NCBI GenBank assembly: GCA_029718625.1
Contig: CM056380.1
Span: forward strand, 114,710,746-114,774,745
Source: Synaphobranchus kaupii
Lineage: Eukaryota; Chordata; Actinopteri; Anguilliformes; Synaphobranchidae
Direction: 5' to 3'
Length of the DNA stretch: 64,000 nt
Under the pieces are notes generated by a model. It saw nothing but the letters and a program-made list of their open reading frames with translations, searched no databases and was not told the origin of the DNA. Of the stretch, positions 1 through 64,000 are shown piece by piece. Every line of letters starts with the position of its first letter. Positions within the stretch are counted from its first letter, which is position 1. The position numbers and the translations under genes were made by a program.

Positions 1-724
1 CAAATAATTCAATATTATATTATTAATATGAAAATTCAATATTTTGGAAATGTATTATTGGAAGATGTTATTGATATCTTTGTGTTTTAATTCTCAGAGT
101 ACTTGAAACATTGCAATTGCATTGCAAACACAACATTTGTTGTGCAAAATATCCTATATATAGGACAAGGAGTTTGTTTATACCGGTTTTTAAGGACTGT
201 TTCTGGATCAGCTATCTTTTCAGCACTGTAGAGCTGCTTTTGAGACTCCTCCATAGTGCTGATCCATAATCAGTCCTTAAAAACAGGTAGAATCAAACTC
301 CTGCCTCTGCAGTATTAGCTTTTACTCTACACTAAAATGTAAGAGTTCTGGTCAGATAGCGAAACGGACGAAAGTGCGCCATTTTGCGTAGAGGCGGAAA
401 CTATAATTACACCCTCATAATATCAGCGCTGCCATAGAAAATTTCCAGATGCTATTTTGATCATTCCAGCATTATGCGGTAAGGGAAATATTGCAGATAC
501 ATAAAAAATTTTAAAAAAAGATTATATTAAATAAATAAAATAATATAATTATTATTTTTTTTAATTAAAATTATTTATTTTCCCTCTTGTCCAAGCCGGG
601 CGGCACGTGAGTTTAATGGTAGGGGAAGCACTGGAATTGATCAGAGAGTTTCTCTTATTCTCCCTCAGTCATGCCTCCCTCAATCGGCAGGATCTATACC
701 TGTCTAGTGCTATATATACCTGTC
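1..724. other. BICC1 intron, left end of window
   Basis: No exon is recognisable here. By position it is part of the BICC1 intron that precedes the exon at 8723. The stretch is AT-rich, especially 500-590. It includes the hairpin at 186-284 and an irregular precursor of the following minisatellite (about 690-770, with repeated gtgccaactcaaca). A short ORF at 607-795 runs into the repeat and shows no family similarity. Confidence 0.6.
186..284. repeat. Short inverted-repeat (MITE-like) hairpin
   Basis: The 14-base arm gtttttaaggactg at 186-199 has a perfect reverse complement at 271-284. The motif tggatcagc recurs in inverted form just inside the arms. This has the shape of a small non-autonomous DNA element or its core. 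The family was not identified. Confidence 0.5.
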
Positions 725-3700
725 TAGTGCCAACTCAACAGGAACTAAAACAGACCAGTGCCAACTCAACACGGCCTACATTAGACCAGCTCTAACCTAA
801 CAGGGCCTACATTAGACCAGCTCTAACCCAACAGGGCCTGCATTAGACCAGCTCTAACCTAACAGGGCCTACATTACACCAGCTCTAACCCAACAGGGCC
901 TACATTAGACCAGCTCTAACCTAACAGGGCCTACATTAGACCAGCTCTAACCCAACAGGGCCTACATTAGACCAGCTCTAACCCAACAGGGCCTACATTA
1001 GACCAGCTCTAACCCAACAGGGCCTACATTAGACCAGCTCTAACCTAACAGGGCCTACATTAGACCAGCTCTAACCCAACAGGGCCTACATTAGACCAAC
1101 TCTAACCTAACAGGGCCTACATTAGACCAGCTCTAACCCAACAGGGCCTACATTAGACCAGCTCTAGCCTAACAGGGCCTACATTAGACCAGCTCTAGCC
1201 TAACAGGGCATACATTAGACCAGCTCTAACCTAACAGGGCCTACATTAGACCAGCTCTAACCCAACAGGGCCTACATTAGACCAGCTCTAGCCTAACAGG
1301 GCCTACATTAGACCAGCTCTAGCCTAACAGGGCATACATTAGACCAGCTCTAGCCTAACAGGGCATACATTAGACCAGCTCTAACCTAACAGGGCCTACA
1401 TTAGACCAGCTCTAACCCAACAGGGCCTAAATTAGACCAGCTCTAACCCAACAGGGCCTACATTAGACCAGCTTTAACCTAACAGGGCCTACATTAGACC
1501 AGCTCTAACCCAACAGGGCCTACATTAGACCAACTCTAACCTAACAGGGCCTGCATTAGACCAGCTCTAACCTAACAGGGCCTACATTAGACCAGCTCTA
1601 ACCCAACAGGGCCTACATTAGACCAGCTCTAACCTAACAGGGCCTACATTAGACCAGCTCTAACCTAACAGGGCCTACATTAGACCAGCTCTAACCCAAC
1701 AGGGCCTACATTAGACCGGCTCTAACCTAACAGGGCCTACATTAGACCGGCTCTAACCTAACAGGGCCTACATTAGACCAGCTCTAACCCAACAGGGCCT
1801 ACATTAGACCGGCTCTAACCTAACAGGGCCTACATTAGACCGGCTCTAACCCAACAGGGCCTACATTAGACCAGCTCTAGCCTAACAGGGCCTACATTAG
1901 ACCAGCTCTAGCCTAACAGGGCATACATTAGACCAGCTCTAACCTAACAGGGCCTACATTAGACCAGCTCTAACCCAACAGGGCCTACATTAGACCAGCT
2001 CTAGCCTAACAGGGCCTACATTAGACCAGCTCTAGCCTAACAGGGCATACATTAGACCAGCTCTAACCTAACAGGGCCTACATTAGACCAGCTCTAGCCT
2101 AACAGGGCATACATTAGACCAGCTCTAGCCTAACAGGGCCTACATTAGACCAGCTCTAACCCAACAGGGCCTACATTAGACCGGCTCTAACCTAACAGGG
2201 CCTACATTAGACCGGCTCTAACCTAACAGGGCCTACATTAGACCAGCTCTAACCCAACAGGGCCTACATTAGACCAGCTCTAACCCAACAGGGCCTACAT
2301 TAGACCGGCTCTAACCTAACAGGGCCTACATTAGACCGGCTCTAACCTAACAGGGCATACATTAGACCAGCTCTAACCTAACAGGGCCTACATTAGACCA
2401 GCTCTAACCTAACAGGGCCTACATTATACTAGCTCTAACCCAACAGGGCCTACATTAGACCGGCTCTAACCTAACAGGGCCTACATTAGACCAGTGCCAA
2501 CTCAACACGGCCTACATTAGACCAGCTCTAACCTAACAGGGCCTACATTAGACCAGCTCTAGCCTAACAGGGCATACATTAGACCAGCTCTAGCCTAACA
2601 GGGCCTACATTAGACCAGCTCTAACCCAACAGGGCCTACATTAGACCAGCTCTAACCTAACAGGGCATACATTAGACCAGCTCTAACCTAACAGGGCCTA
2701 CATTAGACCAGCTCTAACCTAACAGGGCCTACATTAGACCAGCTCTAACCCAACAGGGCCTACATTAGACCAGCTCTAACCTAACAGGGCCTACATTAGA
2801 CCAGCTCTAACCTAACAGGGCCTACATTATACTAGCTCTAACCCAACAGGGCCTACATTAGACCGGCTCTAACCTAACAGGGCCTACATTAGACCGGCTC
2901 TAACCTAACAGGGCCTACATTAGACCGGCTCTAACCTAACAGGGCCTACATTAGACCAGCTCTAACCCAACAGGGCCTACATTAGACCAGCTCTAACCTA
3001 ACAGGGCATACATTAGACCAGCTCTAACCTAACAGGGCCTACATTAGACCAGCTCTAACCTAACAGGGCCTACATTATACTAGCTCTAACCTAACAGGGC
3101 CTACATTAGACCGGCTCTAACCTAACAGGGCCTACATTAGACCGGCTCTAACCTAACAGGGCCTACATTAGACCAGTGCCAACTCAACACGGCCTACATT
3201 AGACCAGCTCTAACCTAACAGGGCCTACATTAGACCAGCTCTAGCCTAACAGGGCATACATTAGACCAGCTCTAGCCTAACAGGGCCTGCATTAGACCAG
3301 CTCTAACCCAACAGGGCCTACATTAGACCGGCTCTAACCTAACAGGGCCTACATTAGACCGGCTCTAACCTAACAGGGCCTACATTAGACCAGCTCTAAC
3401 CCAACAGGGCCTACATTAGACCAGCTCTAACCTAACAGGGCATACATTAGACCAGCTCTAACCTAACAGGGCCTACATTAGACCAGCTCTAACCTAACAG
3501 GGCCTACATTATACTAGCTCTAACCTAACAGGGCCTACATTAGATTAGACCGGCTCTAACCTAACAGGGCCTACATTAGACCAGTGCCAACTCAACACGG
3601 CCTACATTAGACCAGCTCTAACCTAACAGGGCATACATTAGACCAGCTCTAACCTAACAGGGCCTACATTAGACCAGCTCTAACCTAACAGGGCATACAT

Positions 3701-4815
3701 TAGACCAGCTCTAACCTAACAGGGCCTACATTAGACCAGCTCTAACCTAACAGGGCCTACATTATACTGGCTCTAACCTAACAGGGCCTACATTAGACCG
3801 GCTCTAACCTAACAGGGCCTACATTAGACCAGCTCTAACCCAACACGGCCTACATTAGACCAGCTCTAACCTAACAGGGCCTACATTAGACCGGCTCTAA
3901 CCTAACAGGGCCTACATTAGACCAGCTCTAACCCAACAGGGCCTACATTAGACCAGCTCTAACCTAACATGGCCTACATTAGACCAGCTCTAACCTAACA
4001 GGGCCTACATTAGACCAGCTCTAACCTAACAGGGCCTTCATTAGACCAGCTCTAACCTAACAGGGCCTACATTATACTAGCTCTAACCTAACAGGGCCTA
4101 CATTAGACCGGCTCTAACCTACCAGGGCCTACATTAGACCAGCTCTTACCCAACAGGGCCTACATTAGACCAGCTCTAACCTAACAGGGCATACATTAGA
4201 CCAGCTCTAACCTAACAGGGCCTACATTAGACCAGCTCTAACCTAACAGGGCCTACATTAGACCAGCTCTAACCCAACAGGGCCTACATTAGACCAGCTC
4301 TAACCTAACAGGGCCTACATTAGACCAGCTCTAACCTAACAGGGCCTACATTAGACCAGCTCTAACCTAACAGGGCCTACATTAGACCAGCTCTAACCCA
4401 ACAGGGCCTACATTAGACCAGCTCTAACCTAACAGGGCCTACATTATACTAGCTCTAACCTAACAGGGTCTACATTAGACCAGCTCTAACCTAACAGGGC
4501 CTACATTAGACCAGCTCTAACCTAACAGGGCCTACATTAGACCAGCTCTAACCTAACAGGGCCTACATTAGACCAGCTCTAACCTAACAGGGCCTACACC
4601 AGACCAGCTCAAATCCAACAGGGTTACACCAGACCTGCTCAAACCCAACAGGGACTACACGAGACCAGTTCTAACCCAACTGGGCCTACACCAGACCAGC
4701 TTTAACCTAACAGGGTCTACACCAGACCAGCTCAAATCCAGCAGGGCCTACACCAGACCTGCTCAGACCCAACAGGCCCCTATACCAGACCAGCTCAAAC
4801 CCAACATGACAGTTC
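725..4815. repeat. 31-bp minisatellite, about 130 copies
   Basis: A 31-bp unit with core cagggcctacattagacc followed by agctctaacc(t/c)aa is repeated in strict register for about 4.1 kb. It decays at both ends (gtgccaactcaaca before 770, caaatccaacaggg after 4600). Rare variants such as attatactagctc recur at multiples of 31 (2423, 2826, 3074, 3508), except for one 5-bp insertion (attagattagacc near 3540). Other recurrent variants are gcatacatt, accggctc and ccagtgccaactcaacacgg (about 2490, 3175 and 3585). The mix implies growth by segmental duplication of blocks. It lies inside a BICC1 intron. Confidence 0.95.
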
Positions 4816-5296
4816 TCTCACAACTTTCGCAAAGCCATCATCCCAAATTTTGAAAGTGCGCTTTTTTTTTCTCTAAATACTGAGTAATATTTTTGGATTT
4901 TATCAGCGAATTCTGTTCAGGGGGCAGGTGAACATATCCATTAAGTGTTGATAAAATAAATCTGATATGAACGTGTAGCATGAAATTGCGTTGAGGAAGA
5001 GCACCTTCTCTAATAGGAGGGATGCGGATCATTTACCCGCCTCCCGGGGGGGGGGGGGGGGGGGCTGATGCATGATGGGATGAAGATGAAAACGTAAGTT
5101 CCCGCGTTGCTCACGGCATGGCTCCCGAGTGGACCCCCCCGCACAATCAAAAGGCCAACAGCAGTGAGTCATTTGAATATTTTCCTTTTTTACAAATACA
5201 ATAAAATGCATGTGCTTGCTGTGGTATACTCTGTGCTGGATATTAGTCGACAGCAGTGCTGTTTTTCACCCTTAATCCAAGCATATATACTTTAAT
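4816..5296. other. Unique intron sequence with 19-G run
   Basis: No gene is visible. The stretch contains an uninterrupted run of 19 G at 5046-5064, preceded by ctccc. The rest is ordinary AT-rich intron sequence up to the TA that precedes the Tc1 element. Confidence 0.6.
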
Positions 5297-6885
5297 TACA
5301 ACCCCAATTCCAAAAAGGTTGGGACGGTAAATTAAATGCAAATAAAAACAGAAAGCCGTAATTTGTAAATTTACTTTGACTTGTATTCAAACAAAAACAG
5401 TATAAAGACAAGCTATTTCATGTTTTACCTAATCAACTTCATTGTTTTTTGAAGATATACATTTTGTTCTGAAATTGATGCCTGCAACACGTTCCAAAAA
5501 AGTTGGAACAGGGACTAATAACAATGTGACAAGTTGAAATAACAAGGTGATGTTAAACAGGTGAGGTGAAACAGGTGATGTTAAACAGGTGAGGCAATCG
5601 TGTAATAGTATATAAGGAGCCTCCAAGAAAGGCCTAGTCCTTCAAGAGCAAGGATGGGTCGAGGCTCGCCAATTTGCCAACAGATGCGTCAGCGAATAAT
5701 CCACCACTTTGACAACAATGTTCCCCGAAGACAAATCGGTAGGATTTTGGGCATTTCACCATCTACAGTGCACAATATAATTAAAAGATTCAAGGAATCC
5801 GGTGAAATATCGGTGCGTAAAGGGCAAGGCCGAAAACCACTTCTGAATGCGCATAATCTCCCATCCCTCAGACGTCACTGTCTTAAAAAACGTCATGCCT
5901 CTGTAATGGATATCATGACATGGGCTCGGGAATATTTTGGTAAACCTTTGTCAGTCGACACCATTAGCCGCTGCATCCACAGATGCAAGCTAAGGCTTTA
6001 CTATGCAAAGCAGAAGCCATACATCAACACTGTCCAGAAGCGCCGCCGACTTCTCTGGGCTCGGTCTCATCTGAGATGGACAGAAGCACAGTGGAAGCGT
6101 GTTTTGTTGACTCGTCGGACAACAAAACACATTTCAAATAGTTTTTGGAAAAAACAGCCGTTATGTTCTCCGCGCCAAAGAGGAAAAGGACCATCCAAGC
6201 TGTTATCAGCGTCAGGTCCAAAAGCCAGCGTCTGTCATGGTATGGGGGTGTGTCAGAGCCCATGCCATGGGTAACTTGCATCTGTGAGGGCACCATTAAT
6301 GCAGAAAGATATGTAGAAATTTTGGAGCAACATATGCTGCCATCCAGACGCCGTCTTTTCCAAGGACATCCCTGCATTTTCCAGCAGGACAACGCCAAAC
6401 CACATTCTGCCCGGATTACAAGTGCATGGTTGCATAAGCAGAGAGTGCGGGTGCTAGATTGGCCTGCCTGCAGTCCTGACCTGTCTCAGATTGAGAATGT
6501 ATGGCGCATTATGAAGCGAAAAATACGGCAACGAAGGCCCTGTACAATTGCGTAGCTGAAGACCTGCATAATGGAAGAATGGAGGAAAATTCTGCTTGCT
6601 AAACTTAACCAACTTGTGTCTTCAGTGCCCAAACGCTAAATAAGTGTTATTAAAAGAAAGGGTGATGTTACACAGTGGTAAACACTCAACTGTCCCAACT
6701 TTTTTGGAGCGGGTTGCAGTCATCAGATTTGAAATGAGTGTATATTTTCAAAATAACTATAAAATTCACAAGGTAAAACATCAAATATGTGTTGTTGTAG
6801 TGTTTTCAATATAGTAAAGGATGAATAGAATTTACAAATCACTCCTTTTTGTTTTTATTAGCATTTTCCATACTATCCCAACATT
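5297..6885 (+). mobile_element. Tc1/mariner element, degenerate
   Basis: The left end starts after a TA dinucleotide (5297-5298) with caaccccaattccaaaaagg, a terminus typical of teleost Tc1-like elements. About 190 bp inside it is a second, inner repeat (5481-5515, core ttccaaaaaagttgg). The matching inner repeat sits inverted at 6691-6721 (ccaacttttttggagc). This gives the nested IR/DR arrangement known from fish Tc1 elements such as Sleeping Beauty. On the right the inverted copy of the inner part of the terminus is recognisable (ttacaaatcactcc to actatcccaac, about 6832-6882). The outermost 20 bp that should mirror the left tip are absent or diverged. The element encloses a broken transposase (5654-6640), so it should be neither autonomous nor easily mobilised. 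Confidence 0.9.
5654..6640 (+). pseudogene. Tc1-like transposase, inactivated
   Basis: The frame from ATG 5654 encodes the N-terminal paired-like helix-turn-helix (RRQIGRILGISPSTVHNIIK) and the linker GRKPLL. The C-terminal part carries the second catalytic Asp (FQQDNAKPH) and the DD34E glutamate (SPDLSQIENVW). Several lesions are visible. The first catalytic motif reads L-T-R-R-T instead of L-S-D-E-S because a 10-bp hairpin loop is inverted (6110-6119). A 1-base shift lies near 6140-6150. A TG dinucleotide appears deleted in catctgtgaggg near 6281-6286. An in-frame TAG lies at 6553-6555 where family members continue (residues LKTC follow). The family mechanism is cut-and-paste at TA sites. 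This copy cannot make active enzyme. Confidence 0.92.
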
Positions 6886-7365
6886 TACAGTAAATAAGAT
6901 AACATTCCTCCTCAATGTTTGTGAGATGTTCTTGTCTGATGTAAAGGGGTTTTAGACAAGTCAAATAAACACGTAGAATATGTAGATAGCGGAACTGATA
7001 GCCGCTCACGCGTTTTACCTACGCTCTCTATTTTTAGCCCAAACTTCCTGCTCAGACTGGGACTCGTTTGAGTTAAGCGTGAGAGAAACTGCATGTTTTT
7101 CATTTAGGAAAAGTATTCCATTGTGATATTTCTCCAGAAGAATGTGTCCGGGTTTTTTTTTTTTTTCTCCAGGAACAAAAGTCATGCTTGGAGCCATAAT
7201 ATTAATGTAGTGTGTGGAACATATGGCAGTGATCATGGGCAAATTTTTTTGGTCACTGTAATTTATACTGTTTACCGTTTTCTGGAAACAAGTGAGGCTA
7301 GGCCTTAGCGCCAGTGGGCTGTGGCACGGGGCCTGAATGCATGCTTTCGTAAAAAATAATAGCAT
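6886..7365. other. BICC1 intron, no gene seen
   Basis: Ordinary intron sequence with a T-run at 7153-7167. ORFs on both strands here are short and have no recognisable domain. Nothing supports an exon. Confidence 0.5.
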
Positions 7366-7596
7366 GTTGCATTTACATTTACATTTCAGGCATTTAGCAG
7401 ACGCTCTTGTCCAGAGCGACGTACACAGATTTAGCATTTTTGCATATGACCCATTTACCCAGCTGGCTATGCACGGAAGCAATTCAGGTTAAGTACCTTG
7501 CTCAAGAGTACAGCGGCGGGGTCTTACCTGGGAATCGAACCTGCAACCTTTTTTGGTTACAAGCCCATTTCCCTATCCGTTACCACACTGCCGCCT
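7366..7596 (-). mobile_element. tRNA-derived SINE (minus strand)
   Basis: Read on the minus strand, the head has a B-box-like gcaggttcgattccc (complement of gggaatcgaacctgc near 7530). The 3' part is the teleost-wide tail gtcgctctggacaagagc and gtctgctaaatg. It ends in a short acatttacattt repeat. The same family recurs at 28738-28976 and 42983-43206. Confidence 0.8.
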
Positions 7597-7758
7597 GTTC
7601 TCACTGTTCTCGATGCGACTTCATTACCTCTGTGGAGGGTGCTTCTCTGACTGTGGATGTGTTGATTTGCCCTTAACTTAAGTCGATTTGCAGGATTGTC
7701 CCAGTGCTGTTTTTTTCCCCCGCTGTGACATCTCTCCAGGACTCATTCATAAAGATAG

Positions 7759-7829
7759 CTGATCTGGGATCAGTTTTGCTCGTGATGGATAAAGTTAGTA
7801 TATGAACGGGGAAACTGATCCCAGATCAG
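7759..7829. repeat. Perfect 15-bp inverted repeat
   Basis: The sequence ctgatctgggatcag at 7759-7773 is exactly reverse-complemented at 7815-7829. A similar fragment (gatcctggatcagtg) occurs near 43230. This suggests a dispersed palindromic MITE family in the genome. Confidence 0.6.
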
Positions 7830-7870
7830 ACCTTACACTGAGATACACTATGAATATTGGCCCAGGTCTC

Positions 7871-8060
7871 TAATTTTATTTTATTTTATTTATGTACCCT
7901 TTATAAAGCCTCATTAAGATTAAAAATCTCTTTTACAAAAGTGTCCTGGCCACGACAGGCAGCGTTACAATGAACGTGCTACAGACAGGCAACATATAGC
8001 AATATTACAAAACAATAAAAGTTACAAAAAATATATACAAAGGTTACTTCTGGTTTTTCT
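7871..8060. repeat. Dispersed repeat fragment
   Basis: The stretch from ttttattttatttatgtacc to the cctggccacgacaggcagc region resembles a second fragment at about 8412-8500 (ttatactttatttaagag, then tgagattgacatctc). Both look like diverged copies of one interspersed family that I cannot name. Confidence 0.45.
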
Positions 8061-8722
8061 TCCCTGGCTGAAGTAGGCCAGGTTTAAGTATGTGGTGTCG
8101 CAAGGAGTGGGCAGTGTTTAAATTAATATAAAATGAGTCTCTATTGGTTGGGATAGTGTGCATGCAGTGTAGATAGGTAAAAAGGTAATATGCAAATACA
8201 TTAGACCTCTTTAGAAGTCTTTAGATGCTGGTCAAATTTGAAAGCATGTCTGATGTTCCTTGAGAATTTTTGAAAATACATGTTGCTAAGCAAAATGTAC
8301 AATCATAAGGAAGCCAAGTCATATGAGCATTCTCAATACTGTTCTGAAGACTGGTGAGAGTAGATGTTTTTTTATTCCCAGAAAAGTGCAGGAACTGTAC
8401 TCTTGTCAAAAGGATTATTTATTTATACTTTATTTAAGAGAAATACCCTATTGAGATTGACATCTCTTCTTCAACAAGGACATGACTAAATTAGTTTTGT
8501 CCCATTTTTGTGATTTATTTGAACAAAATTACTTTCCAAAAATATATATCTATAAATTACAGTCAGAATAGTGGTGTGGGTTGCTTTGTGGGTGGCATAA
8601 AACCATCCAAAAACCCACATGCAGACACATAATTTAAATAGATGTATTTGAATTACTGCCCGTCCGTGATGGTGGCTGAGTGTGGTACGACCCCGTATGA
8701 CCCGGAAGCTTTTCTCCCTCAG

Positions 8723-8905
8723 GAGCTACTTCCTCTGGTCCTGACCTTTGAGCTCCCAGCGATGGTCCAGCCAGACCCCGGCTCCCCCATGGTCCAGCAC
8801 ATCTCTCAGACCTACAACATCTCCGTGTCCTTCAAGCTGCGGTCCCGGCTGTACGGCGCCACGGTTACGGTCAGGGGCTCGCAGGACAACGCCGCCGCAG
8901 TCAAG
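8723..8905 (+). CDS. BICC1: BICC1 exon a: KH-like repeat 1
   Basis: Acceptor ctccctcag precedes and donor aag|gtaccc follows; 183 nt, phase 0 at both ends. It encodes [12 protein letters not shown], then [14 protein letters not shown], then [11 protein letters not shown] and AVK, as in BICC1 orthologs. The segment is a KH fold lacking the GXXG loop, so it probably serves as a scaffold rather than an RNA contact. The preceding exon is not in the window. If the human gene has 21 exons, this corresponds to exon 7. Confidence 0.95.
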
Positions 8906-10845
8906 GTACCCAACCACCCCCGGATATGGCTCGGCGCCCGCTGCGTTAGCGTTTGAACCGTGGTCCTGACTCGCTGTGGCTGTAATGGTCCCATGCAAGG
9001 AGGTTTTCTGGCAAAATTTTCAACCCATCTGGCGCAATGTGTTGGCCACTTCATTTTGGATCATTCTCCATTTTGACTGGCTCAGTAATCCCCCCCCGCC
9101 CACCCCATAAAAGAAAATGCCATTCATCAGCCCAGTAGGTGCCTCACATTGGCAGTTGAGGAGAGCTTCCCCTTCCCTTCAATGTGAAGTGCTTTAACAT
9201 TACTATGTAGATTATTATTATTATTATTATTATTGAGCACTCTGTCCGTCTAGCTATGCCTATAATCGTGCCTCTGATGTGGATTTGGCGTGGGGATTAT
9301 TTGGGCACACCAACGCTGATTGTTGTTGACAGAGGGAGGAAAGTAGCAGGCCAATGATTTTGGAGAGAGTGTGTGTGTTCACATTTCTGTGCGTTTCAGT
9401 TTTTTATTAATAATGCAGTCAACGGGAGGAATCACTCTGTAAATGGAGGAAGTAATTATTGGAATAGAAAATAGAGAAAGACAAAAGAATTTGTGTTTTA
9501 TTTGCCTTCAGCGCTGTGCGTGCGTGCGTGCGTGCGTGCGTGTCAGGGCTTTTGTCAATCCATTTCAATTCACCAAGTCCAGGAAATGAAGAATTGAAAT
9601 TCAATTTAAAAATAGCCTTCATGTTCTATGTATTTTTCCCTGCAAAATTAATTGAAATTTCGAAGCTTTCAGCCGCGTTTGTGCTCCCGTCTCCGTTTGC
9701 AGAGGGGAACGGCCCTGCTGCTGGAGCACCTCACGGGGGGCCTGGGCGGAGCCGTGTCGGTCAGCACCCACCTGGACATCGCGCCCCAGCACCACCTCTT
9801 CCTGATGGGCCGCAACGGCAGCAACGTCCGGCACATCACCCAGAGCACCGGAGCCCAGCTCCACTTCCCCGACCCCAGTAGCCCGCACAAGAAGTCCACC
9901 GTCTACCTCCAGGGCTCTGTGGACTCCGTCTGCCTGGCGCGCCAGTATCTCATGGTAACGATCTCTGAGAGAAAAATTCACCACTTGCTAAATCATTTAC
10001 TAAAAATCTGCACGTTGTTACCTTTGTTTCGACAGTTATCTAAATTAGGTACAGCTTGAAAGTTTTTTGTCAGTTATAAAACATGACGTTTTGTTAATTC
10101 TGCCATTTCACATCAAGCTTGTTACATCCATCTCATAGACAACATATATTTAAATACACTTTGGGCTCTTGAATCACAGGAAACACAGAAATGACTGCGT
10201 GCACTCTATTCCAAGGTCAAGTTTAAAAGATAGGAATGACGTATTGACACGCAAATTGCTCAATCACCAGAGGACAAGTACCCCGGTGTGTACAGAATAC
10301 TTTGTACACTCGAGGGTACATAAACACAATTACACATGGCTGACAGACCGAACACCTTGTTATCTTAAACAGGAGCTTCCCGCCTACCTAAACAGCAGTT
10401 ATGCCCATTTACGTCATCAGGAGTAATTAGTCCAAATCTTTGGAGGGCTAACTTATAAAGCGGGGCGTTAGACTTATCGATAGTACTTGCATGTCGGTAT
10501 TATCCTCTGCAGGTAGCAGGAATACATTTTGAAATATTTTTAGGTGAATTATTACGTTAATTTGCCTCTCTCCGTCCTCAGCTAGACCATTTCACTGATC
10601 GGCTGACCAGGACACTTCCTCTGTGTCTTGTCTCGCTCCGAAACTTCTTTCCATAGCTTCGTTTTCCCCCGAAGGAACAGAGCGTTGCGTCAGCCTGAAA
10701 TGCAAATGCGGTTTAAGCAGGGATGATTGTGGTACAACAGTACTGGATAATATGCACAGCAACCCGCTGGCATTGAGTACGGTGTACGTGCATGTAATGA
10801 GACCGTTTGTTCTATGTATAACAGCCGTCCCAAATAACGAGTTAA

Positions 10846-10890
<45 letters not shown>

Positions 10891-13800
10891 TGTTTGTCTG
10901 TCTGTGTGTGCATGCATTTGCGTGTGTGTGTGTGTGTGTGTCAGGGCTTTCTCCCACTGGTCCTGATGTTTGATATTAAGGACGATATGGAGGTGGAGCC
11001 GCAGTTCTTGACCTCTCTCATGGAGCGACTGGACGTCTTCGTGAGCATCAAGGCCAAGGTCAAACAGCCCAGCAAGGTACAGGCCCTGCCCACTAACAAC
11101 CATGCCCAACCCTAGCCGTCAGCCAGCAAAATCCCCCAGCCAATCACAGGTTATTGTGTAAGCTCCAAGTCACCAGCCTCCCCCAACCGTGTCCCTCCCT
11201 TACACCCACCCCAATCGTAGACACAGGCCACTGTATAAGCGCCTTCCGTCTCACTCTCTTTGATTTATCTAAAGACGCCGGTTATGTCAAGTCCGTTTCC
11301 CTGCCGTTTGTTTGCTCGTAGCTTTTTCCCTTCTTCCTGACCTTCAGCATCGCACCGGCTGAGGACTTTCAGCCCTGGCGCTTCGTAAAGCTGTTGAGTC
11401 AGTGATCTTCTGGCCGGCTCTCCGGGTGCCTGAGCGCCTGCTAATGGGTTGCGCTGTGATTGAGGCGCTAATTAGAGCTAGCGCACAGGGGAGACGCACG
11501 CTCTCTTATGCAGGGAGCTGTGAGATATGTGTTCTCTCCCTGCTCTTCCCTCAGAGGGCATTTTGCCTGCAGTCTCCTCTCTGTAGTTCAAAAACAGAGA
11601 GCAATGAGCAAGGCTCTAGAGGGAGTATGTACAGAACAGATAATGGCTAAAGACAAAGTCAAAGGCTGCGGTTCAATCTTTGCTCTCAACTGTTTGGCTG
11701 TATTCCACTTTAGTTCACGTAATTAGTTTGATTAATGCAATGATTCTATTGAATGTCTTTATTTGATATGTTTGTTTGTGTGTTGTGGGTCTGCCCCACT
11801 GTCTATGTCTTTTCTGTTGATGCTGGTGGCTCCAACTGAAATTCCCTAAAGTGAAAATAAAAGTTATTCTATTCTATTCTATTCTAACTTTAACTAAGAG
11901 CTGAAGTATGCTATATATTTATGTTTTTATTCACAAACAGTTTATTCACAAATACAGTGAATAAACATTAAAATAAACGCTGAAATAGCCAAACTGTGTT
12001 TGTGAATAAAAAAATATATATTCTTTTTTTTTATTTGTTTCTGATTTTTCCCCATTTTCTCCCAATTTAGTAGCCAATTGAACCCCTATTCTAATTCAAT
12101 TCCCCCCGTGTAGCAACCGCTAGAGAATCACCGCTACACAACCCCGTCAGCCGGCGGTAGGACGGGAGGGCGCCACGTCCTCTTCAGGCGCGACTTCTCC
12201 TAGCTCCTGACCGTGATTCCAGCCCGCCCAGGGCCGCTATGCACGCAGCGATTCTCCCAGAGCCCCTCCCCCCACCCGGAAGCAGCCGCCAATTGCTGTT
12301 CCCACAGGGCGCCGGCCATGCTCGGATCTGGCAGGACCGGGGCGCGAACCCCGATCCTCGGAGCACAACCGCACCGACTGAAAGTCAGCGCTTTTACCGC
12401 TGTACTACCGCGACGGCCCTAAAAATATATATTCTATATGATTGAATACAGTCCAGGCTGAGGAATCACTCCATGTGTTGTTCTCACAGACATGTGCAAA
12501 TGCTCGGTTGTTTGCATTTAAAAGTGAAATGTAAATACTATGTGTTGCTATTTGGTAATTTTTTATTTTTCTATTTAGAAGACTAGCATTGGAACAGCTA
12601 TTCATCTAAAAAGTTTTAAATAACAAAGCATGGTATTTACATTCCACATATACAGCTGAACTAGGCACAGGCTGAGAAATTATTCTTCACTGCGCTAAAG
12701 TGATGTTATTATTTATTGGCTTTAAATGTGTATTCCTTTTACAATGCGTCTCATTCTCCCTGCTAATATAATGTTAGTGATGCCCAATCGCTGTGGATTT
12801 TTGCTATTCTCGTAACCCCAGACGGTCAGGAGAGAGCTCAAGGTGCTTATCTTGCTGTCTGGGAACAGCGCTCTAATGACAGAGACATTAGATTCTGCCG
12901 TTTGCAGAAGTGTGACATATCTCATACACGCCTCCTGTCACCCTTCAACCACTTCCCTGTGTCTCAGCTTATGTTTGAAAGCCAGCGTGAATCACCTCCT
13001 TTGAGTTGATGTGACTGACGTTTGCACTTGGAGTTTGTAAATTGTTTTGGAGAAAAGCGTCCTGCCAAAGCGAAAATAAATATGAGTGTGAATGTGTATG
13101 ACTGGGTTAGCGGTAGCCTGCTCTCACGTTCTGTCCCGTTCTCTTTGGGTGAGCCAGACCGTGATCGTGAAGAGCGTGGAGAGGAACGCCATGAGCATGT
13201 ACGAAGCCAGGAAGTTTCTACTGGGCCTGGAGCACTGCGGGGTGCCTGTACCCCAAAACAGTGGCCCTTCCCACCTCGTCTGCACCGTGGGCCTGGACAT
13301 ACTGGCCTCAGCTGGCCTGGGGCTCACCAGTCTCGGTAAGAGGGTACAGCTGGCCTGGGGCTCACCAGTCTCGGTAAGAGGGTACAGCTGGCCTGGGGCT
13401 CACCAGTCTCGGTAAGAGGGTACAGCTGGCCTGGGGCTCACCAGTCTCGGTAAGGGGGTACAGCTGGCCTGGGGCTCACCAGTCTCGGTAAGAGGGTACA
13501 GCTGGCCTGGGGCTCACCAGTCTCGGTAAGAGGGTACAGCTGGCCTGGGGCTCACCAGTCTCGGTAAGGGGGTACAGCTGGCCTGGAGCTCACCAGTCTC
13601 GGTAAGAGGGTACAGCTGGCCTGGGGCTCACCAGTCTCGGTAAGAGGGTACAGCTGGCCTGGGGTTCCCCAGCCTGGATAAGGGGTACAACTACTTGGGG
13701 TTCACCACACAGGATAAGTGGGTAAAGCTGATTGGCGCTCTCTCCCCCGATTCATCTTGGCTGAAATCCTCACCGATTTCTAATAATATTTAATATGTAA

Positions 13801-16563
13801 ACTTTTCATTCAATGCCCTTATGACCTATGATACTAACCATGTTTATGGAGAAACAAGTCATATTTTTTTAGGAACTTGACACATCAGCTCATTCTTGTG
13901 TCCCTGAAGAATACGTGTTATTGCCTGTACATTGAATTAGACATAGAACAGACAAACTGGAAAAAGAATATATTTTGATATAAATGTATGGTGTAATTGA
14001 CATGCCTCTAATCCCACAGTACTTGGCAAAAGTATGCTTTAATTGTTGTATTTATACTACAATGTTAGGTCTGAAACCTGCATGTGAAGTTCATATATAT
14101 ATATTTTTTACATTGTTCTGAAAGGGCAGCCTCTTAACAAGATTATTCTCCAAATGGACCATCCTCACTATTTCATCACAGTATACAATACACGATCTGA
14201 TTGGTGCAGCATGCACGCGCATGCAAATCCACTGTCTTGTAGACAAAATTAATTTTATAGCACTCAACCCCTGGGTCAAATAATTACACAAATCTTTAGA
14301 TGAAAATGAAATTCCTGCAGATTACAGACCGCTTTAAAATATTCAAAACAAAATTAATATTTCATATCATCGTACATTTCGGTAAGTAACATGTTTTTAA
14401 AAAAAATAAATTCTCAGGAATCTGCAGTAGGGTTTTTCAATTTTACCAGCTTCTAGTATTTTAAATTCATATTTTACCCACGTTTTCTCTACCCTTGCAA
14501 TGTCTATAACCTCCTTTGACATAGTAAGCCAATCTAAATAGGCCTAGCGTTCATTTTCGGAGTGAGATGAGTGTTGTTGGATTGGGAAAAATACATTGCT
14601 CATCCAGCATTCAACCTTGAGGATGCTATGATTTTTCCAGTCAGTAGCTTGTTTCCCAAAATATGACATTCACAAGGGTTATTTCTTTCATCAGCCATTG
14701 TTACAAATGTTTTGAACATCAAACATTGGCTTGTGTCATCAATTACCCTGCCTGTGTATATTTGGATAAGCATAGGCATTAAAATGCCGTCCAATTTAAA
14801 ATATGCTTTGTGAAGCTAAATTATCACGGACAGCCATCTGTGATGATAAGCCATGTAAAATATAAATATCTTGTGGAACTTAGATAGCAGAAAATGCTTT
14901 AAAACCGTTACTCCATTTGCACACTGAGATAAGCTTCATCAACATTGTGACAGACAGAGTTCAATCACCTCCTCTTCTTAAATTTGACTTGCAAATCAAT
15001 GCAAATGATTGTTTTTCTCCTTCACAGAATTTGCCAAGTTAATTTTGGTAATCATAAATTCTCCAAACGGCATTTATGAATAAATGAAGAAAAAAACACC
15101 AGATGTTGGTTGAATCCAGACCGAAAATAAAAATATCAGCTCCAAGTGTAAAAATAGTGGTAAATTACATCTGTCAGTGTCATTTATTGAATGTTTGAAC
15201 ACCATCTCAGTGTAACAAAACATTACCGCTCCACTAAATAGAAAAACTCCAGCAAGTCAGTGTGTGCCGCTGGAGAGTCAGTACCACTGCTGCCTCTGTA
15301 TGTAAACATGTACCACAGGCTGAAAGGTGGCAGTAATTTGTCACTGTAATGTGTCATTTTAACAAGAAAATGAACGGCGCAGTTTTATACACTAGGCCTG
15401 TGTGGTTCACAACCCCGGTCCTGGATTACGGCCATGTCAGCTGATTTTCATTCCAAGCGATCACTTGACTAATTGAGGCTTTTGAAAGCAGATTTTAACA
15501 CAGTGCAGATTTAGCTCATTACCATTTTCTCTGTCTTTAAACTGTTCATTTTCCGCAAATGATTTAATTTCAAAGACCAGGTGTCCACACTTTCAGTACT
15601 TAGGACTGCACAGATTTACTGAATTAATGAATTAAAGATGGAACCTCTTCCAAGGTATAATTTTCCACGGCACATTACAAAAATACGAAAGCATTAGCTG
15701 TATGAGAACTAACTGATCAGCCTGCTTGAATGTCTTTTGTCACAAATATCCGTTTGTGACATGATACGGCGTTAAGAGGGTAAACCATCCCTCATTAGAC
15801 ATTAAACATGTCTAATGAAACACTTTATCTACTAAAACAATTAAGTGCTCTTTTTGTTTCAGGAATTATAGTTAATGTTAGAATGAAAACTGGCATACAC
15901 AAGAGTACTGTAAGACCGGTGAGAACCAGTAGACTAGGCCTTAGTCTATATCATTCAATCAAAAGACTGACTAATATATTTTATAATTCAGACAAATGTG
16001 GGTTGCTCAGTTTTATTGCTTTGAAAATTAGCATTGGAGAGTTCGGTCAGTGGTTTATTGTAAATTAAAAGATGGACATACAAACAAGACAAAAACTTTT
16101 CCCTCACCATGCAAAGTAAAGAGAGACAGAGAGAGAGAGTGTTCTGTGTGTTCTGTGTGGGCCTGTGGGGCGTGTAATTCCTTGAGAAATTATGATGAAG
16201 GAAAATGATTCTTTAAAAAAAAAAAACACTGTCACATATATTTATCAGGTTTAAAATGATAGATTGAAATCTTGATTTTATCAGACTAAATGTCAAAATG
16301 TCTTTCTGCTCGGAGGCACATGTGTGATGAATGGATCATTTATCCTTTACAGGCTTCAGACTGATTGATTGTGAAATATTGTGAGACAAGTCTGTGTTGT
16401 GATTAGGCCTTAGTGCTGCTGGTGGGAGTGGCCCCTCTACCTTCCTGAACCACCGCAGTAGCTCTGTGAGCCCCCTACAGCCCCCGATCTCCGGCCCTGC
16501 CACGCCCTGCCCAGCCCTGTGGGCCAGCTCCCTCAGCAACCCGCCCAGCTCTACAGGTGAGAT

Positions 16564-16602
<39 letters not shown>

Positions 16603-16607
16603 TGTAT

Positions 16608-16646
<39 letters not shown>

Positions 16647-16657
16647 TGTATGCACAC

Positions 16658-16708
<51 letters not shown>

Positions 16709-16716
16709 TGTATGCG

Positions 16717-16762
<46 letters not shown>

Positions 16763-16767
16763 TGTAT

Positions 16768-16802
<35 letters not shown>

Positions 16803-16846
16803 TGTATGCACACACACACACACACACACACCTATGTATGCACACA

Positions 16847-16884
<38 letters not shown>

Positions 16885-16889
16885 TGTAT

Positions 16890-16924
<35 letters not shown>

Positions 16925-16967
16925 TGTATGCACACACACACACACACACACACCTATGTATGCACAC

Positions 16968-17006
<39 letters not shown>

Positions 17007-20000
17007 TGTATGCACACACACACACACACACACACACCTATGTATGCACACACACACACACACACACAGACACCCATATATGCACATACACACACAAACA
17101 CACACACACACTCACGCACATATACACACACACACACCTATGTATGCACATATGCACACATGCACACACACACAAACACACACACACACATAGTCACACA
17201 CATGTATGCACATATACAAACACGCACACACACACAGACACACACACACACACACACAGATAAAAGAGTAGGTTTCATATTGTGTCTGTGGTTCCTCTCT
17301 CTCTAAGGCTTGTCATCTCAGCTGATGATGCACCCAGCCACACAGGCCACCCTGAGGACCCTCCTCCTTTCTGGGGCCCAGGGGTACACCCAGAGCACCC
17401 CTTCTCCACCCCCGGGCCTGGCCCCCATCGACACACAGGCCAACAGCATCCCTGAGTGTGGGAAAACAGCTCGCTCTCTCAACGGCCACATCAAAGTATG
17501 CATGCTCTCCAATTCACACCTTACACCATAGCCTGCTGCGTGGAGCACAGTTACGAGATCTCAGTGAATATGTTATTCTTGCATAGCACTTAAATCAGCA
17601 CTCATATTGTGCATTGTGTTTTTTGATAGTGTACTTGGTTAGTCTGTCTAGTCAAGTGTGTAAACAATAGTTATTTTCTTAGCACAATCACTCACTTACT
17701 GAAGTGCTGCTAGCGCTGTTTTTTACTTCTCTTTGCTTTTGAGTCTTTTGCTTGCACTAATCTACTCTCTCCGGAGTATCTGTGGCATTTTTCCGGAGTA
17801 TTTGAGTCATTCTGGAGAAGAGTGTCTGCTAAATAACTGTAACGTAATATAACGTGACCGTCCAATACTGACAGAAATATCATCCCGCCGAGCCTCAATA
17901 AGAGTGCTTAGTCCCCTTTGCTCTAGACCTTGGTCTTTAGCCCAGGAGGCCCATTGCATCTCTTGCATCATGGGTTCAATCCCACAACGGGCTTATCCAT
18001 TGCCTTTAGAAGTGCATGCTATTGTCTGTATCTACAGCAGGTACTTGGGCTGCGTCCGCAATGACTCCCTATACACTTTATAGTGCACTATTTACAGGAT
18101 GACTCCCTATACACTTTATAGTGCACTATTTACAGGATGACTCCCTATACACTTTATAGTGCACTATTTACAGGATGACTCCCTATACACTTTATAGTGC
18201 ACTATTTACAGGATGACTCCCTATACACTTTATAGTGCACTATTTACGGGATGGGCTATTTTGATGGTTTCCAAATTCTCAATTGAGAACGCTGAGATTT
18301 AGGACGTCCTACAAAATGGCTGATTCCCTAAAGAGTGCACTATAAAGCGTATAGGGAGCCATTTTGAACGCAGCTTTAGTTAGAAAAGCGTTGAATTGTT
18401 ACTAAATAAGGTACTGTATTGATGTAAGGCTATGGAATGGATGTCCTTATGTCGTACCGTAGATCTGACGGTGTTGGGTTGCCTGTTGCTTTACAGCACC
18501 CCTGCTCGGTTTACAGCAGATTGTCTTCGACGTCGCTGGCTGACCAGGTCCGAAGCCCCTCCCACAACGACCCGGCACAGGACGCCGGCGGTCATTGTCC
18601 CTCTGAGCCGCTGTCCAGCAAGTCCGGCTCCGACCAAGGTACCGCCGCTTCTCCGAGCAGACGGCCTAACGGCAGCGAGCGCGCTAAACCTGAAACGCTG
18701 CCAGAATATTCACAGGCAATCAGTCTCTTAGTTGATTTCACAGCTTTTCTGCCGCTCTGTGAGCTGATGATTAGCCGTTCTTGGCTAAGTGCCATTAGAC
18801 CCGTGCACCTTAGTCATGTGTACTCTGTTTAAATTGGCTCTGCTCTTGCTAATACTGTAGCACGTGTAGTTTGAAGAGAAATGTATTCAGCGTAGTTGGT
18901 AAATAATTATGAGACCTCGAATTAAATTGTTTTGTATGCACCATCATAGTTGGTGACCTCATTCTCCCAAATTGTAATTATATTTGTTAACTGAAATCCC
19001 AGTTTTTATTTGCAGTGACCTGGGGAATTAAAATGGATACTAAGTGCCATGGAGTCTGTAGATAATCGGATGGTGGGGGAATGATGCAGTGGCCAGATTA
19101 TAGAGGCATCCTAATCTTTTTTCAAAGTGCTGCAGGACCTTTATTGACCTATGTGAGTCAGGAAACCTCATCCAAACTATGGTACCTTTTAGAGCACAAT
19201 GCCCCCATCACTGTGCTGGGGCATTAGATCTTTATTTGATCCAGAGGAAAGACTGCCCTCTACTGGTCACCCCAACATCTCTACCAATAGCAACTTAGTT
19301 TTCCCAAGAGGTCACTATGAACCAAGTCCAGTCCTGCTTAGTTTCAGCAGGATAACATGAGAAGGGTACAAAACAGTACGACTGCATACAGGGCTGTATG
19401 GCTGCTTAGCTTCAGCAGGTTGACATGAGAAGGATACAGGGTGGTTTGGCTACTTAGCTTCAGCAGTTTGACATGAGAAGGATACAGGGTGGTACGGCTG
19501 CTTAGCTTCAGTAGTTTGACATGAGAAGGATACAGGGTGGTACGGCTGCTTAGCTTCAGTAGTTTGACATGAGAAGGATACAGGGTGGTACGGCTGCTTA
19601 GCTTCAGTAGTTTGACATGAGAAGGATACAGGGTGGTACGGCTCCTTAGCTTCAGTAGTTTGACATGAGAAGGATACAGGGTGGTACGGCTGCTTAGCTT
19701 CAGTAGTTTGACATGAGAAGGATACAGGGTGGTACGGCTGCTTAGCTTCAGTAGTTTGACATGAGAAGGATACAGGGTGGTACGGCTGCTTAGCTTCAGC
19801 AGGTTGACATGAGAAGGATACAGGGTGGTACGGCTGCTTAGCTTCAGCAGGTTGACATGAGAAGGATACAGGGTGGTACGGCTGCTTAGCTTCAGTAGTT
19901 TGACATGAGAAGGATACAGGGTGGTACGGCTGCTTAGCTTCAGTAGTTTGACATGAGAAGGATACAGGGTGGTACGGCTGCTTAGCTTCAGCAGTTTGAC

Positions 20001-23000
20001 ATGAGAAGGATACAGGGTGGTACGGCTGCTTAGCTTCAGTAGTTTGACATGAGAAGGATACAGGGTGGTACGGCTGCTTAGCTTCAGTAGTTTGACATGA
20101 GAAGGATACAGGGTGGTACGGCTGCTTAGCTTCAGCAGGTTGACATGAGAAGGATACAGGGTGGTACGGCTGCTTAGCTTCAGCAGGTTGACATGAGAAG
20201 GATACAGGGTGGTACGGCTGCTTAGCTTCAGTAGTTTGACATGAGAAGGATACAGGGTGGTATGGCTGCTTAGCTTCAGTAGTTTGACATGAGAAGGATA
20301 CAGGGTGGTACGGCTGCTTAGCTTCAGTAGTTTGACATGAGAAGGATACAGGGTGGTACGGCTGCTTAGCTTCAGCAGTTTGGCATGAGAAGGGAAAATA
20401 TGTGTCTGTCTGAGTTTGGCTATTTGTGCCCCAGAGCGATAGAGCACCTTGCCATTGCGTTTCAGGCTCAGACACGTTTGTAGAAGTGGGGATGCCAAGG
20501 AGCCCATCGCACTCGGCCAACAGCAGTGAGCTGAAGCAGATGCTGGCTTCCTGTAAGACCTCGGGCGGGAGTCACACTGTGGAGCTCCGACAGGGACCTC
20601 ACAACCCCCACCTGCAGTACGTATTCACACACCTTCACCTGCAGTACCTATTCACACACACACCTCCACCTGCAGTACGTATTCACACACCTCCACCTGC
20701 AGTACCTATTCACACACACACCTCCACCTGCAGTACGTATTCACATACCTCCATCTGCAGTACCTATTCACACACACACCTCCACCTGCAGTACGTATTC
20801 ACACACCTCCACCTGCAGTACGTATTCACACACACACCTCCACCTGCAGTACGTATTCACATACCTCCATCTGCAGTACCTATTCACACACACACCTCCA
20901 CCTGCAGTACGTATTCACACACCTCCACCTGCAGTACGTATTCACACACCTCCACCTGCAGTACGTATTCACACACCCCCACCTGCAGTACGTATTCACA
21001 CACCTCCACCTGCAGTACGTATTCACACACCTCCACCTGCAGTACGTATTCACACACCTCCACCTGCAGTACCTATTCACACACCTCCACCTGCAGTACG
21101 TATTCACACACCTCCACCTGCAGTACGTATTCACACACCTCCACCTGCAGTACGTATTCACACACCCCCACCTGCAGTACCTATTCACACACACCTCCAC
21201 CTGCAGTACGTATTCACACACCTCCACCTGCAGTACGTATTCACACACCTCCACCTGCAGTACGTATTCACACACCTCCACCTGCAGTACGTGTTCACAC
21301 ACCCCCACCTGCAGTACGTATTCACACACCTCCACCTGCAGTACGTATTCACACACCTCCACCTGCAGTACGTATTCACACACCTCCACCTGCAGTACCT
21401 ATTCACACACCTCCACCTGCAGTACGTATTCACACACCTCCACCTGCAGTACGTATTCACACACCCCCACCTGCAGTACCTATTCACACACACCTCCACC
21501 TGCAGTACGTATTCACACATCTCCACCTGCAGTACGTATTCACACACACCTCCACCTGCAGTACCTATTCACACACACCTCCACCTGCAGTACGTATTCA
21601 CACACCTCCACCTGCAGTACCTATTCACACACCTCCACCTGCAGTACGTATTCACACACCTCCACCTGCAGTACGTATTCACACACACCTCCACCTGCAG
21701 TACGTATTCACACACCTCCACCTGCAGTACCTATTCACACACACCTCCACCTGCAGTACGTATTCACACACCTCCACCTGCAGTACGTATTCACACACAC
21801 CTCCACCTGCAGTACGTATTCACACACACCTCCACCTGCAGTACGCATTCACACACCTCCACCTGCAGTACCTATTCACACACACCTCCACCTGCAGTAC
21901 GTATTCACACACCTTCACCTGCAGTATCTATTCACACACACCTCCACCTGCAGTACGTATTCACACACCTTCACCTGCAGTACGTATTCACACACCTCCA
22001 TCTGCAGTACCTATTCACACACCTTCACCTGCAGTACGTATTCACACACACCTCCACCTGCAGTACCTATTCACACACACCTCCACCTGCAGTACGTATT
22101 CACACATCTCCACCTGCAGTACGTATTCACACACACCTCCACCTGCAGTACCTATTCACACACACCTCCACCTGCAGTACGTATTCACACACCTCCACCT
22201 GCAGTACCTATTCACACACCTCCACCTGCAGTACGTATTCACACACCTTCACCTGCAGTACGTATTCACACACCTCCATCTGCAGTACCTATTCACACAC
22301 ACCTCCACCTGCAGTGCGTATTCACACACCTCCACCTGCAGTACGTATTCACACACCTCCACCTGCAGTACCTATTCACACACCTCCACCTGCAGTACGT
22401 ATTCACACACCTCCACCTGCAGTACGTATTCACACACCCCCACCTGCAGTACCTATTCACACACACCTCCACCTGCAGTACGTATTCACACACCTCCACC
22501 TGCAGTACGTATTCACACACACCTCCACCTGCAGTACGTATTCACACACCTCCACCTGCAGTACCTATTCACACACACCTCCACCTGCAGTACGTATTCA
22601 CACACCTCCACCTGCAGTACGTATTCACACACACCTCCACCTGCAGTACGTATTCACACACACCTCCACCTGCAGTACGTATTCACACACCTCCACCTGC
22701 AGTACCTATTCACACACACCTCCACCTGCAGTACGTATTCACACACCTTCACCTGCAGTATCTATTCACACACACCTCCACCTGCAGTACGTATTCACAC
22801 ACCTTCACCTGCAGTACGTATTCACACACCTCCATCTGCAGTACCTATTCACACACCTTCACCTGCAGTACGTATTCACACACACCTCCACCTGCAGTAC
22901 CTATTCACACACACCTCCACCTGCAGTACGTATTCACACACCTCCACCTGCAGTACCTATTCACACACCTCCACCTGCAGTACGTATTCACACACCTTCA

Positions 23001-26000
23001 CCTGCAGTACGTATTCACACACCTCCATCTGCAGTACCTATTCACACACACCTCCACCTGCAGTACCTATTCACACACACCTCCACCTGCAGTGCGTATT
23101 CACACACCTCCACCTGCAGTACCTATTCACACACACCTCCACCTGCAGTACGTATTCACACACCTTCACCTGCAGTACGTATTCACACACCTCCATCTGC
23201 AGTACCTATTCACACACCTCCACCTGCAATACCTATTCACACACACCTCCACCTGCAGTACGTATTCACACACCCCCACCTGCAGTACCTATTCACACAC
23301 ACCTCCACCTGCAGTACGTATTCACACACACCTCTACCTGCAGTACGTATTCACACACCTCCACCTGCAGTACGTATTCACACACCTCCACCTGCAGTAC
23401 GTATTCACACACCTCCACCTGCAGTACGTGTTCACACACCCCCACCTGCAGTACGTATTCACACACCTCCACCTGCAGTACGTATTCACACACCTCCACC
23501 TGCAGTACGTATTCACACACCTCCACCTGCAGTACCTATTCACACACCTCCACCTGCAGTACGTATTCACACACCTCCACCTGCAGTACGTATTCACACA
23601 CCCCCACCTGCAGTACCTATTCACACACACCTCCACCTGCAGTACGTATTCACACATCTCCACCTGCAGTACGTATTCACACACACCTCCACCTGCAGTA
23701 CCTATTCACACACACCTCCACCTGCAGTACGTATTCACACACCTCCACCTGCAGTACCTATTCACACACCTCCACCTGCAGTACGTATTCACACACCTCC
23801 ACCTGCAGTACGTATTCACACACACCTCCACCTGCAGTACGTATTCACACACCTCCACCTGCAGTACCTATTCACACACACCTCCACCTGCAGTACGTAT
23901 TCACACACCTCCACCTGCAGTACGTATTCACACACACCTCCACCTGCAGTACGTATTCACACACACCTCCACCTGCAGTACGCATTCACACACCTCCACC
24001 TGCAGTACCTATTCACACACACCTCCACCTGCAGTACGTATTCACACACCTTCACCTGCAGTATCTATTCACACACACCTCCACCTGCAGTACGTATTCA
24101 CACACCTTCACCTGCAGTACGTATTCACACACCTCCATCTGCAGTACCTATTCACACACCTTCACCTGCAGTACGTATTCACACACACCTCCACCTGCAG
24201 TACCTATTCACACACACCTCCACCTGCAGTACGTATTCACACATCTCCACCTGCAGTACGTATTCACACACACCTCCACCTGCAGTACCTATTCACACAC
24301 ACCTCCACCTGCAGTACGTATTCACACACCTCCACCTGCAGTACCTATTCACACACCTCCACCTGCAGTACGTATTCACACACCTTCACCTGCAGTACGT
24401 ATTCACACACCTCCATCTGCAGTACCTATTCACACACACCTCCACCTGCAGTGCGTATTCACACACCTCCACCTGCAGTACGTATTCACACACCTCCACC
24501 TGCAGTACCTATTCACACACCTCCACCTGCAGTACGTATTCACACACCTCCACCTGCAGTACGTATTCACACACCCCCACCTGCAGTACCTATTCACACA
24601 CACCTCCACCTGCAGTACGTATTCACACACCTCCACCTGCAGTACGTATTCACACACACCTCCACCTGCAGTACGTATTCACACACCTCCACCTGCAGTA
24701 CCTATTCACACACACCTCCACCTGCAGTACGTATTCACACACCTCCACCTGCAGTACGTATTCACACACACCTCCACCTGCAGTACGTATTCACACACAC
24801 CTCCACCTGCAGTACGTATTCACACACCTCCACCTGCAGTACCTATTCACACACACCTCCACCTGCAGTACGTATTCACACACCTTCACCTGCAGTATCT
24901 ATTCACACACACCTCCACCTGCAGTACGTATTCACACACCTTCACCTGCAGTACGTATTCACACACCTCCATCTGCAGTACCTATTCACACACCTTCACC
25001 TGCAGTACGTATTCACACACACCTCCACCTGCAGTACCTATTCACACACACCTCCACCTGCAGTACGTATTCACACACCTCCACCTGCAGTACCTATTCA
25101 CACACCTCCACCTGCAGTACGTATTCACACACCTTCACCTGCAGTACGTATTCACACACCTCCATCTGCAGTACCTATTCACACACACCTCCACCTGCAG
25201 TACCTATTCACACACACCTCCACCTGCAGTGCGTATTCACACACCTCCACCTGCAGTACCTATTCACACACACCTCCACCTGCAGTACGTATTCACACAC
25301 CTTCACCTGCAGTACGTATTCACACACCTCCATCTGCAGTACCTATTCACACACCTCCACCTGCAATACCTATTCACACACACCTCCACCTGCAGTACGT
25401 ATTCACACACCCCCACCTGCAGTACCTATTCACACACACCTCCACCTGCAGTACGTATTCACACACACCTCTACCTGCAGTACCTATTCACACACACCTC
25501 CACCTGCAGTACGTATTCACACACCTCAACCTGCAGTACCTATTCACACACACCTCCACCTGCAGTACGTGTTCACACACCTCCACCTGCAGTACGTATT
25601 CACACACCCCCACCTGCAGTACGTATTCACACACACCTCCACCTGCAGTACGTATTCACACACCCCCACCTGAAGTACGTATTCACACACCCCCACCTGC
25701 AGTACCTATTCACACACACCTCCACCTGCAGTACATATTCACACACCTCCACCTGCAGTACGTATTCACACACCTCCACCTGCAGTACGTATTCACACAC
25801 CTCCACCTGCAGTACGTATTCATACACACCTCCACCTGCAGTACATATTCACACACCTCCACCTGCAGTACATATTCACACACCTCCACCTGCAGTACGT
25901 ATTCACACACCCCACTGTACCTAAACCTGCGCTAAATGAGATTTAAAGAAATAAATTTGAGCAGCTCAAACATTTATATTTACATAGGGTATCCATTCAG

Positions 26001-29000
26001 AGTCACTTTTTTTTTTTTAAATACAATCCATTTATTCTGCTGGATATGAGGCAGGGGTGGCCAACCCTGGTCCTAGAGAGCCACAGGGTCTGCTCGTGTT
26101 TGTTTTCACCTTAAATGCGACAACTACTTATACCAAAGAAACCAGATGAGGTGAGTTAACTCTGTAATCAACTGCTTTAATTGATCAATTAAGTGGCGAG
26201 TAACAACTAAAACCAGCAGACCCTGCGGCTCTCCAGGACCAGGGTTGGCCACCCCCTGTTCCCTGAGGTAAAAGCACAGTGTACAACAGTTAGTGCCCCA
26301 CCCGGGACGGGAGCCTGCTACCTCTAAGCATAACCACTATGCCACACCACCTCTTGGATGTGCTTGCTGGATGGTTGTTACGGTAACGGAGCGTACTCCT
26401 CCCACAGCTCAGACCGACTCCTCTCGGAGCCGGAGTCCAGCCCCTCGGAGATCCCCTTGGGCGACAAGAGAGCCCCGGGGAGCGAGAGAGCAGCAGAGAG
26501 AGCCGCCCAGCAGAACTCAGAGAGGATGCGTCTCACGCCACAGGCCTCCTTCATCAACATGCAGGTCTTATTATTGTTATTGTTATTAATATTATTATTA
26601 TTAATATTGTTATTGTTATTAGTAGTAGTAGTAGTCTGTTACAGTCCCACAATGCAGGATTAAGTAGTTGGGTCATTCCGTGTCAAATCAACCAGTGGTC
26701 CCTGCATGACCCTCTCAGATTTTGATGAAACTCCATCATAATAATCCATTGTATGAAAAATTAACACACACAAAAAATGCGACATGTCGCTTCCGAGACA
26801 TGGCCTCCTGAAATTTGCTCAAAACCTCCGTCTTTCGCGCTCGCGAGTCGTGAAAACGCGCACATTTTTTCTGATTTTGGAAGCTTATAACTTGGGATTG
26901 GTAACAGCTATAGAGCTGAAACCTAACTTACCTTCTTCCAACCTGCAAGAATCCGACATCAGATTACTTGTACCCCCTTCCCTTTTCAAGTTATATGCAC
27001 CCAAAGTAGCCACTTTGTTCAGTTGCACATGTTTTTGGTGATTTTCGAGGTCACCCTGTGCCCATACGAGTGGACATGTACATCCCATATCACAGATGTA
27101 TTATCTATAGGTGTATGTTTATGGTCACAAGCAAGTACAGGCTAATCAATTCATTTGTAAAGGAATGACATCCATCCAAAGTTGGGTCCGGGTGAAAAAA
27201 AGTCAAAAACACAACCGTCCGTCTTGTCAATGGATCACCATGTGGACAGTTAAAACTTTTTCTGAAATTTACACCAGTTAAACAGATATATTAGATCTAC
27301 TCATCAACCAAATTTCAGCTTTGGTACTCAATACAGGAACTTTTCAGAAAACGGGTTGAATGACCCAGTTAGCCGGTTAACTTTTTGTAAATATTTTGAA
27401 TTTGATTACATCTGATTGGATGAGAGCCTGGGTATCTTCAAAAATATTTATAAAAGTTAGCCGGCTAATCCCGCTTTGTGAAATACCCCCTGCTTTGATG
27501 TTTGAACAATAACCTCTTTGTCTCTCCGTGTTCAGACATTCGACTATGAACAGAAAAAGCTGTTAGCGACCAAAGGTAAGTGGTTGCGGCTAACATTCCA
27601 CTGTCGTTTTACTGTGTAGAATTTTAGTTTGGTGTCCCTGTGCCTCTGCATCATAGCTGAAGATGCAAAAGGCTCCAAAGATGATTGGTTGTTCTGCGTG
27701 AATGATCTCATTTCGAAAGGAAAATTATTGGTTGCGTGTCATGAATGTGGATGAAGATGGTTGGTTGTACTGTGTGAGTGATGTCATTCACAGAAGACAC
27801 AGTTGATTTGCTGTGCTGCGTGAATAATATCACATAGAAAGGAGGATGATTGGTCCATTCTGTTTGTTGTGTAGCCATGTTGAAGAAGCCCGTGGTGACA
27901 GAGGTCCGGACCCCCACCAACACCTGGAGCGGTCTCGGCTTCTCCAAGTCCATGCCTGCCGAGACCATCAAGGAGCTGCGACGAGCCAACCACGTGTCCT
28001 ACAAGCCGACCATGACCACCACGTACGAGGTACACAGGCACACCCCACGCTATAGACTTTGGAGGATGCATATATGCAAATTCCCATGTCACAGGGAGGG
28101 AGAATTTAAAGATACCATAAAGTCTGGCCTGGACAAAGACCCTTTCTGCATTTTCGGAGATAACCCCACAGTAAAAGAAGTTGGTAGTGAGGTCAGCAAT
28201 CCACACATACATGCACTCCTGGCTTGGATTTGCTTAACATAACTTTATGACAAGAACAGGCCATTCAGTCCAACAATGCTCACCATCTTTCTACCACTAA
28301 AGAGTACCTAGTGCTCCCCTACAAACTAGATAATATCAGCACCATATCAAGCCTGGTCTTGAAAGCACACAGAGTTTCTCCCTCTTGATAAGAACTGGCC
28401 CCACAAGCTTATTTGCTTTGTACCTTGTAAAACATACCTTGTAAAACTATTTTGCTTGAGCATTAAATTTGGCCCATGTGAAAAGCCTGTAAGGAGGGTT
28501 TTATGGGATATCTGTCTGGGGCATCATAGCTGATTTCTGTGGCCATATCTCCCACCCCTACCTCAAACCCAGACATTTTCATCTGGGGCTTGTGGAAAGG
28601 GAAGTTGCAGTTTGTAAGACTGGTGTCCTACTAGCACATTTTAGCCAGCATTATGTTATAGGACCCCAAAGACTAATCAAAATAAATAACTCATCATAGG
28701 ATTATGAGCTAAAGCACATTGCCTCAGTTTTGATCGACTTTACATTACATTACTGTATTTTTAGCAGAAGTTCTTGTCTAGAGTCGCTTACACAGATTAT
28801 ATATATATTATTTACATACAATTCATACATTAATACAGCTGGATATTTACTGAAGCAGTTCAGGTCAAGAACACTGCTCAATGGCACAACAGAAGTGCCC
28901 TGGTTGGGAATCAAACCCACAACCATTGATGTTTCAAGGCCAGTTCCCAAACCATTACACTACACTTCCTCCCAATGGGCTTACGTCACATCAGCATGTT

Positions 29001-32000
29001 AACCCAATCAGGCACATCGTAACAAGAAGTTACGAAGCTGACAAGTGAGACTAAGCACAAGATGAAACACAGTTCACGTCAGTGCCATCGATATTAAAGG
29101 CTACACTATACACCTGTATATTATGGGATGCTAACTGACACCATGCTTTCCCCTCTTTGTGTTTCTACTTGCCTTGCAGTGTTTTGTGGTTATTGGGGAT
29201 ATGTAATGTAATTTTGAATCAATCTCTTTATCCCTTTACCAACAGAGCATTATAGTTTTGTTATGTGTGGCTTTGGGTTTCAAAATAACTAACTTTATTA
29301 GTTATTTTGTAGCCTCAGCTGCAGACGCTATCATCTGTGGGGTGTGTGGGAAGAGAAGTTGCAGTTTGTGAAGTCAGTATAGCACAGTCACGTTTTTTCC
29401 TTGCCTTCAGGAGCCTTGTGGGAAGTTTTAATCATTTCTGTCCAGATTCCCTCCTGATTTTATTTTAGAAGTTTAAAAAAAAAAAAAAAAATTATTTATT
29501 TTTTTTCACCCTGTCTGCTGCCAGGAGTCTCCCCTGTCCCTATCAAACAACCTCGAGGGCATGGGGGCGGGCAGTGACTCGGACAACTGGAGGGACAGGA
29601 ACGGCGGGGACCTCAGGGGTCCCTCGGAGTTTGCGGCGTCCGTGGGCAGCCCCAAGAGGAAGCAGACCAAATCAGGTGTGTGGGGGCGTGCCGCTGCTCT
29701 TCCCACCTCAGGAGAGAACCATAAAAATTAGATTCTTTTTCAAGACTGAGCTGAGGGAAAGTTTCCTTAAACCAATCCTTGTGGAGATTGGTTTGATGTT
29801 AATTGGTTTGAATGCAGATTGGTTTGGTGCAGATAGGTTAGAATGCTGATTGGTCTGAATGATGCTGGTTGGTTTGAATGCTAATTGGTTTGATTCTGAT
29901 TGGTTTGAATGCTGATTGGTTTGATTCTGATTTGGTTGGAATAAGTCCCGCCCGATGGCACTCCCTTGTTTTTCATAGATCTTTTCCCCCTGCAGTGGAG
30001 CACTATCTGAGTAGCAGTAGCTACATGGACTGCATTTCCTCAGCAATGAGCACCAACGGCTGCAGCCTGAACTCCTCTTCCAGGGGCTCGGACCTGCCCG
30101 AGCTGTTCAGCAAACTGGGCTTAGGAAAGTACACTGACGTCTTTCAGCAGCAAGAGGTCCGGACCCGCCACCCCGCCACCCACCACCTTATCACCTTACA
30201 CTACACTTATTTGCCGTATTTTAGTCTAATCATACCAGACTTGGGTCAAATCGTCTTTAGTCAACAGTAGAATTCCTGCAGATTACTGATGATTTTAAAA
30301 GAAATATTATTTCTATATATATATAAATATTTAGAACAAAATCAATCTTCCTTGTGATGGCGATGTTTTGGTTTGTTAATGTTTTTGTTGAAAATTTTCA
30401 GGGATCTGCATGAATGGAGTATCGAACTCTCATGCATTAGACTATATCATACAAAGCCGCTGCCATTGAAATACTCTTAACTAAAGATAGCATACTGATT
30501 CAGTTTGTGTGCATGGTTTACAGTGGCAGAATTATTATTATTATTATTATGCAGCAGCTAGAGCGCATCACAGGTGAAATTAAACACACGTAAGGCGGGT
30601 TTAAAACTATAAAAACCAATGTCATTAAACTTTTCTGCTCATTTAGTACTTAATTATCTCATGGCAACAAATCATCTTAGCAGATGATTAAATATCACGT
30701 CCTTGTGTTTTACAAGTGGCGATGTGCAAGACACAGGAACCATGCTCAGATTTTTACTGAAGACATTAAACTATGTGCAACCTTGTCTTTCAGATTGACC
30801 TGCAGACGTTTCTGACACTGACTGACACAGACCTGAAGGAGTTGGGCATCACCACATTTGGAGCCCGGAGAAAGATGCTGCTGGCTATTTCAGGTTTGTG
30901 TTTGGAAACGTTCACTGCATTTGCATTTGAATTTATCCATTTAACAGGTGTTCTATCCAGAGCGACTTACACAACTTACTTTAAAAATAACAAAACTTTT
31001 ATACACACAATCCCACGTATACGCAAGCAATTCACACTCAAGGTTGCCACAGGCTATTTCAGGTGTGTGCTTGGAAACGTTCACTGCATTTGCATTTGAA
31101 TTTTTGCCATTTAACAGATGTTCTATCCAGAGCGACTTACACAGCTTACTTTAAAAATAACAAAAATTTTATACACACAATCCCACGTATACGCAAGCAA
31201 TTCACACTCAAGGTTGCCACAGCTATAACCCACTGGCAAACTTATCTCTGCAATCTCTGAGTTCTCCACTCAGTTTATTTGCAATAATTGCTAGCCTGCA
31301 CCTATCAGCCTACCATTTCCATGGTGATTAATGCACAAATGCGCCCGGCCTAGTTTTTCTGTCTAGCGCTGACAGCTTCGTGTTTACACAAAGTTTGCAC
31401 AGCCGCGCCACCTCACTTCGACACAAACTTTTGACGAAAGTCCTCCGGCAAGGAGTTCCTATTACTATTCCTTTGCCATAATAGCTTAAAAATTAAAGGT
31501 AAAAATTATTGCAGTCGTTAAAGATGTGGGATAATGCCTCGGGGTAATGCCTGCAGATACACTATGTAAGAGCTCTCAAAGCACGAAGTATAACTGAAAA
31601 ATGAGCCAGTCTGCATACTGCAGGAATACATAACCCAAAAGCGGTTTAAAAAAAATAAATAGAAAGTTTCAAAATATTTTATTCAACAGCTTACATTATC
31701 ATATAAATTGCAGTGTGTAGTAAGCTTACATTATCATATAATTTGTGTGCTGAAAAGAAAGTGACCAACCCCTCTTAGAGGTGCCAGAATATTATTTTCA
31801 AATGTCGGCCTCTCTTGCTTAGGCTGAGTTCCCTGTTATTTCATTGTGCACCGAGGAGGGACATAGTATATCTTGTACATTTATGCGGTAAGCCCAAAAT
31901 GGTGGAGGCGTAGGCTGCTCGACAAATGACAGATAAGACGCAGACTATACAGAAATGAGACTAGCAACCTGCATTTGGTGAAACAGGGATAACATCTGTT

Positions 32001-32975
32001 TATTGGAATACAGTGTTGGGCCTGACAGAGAATGTGTGAATCGTCCCCCAAACAAATGGACAAAAAAAGAAGTATTCAATAGCAAATTCAGAGCCATTTT
32101 CAAATTCTGGTCATTTTCCAACTGCTCGTAACACTGCTCGTATATCCAAAGGCACGATTAGTGGTGTACTACAATAAATGGGCTTTATTATTGGTCCACA
32201 AAATACAGCATATGCTTATCTGTTGGAATATATGATTATAAATAGGTTTTACATTGTGCAGTACATTTCAATTGCAACCTTTGTGTGAAATCTACATAGC
32301 TGGAGTGTGTGTGGGAGGTGGGGGGGTGGGGTGGATTCTATGAGGGTGAAAGTGGGTGTTTCATTCACTATGCTCATAAGCCGTGTAAAAATCTCCTTTA
32401 TTCTCCATGGATGGGCTGCCATTTCAGTAAGAAGCATCTAATATTCTCCCACTGTACAGTCACAGGACTATTGTGAAAGTCTGAAGGCGTCATATTGCCC
32501 TTCACAAATAGCACAGAATGCCAACTGAAAAATGTTTTGTTGTTCTATTTCATGCAAATAAAATCATAAATCAAGTCTCTTATAGTCTCCTTTTGCTGAG
32601 TACATTAAGGGCCTGATTTACTAAGACCTTTAGCATGTGCAAAACCATTTAGAACACGCAACACTAATAACACAACCAATGATTGGTGCAAAACAAATAC
32701 CATGACCAATCATTGGTCATGTTATTGGTTTTGCGTGTGCTAAAAGGTTTTGCACACGCTAAAGGTCTTAGTAAATCAACCCCTAAGTATATTAAGACTG
32801 TTCATAATTGTTGCTTTCTGTTCTTTTTTTTTTTTTTTTTTTAGAATTAAATAAGAACCGGATGAAACTCTTTGAACCTCCCAACATCCGCTCCTCCTTC
32901 TTGGAGGGCGGGGCCAGCGGGCGGCTCCCGCGACAGTTCCACTCCGACATCGCCAGCGTCAGCGGCCGCTGGTAG
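8723..32975 (+). CDS. BICC1: BICC1, C-terminal 756 codons in 15 exons
   Basis: Join of 8723-8905, 9703-9954, 10945-11076, 13158-13335, 16407-16556, 17308-17495, 18497-18638, 20466-20616, 26408-26564, 27536-27575, 27875-28029, 29525-29675, 29996-30156, 30794-30893 and 32845-32975. All introns are GT-AG and all phases fit, giving 2271 nt including the stop. The product follows vertebrate BICC1 from the KH-like repeat [12 protein letters not shown], through the KH domain with GXXG loop GRNG, a second KH-like repeat, a Ser/Pro-rich linker and the SAM domain to the conserved end SVSGRW. Family knowledge: BICC1 is a cytoplasmic RNA-binding protein that binds target mRNAs through KH domains and polymerises through SAM. 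It recruits the CCR4-NOT machinery, and it acts in left-right patterning and kidney tubule biology with ANKS3/ANKS6. The first KH domain and start codon are outside the window. Which teleost paralog this is cannot be told. Confidence 0.97.
9519..9542. repeat. (GTGC)n microsatellite with acceptor-like end
   Basis: Five to six GTGC units are followed by gtgtcagggctttt. That 3' end matches the real acceptor region at 10939-10953 (tgtcagggcttt). It lies in the intron before exon b. Confidence 0.8.
9703..9954 (+). CDS. BICC1: BICC1 exon b: KH domain with GXXG
   Basis: Acceptor cgtttgcag precedes and donor atg|gtaacg follows; 252 nt, phase 0. It encodes [10 protein letters not shown], then [16 protein letters not shown] with the GRNG nucleic-acid-binding loop, then [15 protein letters not shown] and the strand STVYLQG ending in ARQYLM. 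This is the RNA-contacting KH domain retained in the window. The first residue of the exon is Arg where the human protein has Glu. Confidence 0.96.
10847..10943. repeat. (GT)n microsatellite abutting an acceptor
   Basis: A (GT)n tract at about 10847-10888 is followed by a mixed stretch (ctgtttgtctgtctg, catgcatttgcg) and a second (GT)n that ends directly in tcag at 10941-10944. It takes the place of the usual polypyrimidine tract of the acceptor of exon c. Confidence 0.95.
10945..11076 (+). CDS. BICC1: BICC1 exon c: KH-like repeat 2, first half
   Basis: 132 nt, phase 0 at both ends, between gtgtgtcag and aag|gtacag. It encodes [14 protein letters not shown], then [18 protein letters not shown] and KQPSK. 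It matches the human segment [14 protein letters not shown] and its continuation. The acceptor has alternating GT instead of a pyrimidine tract. Confidence 0.95.
11790..11885 (+). repeat. Probable LINE 3' tail with (ATTCT)n
   Basis: The end ctgaaattccctaaagtg, then aaaataaaagtt followed by four attct units, resembles the 3' ends of fish LINEs, which finish in a short microsatellite. The upstream body is too degraded to classify. Confidence 0.45.
12030..12425 (-). mobile_element. tRNA-derived SINE (minus strand)
   Basis: On the minus strand the head at about 12330-12420 has an A-box-like gtagtacagcggtaaaagc and a B-box-like ggggttcgcgccccgg. It is followed by a GC-rich body and a tail rich in A (complement of ttttttttatttg at 12024-12036). 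It is a SINE rather than a tRNA gene because no complete acceptor stem is visible and a long body follows. Confidence 0.75.
13158..13335 (+). CDS. BICC1: BICC1 exon d: end of KH-like repeat 2
   Basis: Acceptor gtgagccag precedes and donor ctcg|gtaaga follows; 178 nt, phase 0 to phase 1. It encodes [18 protein letters not shown], then FLLGLE, then [15 protein letters not shown], matching human [18 protein letters not shown] and [15 protein letters not shown]. The last 24 nt of this exon and its donor are repeated downstream as a 38-bp tandem array. The frame and ortholog support the first donor as the ancestral one. Confidence 0.95.
13312..13720 (+). repeat. 38-bp array of exon end plus 5' splice site
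   Basis: The unit consists of the exon end ctggcctggggctcacc plus agtctcg, the donor gtaagag, and ggtacag. Nine clean copies of gtctcggtaag occur at exact 38-bp spacing (starting 13331 and ending 13635). Two degenerate copies follow to about 13720. The second base after gtaag varies (gtaagag or gtaaggg). Because 38 is not a multiple of 3, use of the next donors shifts the frame. In the exon's frame the array runs through to a stop near 13415 (cag tct cgg taa). Confidence 0.97.
13721..16406. other. BICC1 intron, mostly unique
   Basis: About 2.7 kb of AT-rich sequence without a recognisable exon. A fragment at about 15405-15500 (caaccccggtcctgg, then gactaattgaggc) resembles fish MITE-type repeats. 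A purine run (gagagacagagagagag) lies near 16122. Part could be conserved non-coding DNA, but that cannot be judged from one sequence. Confidence 0.5.
16407..16556 (+). CDS. BICC1: BICC1 exon e: Ser/Pro-rich linker
   Basis: Acceptor tgtgattag precedes and donor acag|gtgaga follows; 150 nt, phase 1 to phase 1. It encodes [15 protein letters not shown], then [13 protein letters not shown], then [15 protein letters not shown], aligned with human SSVSPLQSPSSGTPSPTLWAPPLANTSSAT. It is low complexity and probably disordered. The acceptor has a poor pyrimidine tract (gtctgtgttgtgattag). Confidence 0.93.
16566..17262. repeat. (CA)n array with cctatgtatg interruptions
   Basis: Almost the entire 751-bp intron after exon e is (CA)n, broken at intervals by cctatgtatg. 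This gives a two-level repeat of a CA block plus the interruption. It begins 9 nt after the donor and ends about 45 nt before the next acceptor. Long ORFs of His/Thr on + and Cys/Val on - are by-products of the repeat. Confidence 0.97.
17308..17495 (+). CDS. BICC1: BICC1 exon f: linker
   Basis: Acceptor ctctctctaag precedes and donor atcaaa|gtatgc follows; 188 nt, phase 1 to phase 0. It encodes [20 protein letters not shown], then [21 protein letters not shown] and LNGHIK, matching human ATLTNILLSGVPTYGHTAPSPPPGLTPVD and LNGHAQ. It is a proline-rich linker of unknown structure. Confidence 0.93.
17496..18049. other. BICC1 intron, no gene seen
   Basis: Unique sequence. The stretch tctccggagtatc and ttccggagtatttg near 17770-17800 is a short internal repeat. 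No exon is supported. Confidence 0.5.
18050..18378. mobile_element. MITE with one arm tandemly expanded
   Basis: The left end gctgcgtccgcaatgactcc and the right end agggagccattttgaacgcagc (in inverse orientation) form diverged terminal inverted repeats. Inside the left arm a 38-bp segment (gactccctatacacttta, then tagtgcactatttacagg) is repeated five times (about 18062-18250). The matching single inverted arm is at 18335-18378 (gtgcactataaagcgtatag). The family is unnamed but has the shape common in fish. Confidence 0.8.
18497..18638 (+). CDS. BICC1: BICC1 exon g: linker, diverged
   Basis: Acceptor gctttacag precedes and donor caag|gtaccg follows; 142 nt, phase 0 to phase 1. It encodes [18 protein letters not shown] and later [12 protein letters not shown], which aligns loosely with the human stretch KYGAISTSSLGEKV and SEQTSPKSSPTEG. 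A second acceptor ggtttacag lies 20 nt downstream (18516). Using it would break the reading frame into the next exon, so the first acceptor is chosen. This is the least conserved exon in the window. Confidence 0.85.
18639..19334. other. BICC1 intron, no gene seen
   Basis: Unique intron sequence between exon g and the 48-bp minisatellite. The frame of exon g stays open past the donor to about 18830, which looks incidental. Confidence 0.5.
19335..20395. repeat. 48-bp minisatellite, about 22 copies
   Basis: The unit reads tgcttagcttcagtagtttg, then acatgagaaggatacagg, then gtggtacggc. It is 48 bp, exactly 16 codons, which is why two minus-strand frames stay open for more than 350 codons. Main variants are cagtagttt, cagcagttt and cagcaggtt. 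It sits in the intron before exon h and ends about 70 bp before that acceptor. No evidence supports coding use. Confidence 0.96.
20466..20616 (+). CDS. BICC1: BICC1 exon h: conserved PRSPSH segment
   Basis: Acceptor gcgtttcag precedes and donor ctgca|gtacgt follows; 151 nt, phase 1 to phase 2. It encodes [20 protein letters not shown], then ELKQML, then [14 protein letters not shown], aligned with human [15 protein letters not shown] and TVELLQGTKNSHLH. The split last codon (ca|c) is completed by the first base of exon i to give His, as in the human protein, so this donor is the ancestral one. Its last 12 nt and donor are the seed of the 5.3 kb array that follows immediately. Without splicing the same frame stays open to 25924. 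Confidence 0.95.
20605..25915 (+). repeat. 5.3-kb array of exon end plus 5' splice site
   Basis: The basic 27-bp unit is gtacgtattcacacacctcc followed by acctgca. Longer units of 29-31 bp have extra ca pairs. About 190 copies are estimated from length. Every unit re-creates the exon h junction ctgca|gtac. Most units read gtacgt as at the real donor, and many others gtacct. Variants include acccccacctgca (identical to the exon end), ccttcacctgca, ccatctgca, gtatct, gtgcgt, gtgttc and gcattc. A larger-scale duplication has period 2137 bp: markers at 21291, 21845, 22314 and 23092 recur at 23428, 23982, 24451 and 25229. A nested 834-bp offset relates 21924 to 22758. All three forward frames of the 27-bp unit lack stops ([27 protein letters not shown]). 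Confidence 0.98.
26052..26258. mobile_element. MITE with about 50-bp inverted termini
   Basis: The left end caggggtggccaaccctgg and agagagccacagggtctgct pairs with the right end agcagaccctgcggctctcc and aggaccagggttggccaccc. The centre has taattgatcaatta. It is a fish MITE type common near genes. The superfamily was not determined. Confidence 0.85.
26262..26355 (-). repeat. SINE head fragment
   Basis: On the minus strand ggtggtgtggcatagtggtt and gtagcaggctcccgtcccgg look like A- and B-box remnants of a tRNA-derived SINE. It is short and diverged. Confidence 0.45.
26408..26564 (+). CDS. BICC1: BICC1 exon i: ERAAERAA segment
   Basis: Acceptor ctcccacag precedes and donor atgcag|gtctta follows; 157 nt, phase 2 to phase 0. 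It encodes (H)[14 protein letters not shown], then [18 protein letters not shown], then FINMQ, close to human STDRLLSDPELSATESPLAD and [22 protein letters not shown] microsatellite starts a few bases after the donor (about 26571-26634). Confidence 0.96.
26669..27368. mobile_element. Candidate 700-bp inverted-terminal element
   Basis: The sequence tgggtcattc at about 26669 is reverse-complemented as gaatgaccca at about 27359-27368. The interior (gtcaaatcaaccagtgg, gcgctcgcgagtcg) has no transposase. It may be a non-autonomous DNA element; the short 10-bp termini alone make this tentative. Confidence 0.45.
27536..27575 (+). CDS. BICC1: BICC1 exon j: 40-nt micro-exon
   Basis: Acceptor gtgttcag precedes and donor caaag|gtaagt follows; 40 nt, phase 0 to phase 1. 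It encodes [13 protein letters not shown], one residue different from human [13 protein letters not shown]. The donor is close to consensus. Confidence 0.96.
27875..28029 (+). CDS. BICC1: BICC1 exon k: [17 protein letters not shown]
   Basis: Acceptor ttgttgtgtag precedes and donor acgag|gtacac follows; 155 nt, phase 1 to phase 0. It encodes [18 protein letters not shown], then [20 protein letters not shown] and [14 protein letters not shown], identical to human over this stretch. It is the best conserved non-domain segment in the window, suggesting a binding site of unknown partner. Confidence 0.97.
28236..28440. repeat. Dispersed repeat, copy 1
   Basis: The stretch from aacaggccattcagtccaac to cagcaccatatcaagcctgg matches the longer copy at 45530-46170. 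Both are fragments of one ancient interspersed family that I cannot name. Confidence 0.7.
28738..28976 (-). mobile_element. tRNA-derived SINE, older copy
   Basis: Same family as 7366-7596: on the minus strand gtgggtttgattccc is the B-box remnant and gactctagacaagaac plus ttctgctaaaa the 3' part. It is more diverged, and an AT microsatellite is inserted near 28798. Confidence 0.75.
28977..29524. other. BICC1 intron, no gene seen
   Basis: Unique sequence, then an A-run and T-rich stretch (29474-29510) just before the acceptor of exon l. The T-run serves as a pyrimidine tract. Confidence 0.5.
29525..29675 (+). CDS. BICC1: BICC1 exon l: SDNWRDRNG segment
   Basis: Acceptor ctgctgccag precedes and donor atcag|gtgtgt follows; 151 nt, phase 0 to phase 1. 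It encodes [20 protein letters not shown], then NWRDRNGG, then [18 protein letters not shown], aligned with human SMSLSRSNSREHLGGG and [10 protein letters not shown] and EFAASIGSPKRKQNKS. A basic KRKQ stretch precedes the SAM domain. Confidence 0.95.
29780..29940. repeat. Degenerate gattggtttgaa minisatellite
   Basis: Repeats of a loose 14-18-bp unit (tgctgattggtttgaa, tctgattggtttgaa) fill the short intron between exons l and m. Confidence 0.8.
29996..30156 (+). CDS. BICC1: BICC1 exon m: start of SAM domain
   Basis: Acceptor ccccctgcag precedes and donor caagag|gtccgg follows; 161 nt, phase 1 to phase 0. It encodes [15 protein letters not shown], then [20 protein letters not shown] and QQQE, the first helices of SAM. 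The donor gtccgg matches the 5' splice consensus poorly, but the ortholog boundary (QQQE then IDLQ) fixes it here. Confidence 0.95.
30157..30793. other. BICC1 intron, no gene seen
   Basis: AT-rich unique sequence with a short ATT microsatellite near 30532-30549. No further exon is supported. Confidence 0.5.
30794..30893 (+). CDS. BICC1: BICC1 exon n: core of SAM domain
   Basis: Acceptor gtctttcag precedes and donor tttcag|gtttgt follows; 100 nt, phase 0 to phase 1. It encodes [17 protein letters not shown], then [16 protein letters not shown], near-identical to human. In the family, this part forms the mid-loop/end-helix interface used for SAM polymerisation. The last 11 nt and the donor are duplicated 169 bp downstream. 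Confidence 0.97.
30882..31221 (+). repeat. 169-bp tandem duplication including 5' splice site
   Basis: The stretch from ggctatttcag|gtttgtg at 30883 to aaggttgccaca near 31049 is repeated from ggctatttcag|gtgtgtg at 31052 to 31221, offset 169 bp, with few substitutions. It carries the last 11 nt of exon n, the donor, a fragment of the fish SINE tail (ctatccagagcgacttacac) and cacacaatcccacgtatacg. The second copy therefore presents a duplicate donor. Confidence 0.93.
31222..32605. other. BICC1 last intron, mostly unique
   Basis: No exon is visible. Includes a local repeat (agcttacattatcatata twice near 31690-31740) and a G-run tggggggtgggg near 32320. ORFs are short and unassigned. Confidence 0.5.
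32606..32786. mobile_element. MITE with about 45-bp inverted termini
   Basis: The left end gggcctgatttactaagacc and tttagcatgtgcaaaacc is mirrored by the right end ggttttgcacacgctaaagg and tcttagtaaatcaaccccta. The centre is palindromic (accaatgattgg, ccaatcattggt). It sits about 60 bp before the acceptor of the terminal exon. Confidence 0.85.
32845..32975 (+). CDS. BICC1: BICC1 exon o: terminal coding exon
   Basis: A run of about 19 T then ag forms the acceptor; 131 nt from phase 1 to the TAG at 32973-32975. It encodes [18 protein letters not shown], then [18 protein letters not shown] and ASVSGRW, matching the human C-terminus almost residue for residue. The 3' UTR follows directly. Confidence 0.97.
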
Positions 32976-32977
32976 GC

Positions 32978-33120
32978 CTCTTGGCCTCTTGGCCTCTCGG
33001 CCTCCAGCCCCTGTGGGTCCAGGCCTGGGCCTCTCGGCCTCCCGCCCTCCGCCCCTCTGGGTCCAGGCCTGGGCCTCTTGGCCTCTCGGCCTCCCGCCCC
33101 TGTGGGTCCAGGCCTAGGCT
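32978..33120. repeat. GC-rich degenerate tandem repeat after stop
   Basis: Loose repeats of ggcctctcggcctcc and gtgggtccaggcctgggcc begin directly after the BICC1 stop codon. Confidence 0.8.
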
Positions 33121-33926
33121 GAGCCCTGCAGTAACCCTGCACAACACAAAGGCCACTGGTACTCACTCCTTGAGTCCATTCCTGGGCCAAATAACCAAAG
33201 ATTGACCAAAAACAGTGCCAAATAAGCAAAGAGCAACATGAGGGCTCGCTGGACTGTCGCGCATCGGAGAAGCACATCCACGACTAAAGGGAATCCCAGG
33301 AGGGAAACAGTACTACCAGCGCACTGTAATCTCTGTGAAGCTACGTACAGAGCGCTCAGTGAGACTACGCTGATGCTATTTGCAGTCTTAGTTATTTGTA
33401 TCAGACCCGTGCACTTTAAAAACACTTGACTCCTTGCCCGTGGAAGGGTTTTTTTTTTGGTTTTTTTCTTGTCTGCCGACCAATGAATATGTGCCCTAAA
33501 AGCACTTGGATACCAAGTGAAATATAAGCACTGAGTGGTGTGTGTGTAGTGCTGAATATCAGTCAAATCCCAGCTTTATCAGGAGTGGACAGATGTGGAG
33601 TTGAAATCTAACTCTCAGCAGATATCGGTCGGTGTTACCGTGTTGCAGAATAACCAGTTGTCTGTCATGCATCTCTTTTTTATTTGTATTTGAATTTCAC
33701 TATGTTAACATCAATTTGAATGTTTTTGTTTGAAACATTTTTTTATTTGACCTTTTTTATGAAAGACTATGTTGTGTTGGGCCCAGATTCAGTTCAACAG
33801 TATTGCACCTAAAAATAGTATTGAAATTTGTCAGCAAATGTTGATTTATTTTTTTTCCATTTTTTAATCAAAATTTTTTTATTTTTTTTTCGAATGATCA
33901 CTGAACAAAAGCTTTGTGAGAAGCAA

Positions 33927-33932
33927 AATAAA
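33927..33932 (+). promoter_or_regulatory. Candidate poly(A) signal AATAAA
   Basis: An AATAAA about 950 nt after the BICC1 stop (gcaaaataaatctt). It is a possible proximal polyadenylation site; no transcript data. Confidence 0.35.
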
Positions 33933-35511
33933 TCTTACACTTCCTTAAATGTATTACATAAAGGACACAGGGCATCGTAGTTATAATTATTTTATTTTAA
34001 CCTTGGTGCTGTTATTTTTTTTTACTTCTGACGATCACATATTGAGAATTAGAATCAATTAGAATGATATTAGATGATTTTCTGAGGTGACACTTATTGG
34101 CGTGCCTAAGAACCCTTCTCTACAATTATCCCTCCATCTCTCCACTAGCCCCCAACCCCTGTGGCCAGACCGAACTGCTAGACCCCCTAATGCCGCAGGA
34201 CAAGAATCTGTGGCGGTTTTTCTTTTTGGTAGTTATTGAAACAGGTTCATCTACCCTGTGGCTCTCCATCTGGTGCTCTGCCGGTCTCTGAACCGCGATC
34301 CAGGCCTGTCTGGGGAGGGTGTAGCTAAATTGTGCCTTCAGGGTTAACACAGGATGTAACCTCCTCGCATTTTGAGGCTCGGTGGGTGGCTATACTGTGG
34401 TGGATGAAAACATGCGATAACGCACACACACGTTCCTCGCTCTCCCAGTTCGCATCTGTCCAGAATGGCAGTTTGAGTGCCTGTTATCATTACGCCATCG
34501 TCGGAGGTGCACGCTAAAATAAACTATGAGGACCCAGGAAAAGCAATGTTTATATGACGGATGTGCCAGCCCGTATCACCATGGAAACGTTAACAGTGAC
34601 TTTTGTGATTCATCACTGAATTCCTTACCAGTGCAGTTACTGTATCAGGTCATTTCCTTACTTCTAAAAGACAGGGAAGTGATGGCTGGCACAGTACATG
34701 TTAACAAAGAATATGGACGAGTCTGCGACATATGCACACTAACAGAATGGAAAAACCCAGGTTTGTGGGTTAAGATTAAGGTAAATATTTTTTTATTTAT
34801 TTATCATTTGTGCTATTCGATAGCAGTGGCGTGACTGGACAGTTCTGTCTGTTATCTGATATTCCCGTTCTGTTTCATCCATGATCACCCTAATATGAGC
34901 GTTCCAGTCCAGAATCCGTGTTACTTCCACAGCCCAAAATGTTTGTGCTAATCTTCGCCAAAATTCTGCAATCAACTGGGGATGCAAAGACTATGGTGTA
35001 AGAACCAGGTATAATGTGTACAGAGAGCATTATTAATTTGTTTTGTAATATATAAAATGTGTTTTTGGCAAAATAGTCCTGTAATGCATCAGTTGACAGT
35101 TTTATATTGTGAATCTTACAAGTTCCCCTGGTTTAACTTTAAGGTTTGCTATTAAGTACCTGTTTTTCCAAAGGTAATCAACTGTACAAACCATGTTTGA
35201 TAGAGATACAAAGGGAGACGTGTTCAGGAGGCACAATGTTTAAAACCCAACCAACACCAAAGTATTGTTACTTTAACTAGCTTTTGTAATATGTGTAAAC
35301 CTGTGTGCTATAATCATCTCCACAAATAATACAAGTGTTAAGTATTGTTTTTAGTGTGGGAAAAGAGGTACAGTTTTAATAGAATTGCACAAAGAATGGC
35401 CTTGATCTGGTACGTTTTTCTGTGGTTGTTGAGTTGAAGAGCACATTAATTGTTGGCCTTTTGTGGCCAAATTGTTCGTATGTACGTGTTCCGTTTCATT
35501 TCTGTTGGTGA

Positions 35512-35517
35512 AATAAA
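35512..35517 (+). promoter_or_regulatory. Candidate poly(A) signal AATAAA
   Basis: An AATAAA about 2.5 kb after the stop (gtgaaataaatctcc). It would give a 3' UTR length plausible for BICC1. Unproven. Confidence 0.4.
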
Positions 35518-36003
35518 TCTCCCCTACTATATAGGGACCAAATAATGGTATAGCACTTTATCTAAAGTGACTTTATTGGGAATACACAGACCTGCGTGTA
35601 CACCAGCTGTGATCCTGTTGTAGGATTTATTACGAAGGAAATGTTCACGTGCAATGTTTCGTTTCTTTGTTTTTTATTTTTGTGGACGTGGCTTTTGACA
35701 GTTGAGCAGCACTGAGTGGCATTGTGCCTAATTTAGTGCGGGACCACGTGTTGATGGAGACGGTCGAGGGGCACCCTGGAACTGTGGCCTTGGGGCTGTT
35801 CCGGGGGTACCTTCGACAACAGAACTATGCGCCAGAATCAGCGGCCAGATAGTCAGCGAATGATGAAGACATATTGTCTGAGGATAAAGCACAGATGAAG
35901 TCATGTTCTGTGGTCTCTGTGCTCTTAAATGAAGAGCTTTTTCCTGTAACAAAAGTTTGTAAACTCATGGAATATTCAGCTCCAGTTGGTGCCTTATTAC
36001 AAA

Positions 36004-36141
36004 ATAATAAACCAGTATGAAGTCTTCCTTCTGTCTCTTAATAAACCAGTATGAAGTCTTCCTTCTGTCTCTTAATAAACCAGTATGAAGTCTTCCTTCT
36101 GTCTCTTAATAAACCAGTATGAAGTCTTCCTTCTGTCTCTT
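36004..36141 (+). repeat. 34-bp tandem repeat carrying AATAAA, 4 copies
   Basis: The unit taataaaccagtatgaagtc plus ttccttctgtctct repeats four times. AATAAA hexamers fall at 36006, 36040, 36074 and 36108, spaced exactly 34 bp. They lie about 3 kb after the BICC1 stop. Confidence 0.95.
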
Positions 36142-36505
36142 TTTCTGACGCTCTTAGCCAGAGCAACTTACACATACTCAAAAAAAATATGTCTTAGCCC
36201 AGGGGTTTTGTTTTTAAATTAAATATCGTTTTTTGTAGTCATCTCTGTGTACATGGTCCTCGGTAGCCTCTAGAACTATTGTGAGTGTGTTGGTTATTCA
36301 GGGACGCAATGCCGGAATGCCAAAAATGATGAATGCCATCTCCCATGTCAAATAGATGCTATGATCCCCCTCTGGGTGTGTCTAGTTTCTACCCACAATT
36401 CCCTGTTAAAGATGGCCAGTAACCATAGAATTATCCTGTATGTTATATTTACTTCCTGTACTTTATAGCACCTATTTGTTGCTATAGAATGGCACCTGCA
36501 ACACA
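36142..36505. other. Intergenic, SINE-tail scrap
   Basis: Contains a short teleost repeat scrap (gacgctcttagccagagc near 36147). No gene seen. Confidence 0.5.
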
Positions 36506-36676
36506 CATGCACCCCCATCCATGCACCCCCATCCATACACCCCCATCCATGCACCTCCATCCATACACCCCCATCCATGCACCCCCATCCATACACCCCC
36601 ATCCATGCACCCCCATCCATACACCCCCATCCATGCACCCCCATCCATGCACCCCCATCCATACACCCCCATCCAT
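36506..36676. repeat. 14/28-bp minisatellite, ccccatccat unit
   Basis: Units of 14 bp, gcacccccatccat and acacccccatccat, alternate to make a 28-bp pattern. All minus-strand ORFs here (GWGCMDGGVW type) are artefacts of the repeat. Confidence 0.95.
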
Positions 36677-38297
36677 GCAGTCATCAAATAATGTTCACAC
36701 CAATGTACAGAGCACCACATGCTACCAGACGCAGATCTCTCTCATGTCTGGTTTCAGTTATTTCACCAGTGCTGACGAATAAAAGGTCAGTAAAGTCCGC
36801 TAATTTCTAATTTTCATGGAATTCAATGACGGACAACAATAGCCTGGTGACCGGAGACCAGTCAGAGAAACAGTGATTTAACCCTTTGAAGAGTAGGTTT
36901 TTTTTTTTTTGGAATGATTTCTTTCAAAATCCTAAGTCTACATTGCCTTCAATTTCCAGTAGTGATTGTTACATAAGCATTAGAATGTTCAGTTAAAGAC
37001 TTAACGTGCAGGTTTCAACAATTTTACGCTTCTATACTGACGATGATTTGGAAAAACAAATTTGTCCCGAAATGAAGTGGCTTCAGATACTTGATTTAAC
37101 TAAAGAATTGTATTATATCCCTTCAGATGGTTTATATCACAGAAGACTCGAGAGGGAATCGCCCCACAGATAACAGCAGCTGTAAAACAAGCAAATGAAT
37201 TGACAAGGAAACTAATTTGGGAAAAGCTGCTCATATTTCTGTTTTGTTTTGCCGGTTGCCATAGATATCAGGAAAATATAGAAATGCTTCATATCAGACC
37301 TCACAGCTTTAGGACTTCCTGATCAGCTTGCCAAATCTTTAACCATTTTTTTAATTCATCTAATGAATTGCTCAACTATTTAGTTTCAGTTGTATTGACA
37401 ACCCTTTCACCCTTGTTAATGAAGATGGTCTTGGTTGGACCTGGGGGAAAAAAAGTTCACAGTACTTTGTATAGAAGGGCCTCGCTTGACCTGTAATACT
37501 GGTGCCAACACCCACATATCCCCTAATCCAGGGCTGCCAGATCTCCCTAATCTCCGCAGGGAAGGTATTAGGATATAAAGTAATTACTGGAAAATAAAGA
37601 GCCTTGTTGCTATGCAGTATTTCATCGATGTTGACAATGAGCACCGCAGCACAGCTAAGTGTGGATGGTGTTCTTTCAACGCAGTAGTAGGCAGGTAGTT
37701 TAGGTGGAAAGAGATTTTGTTAGACATTTGAGGTGATTAAGGGTCTCCAAAATGCTTCTAGAAGATGCACTGATACCTTCCTTGAGGTTTGGTTTCTTGT
37801 TTTAACTAGTTAGGTTAACTCGTTGTGTATCTCTGGGGAAAGTTGATAGTGTGAAACTGGGAGGGGTGGGGGAGGAGCACATGGGAATTATCAGCCTCTT
37901 TTGGCTGTGTCCAAATCAGCACCCTTCCATACTATTAGGTAGGCTTGTTGAGTATACAGTCGTTAAGTAAGTACATTTTCTCTAAATATAGTATACTTTA
38001 AACCCCTGTATGATACACTTACTTCGCTGAGTATATTCGGAAGCACACTTCAAGAAGTACACAAACATTTTGCTCGCATAAATATGACATGCAGCTTTGT
38101 TTTAAAAAATGAGGTGCAGCTTCACTGATGTTTTCCTTCAAATACAACAAAAACAACACGTGACATGGCCGCACAAGGGTAGGACGTCTTACGACACTTC
38201 CACAGTATGGTTGGAAAATATGAAGTATTGAGGATATTTGTTTGTGTACTGCATGTCGCGTGCTAAACAGTGCACATTAAACAGAACACTTCTGCCA
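36677..38297. other. Intergenic, no gene seen
   Basis: AT-rich unique DNA. Fragments such as gtacattttctctaaatat and agtatattcggaagcac near 37970-38050 look like MITE remnants. No RNA gene or ORF of note. Confidence 0.5.
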
Positions 38298-38690
38298 GTG
38301 CACTGTACGCAGGAGACAGGGCACAGTAGATAGGGCTCTGATTCGGACACAGTGCACTGTACGCAGGAGACAGGGTGCAGTAGATAGGGCTCTGATTTGG
38401 ACACAGTGCACTGTATGCAGGAGACAGGGCGCAGTAGATAGGGCTCTGATTTGGACACAGTGCACTGTACGCAGGAGACAGGGCACAGTAGATAGGGCTC
38501 TGATTCGGACACAGTGCACTGTACGCAGGAGACAGGGTGCAGTAGATAGGGCTCTGATTCGGACACAGTGCACTGTACGCAGGAGACAGGGCGCAGTAGA
38601 TAGGGCTCTGATTTGGACACAGTGCACTGTACGCAGGAGACAGGGCACAGTAGATAGGGCTCTGATTCGGACACAGCCAAATTCTTATTT
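38298..38690. repeat. 54-bp minisatellite, 7 copies
   Basis: The unit gtgcactgtacgcaggagac, then agggcgcagtagataggg, then ctctgattcggacaca repeats at 54-bp intervals (for example 38352 and 38406). 54 bp is 18 codons, so three minus-strand frames are open across it. Spurious coding. Confidence 0.96.
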
Positions 38691-38812
38691 CCAAGGACGG
38701 CCTGACAAGAGGCAAGCCAAAGCCTGGGCTAAGTCAAAAACCTGCACCCACACTGGCCCTTTTCGGATAGGATTCCCCATCCCTGCTCTATAGACTACTA
38801 TCATATTCCTGG

Positions 38813-39123
38813 GGTGTGTCCCAATACTCGACAAATGCACCCTGCTTTCCTCCACTACCACCTCCTCTCCTCCGTGCCCCGGAAACAGATCTTTGTGTTT
38901 TAATCTAATGTTGCTAATTGCATCTTTATTACGTATTAATGGTTACATATTATTTAATGTCTCGATGCAAACCGCAATGTCAGGTAGGCTACATTGTATA
39001 CTGTGTATGCAAATACTTGTACTTGAAATGTTCAGGCAGTTTTGCATACTTCCGGGTAGGAGAGGAGTGGTAGTGGGGGAGTGGAGGAAAGGAGGTAGGG
39101 AGTGAAGAATATTGGGACGCAGC
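38813..39123 (+). mobile_element. MITE family A, copy 1 (about 310 bp)
   Basis: It starts gtgtgtcccaatactcg and ends gaatattgggacgcagcc, giving diverged inverted termini. The interior (cctccactaccacctcctc, ccccggaaacagatctttg) is shared with the copies at 41880-42192 (same strand) and 40485-40752 (opposite strand). Confidence 0.88.
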
Positions 39124-39126
39124 CCT

Positions 39127-40469
39127 GTGGTGGATTCCAATCGCTTATTTTATCCGTCCTCTTCTCCTCGGTCCTCGCCTAACTCGGAAATCGTTTGAGG
39201 TTCGCCATCTTTAAGGACATTCCAAACCGCTAAATGCACCTCGGACGAACGAGGAGTGGGGAACGACAAGGCTCCCGGAGGATTCTTCAGTGAGGAAGCA
39301 CACTCTTCACATCTCCCACGTCGCAGGCACACCCCTACACAAATTAAATTTTACAGTTCCTTTCCATTTATTAAAAAGCGCTAATCCATAATGACACTCA
39401 TTCTTTATAACTAACAAAAGCACCGTTTATTCATGAAAAAATAAGCTAAAAGGCATTATAGTTAAGCACGTGAGCATAATATGACGATGATGCTTGATTG
39501 AGGAAGGACGTGATGTGAAGAGTGGTGGATAATTTATACTCGTCGCACATTCCGAGAAAAGGCTTCCGCAAAGGCTATACTTGTGTTTCCTCACTAAAGC
39601 ACCCTCTGGGAGCCTCCTCGTTCCCCACTCCTGTCATGGTTATTTGCAGCCTTTGCTGTTCTACGTTTTGGTTTCCTTTTTGGTGTCGTCAGGACACTCT
39701 ATCAGATTTTTTCCGCCTCTGTTCCGGTGTTTGTATATTGCCCGACAATTATTCCCTACACCTGTTTTGCGTTTCCTGCTGGCTATATATGGCCCAGGAC
39801 TTCTGCATTTCCGACACTTCAATATTGTCTTTGCTATGTAGACAACGAAGTCGGTAAGGTATAGGAAATTCAGTCGCTGCATTTCTCGTTTGTATGAATA
39901 AGAAACGCACCAAGTCCGGTTAGAGAATTACGATTAGATTGGTTTTCTCTTTTATTTCCAATCTTTCTCTTTATCCTTTATTCTTGTAACCTGTTATCTT
40001 TTGTGTTCAGCTCTTTCGCCACAAGAGCTCTGGTTTTATCTTATGTTCTTTTCCTTCACTCGTTTTATCGATTTTTGTTTTGTTTCACCACCTCTTCTTA
40101 CGCCTAATTATTTAGTGTGTGAGGTTCTTTTGTTAGTTATTCTCGCTGTTTATCGAGATCGCCTCAGTTTTTGAGGTTGCTTTGTTTTGCCTTGTGCCAG
40201 GGAAGTTTTGCTCCCGATCCTGTGTTATCTCCGTCCTGGTGCGGCTACTTCCGCGTTTGTGACGTATCTGTCTAGATACGATTTTAGAAATCCTTATCGG
40301 TCGCGTTTGGTTCTCCGAACCTTACACTCCCCCTTATAACTCCTCGCTCCTCTGAGTAGCATTCATCGGTTTGGAATGTCCTTAAAGATGGCGAACCTTG
40401 ATCGATTTCCAGGTCAGGCGAGGACTGAGGAGAAGAGGACTGATAAAATAACCGATTGGAATCCACCCA
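39127..40469. mobile_element. Element with about 130-bp inverted termini
   Basis: The left arm 39127-39258 (ggtggattccaatcgctta, ctttaaggacattccaaacc) is mirrored at 40337-40469 (ggtttggaatgtccttaaag, aaccgattggaatccacc). A second inverted pair lies inside it: 39240-39310 against 39560-39640 (gtggggaacgacaaggctcc against the complement of ggagcctcctcgttccccac). No transposase was found in the roughly 700-bp unpaired interior. It is flanked on both sides by inverted MITE A copies. Confidence 0.75.
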
Positions 40470-40484
40470 AGGAGTAAAAATAAG

Positions 40485-40752
40485 CGAGGGGTCGGTCCCA
40501 ATATTCTTCACTCCCCCACTACCACTCCTTTCCTACCTGGAAGTATGCAAAACTGCCTCAACGTTTTGAGTACAAGTATTAAATGTACCTGGCATTGTGG
40601 TATGCGTCGAGATGTTAATTAATATGTAACAATTTACACATAATTAAGATGTAATCAGCAACATTAGATTAAAACACAAAGATCCGTTTCCGGGGCACGG
40701 AGTACAGGAGGTGGTAGTGGAGGAAGGGAGGGTGTATTTTTGGGACGCAACC
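40485..40752 (-). mobile_element. MITE family A, copy 2 (inverted)
   Basis: Reverse complement of the family at 38813 and 41880: its minus strand reads ttgcgtcccaaaaatacacc, then ccggaaacggatctttgtg. It mirrors copy 1 across the intervening element. Confidence 0.85.
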
Positions 40753-41879
40753 CTGCTGTCTCCCAAAGCCTAGGAGGCTTCCATGGACAGCAGCAGCTCA
40801 TTGACAAGTGCGCACAGCTGAGGCTGATTGACAATTATGCCAGGTGTTGCTCGTGGCCTTCGTCAGGCCTGTTCATAAAGGCACAGGTTTCTGTAGGGGA
40901 GTGGTTTGTATGATTCAGGCATTAGGCTGGTTGTGTGAGGTTTAGTGGTAGGTGTCATGCTGGTGAGGTTGTTCAGGATTTAATTTCTATTCTTTATTTC
41001 TTACCCTAAGATGTCTGAAATCTGCTTTCAGAAGTGATTCATTTTATAATGTAGCCCGAATGACCATCTAAGTGTTCTCGGTTTGTTATAACCACTCAGC
41101 ATGTGGGTACCAATGTGAGATGGATTTTTATTTTCTTATTTATTTTTAACCTGGCCCAAAGCCATTGTATTAAAAATCTGGATGGGACATTGCTGCTGTA
41201 TTTCATCTGATTGCAAAGCACTTCCTGTAGAGCTGCCGATTTTTCAATTTCTTTGTGTGAAGCTTCTGGAGAGAGCACACAAACACACGAGTACAAAAAT
41301 ATTACCCATCTCATACTGAGCAAGCTGTGCCTTAATTGTGGTGAAATTGGATCTCTGCCCCACATTGTATTAAGAGAGTTTCCTGAAGTATATTTTGACC
41401 CCTTTTTTAAAATGACTAACCCAGAGGCTGTAAGCAATGTAATAATTCAAACTAACTGAACATTTAATGTAATTATATTTTAACAAGCTCCAGGGGGCAT
41501 TGAAACACAAAATTGAGGACTAGGTTAGGCGATAGTCTGTCTTCAGTGTCTAGTGTTGCATCACATTTATAAACTGATTGAACACCTTAACCACATGAGC
41601 AATTGTCGTTGGAAGCCGATACCAAAATGTTTATTTTAAGCAACTATGAGTTATAACATTAATGGGGTGGTGGAGTCATGTCACATCTTGTCTCCCGGTT
41701 GCAGTCTGATTCTAGACTAGTTGCGAGTGCCTACATTGCCACTCAAGCCTGTCCAAACCTTTCTAGACTGTTGCCAACTCAGTTTTTACTTCCTCAAACA
41801 AACCTATCCAGGGTGGCATGTGAGTGACAATATAATATTCTGGCTATAATATATTTTGGATGTGGAGTGCCACAGTGTA
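40753..41879. other. Intergenic, no gene seen
   Basis: Unique sequence. An ORF at 41096-41437 (minus) and its + counterpart have no recognisable family. Nothing else supported. Confidence 0.45.
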
Positions 41880-42192
41880 TGGGTGCGTCCCAATACTCGA
41901 AAAATGCACCTTCCTTTCCTCCACTACAACCTCCTCTCCTCTGTGCCCTGGAAACGGATCTTTGTGTCCTAATCTAATGTTGCTGATTACATCTTAATTA
42001 CATATTAATGGTTACATATTAATTAATGTCTCGATACAAACCACAATGTCAAGTACATTGTATACTGTACATGCAAATACTTGTACTTGAAACATACAGG
42101 CTATTTTGCATACTTCCTTGTAGGAGACGAGTGGAGGTGAGGAGTGGAGGAAAAGAGGTGGGGAGTGAAGAATATTGGGATGCACCCTGTGT
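41880..42192 (+). mobile_element. MITE family A, copy 3
   Basis: Full-length copy with gggtgcgtcccaatactcg at left and attgggatgcaccct at right, the best preserved termini of the three copies. Confidence 0.9.
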
Positions 42193-42982
42193 GTTTTTGT
42201 GGTTTCCTTTCCATCAGCAACCAATTTAGGCCTTGAAAGCAAGCTGTGCACACTCTTTAGCCAATCAGTAACTTCAATTAAGTGTTGAAATGTTGGCAAA
42301 CCAGTAAACACTGCAGCCCTATCGGCTATAGTCTGATGTGCCTAATATAATCAATACAATAGTCTGTCTTATTTTACAAATAACACATTCAATCACTATA
42401 ACTGCATGATGTTCCGGCAGAAGTGACCTTTTCACGTTTCCAATTTGATATATAAACACGATCAACATTCTGTTTCAAGTGAACATTCCATTTGCACCTG
42501 AAAATAGCAGCAAAAGGCAACAAACAGCAATAGCACTGAAACCCTGCCTTCAGATAAAGTTCAGTTTAAAATGGGGTGATCCAATGAGTCTGTCCAGTTT
42601 GGTTAGCACAGGCCACAGACCACAGCGTGGTAGAGACAGGCCATTACACATACATAACAGATTATAACTTCTGAAAGCAAATGAGAGGCCACTCAGTTCA
42701 ACTTCCAGCCTCTCATTTAAAGCTATAGAACATGGATATTAAAATCTGGCGCTCAAATCTAAATCTGGCCCTGGTTTTCTTTCTCCCAGGTAATTAACTG
42801 AACAATTAGTGCTACTGATTGGCCAGACTGTGCTCCCATCTGACTCCCAGGTAAAAGGAGGGTGGAAAACCAACAGTTTTCGGCCCCGAGGACCATGATT
42901 TGAATAACAGGACTAAAGAACATCAGGGCCTGTTTCTATAAATCATTTGATAAATTAGTGGGTTTCCCCTGTTTATCTTTCC
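42193..42982. other. Intergenic, no gene seen
   Basis: Unique AT-rich sequence. A fragment of fish MITE type near 42830 (ctcccaggtaaaaggaggg). No coding evidence. Confidence 0.45.
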
Positions 42983-43206
42983 ATTACATTACATTACATT
43001 ATAGGCATTTAGCAGACGCTCTTATCCAGAGCGACTTACACAACTTCTTATTACATTTATCCATTCATACAGCTGGATATATACTGAAGCAATTCAGGTT
43101 AAGTACCTTGCTCAAGGGTACAACGGCAGTGTCCTAACTGGGAATCGAACCTGCTACCTTTCAGTTACAAGTCCAGTTCCTTAACCATTATACTACACTG
43201 CCGCCT
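42983..43206 (-). mobile_element. tRNA-derived SINE, best preserved copy
   Basis: On the minus strand the head has A-box-like tagtataatggttaagg and B-box gcaggttcgattccc, then the body, and the tail gtcgctctggataagagc and gtctgctaaatgcc, ending in a (TAATG)n-type tail (complement of cattacattacattac). This is the reference copy for the family in the window. Confidence 0.88.
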
Positions 43207-45529
43207 AAGCAGTTAAATGGCAACACTGATCCTGGATCAGTGCTCCCACACTGAGACTTTATGATGTATGATATATGGGCATAGATTACTTATCTAATTA
43301 TACTAGTCTGAAGTAGCCAGGAGGTAAATATTTCTTTAGTTTAATGCAGGTATACCCAGCCACAATACAGTGTTTCATAGCAGCATGGATTACTGCGGTC
43401 GCTCTTGCTTCACGTAACCTCAGGTTCATTGAAGGGGATTATTTTATTTTGTCATGAGGAATTTGAAATTGAGGAATTGTACACTAAAAGAGGCCTCTAA
43501 CGCTGTGGAAACTGTCACGCTCCCAACTTCTCATTCTCCTACTGGCACAGCAGATTATTCCCTTTATCAGATTCTTAGGGCACCATTTGCAGTTTAGTCT
43601 CGACCTGAAGTGATTTACATTGAATGCGATTGTTTGAGAGAACCCCATTGCTTAGTCTCGACATTGCTGTCTTCACGTGACACAGAGCCCTAAATTTGTG
43701 GTGTGATACGTGATACCGATATATATATATAATATATCGTTATTTTAAATGTGCTGTGTTAAAATGAAAGTAAATCCAAGGCCATTTCTGGAATACTGTT
43801 TTTCTTTTTTTCTTTAGGGAAACTGATAGTTGAAGGACTCGTGAAGCACAGTGAAATAAGGCTTTGTCTTTCGTTCTCAATCTGTGATATGAGTAATATT
43901 TGCCTTGCATGTGGAGGGTACAGAATCTGAATGCTTTGCTTGGTCTTTGTTCTTACAGAATCTCTATGAACTATGACCTGTCTTACCACATAAGGAATAT
44001 ATTCCTGGTACACAAAACACTGAATGCCCATTATTTGCAAGTAGGCCACCAATCAAACAGCAGTACTTTCTGCAAATCAAAGATTGGACACATTTTAGGC
44101 AAACAACTCTCTGACAAACTGTATCAATCAATCAATTTATTTTCATGGGCCATGTACAATCAGATTGTCAGTGCTTAACAGTGGACCGTTCCAAAGGGTA
44201 TATTAAAAAAAGAAAAAGGAGAAAGCAATTTTGAGTTGTAAGGGAAAGCTGAAAAAATGATTCCCGAACCCTTTAAAAGGCTATTGAGCTGAACTTCTGA
44301 AATACACTGTATGCAGTATGCTGCTGTCATGCTAATGTATAACCATCAGGCACACTGAACTTCCTGTATCCCATAGCAGCAAGCTGTCACACCACATACC
44401 CATCATCCCAGCTGACCGAATTCTACCAGCATCCTGTATGCAGCAGGGGTGCTGGCATACTGCTAGCATATTCATTGCTTATACGGTATACGCATTTATC
44501 AGTTATCATTCTCTAATGCAAAGCATTGATGGACTGTACGTTCTAATTTCACAGCGATTTCTGTCATATTAACATTCTCGACTCATAAGACGGACTGTAC
44601 CTCTGGCTCTCGATAAGTCGATGCACTGTTACTTGTTTACCATCAGAAAGACTGCATCACCGACGTACATTCTGTACCTAAGGTGGACTGTACCTCCTGA
44701 ATATTGTAACCAGTGGGTACTGTCACACTGACATATCCCAGAGCTCTGAACTGAAGGGGAGTTTGTTGCCAAAATGGCCGGCCTGGCCTCTGCATTGCGA
44801 AAGCGAGCCAGCTCCCGGCGCGAGGCAGACTGTGCACCCCTCCGTCCTCAGCTGTCAACGTGGCGGATTAGCGCGGAGACGGGTGCCACGTGCGTAGCGG
44901 CGTAATGAAAACCCCCGCAGGAGACGCGGAGGGGAGGGTCAGCCCATCAACCGGGCTGACGTGAGGCAGGTTAACCCTGAGCAGCCCACCTTCGCTATTC
45001 GGCTTTGTGCCGGCACTTATAATTCATCCGAAAACCTCCAGATAAATCGGTTAGTCTGTTGTTTCCCCAACAGATTATTACATGTTTTTTTTTTTTTTTT
45101 TGTGGCATCATGTTTTCTACAGTATATTGACACTCCCTCATTCTTACCATCTGCCACTTTAATGACACATGGACGGTGAGAGGGGGGGGGGGGGGGGGCT
45201 GGATGGTCATCATGGAGTGGGTGGTAGTGGAGGGGTGGGGGCTTGATAAGACTGTAAGAAGAGACACTGAGACCACGGATGAAAGAGTTTTAAGCCTGAT
45301 GCAACAGATTCCGAAACATAAACATACAGCAATATGTTTCAAACGATTGCATGTGGTCCTTGACAAATAAACAAAATGAAGTCAAGTCAAGAGGGGGCCA
45401 CGCTGGCTGTGTGCACTACCTCAGTCCCAAAAGCCTTTGCAGCTGACTTCCACGTACGTAGCTGGAGCTAGAATGCTCTGCGTACGCCGACGTCTCCCTG
45501 GCCGTTCAGGTGTGGTGGCGATGGCGGAT
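43207..45529. other. Intergenic, no gene seen
   Basis: No exon or RNA gene identified. Features of note are a run of 17 G at 45182-45198, a T-run at 45086-45101 and an AT microsatellite near 43720. Short ORFs have no recognisable domain. Confidence 0.5.
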
Positions 45530-46170
45530 ATTAACATAACATAACTTAATGACGAAAACAGGCCATTCAGCCCAACAATGCTCGCCACCTTCCTACCACT
45601 ACAGGGTACCTAGCGCCCCACTACAGACTAGATAGTATCCAGCACCATATCAAGCCTGGTCTTGAAAACACCCAGAGTTTCTGCCTCTACTACATGACCT
45701 GACTACTCTCTGTGTGAAGACGTACTTCCTAATGTCTGTGCGGAATTTACCTTTTACTAATTTCCATCTATGCCCCCTTGTTCTACTAACCGAACTCAAC
45801 CTGAAGAATCTCTTGTAGTTCACTTTATTAATACCTTTAATGAAGATAAAAGCATCTATCAATTCACCCCTAAGTCATCTTTTACTAAGCTTGAAGAGAT
45901 TAAGTATAGTAAGTCTTTCCTCATTACTTTTATCTTTCATACCAGGAACCAACTTAGTTGCCCTTCTTTACCAACTTAGTTGCCCTTCTTTGGACTTTTT
46001 CCAGAGCTATGTCTTTTTTGTAATACAGTGCCCAGAACTGCACACAGTACGCTAAGTGTGGTCTGACAAAGATATTGTATAACATAAGCATAACTTCTTT
46101 GGATTTATACTCAATACTATTGGCTCTATGTATATCTCAGCATCCTGCTAGCCTTTTTTACTACTACAAC
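45530..46170. repeat. Dispersed repeat, copy 2 (long)
   Basis: The first 190 bp match 28236-28440 (caggccattcagcccaacaa, ccatatcaagcctggtcttg). It continues with gcccttctttggactttttc and cagtgcccagaactgcacac, a pattern I associate with old vertebrate interspersed repeats. It includes a 23-bp direct repeat (accaacttagttgcccttct twice near 45947-45990). Family name unknown. Confidence 0.7.
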
Positions 46171-46799
46171 ATCATGCAGAGAACCTGAAAGGCTTTGATC
46201 ACTACTCCTACTACTACTAATACTCCTGTCTTTTTCAAATTGAGCACATTCAAATTTTGTTCCCATTAATGTGTACTGATTGTGCCTGCTGTGACGCAGA
46301 AGCAGGGGAGAGCTGCATTTGAGCCACGGGCGTGTCCTGGATCTACCCGTCTCTCGCCCGGCTGCTAATGCATTCTGCCAGCATGGAGAAATCACCGCAT
46401 AGTCTGCGCTCCAGCTCAGTGCCGGTGGCAAGACCGCGCGCGGTGTTGCGTGTGCTACACAAAGATCCTGTGGATACCGTTCCTAAAATATGGGCGCACT
46501 AGGCCTTCATTTTTACCATTTATTTCACTGCCATTGTGGAATCAACAAAAAAACATAGTCGGATAAATTGTGACAAGTGACAGATGGAAACACTAACATA
46601 TCTGGTGCTTATTTTTCCTTTCTAGTGTAGCATTTTAATGTCTTCATTCTGTTTTTCTTACATTTTGCTTTTGGCAATATAAACTTTTAAAACATTAGCC
46701 AAAGAGAAAAACAGGTGACACATCCAAAATTATTCCAGGTGAGTGGCAGGGCAATTTCACTTTCGGAGTGAAACTGCCCATCCGACTACTTGCCCCTTA
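46171..46799. other. Intergenic, no gene seen
   Basis: Unique DNA between two transposon remnants. Nothing recognised. Confidence 0.45.
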
Positions 46800-47480
46800 A
46801 CCCCACCCCCTCAGTCTATCTGCAATCCAAAACTATCAATCAGTATCCCTCCTCCATTTCCTCTCTAAAACGGTTGAATGGGTCGTATCCACCCAGCATA
46901 CAAATTACCTAACCCAGAACAACCGCCTTGACCCCAATCAGTCTGGCCTCAAAGATAATGACTCAACAGACCCTGACTGCAATGTGTAACTCAGAGAATG
47001 CCCACAAGTTGTAATTATCATACCTTTCTGTCTGTTCCTAGGGCTGACTTTAAAAATCACACTGACTTATCACAGGCGATTTCCAGGGACCTTTTCTCGG
47101 CCCTCTACTGTTTTTCCTTATTTATCAAACCTCTTGACTCAATGCCACTGACTTATCACGGGCGATTCCCACGGATCTGTTCTCGGCCTTCTTTTTTCCA
47201 CCTCTCGACTCAATGGCTTCACACGGCTTTGCCTGCTGCTGCTGTGCTGATGATGACACAGCTCTTTCTCTCTAACAGAAGAACATATTGCCTCACGCAT
47301 CACAGTCTGTCTTAATGATATCTCCATTTGGATGATCTGTTCAGTTGTCATCTCAAACTCTACCTTGCTGAAACTGAGGTGCTCTACTTGCCAGCTGCAT
47401 CCTCTCCCTCCAGGCTCAATCCATCACCCTTGGTAACACAAGTGTTCACATCCCAGACTTGCTGTTGGTGTGGAAGTCAG
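46800..47480 (+). pseudogene. L2-type LINE reverse transcriptase fossil
   Basis: One frame near 46826-46950 reads NYQSVSLLHFLSKTVEWVVS, then NYLTQNNRLDPNQSGLK, the typical palm-entry segment of L2-clade reverse transcriptases. Further on are a GDSHGSVLG-like stretch (about 47160-47190), an ADDDTALS-like remnant of the catalytic Y-A-D-D region (about 47247-47275), and LNDISIWM and AETEVLYLPA. Stops and frameshifts separate them. It is on the + strand and long dead. Confidence 0.8.
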
Positions 47481-48307
47481 GGTGGCAGGCTTGTACATGA
47501 TTAAGATCTTTTTCAGTTTTAATTTGGTAGTTCTGGACCCAAAGGGAGGTTGCATACAAGTGGTCTAATAATACTGTATAATTTTTTTCATACAGTATTT
47601 TTTAAAAGTTTGTATACAGTATTATTACTGTATTTACCCTGTAAATATTTTTTAGCTTACGTCATTGCCCATCATTGTATTTAAGTAAGTAAGGTGAAAA
47701 ATTACTTAAGGAAGTTGGCCTGCTCTTCATAACATAAAATTAAAAAAAATGTAAACTCAACAGCCAATCTCTAATCAGCACAAAATGTGCACACAAATAT
47801 TTACATTAATGCTGGAAAAAAGAGACAGGACAATATTAAATCAGACTTAAAAACCTCATAATCACTCATTATAATACCCGTGGATAATAGAATTTCATGT
47901 ACATGTTGAAACATTTAAACACATGAATTATAACTTTATTTAACACCTGTGATATAATTTTAATGGCCTCTTAGTTTTCATAAAACCAACACTATTTTCA
48001 CAATCCCTGTATGAGTAAAAAAAATTATAATAAACCCAACAAGAAAATAGGTACAACAACCACAAATATCAAATAGCAATAGAGGAGAAAAACCAAGCTT
48101 TTAGGCTTTGTGTGAACTCTGTGCTAAATCTAGACCGTACTATTACATTTGAAATAATTTTTTTTTGTCAAATATAACGTATTCAATGTCCTGCACATCT
48201 TCAGACTGCAGTGATATATCTCCAAAGTGCAGCTGCTGCCATCTTCAAAAAACAGGCTCAGACTAAAAGCAGTTGCTATTTGAGAAATAGGTGGCCAGAT
48301 CCACAAG

Positions 48308-48345
<38 letters not shown>

Positions 48346-49899
48346 ATATTAATCCCTCCCTCAGCACCTGCTATCAGTTCAACACACATTATTCCAGGTT
48401 ATGTTTACCAAATATCTTTCTCATATAAGGTTTTTGCACATCAATATTAAATCTGTCCCCCACAAACATTGCCTTTCTAACTACTAATGAGAAACAAAAA
48501 CAATTCTTAAAATCCCTTAAAATTCCTAAACAGCCAATACAGTGGCAACAGTTTGACAATAAAAAAAAAACTTAATCTGACACCGTGTAGAATTTCAAAA
48601 TTGTCGGTTTTTAAGTGAAACTTTGTGCCCAAGTAATACTGACATTGCATATTGAGATTTCCTGGATTACTGAAGTGCTCGATTCAGGGCTGTGAGCATC
48701 ACAAAGGGGGGGAAAAAACAAAGAATATCGATCAGGACTATCAATATTCCTCACCACAGAAACACTGCAGCTATTTCAAGCCGTAGTGCCCAAGGACAGA
48801 CATTTAGGGAGGGAGGGAGGGAGCGATTAAAATTAGACTGGGTATTATACAGAATGTGGTTTCTGTAATGAATGAGCGAGGAGTAGCCTACTCAGCTGAA
48901 GCCTTAGATTGCCTGAGAAAAAAATTAATCTGAATCCAGTCTGTCATGTGAGTGACCAAATAATGTTATTTACTGAGAAGACTTTTCAGACCTCTCTCTC
49001 TCTCTCTCTCTCTACACCACCCTTCCACTCTTCAATTGTACAGTACAGTGGTTAAAGAATTATCCCAGAGAGCAGAAAAATATACTTGACACATATAAAT
49101 AGCATAAAAGGCTACGGTCTACATAAATTCATGATCACTGGCATAGCCTACACAGGGTGGATTCTCTAATCTCACCCATAATCTTGCTGCCTCTGGTCAT
49201 CTTGAGACGAATGTTGCTCACTGTCTTTGGTGTGAAGAAACATGTTGAAATATGCCTACAGTATTATACAGTATGTGTGGTTGGTGAGGGGTCTCTTCAG
49301 TTGTGTAATAGTGTCAGCAGACGTCCCCATTGACAAATCTCAAATTACTGAAAGCAGTTAATCTACTGCGCGAACACTGTAAAGCCTTTCAATAGATGCA
49401 CTTTGCAAGACTGATAGCCACCGCCAGTTCTTTAAGTGTGTTAGGCTACCTATCTTCTTGTCTCATATGTTAAATAATTATTTTGCAATTGATTGGTTGG
49501 CCTTTTATAAGTAAATGAAAGAAACGATTCCATAACTGCGAACCGATATCTGCAGTGTTTAACAAAGGCATGTCACGTCAGCAGTTGGATCTCCACCATG
49601 GGGATAAAAATACTTTGCAGGGAATTGCAACGGATTTTTGGTTGACGCCATCAAAACAGGGAGGGTGGTTACATTTTAAAAACATCAATGAATTGTTTAA
49701 ATTCAATTTAAATAGGCCTAGTGGGGACAAGGTAGCCTAATCATATTATATAAATCGTCAATTAATTCACTGTTCACTCGCTGCAAATCCGTTCTCCATG
49801 ACCGTCCACTCCCTGGCCGGTATAGGCTATACACACTTGTGGCTTGCATGAAAGAGGATGACTCGTTAACATATAACCTGCATAACAAATGAAAACAGA
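47481..49899. other. Intergenic, AT-rich, no gene seen
   Basis: About 2.4 kb upstream of PHYHIPL. Contains an AT microsatellite (48309-48340), a ggga run (48808-48824) and a CT microsatellite (48993-49012). The DNA may hold regulatory elements, but none can be named. Confidence 0.5.
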
Positions 49900-50200
49900 T
49901 GGCCGCGCGTTATGAGTGTGAGTGGCCGTACGGTTTTTTATTTATTTCCCCTTTCTTTTTCGTCTTAAAAGGATTCGACTATCTACAATTTATGCCTCTC
50001 ACGTTGCAGCGACAAATCAGCACTGTGCTGTGGGCTGGTGACGATTCGCTGACGCCGCTTCTCCCACACCGTTAGAGAGGACCGTTAGAGAGGGAAAGGC
50101 TGGAGACTGGATTCTGTTCAAGGTGAATGCGAACCCTGCAGCACGGAGATCGAAATTCTTCTGACACACAGGGAGAGACATTCCAGACGCAGCTGCGGAA
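49900..50200 (+). promoter_or_regulatory. Probable PHYHIPL promoter and 5' UTR
   Basis: Inferred from position immediately upstream of the start codon. It is more GC-rich than its surroundings (gatggccgcgcg, gctgacgccgcttctccc) and contains the repeat accgttagagagg twice (50069-50098). No clear TATA box. An upstream ATG at 50127 would open a 45-codon frame that overlaps the main start and ends at 50264. Confidence 0.4.
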
Positions 50201-50309
50201 ATGGATGTGCCGAGCCTCGGACACAACATTGGTAGCCCCACGAGCCCCTGCGAGGGGGGCATGATAAAGAACCTGAGCTTGGAGGCAATTCAGCTATGTG
50301 AAAGAGACG
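50201..50309 (+). CDS. PHYHIPL: PHYHIPL first coding exon
   Basis: ATG at 50201 in good context (G at -3, G at +4). 109 nt to the donor gacg|gtaagg, ending in phase 1. It encodes MDVPSLGHNIGSPTSPC, then GGMIKNLSLEAIQLCERDG, which matches the N-terminus of vertebrate PHYHIPL (human MEVPRLDHALNSPTSPC and VIKNLSLEAIQLCDRDG). PHYHIPL is a brain-enriched relative of the phytanoyl-CoA hydroxylase-interacting protein. It has a fibronectin type III domain encoded by later exons, and its molecular role is poorly known. The following exons are right of the window. The placement downstream of BICC1 on the same strand supports orthology. Confidence 0.95.
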
Positions 50310-53300
50310 GTAAGGTCGCGAGCTTTAAGGGACCACGTAGCCTACCGGTTTTTTTTTTTTTTTGCCACAGTGTGTGTGGTTTCGAAAATGGTATTTACCC
50401 ATGTTCTTTGTGGTTTGTGCGATATACGGCATTTCTGTATGGAGCTATTTGTGCTTAATAAAACGTATATAGCCTTCCCTCAAAATTCACCTTTAAAAGG
50501 GTTTATGAAGCAAAATCACTTTCTCATATAGGCTAAGTGTTCAAATGAGCATGTCAGTTAAAATCTAACTGCTACTTTATTTTATTTTGGAAATATCATC
50601 CCGGGAGCTCGTGTAGCTTCCTATTAATTTTCTTTGCACTGGGCTGGTGAGAGCGGAGGGTGGCATTTTCTTTAAGGCTCGGCACAGATCATTATTTGAT
50701 TTCAATGTGTCTTTGTCACTGAAGCTACATTTCCTTTGCGCCGAAACACAAAAAGTATGTACTGCATAAACAATTTGCCAGATATAGGCTTACGGTAGGC
50801 TACGCAGGCTGTAGGCTATAAGGTTTCAGCACCATGGACACAGACTGAAGCAAAAAGTAGCTACTTAGCGATATCGCGTTTATTAGGCTATTGGTTTTTG
50901 TTAAGTTGAACAGACACCACGATCACGTCGGATAAAGTTGCCTACATGTTCCCAGTGTATGACCCAAACCAACGTAAACATTTCTGGAAAATATTGTTTT
51001 AGACAACACTCCGAGAGAATGCTGGTTTAATTGTAGCCAGATCTAAGAAAGAAAAATGCTTGTACGTAACACCAGGCATGCTTCAATAATTAAGCAGTAA
51101 GAGACTGGGAATAAACTACAGAACAAAAAGCTCGTGCACCGCACACTGTATAATTTTTCAAAGTTAGATTCCTGTTGATCTTAGGCATAACACATTTGAA
51201 GCATTTAGACAGTGCTTGATGAGAAAGATTTCAGTCTACATCTCACTTTTTATATGCAGGCTTTCTGTCGCTCTGCGAAACATAGCCTACAGAGACGAAT
51301 AATGTAAAATATTTGACATTAACTGCACACCGTTAAACGCCTCTATGTTAAGGTTACGATAACACCTAGCCTATTCAATGCCGAAGATGCCGAGTAGCCT
51401 ATTTTGGTTGTAGACTACTAGCTCACTCTTAGAAAGCCTTACATAACACTAGACATAATGTTATATTTATTGACGACTCACTTCTTGTCACTGTATCATG
51501 TCTGAATGAGTGGGTTTCAACTGAAATATCAGCTCTAAAAATGGCTGCACCCATAGCGGAGAAACGTGCTGGGAAGCTCCCCACCCTCGTGTGATAATTT
51601 ACGAAACGTAGACTAGCTCGTTTCTTAGAACTGAAATAATAAAATAATAACTTTTTTACGAAGTGTTGCTTTTAGTTTCTATTCCGGTATTCCTTTATTG
51701 ATTTATACGTCATTGCTAAGCTGATAAACTGACCACATGAAAATGACAAACACAGTATTTTTCTTTTTGACAATGACCTTTACTAGCTGTGAACACACAG
51801 CAGTTCCTGGGAAGTACATTTAACAATATGTCGATAGTATGCAAGCTGTAAACTGCAAGCCTATTAGTCACACATTCGCAAATACAACGTGCCATGGGCT
51901 ACTAGTTCTGCGAAAATTCTAAAGCAATTAAATGGCACTGGGATTTGGAACTTCTTGTAATTTGATGGCTAACTAGGTTATGCTTTTATGGTTGTGCTTT
52001 ATAGTTGGAGTTGCTGAACAAGATCTTTCATTATGGGTTTATTACACATGCTTCACTATAAACTGTATGAGTGTACCATTTTAGCACATTACCCACCACT
52101 TAATTACCCACCCTCTTAAATAGCTGTTCACTGCTTTAGAGTAGCCTAATGCATTAATGTGCTGGGTAAATCCCCTTGAAGCCTCTCCTTCTTACTCCAC
52201 CTTAATTTAAAAGCAGTAATTTTAGTAATAGTGCTCAATGATCACGTGTTTTACAGCCCTTTGTTATGTGTTGAGTGCAGCTGGGGGTCCGCGAGCAGTG
52301 CATTTTGCATTTAGTGCTCTTTGACTATCGATGCAAAACAGCGGTTTTGTCTTCATAATTTCTACAGAGCAACGCTTTCTCATTTAACATACAACGGTCC
52401 TGACCATTTCTATTGTCATGCAGGGGCACCAGGTTTTGCGTAATAACACGAATGTCATGTTGAATTATTATGATTAAGAGAGTTGCTTTTTTGGCACATC
52501 TGCGTCAAAGCAGTAACGCATTGGCCTTGCGGTTTATGTACCAGAAGTCTAAAGTTGTGGCGATTTGTGTCTGAAGTGTTCTGTGCAAAATGGTAAAATG
52601 ACTTTGCACCTTTGCAAAAGACACACTTGGGAAAGTTCAGCAGGGAAACCACTTTTTTCGCAGAAAGTTTTAATCGCACTCCATTGAAAAGGAAAAGGAA
52701 TCGCTCCTACACAATTACACATGAAAATGCATTTACTGTTAAACTATAGTTCTTTAACACAGGCGAGGATACATCTTTAACAAATCTGAAACATTGTACA
52801 GTAAACATCATTATTTTAGGCTAGAGCTGTGCTGTAGCCTATTCTCAGGTCCTCGCCTTTGTTTTCGCATTTTAATACTTGCTATGACACTCCCCCTCCT
52901 CCCTTTGCTTGTTCTTCCTCCATATTTAAAGCGCCAAAACAGGTGGATTATCACCCTTTGCTGAAGCCGTGTGACTTGTTTCCCTTCCGGCAGACTCACC
53001 AAGTGTCAAAGGAAGAGCTTGGAAACTCCCACTAGTTCAATAGACCGGATGCATGCAGGGACCGACTGCCAACCATTCAATTCTCTTAAAACACTGTTGA
53101 TTCACATAAAATTATAACTTTACTTTCTTTTCCTTCATATGACTTGTTATTTCAACATTGTGCACAATGTGCCCTGCCTTCTTTTTACATAATATCATTG
53201 CTGAGGCAGGGGGAGGGGAAAGAGCTCAATACCTTAATTTGCTTTGTGGTAGCGCATTAAAGATTGATGCATCTACATCCCTGCATTAAAATGATTAAAT

Positions 53301-54419
53301 GTGCTGGCAAAGTTGTTTTTAACCACTCCACTCTGTGAATGGAAGCCTTGGGGAGGCCGATTTAGCTGCCCTTGCGGCAGTGAATGTGGCACAAAGAGCC
53401 TTCAGCACAGCTGTGTGCTGGGAATTTGTGATGAGCAGGCAGGGACAGCCACTGGCCATCTGCAAGGCCACTCTTACTTGATCAATGACTGAATGAAGTA
53501 ACTAAGCTAACAAACAAAAAAAGGCCCATCAATTTACAAATGGTCTACAACAACTCTTTAGCACGAGATAATATCTGGTATAAAAATCGTACATGTTGAT
53601 CCACAGTTATCATCCTCTGGAAATATAGCCTGCAGATCAAGTGCGGAGCATCTTGTATGTAGGCAGGGGTCACATGAGTGTCCTCCTCACCCATGCGTGG
53701 CGCATCCAAAACTGTTTGAGGAAGCAAACACTTCTGCAGGCTGACTTGTTATTTCTTACTCACATATTTAGAGGCTAAATCGCACCACCTAATTTTTTAT
53801 GGTGTAAGATCCAGTAAATGATAGAATATGGGTGAGGCAATACTTAAAATTGTAAGTGGTTTTTTGGGGGGTATTGACTATGTAGGTTTCTTGCGTGAGG
53901 ATACTTACAAATAGGCTATTCAAGATTGAACAATGCACTTGTTCATTTGTGCCACGTTTTCCCCTCAAGAGCAGAGAATGGTTTCTAGGCTAATATATAC
54001 ACTTCTGTATTTTAGAGGGAAAAAAGTGTGGACAGCACTATAGTGATATGTTAATATTGGCAGCATTGCTTCACACATACAGTAGTGTGTTTCTCCAACA
54101 GAATCCAGCAACCAAAATACTATGTAGGCTAAGCCAGAAAAACCAATGGCTTTGTGTAAATGCTGTCCCTTTAAAACAAAATCTAGATTTATACTCTTTC
54201 TACAGTTTCTAGATCTAACAAGGTCATTCGTCTATCATCATCTAAACTGCTTGCATGTACGTAGGCTACCCAGCAGCATAGCCTGATAACCTACTGTGGT
54301 GTCAAGGCAAACCCAGCATGATAGGCCAAGGTACATAGCCATGCCACCCCTCTCAAACAGTCATGTTTCTCACAGCTTCACCTGAAAACTGAACTTCTAG
54401 TAGGACAATATCCCCTATC

Positions 54420-54680
54420 GAAAATGAACTATAGTAAAACTATAGTATGACTACAGAATATAGCCAACTATACAATTACTATAGTATTACTGTAGTTTTT
54501 TGTAGCCTACATATATAGTGATACTATTGTCCTATAGTGATACATACTAAATAATTATTATAGGGGGTGAAAATATTACAGTGATAGCCTACTATTGTCC
54601 TATAGTGACAAATACTAGTTATTATTGTGGGTGAAAAAAACTATAGGTTTCTAGACAATAACTATAGCAATACTAGTCCT
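54420..54680. repeat. Degenerate ctatag-rich palindromic repeat
   Basis: The words actatag, ctatagt and tatagtgata recur many times on both strands (for example tcctatagtgatacatac and tcctatagtgacaaatac). It looks like a decayed palindromic repeat or MITE. Confidence 0.6.
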
Positions 54681-55023
54681 ATAGTTATTTTTTTAAGTTT
54701 TAAAACAATTTTTATTAAAATAATAATAAGCTAATAGGCCTAATACTGAGGCAACTAGGCTATATCCAAAACTAAACATTCTGTTTGTAGGCCTAGTTTA
54801 ACTGACAGTAAAGATAGTCCTTTTAGCCAATTTAAAAAAAAAAAAAAACTCCCGGAAACAATGCAGTGGCGGATTTTGTGGAATATTCATGTTTGACCCA
54901 ATATATTATGTTTATATAGCTAACATAGGCTACTTGTCATTTTATTTGTAAATGCATGAACTTGCTAGTCAGTCCATGAAATTTCTGGCGGGTTTCACTC
55001 CCTGTAATTGTTTCCGCTTTTCA

Positions 55024-55724
55024 TAACGTTCCGGTGAAGGTTAGCTAGCTAGCTAATAACGGTCTGCTGGGATATAAATAATCAGCTGTATTATTATCCA
55101 CCTCCAGAAATTCAAAGCAAAGTCGGTGACTACAGGTAATTTACGAGTATTTATCACATTGTTACTCTACAAATAGTTTAACTTCATATACAGTATTACA
55201 GTCGTTTAGGTGGTGTAGCCTACACGGGCTGTTGTTATTCGTACCCCAAATGTAACGTCAGTGTTCATTTGCTAGAACTGCTGAACTAGTGTCCGTTAGC
55301 TAGCCGGTCAGTTCGTCTTCACTTCAGTGACGTTAGCTAATTTAGCCAACGTTACCACATAAGGTTGGTTGACTTCTCAAAATAGCCAAAGGTAGTTGTT
55401 AGCTCGTTTTTCTTTTCTTGTTTTTATCAAGACGGCGATGTTGCTGGTATTCGTTAACTTACACCACTAAAAGTGTTTTGCACGTTTCCTGGTAACGTTA
55501 ACTGTTAGCATGCTATAGCTAACGTTACTTCACTGTTGTTTGAAACGAGGTCCCCATATCTTTGGTAACGTTAGCTATCTAACATCTTAATCTAACGTTA
55601 TTTGCAGTCAGGTAACTTATTCGGTATTTTTTTATATATTTTTTAACTAATTTATGAAGAGACAATATACAATGTAACAATTGTATGTGTAACGTTAATG
55701 TGTACAATGTAACATCTCTCACAG

Positions 55725-55730
<6 letters not shown>
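55024..55730. other. AACGTTA-rich stretch with two strong donors
   Basis: Seven AACGTTA-type words occur between 55329 and 55697, along with gctagctagc strings. Two good 5' splice sites lie inside: gactacag|gtaattt at 55134/55135 and ctcacag|gtgagt at 55724/55725. The latter is followed at once by (GT)n. It could contain an alternative, non-coding first exon of PHYHIPL. Not demonstrated. Confidence 0.35.

Positions 55731-55783
<53 letters not shown>
55731..55783. repeat. (GT)n microsatellite
   Basis: About 26 uninterrupted GT units begin directly after the consensus-like donor gtgagt at 55725-55730. Confidence 0.98.
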
Positions 55784-55785
<2 letters not shown>

Positions 55786-58700
55786 ATCTTAATTTTATGC
55801 TTATGTAGGCTCATATGGACTGCAAATGGATTTGACACTTTCTTACTTTAGGCCTATATGATGTGCTTCCAAGTTTTGGTTGTTAGTATCAGATTATTTC
55901 TGGGACTTTGACGCTGTGCATTCTTGCGGTTTCGGCATCACGTTTTAGGATAATTTTACTCACAAATGAATCGGACCAAGGCACGTCCTCTGCCTCTTGT
56001 CACTGGGCAATTGAGATTTCATAAGGGCCATTCAGTTCATTTGTGGGATTTTAAAATGGAATCCTTGTCATGCTTCCAGCCATAGTTGTTTGTGTGTTGG
56101 AATAAAGATGGGCTTTGTCTGTGTCCCTTCCCTGCTCACTGGTGCATGCAGTCTAATTCATTGAAGACACATGAGATGGAAGATAATCGATCCTCTGCTC
56201 TGTTGTGACATCCATATAAATGTCCAGAGAGAAATTTGATGTATATCTTTCATTGCTCCTCTGGCTTTATTTTTTATTGATCTTTTTTTATAAATGATTT
56301 ATTTTGGCTTATCTGGTTTTTGTAGATTGTAGTGTGATGACACAGTGTTAATGTTCATTTTACACACCATTCATGCTTGGGACAGTTCAGATTTTGCATT
56401 CACGAGAGGTAGCTATGCCTGTGTGCAAACTGCACTGAGTTGCTAGTGAAAATTACAAATCAGTCATTTGCTGAACTGTCATGAAAACAGTCCAGACAGC
56501 TCACAGTATAATAACAAAAAATGATGGTAGGAAATTCAAATGAGTTGGGTAGCCAATATGATCAACCATTAGGCCTAGTTTGTTGAATTAGGATTTGTGA
56601 GGGTGTTATGGAGGGATTTCATAGTGCTGGGACTTGACATGTGGATTATCTACATGGCATGTGGATTATCTACATGGAAAACATGTTTTAGGTCATCTCA
56701 GTAAATTCCAATTGTGCTTAAGCCAGCCGGACTGTAGCCGGTATAGGCTATGTGTGCGCACTTGTAAAACAGCGGCTAAACCTCTGTTAACCCCGTGTTA
56801 TCTGAATTTACACGGGTCAGACGCAGCTCAGCTTCGGTGTGAAAGGGTTGACACAGGTTACTCTACGGCGTAGCACGGTTAACTTACCTGACCCGGCCCT
56901 CGATCTTGTCATGTCTTTAACTTGTGCAGAAAGTTAATGTTCACTCCAGACTCACTGCTAGATTCATAAATAGGCTACGATGAACAGCCTATTATGTAAC
57001 AAATAATACATTGCTTAAAATACAGTTTTTACATTAAAGCATTTGCTAGATTTGGAGCACATCACTGGGCTATCGATTCAGGAGTTAACATACTGGGTTA
57101 AGTCAGTGGAATGGCAAACTAAATTTTATCTGCTTGCCAGCTGGGCTACCAAACTAGCTGAATTAGTAAACTTGAGAACCCGGGTCTTGTGTGAACGGCG
57201 AAGATCCGGGATTTACCTTTGAGCATGTTGTGGTGTGAATGGGTCAAACCCATGTTCAATATCCCGGGTCAATCCTGGGTTTTGTGTGTGAAAGGGGTAG
57301 CAGTATAGTTTGCTGTGCATTGCCTGCATTTATTGTAATATCTGTCAAATGAACACTGCCCTTAAAATAGCCGACATGCTGCACAGGTTGCGTCTGTGAA
57401 AATATTGCAGCATTGAATATCCAACGAAAAATTTAAAAAAGCTACTAGTAATCACCTAAGAACTAGTCTTGTATATAATGTGGTAGCTTAATAATTTACC
57501 CATGCAGGCACCTCATCGCTCAGTAACTGCATGAGAGCAGCCACCTCAGCTGTGGCTTTCCAGGCCCTCTCTGCGGATTTAACAACCATAGGCCTGCCAC
57601 TTTAATCCAATTTAAGGCAAGAAATTACTCACAAATAATGTGTTACGTTATTTAGTTAGGCCGTGATGGAAAGTTAATGGGTTGTGATTTTCATTGAATT
57701 CACAGCTTCAAAAAAATGAGTGGTGGGTTGTGTAACAGTAATGGAAAACTTAAGGGTTTATTCATTTATTTCAGTATGGACTCATGAGATGAGATGTTTA
57801 TCCTTTTTTATCAAGGTGAATCGCACTGAGCGAGAGGGAGCCCTTGAGTTACGCTTGCTATTAGAGGTTGGCTGGCAAATCGACATGGCCGATCAATCGG
57901 GCGGATATTGAACGAGCATGCTGTAGAGAGGATTTTCCGTTTTGCCATGTCCCCTAAATGCAATTTCATGAAGATATGAAGTCAGTGGCAGTGCCTGAGG
58001 TGTCCATTATTACAGTTTACATGTTTTTTTTCCGCCTAATTGGGCTACTTTAAAGTAGTAGGTGACAGAATCAACGCTGCGGTTCACTAATTTGGGATGC
58101 TGTACCACGGCTGTGTTGGGACTCGGTGCACGGTGTGAGAAATGATGCATCGGCCCATGAAAAAGTATATTGGACGATTGTAATGTTAGTAGCATACTTT
58201 TTCATATCGCATTCTTTCTCATCTTTGTGGATGGTCCTTAATATTTTTTAGAGCATCCCATTTTACTTAAAAAAATAATAAATTCATAATTATAATTTAA
58301 TTTAACCTTTCCTTCTCTGCTTCACTTCTCTCTAGCTATTCTGGTGCCGGAAGTATTGGGCTGACAAAATCGCTAATAATCACTGTCAGCCAGAGAAGTA
58401 ATAGACTGTTTTGTTCCAGACTAATTTGTCTAATAGAAGACACATTTTGACCTTGGGGTGCCATTTAGCAGTATCCTCCAGAGCCATGTTATACAATATT
58501 TGCTTTGAATTCTCATTTCTCACATGCAATTTGCACCTTGTATTTTCAGCCTTTTTTCACAAGGGGGCCTTTCTGCTCGCTAAAACCGCAGCATCAGTAT
58601 TGGCCTTGACAACCTCTATTCACTGTGCTTTTATAGCAGGGAATAGGCATATGTACTGTATCCGAAGCAATGATGCATGGTAATAAAAAGTCCATGGAAC

Positions 58701-61687
58701 GGCTAACGACTTTAAGTTAATTAACTACTCAGCGCCATGCGGTAGGCTATATAGCGAATAGGGATACACACTCTTGCCCTTGGACAGCTGCAGGGCGTGC
58801 AAGTTTTCATTGTCACTCAGCACTTAATTGACCAATTAAAGCAGCTGATTACACTTGTTGATTACACTCGCTCGACTTCGAGCGCGATCAAGATGCGAAA
58901 CCTTTTGCTGTGGTTCACCTGGAATGCTATGTGTGCTCTGAATGGTTTTTGCAACAGCCATGTGCTCTCCCGGTTGGTGTGGTGTGTGTGTGTGTGTGTG
59001 TGCCAGGGGCCCTGCTGTGTACCTATAGACATAACCGGAAGCAGCGAGGGAGGTGTTTCCCAATCAGCGTCGCACTGTACATCAGCAGCCATAGTAACAG
59101 CGCTCGGCAACTGGACATTCGATACAGCTCCAATTCAGTTTATAAAACACTGTGTGGTTTTATGATCTTGTACACAGCCATGGTTTCTTGTAGGGTGTGA
59201 ATTTAACGCCAGACACCAGCCAAATGCCGGTAAAATTTTGAGTGTGGCTGGAAAGACGTTCTACTCTAGCAGCCACATTGGCCGGTAACCAACCAGATTG
59301 CGTTACATTGTAAAAGGTAATATGGTTGGTGAAATGTTGAAAATGGCTGGTCGTTTTTAGGACCCACAAAGCCACTCTGCCCACTGTAAATTTCATGCCC
59401 TGGTTTTTTGGGTCTGAATTGGTTGGAAACCATCCACCCTGCTGCTCTCTAAGGGTGAGATTGTGACGCTGAAACAGCCAGACGTGGTTTGTAAAAGCCC
59501 CATCTGTAAACAGACAGTCCTGTAATTCAATTGACTGTGTCTGGAATTGGGCCATTGGATTGGTTATGGCTGTAAGGTTTTAATGGTATAATGGTAAGTC
59601 ACTGCACTTGTGACCAGAGCTGTCAGGTTACAGCGATTAGCTGGATGTGTGGATAGAATAGCACAATCAGTCCATGTTAAACAAATACGTATCTTGATTT
59701 GTCTTTTGATTCATGCTTCATTTTTCAAAGTGCCAGAACCATAGATAATGGTGTACATTACTTTAGATATTTTTATAAGTAATCATTCATCGTGGATGAT
59801 GGATGTGGATGCCTCCCAGTGTCTATTTGTCAGACCTTGGCTTGAGATTTGAAGACATAACAAATAAATGTGTTGTGCGTGACTTAGCTACATTTTAAGG
59901 TCAAGAAAATAAACATATTTTATCCAATCCTGCCCCCCCCAAAAAAAAGAGCATTTATTATTTCAGTAGAATTAATGAAGCAAATTAATATCAAATTCAA
60001 AAAAATCTCTCTTGCTGGCTGGAAATTCAATCAAGGCTGTAAGTTAACTTAAAAAAAAAAAAAAAAATGTTCAAACGGATGGTTAATGTTGGTGCCGCTT
60101 GAAATTTCATGGTGATATTGAGACAATAGTCTCCCAAATTAAGGTTGCGACAGTACGAAGTAGCCTATTATTTTTACCCAAATGTTAAAAACTAACCATG
60201 ACCTACTGTTGAGGGGCCCATGTCATAGTAATAGATGTTGGCCTAAGCTAGGCCTTTAGTGTAGTCATCAATAGATGACAGTTTTCAAGTCACATGAACA
60301 CACTAGCCTCTTATGTAACTCAACATTGGCCTTTTTCCAACACACAAATACTCTGCTGTGGGCGAACATTGACCTTATTTATAAGCCCATTCCTATCGTG
60401 TCATTTTGAGGCCTCCTGTGCCAGTGCTAATTAGTGAGAGAGACAGCTCTGGCAGACCTCTGTCACAGGTTTAGTGTGACCAAGTACTAAACCTGAAGTC
60501 CTAAACGTGAAACGGGCTTTAATTATACCTACCCTTCTTAATCCTGTCAGACAAGCCGGTCGTTGCAGCGTGCACAATTATTTAGCCTATTGAAAGGTAG
60601 TTTGTTACGGCTGAAGGAATGATGACAATGTCACATATAATACGCCGGTATACCGTGTGATTAGTTGAAAACGCTTTGCGGGTATTTATTTCAGGTTTTT
60701 GCGAACTGCATTGGTGATCTGCTTAAGCTTCAACCTATCCGGGGAGCATTTTAACACATTTCAGTCCATTGCCGCTCATTTTCTTCAGAAGTACTATGAA
60801 AGAGCCAGACACATGTGGTCACACTATGGCCAGTAACGCATCACTGATATGGATTCTGGCCAAAGTAGGCGCTGGCATGGTTAGATTGTGTTCCTGTGTG
60901 TGGACTCCATCATTACACAGAGAGCCAGTTCTATCATGGCGGGCACCTGAGAGCTCCACTCATTTATGTGTACAAATGAAAGCTGCTCTCTCAACAACTG
61001 CAAAATGGCTTCCATTGCTGTGGGCAAATGGAAGCTGCTCTCTCAAAAAAATCAGGTGACAATCCTGTAAAACCAGGCACACTTTCTGGGGGGTTCCTCT
61101 GCAGAATGTCCACTGAACTGGTTTGAGTTGGGTGTCTGGGAAATGTTCACATTTGGGGAGTCTACACACTTTTGTTTTTTGCACAAGTCTATATTGAAGT
61201 ATTTAAACATCATGGCTCAACAATAATCTCTGCTTGCTTGCCTGGGGCAAGTAAAACCAGATGTTGGGAAAAACTTGCCTCAATAGCTGCAGAGCATTAA
61301 CTTTAATGTGAAAACTGAAATTATGGTCAGTGTGCATTGTCCCTGTAAAGTAAATTGTACTGAAAGTTAAATAAAATGAATAAAAATACAACTTTACCAG
61401 TTGTTATGGTGAGTGCAAAGACAGTGAAGCAGCCATTTTGACATATGCTCTTTGTGTGTCTCACGTTGATGTAGGCATTCTCATGGTGTATAGCTAGCTA
61501 TATGTAACTACTGTTTATGTAACATTATTTATTGTTTGTAGTTGATTGGGTTCCAAAATGTAGCTAATGCATGATCTAAGACATATCCGGGCAAGTAGGC
61601 TATAAATTCAGTTTCGGCAAGTAGATTGCCCGACTGGGCAAGTGGGACAAACCTTATAACCTTTAATGTTGAATTCTGAGCGGTATC

Positions 61688-62076
61688 TTAACCCTTGTGT
61701 GGTGTTCATGTTTTCGTTACTCACCCAGTGTTCGCGGGTCTGGTGGACCCACAACATTTTTGGGTTTTTAAAACAATAAAGCCATAACAATTTACGTAAA
61801 AATACTTCACAGATATTGACTTTATCTCAATTACAAACAATATAGACAGCATATATGGTTAATATTGACCATTTACCTCTGCTGGATCACATTTATGAAT
61901 AAAAGTGATATTTGTTTTTTGTGATAAAATGTGATTTTTGTATTCTTTTACATGTTCATCACAGAAAATGAGCCAAGGCCAATGTCTCAGGTTGAAAAAA
62001 TTATGAATTGTATCATTTTTCTTTTAGTAAACTTTGAATACGGGTCCCACAGACCCGAACACCACACAAGGGTTAA
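61688..62076. mobile_element. piggyBac-type MITE, 381 bp, TTAA flanks
   Basis: TTAA at 61688-61691 and 62073-62076 flank an element with perfect 16-bp termini (cccttgtgtggtgttc at 61692, its complement ending at 62072). Subterminal gggtctggtggaccc and gggtcccacagaccc are also palindromic. The TTAA duplication and CCC-start termini are hallmarks of piggyBac-like elements. The interior is AT-rich and has no transposase, so it must have been mobilised in trans. Confidence 0.9.
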
Positions 62077-64000
62077 ACGTCGGGGAGTAGCAGGCATTAT
62101 TGCTGTTTTGCATTGACACCCAGTATGCTTTTATGGGGGATCAAATTTCTTAATAAGTTAATTTCATATGTGTCCATCAGTGTAAAAATACATGGGTAAA
62201 TACAGATGGAAGTGAACCGTTGAGGGAATGTATATGATCAATGCACAGAGGAGTTTATTAGCTTATTAGTTGTCAGATGACCGTATTGTTTTTTCTCTTA
62301 ATTCCCTTATAGTTTAGTGAGATTTGTAAATAATAATGTGATAGTTAGATTATCAGGAGGAGAATTGATTGTCGAGACTGATGCCACAAGCACGGCGGAG
62401 CAGTGAGCTGCTGAAATTTATTTAAATCATTTTAAAGACTCATCTTATAAAATGAGCTTAATAATAAAGCCTGTCAGGTTTTATAGCAGAACACGTACAA
62501 AACAGCTGCTCACAGTTCTACGACACCAAACCATTTCCAGACATACAGCCATTGCTCACTGCAGCTCGTACTTCACAAGAGTCTTCTGAAACTGTTAGCT
62601 ACAACACCTTGTGGAGTTTTTTTTAACATTCTGTCACTAACATGGAGATTCAATTATTAAGGGAATCTCAGTAGGCCGGAAATCTGCAAATCTTTTAATT
62701 ATCGCTATAATATTATTTTTTTAATGATTTTTTTTACATCATTTGCACTCACTGTTCTTGTTGGTAGCGTCAACTCAAAACAATTGGAGCTTATTTGCGC
62801 AAGGCACCACCTGTTTGCACACTGGCTTTAAAACAGGCTTTTTGAGCATATCACAGGTGAATTGACACGACTGACTTTTTTGCTTCATAAACACCTAAAT
62901 CACTGCCCGTTTCAAACTGTCATGTACATATGAGTTGGTAATTAAATGACCTCTCCTTTCTGTATGTAAATTTATGACTGTTCATTAACCCGTGCTTAAA
63001 TGCAGTGTGATAAATGTAAAAAGACATAGGTAGACTTCAGTGGAATCGCACTCTCGCAATACTCTTGTCTTTTACCAAGCTATAGTTAACAAAATCTTAA
63101 TAGGTATAGTACCTAATATTGAACAACAGCAACATTCTGTTCAAGTATCAAATTGTTAATATCAAAGGCATTTTCTCTGGAGTTTCCGGATTTGTGGAAG
63201 TAAACACTGAAAGGTTTTGGAAAAGCTCATTTTATCATTTGTGTTTAGTACCCGGAAAGCCTGACCCAGTTTTAGAAAGGGCTTAATTAGTGGACAGCGA
63301 GGTTTGAGGTGGACACACTATGGCCCTTTGCACTCCCATTGTCCTTCCAGCTCTTGGCTGTTATCAGATATTTTCAAAAGCTCTCCCCGCTCTCAATAAG
63401 CACAGGAGTCTCATTGTTCAAGTGCCAAGTTGGTGTAAGTATAACCCCTTCCGTCATTCCACAGGGCCAGTGGTAGCGCACTCCTCATGGGTAGAGTACA
63501 ACGAGACTTCACCATGGAAATATGCTTGTCCTCGTTTTTGAAAATATAGTTAATAAAGAGCCGGCCACTAACTGCCTAGTCATTTCACCAGTCGCGGTAA
63601 CGTGAAAACAAGCCGGTGTATGAGCACGGCGATCCACAGCCATGTTGACCCTCTCTAGGATGACCTACTATGAGGTTAGCGTTTCATTTCACCACAGTGA
63701 GTTTTAGTGATATTCTGGGTGTATCTCACTGACCAAAGCTAGTAAACTGTGATTGCTTGGTGTGTCACTGGGAGGAGCTAAATTTACCCTGACTGAGTTA
63801 AAGCCTCCTCATTCCCAGCAGGACCTAGCCAATCATGTCCGTACACCACAAATGTAATCAGGATTTTCAGATTACATTTTTTTCTTAACGTTTAAGAATC
63901 TGTCGGCGAGTGGCGAGTACTCGTTTACTCGCGGTAAACGGCCCCACTCCTAATCTCAAGTACGGAGCTCAACCTGCCCTCATGGCGAGAGCCTTTACAG

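Follow-up and report, generated by a model that had tools for sequence, protein, structure and literature searches.

Introduction

Minisatellite-like duplications of intron/exon boundaries, termed mirages, have been described in amphioxus, where they occur in Adh3, the globin genes BflGb6 and BflGb9, TnC, and PGBD5, and at both donors and acceptors (PMC3087553, PMC3902484). According to one of these reports, which cites Canestro et al. 2002 on the subject, Adh3 data and globin RT-PCR suggest that regular splicing is undisturbed, and haplotypes of the BflGb6 mirage have 6 and 3 units (PMC3087553). Tandem genomic duplication is also a proposed route of intron gain in the AGGT model (PMC3443670), and seabream GH introns contain minisatellites, which may or may not span a boundary (PMC3045353). 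In a literature search of partial coverage, with most subscription papers outside it, we recognized no vertebrate mirage. Intronic CA-repeat splicing elements, with hnRNP L, are a further class in which an intronic repeat and splicing meet.

Here, we describe a tandem array that adjoins exon H of BICC1 in the deep-sea eel Synaphobranchus kaupii, within an analyzed stretch of 64,000 nucleotides (the window). Its tandem units are of minisatellite size, and the unit spans an authentic exon/intron boundary together with its splice site. As in amphioxus mirages, the copies carry splice signals, the genic copy is kept, and there are signs of unequal exchange. The array differs from them in lying in a vertebrate and in having 191 units against the 6 and 3 given for BflGb6; furthermore, where amphioxus has mirages at both kinds of boundary, the BICC repeats examined here occur at donors only (none at 46 acceptors), and evidence from a related gene, bicc2, points to takeover of the donor role by a copy. 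The tandem duplication at exon H carries splice signals, as in the AGGT model, but no new intron has formed there, and the copies lie inside an old one. A new intron between duplicated AGGT sites was considered and ruled out, since the C4 paralog (P0009) has an intron at the same place with the same donor. With their CA-rich sequence and their place close behind a 5′ splice site, the units may also be likened to intronic CA-repeat elements. The exon H array is a mirage, and so of a kind already described; it is very large and extends the phenomenon to a vertebrate.

Results and discussion

BICC1 in the window

The window contains the last fifteen coding exons of BICC1 (A to O, 8723–32975), with GT-AG in all 14 introns. 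Their spliced translation gives 756 aa followed by the final stop, and all 756 residues are identical to part of SKAU_G00181460 (P0001), an annotated 957-aa S. kaupii protein, which bears out the assignment to BICC1 in a preliminary description of this DNA. Another BICC1 exon, ending EKSNQ, is followed by an apparently GC-AG intron that starts CAG/GCACGT (here and below, a slash marks an exon/intron boundary). The features around exon H are as follows.

20466–20616, + strand: BICC1 exon H, 151 nt, ending in AACCCCCACCTGCA (spliced translation equal to SKAU_G00181460)
20617–20622, + strand: authentic 5′ splice site of exon H, GTACGT (homolog junctions; same donor in the C4 paralog)
20599–25915, + strand: boundary array after exon H, 191 units of 27, 29, or 31 bp (TRF and anchored pattern)
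21199–23346, + strand: 2,148-bp block, repeated exactly at 23336–25483 with no mismatch (base-level comparison)
26408–26564, + strand: BICC1 exon I, acceptor CCCACAG/CTCAGAC (spliced translation equal to the annotated protein)

Structure of the exon H array

The junction of exon H with its intron reads CCACCTGCA/GTACGTATTC; 20616 is the last base of the exon and 20617 the first of the donor, which corrects the coordinates given earlier. TRF describes the array (20599–25915) as a 27-bp unit present 191.5 times, while a search with an anchored pattern gives 191 units, including the true exon end, at spacings of 27 bp (121 gaps), 29 bp (64), and 31 bp (5). The preliminary description, which had about 190 repeats of the junction directly 3′ of exon H in units of 27 to 31 bp, was accurate on both points. 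The array takes in the final 18 nt of exon H and the donor at 20617, and it makes up 92% of the 5.8-kb intron between exons H and I. Each unit consists of about 18 nt resembling the exon end and the first intron bases, and GT is retained in 189 of the 191. At positions +1 to +6, the hexamer is GTACGT in 121 units and GTACCT in 55, with GTATCT (4), GTGCGT (4), GTACAT (3), GTACGC (2), and ATACCT (2) making up the rarer forms. The earlier phrase "scores of equal copies" is therefore apt for the 121 GTACGT units and not for the array as a whole.

Exact matches to the 19-mer across the junction, CCACCTGCAGTACGTATTC, number 102 in the 1.5-Gb assembly, and all 102 lie in the window, inside the exon H array; the same exact-match search returned none on the reverse strand and none for a reversed control. 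Since every exact copy is inside the array, its likeness to the exon end is not due to chance. This bears on the possibility that a pre-existing dispersed satellite landed beside exon H and resembled the exon end fortuitously. Tandem repeats are indeed abundant in the genome, making up 9.8% of a 200-kb sample from C5, but the 19-mer is absent, as an exact match, from the rest of the assembly and the protein sequence at the exon end is conserved, and we find such an origin scarcely credible.

Between 20617 and 25915 there are 139 copies of CACCTCCACCTGC, which is similar to the 33.15 minisatellite consensus quoted for PMC2235864; from the motif, a tie to recombination would be only a guess.

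Origin and growth of the array

Of the 2,016 18-mers in the mapped coding sequence, the one at the very end of exon H is closest to the unit, differing from it by a single base and a 1-nt indel, in agreement with the earlier proposal that the exon seeded the repeat. The exon H end is conserved at the protein level among BICC1 homologs, and its split His codon (CA/C) is kept across fish BICC1. Among the best 120 of 484 homologs found, the plain junction is present in 111, of which 100 were recognized by pattern and 11 by eye (the latter with an extra T after His or with F in place of L); a short insert occurs in 8, and 1 was unreadable. The same exon in the C4 paralog ends CACCTTCA/GTACGTACCC, that is, with a CA/GTACGT donor, and has no array there. 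An array-free paralog with the same donor indicates that the donor and seed are older than the array and that the array arose on one gene copy. Altogether, the ancestral character claimed for the exon end held up on both homologs and paralog, and the view that exon H seeded its array is supported.

We distinguish 23 unit types in the array. Types H, N, and S occur only near the 5′ edge and types M, T, U, V, and W only near the 3′ edge, while an internal block of 77 units is present twice, exactly. This is concerted evolution with distinct edge units, and edge-only variants with block duplication are expected from unequal exchange that leaves the edges out. We propose that the array began as a tandem duplication covering ~18 nt at the end of exon H together with the first intron bases, and that slippage and unequal exchange then amplified it, including one very recent 2.1-kb block. 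The first copy would have stayed the true exon end and the other 190 would be intronic. In this one assembly, the exact 2,148-bp block is compatible with length polymorphism or somatic instability; because the repeat is exact, the copy number of the array is uncertain and may be inflated by assembly. That the array, or much of its length, came from collapse or expansion of reads would account for a block of this size without mismatch, but it fits poorly with 23 unit types including edge-specific variants, and with the presence of boundary repeats at another five donors, in two genes (described below), and we regard it as quite improbable. The 2,148-bp block alone may be artificial, which would leave about 114 units.

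Boundary repeats at other donors

Further tandem repeats lie at or next to donors of the window gene.

13158–13335, + strand: BICC1 exon D, ending in CAGTCTCG/GTAAGA (spliced translation equal to the annotated protein)
13309–13707, + strand: second boundary array (exon D), 38 bp × 10.6, 27 exonic and 11 intronic nt (TRF)
30794–30893, + strand: BICC1 exon N (spliced-exon map)
30883–31226, + strand: third boundary repeat (exon N), 170 bp × 2.0, from 11 nt inside the exon, donor included (TRF)
16567–17258, + strand: (CA)n-rich array from 11 nt past the last base of exon E, donor not spanned (TRF)
26568–26621, + strand: (TTA)18 from 4 nt past the last base of exon I, donor not spanned (TRF)

The exon D array holds nine copies of TCG/GTAAG. 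On C18, bicc2 (P0121) has three donors spanned by repeats of 21 bp × 2.3, 28 bp × 9.7, and 39 bp × 12.4, and these are all three of the boundary arrays found outside the window gene. Across the three BICC genes, boundary repeats span 6 of 46 donors and none of 46 acceptors (Fisher P = 0.026, a guide only, since donors within one gene are nonindependent and the 5′-most exons are absent). By set, the spanned donors are 3 of 14 in the BICC1 window, 0 of 4 in the four upstream exons, 0 of 14 in the C4 paralog, and 3 of 14 in bicc2. This tally leaves out the 5′-most exons of BICC1 and of the C4 paralog; bicc2 contributes 14 donors and 13 acceptors, two joins being left out and the poorly scoring acceptor side of donor 6299 dropped. 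Two 5′ exons of the C4 paralog, outside the tally, show no donor-spanning array; a (CT)n tract adjoins an acceptor there.

As a sample from elsewhere in the genome, 80 of 150 Sushi-domain matches were picked by rank, leaving aside those within very long open frames and some of the near-identical copies in tandem. Of these, 20 were examined, with each donor taken by eye as the GT that directly follows the domain; none of the 20 donors had a boundary-spanning array. One Sushi-domain donor is followed, 18 nt downstream, by a 16-bp × 26.8 array. Formation of boundary arrays is recurrent, but the Sushi sample does not support their being common genome-wide.

An array starts within −30 to +15 of the donor at 5 of the 14 window donors (D, E, H, I, and N), a count that none of 3,000 random placements reached (one reached four). 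This clustering of array edges is suggestive only, the zone having been chosen after D, E, H, and I were seen. A strong-donor signature of minisatellites was also sought in 200 kb of C5, among units with a period of at least 10 and at least 2 copies and with a human donor matrix; the scan gave no unit with a site scoring at least 5, a result that carries no information, since even the donors of exons H, D, and N fall short of that score. In the C4 paralog, the counterpart of exon A has a 45-bp × 6.8 array that begins 6 nt past its donor, which is not spanned, and exon E contains an in-exon 39-bp × 5.1 repeat.

An apparent donor shift in bicc2

In S. kaupii DNA, the bicc2 exon ending EKSNQ reads AGCAACCAG-GGTCTGTCGCCC-AGCAACCAG/GTACTGTCACCC, a two-copy boundary repeat. 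A 7-aa insert, (V/G)LSPSNQ, is present at this position in S. kaupii, Anguilla rostrata, Albula goreensis, Conger conger, and Aldrovandia affinis, and Megalops is without it; among the best 120 of 731 bicc2-type proteins, 5 have the insert, 104 read directly EKSNQVSI, and 11 show neither pattern. GTACTGTCACCC translates as VLSP, and the intron of bicc2 now begins with this same sequence. Based on annotated proteins and the DNA of one genome, the simplest account is that the boundary was duplicated, a downstream donor was apparently adopted, and the first donor decayed. Another bicc2 exon, K, is followed by the array of 39-bp units, which is open in the exon's frame, so that use of most of its donor copies would lengthen the protein in steps of 13 aa; in the annotated protein, the junction is that of the first donor.

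Possibly, although we would lean somewhat against it, minisatellites at the donor side of exon boundaries form recurrently in elopomorphs and create competing 5′ splice sites, with an occasional takeover that turns an intron start into coding sequence. Were the process recurrent in this way, (V/G)LSPSNQ would be a fixed takeover and GTACTGTCACCC would be the old intron start too. The bicc2 case connects a repeat at an exon boundary with an insertion in the protein, and indels at the ends of exons may arise by this route.

Donor choice and reading frame

The annotated S. kaupii BICC1 protein has the plain exon H junction, formed from the first donor with no insert; the annotation may be homology driven, so it is no proof that the first donor is used exclusively. 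The exon's frame and one other + strand frame are open throughout the array, and the third has one stop, at 25671; through the open frames, a slipped donor would meet no stop inside the array. The frame is kept by 54 of the 191 copies, the true donor counted, while 137 would shift the frame of exon I and lead to a stop in exon J, an outcome for which NMD is predicted. The nearest equal donors downstream of exon H, at +58 and +116, belong to the latter group, and the nearest further GTACGT copies in frame are at +174 and +201. At exon D, all eight further GT copies lead to a premature stop.

The inserts found at the exon H junction in 8 of the 120 listed homologs are of 5 to 7 aa and come from six Oncorhynchus/Salvelinus and one Umbra entry (QYVCPEL) and from one Spinachia entry. 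They begin Q-Y-V or Q-C-V, which is the reading of CAG-TAY-GTN or the like as coding sequence; judging from this, a nearby downstream donor is probably used in these fish.

The preliminary description suggested that slippage in donor choice yields length-variable inserts in the BICC1 linker. Such an outcome may occur, as the homolog inserts and the 7-aa insert of bicc2 suggest. That several of the donor copies at exon H are functionally used in this way would draw further on the open frame through the whole array, the 54 in-frame copies, and the open 39-bp units at bicc2 exon K, but the nearest equal donors and most other copies shift the frame, the further exon D copies meet stops, and the annotated protein carries no insert; we think such use unlikely at this locus. 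In our view, the likely reading of the exon H array is a genuine mirage, unusually large and seeded by the exon, that is probably close to neutral and leaves splicing at the first donor. Exon definition would mostly pair the 3′ splice site with the 5′-most, first-transcribed donor, and first-donor use of this kind would leave the copies nearly neutral and the array free to grow. Occasionally, a downstream copy would take over and add residues encoded by the unit, which bicc2 strongly suggests has happened there. The gene offers a natural competition among near-identical 5′ splice sites, with a weak donor present 191 times at exon H and a stronger donor nine times at exon D, in which a rule of first-donor choice is directly testable.

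U1 pairing and polyadenylation signals

Computed with the human U1 sequence, the exon H donor forms the weakest U1 duplex of the 14 window donors (−3.4 kcal/mol), and the 55 GTACCT copies reach −1.7. The intron between exons H and I has one AATAAA, at 25950, downstream of the array, and no ATTAAA. It had been proposed that the copies might hold U1 snRNP locally and so suppress premature polyadenylation. The 189 GT-bearing copies and the position of the AATAAA after the array would suit such a model, but the copied donor is the weakest of the 14 and only a single signal is there to be suppressed; these values speak against the proposal, and we judge a role of this kind very improbable.

Other features of the window

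A 31-bp × 130 minisatellite occupies 768–4806, upstream of the mapped exons, and no exon match to it stood out. Open frames at 5609–6555 resemble a decayed Tc1/mariner-type transposase, a candidate recognized by reading the ORFs. Two UnaL2 LINE 3′ elements lie on the minus strand, at 42999–43052 and 7384–7437.
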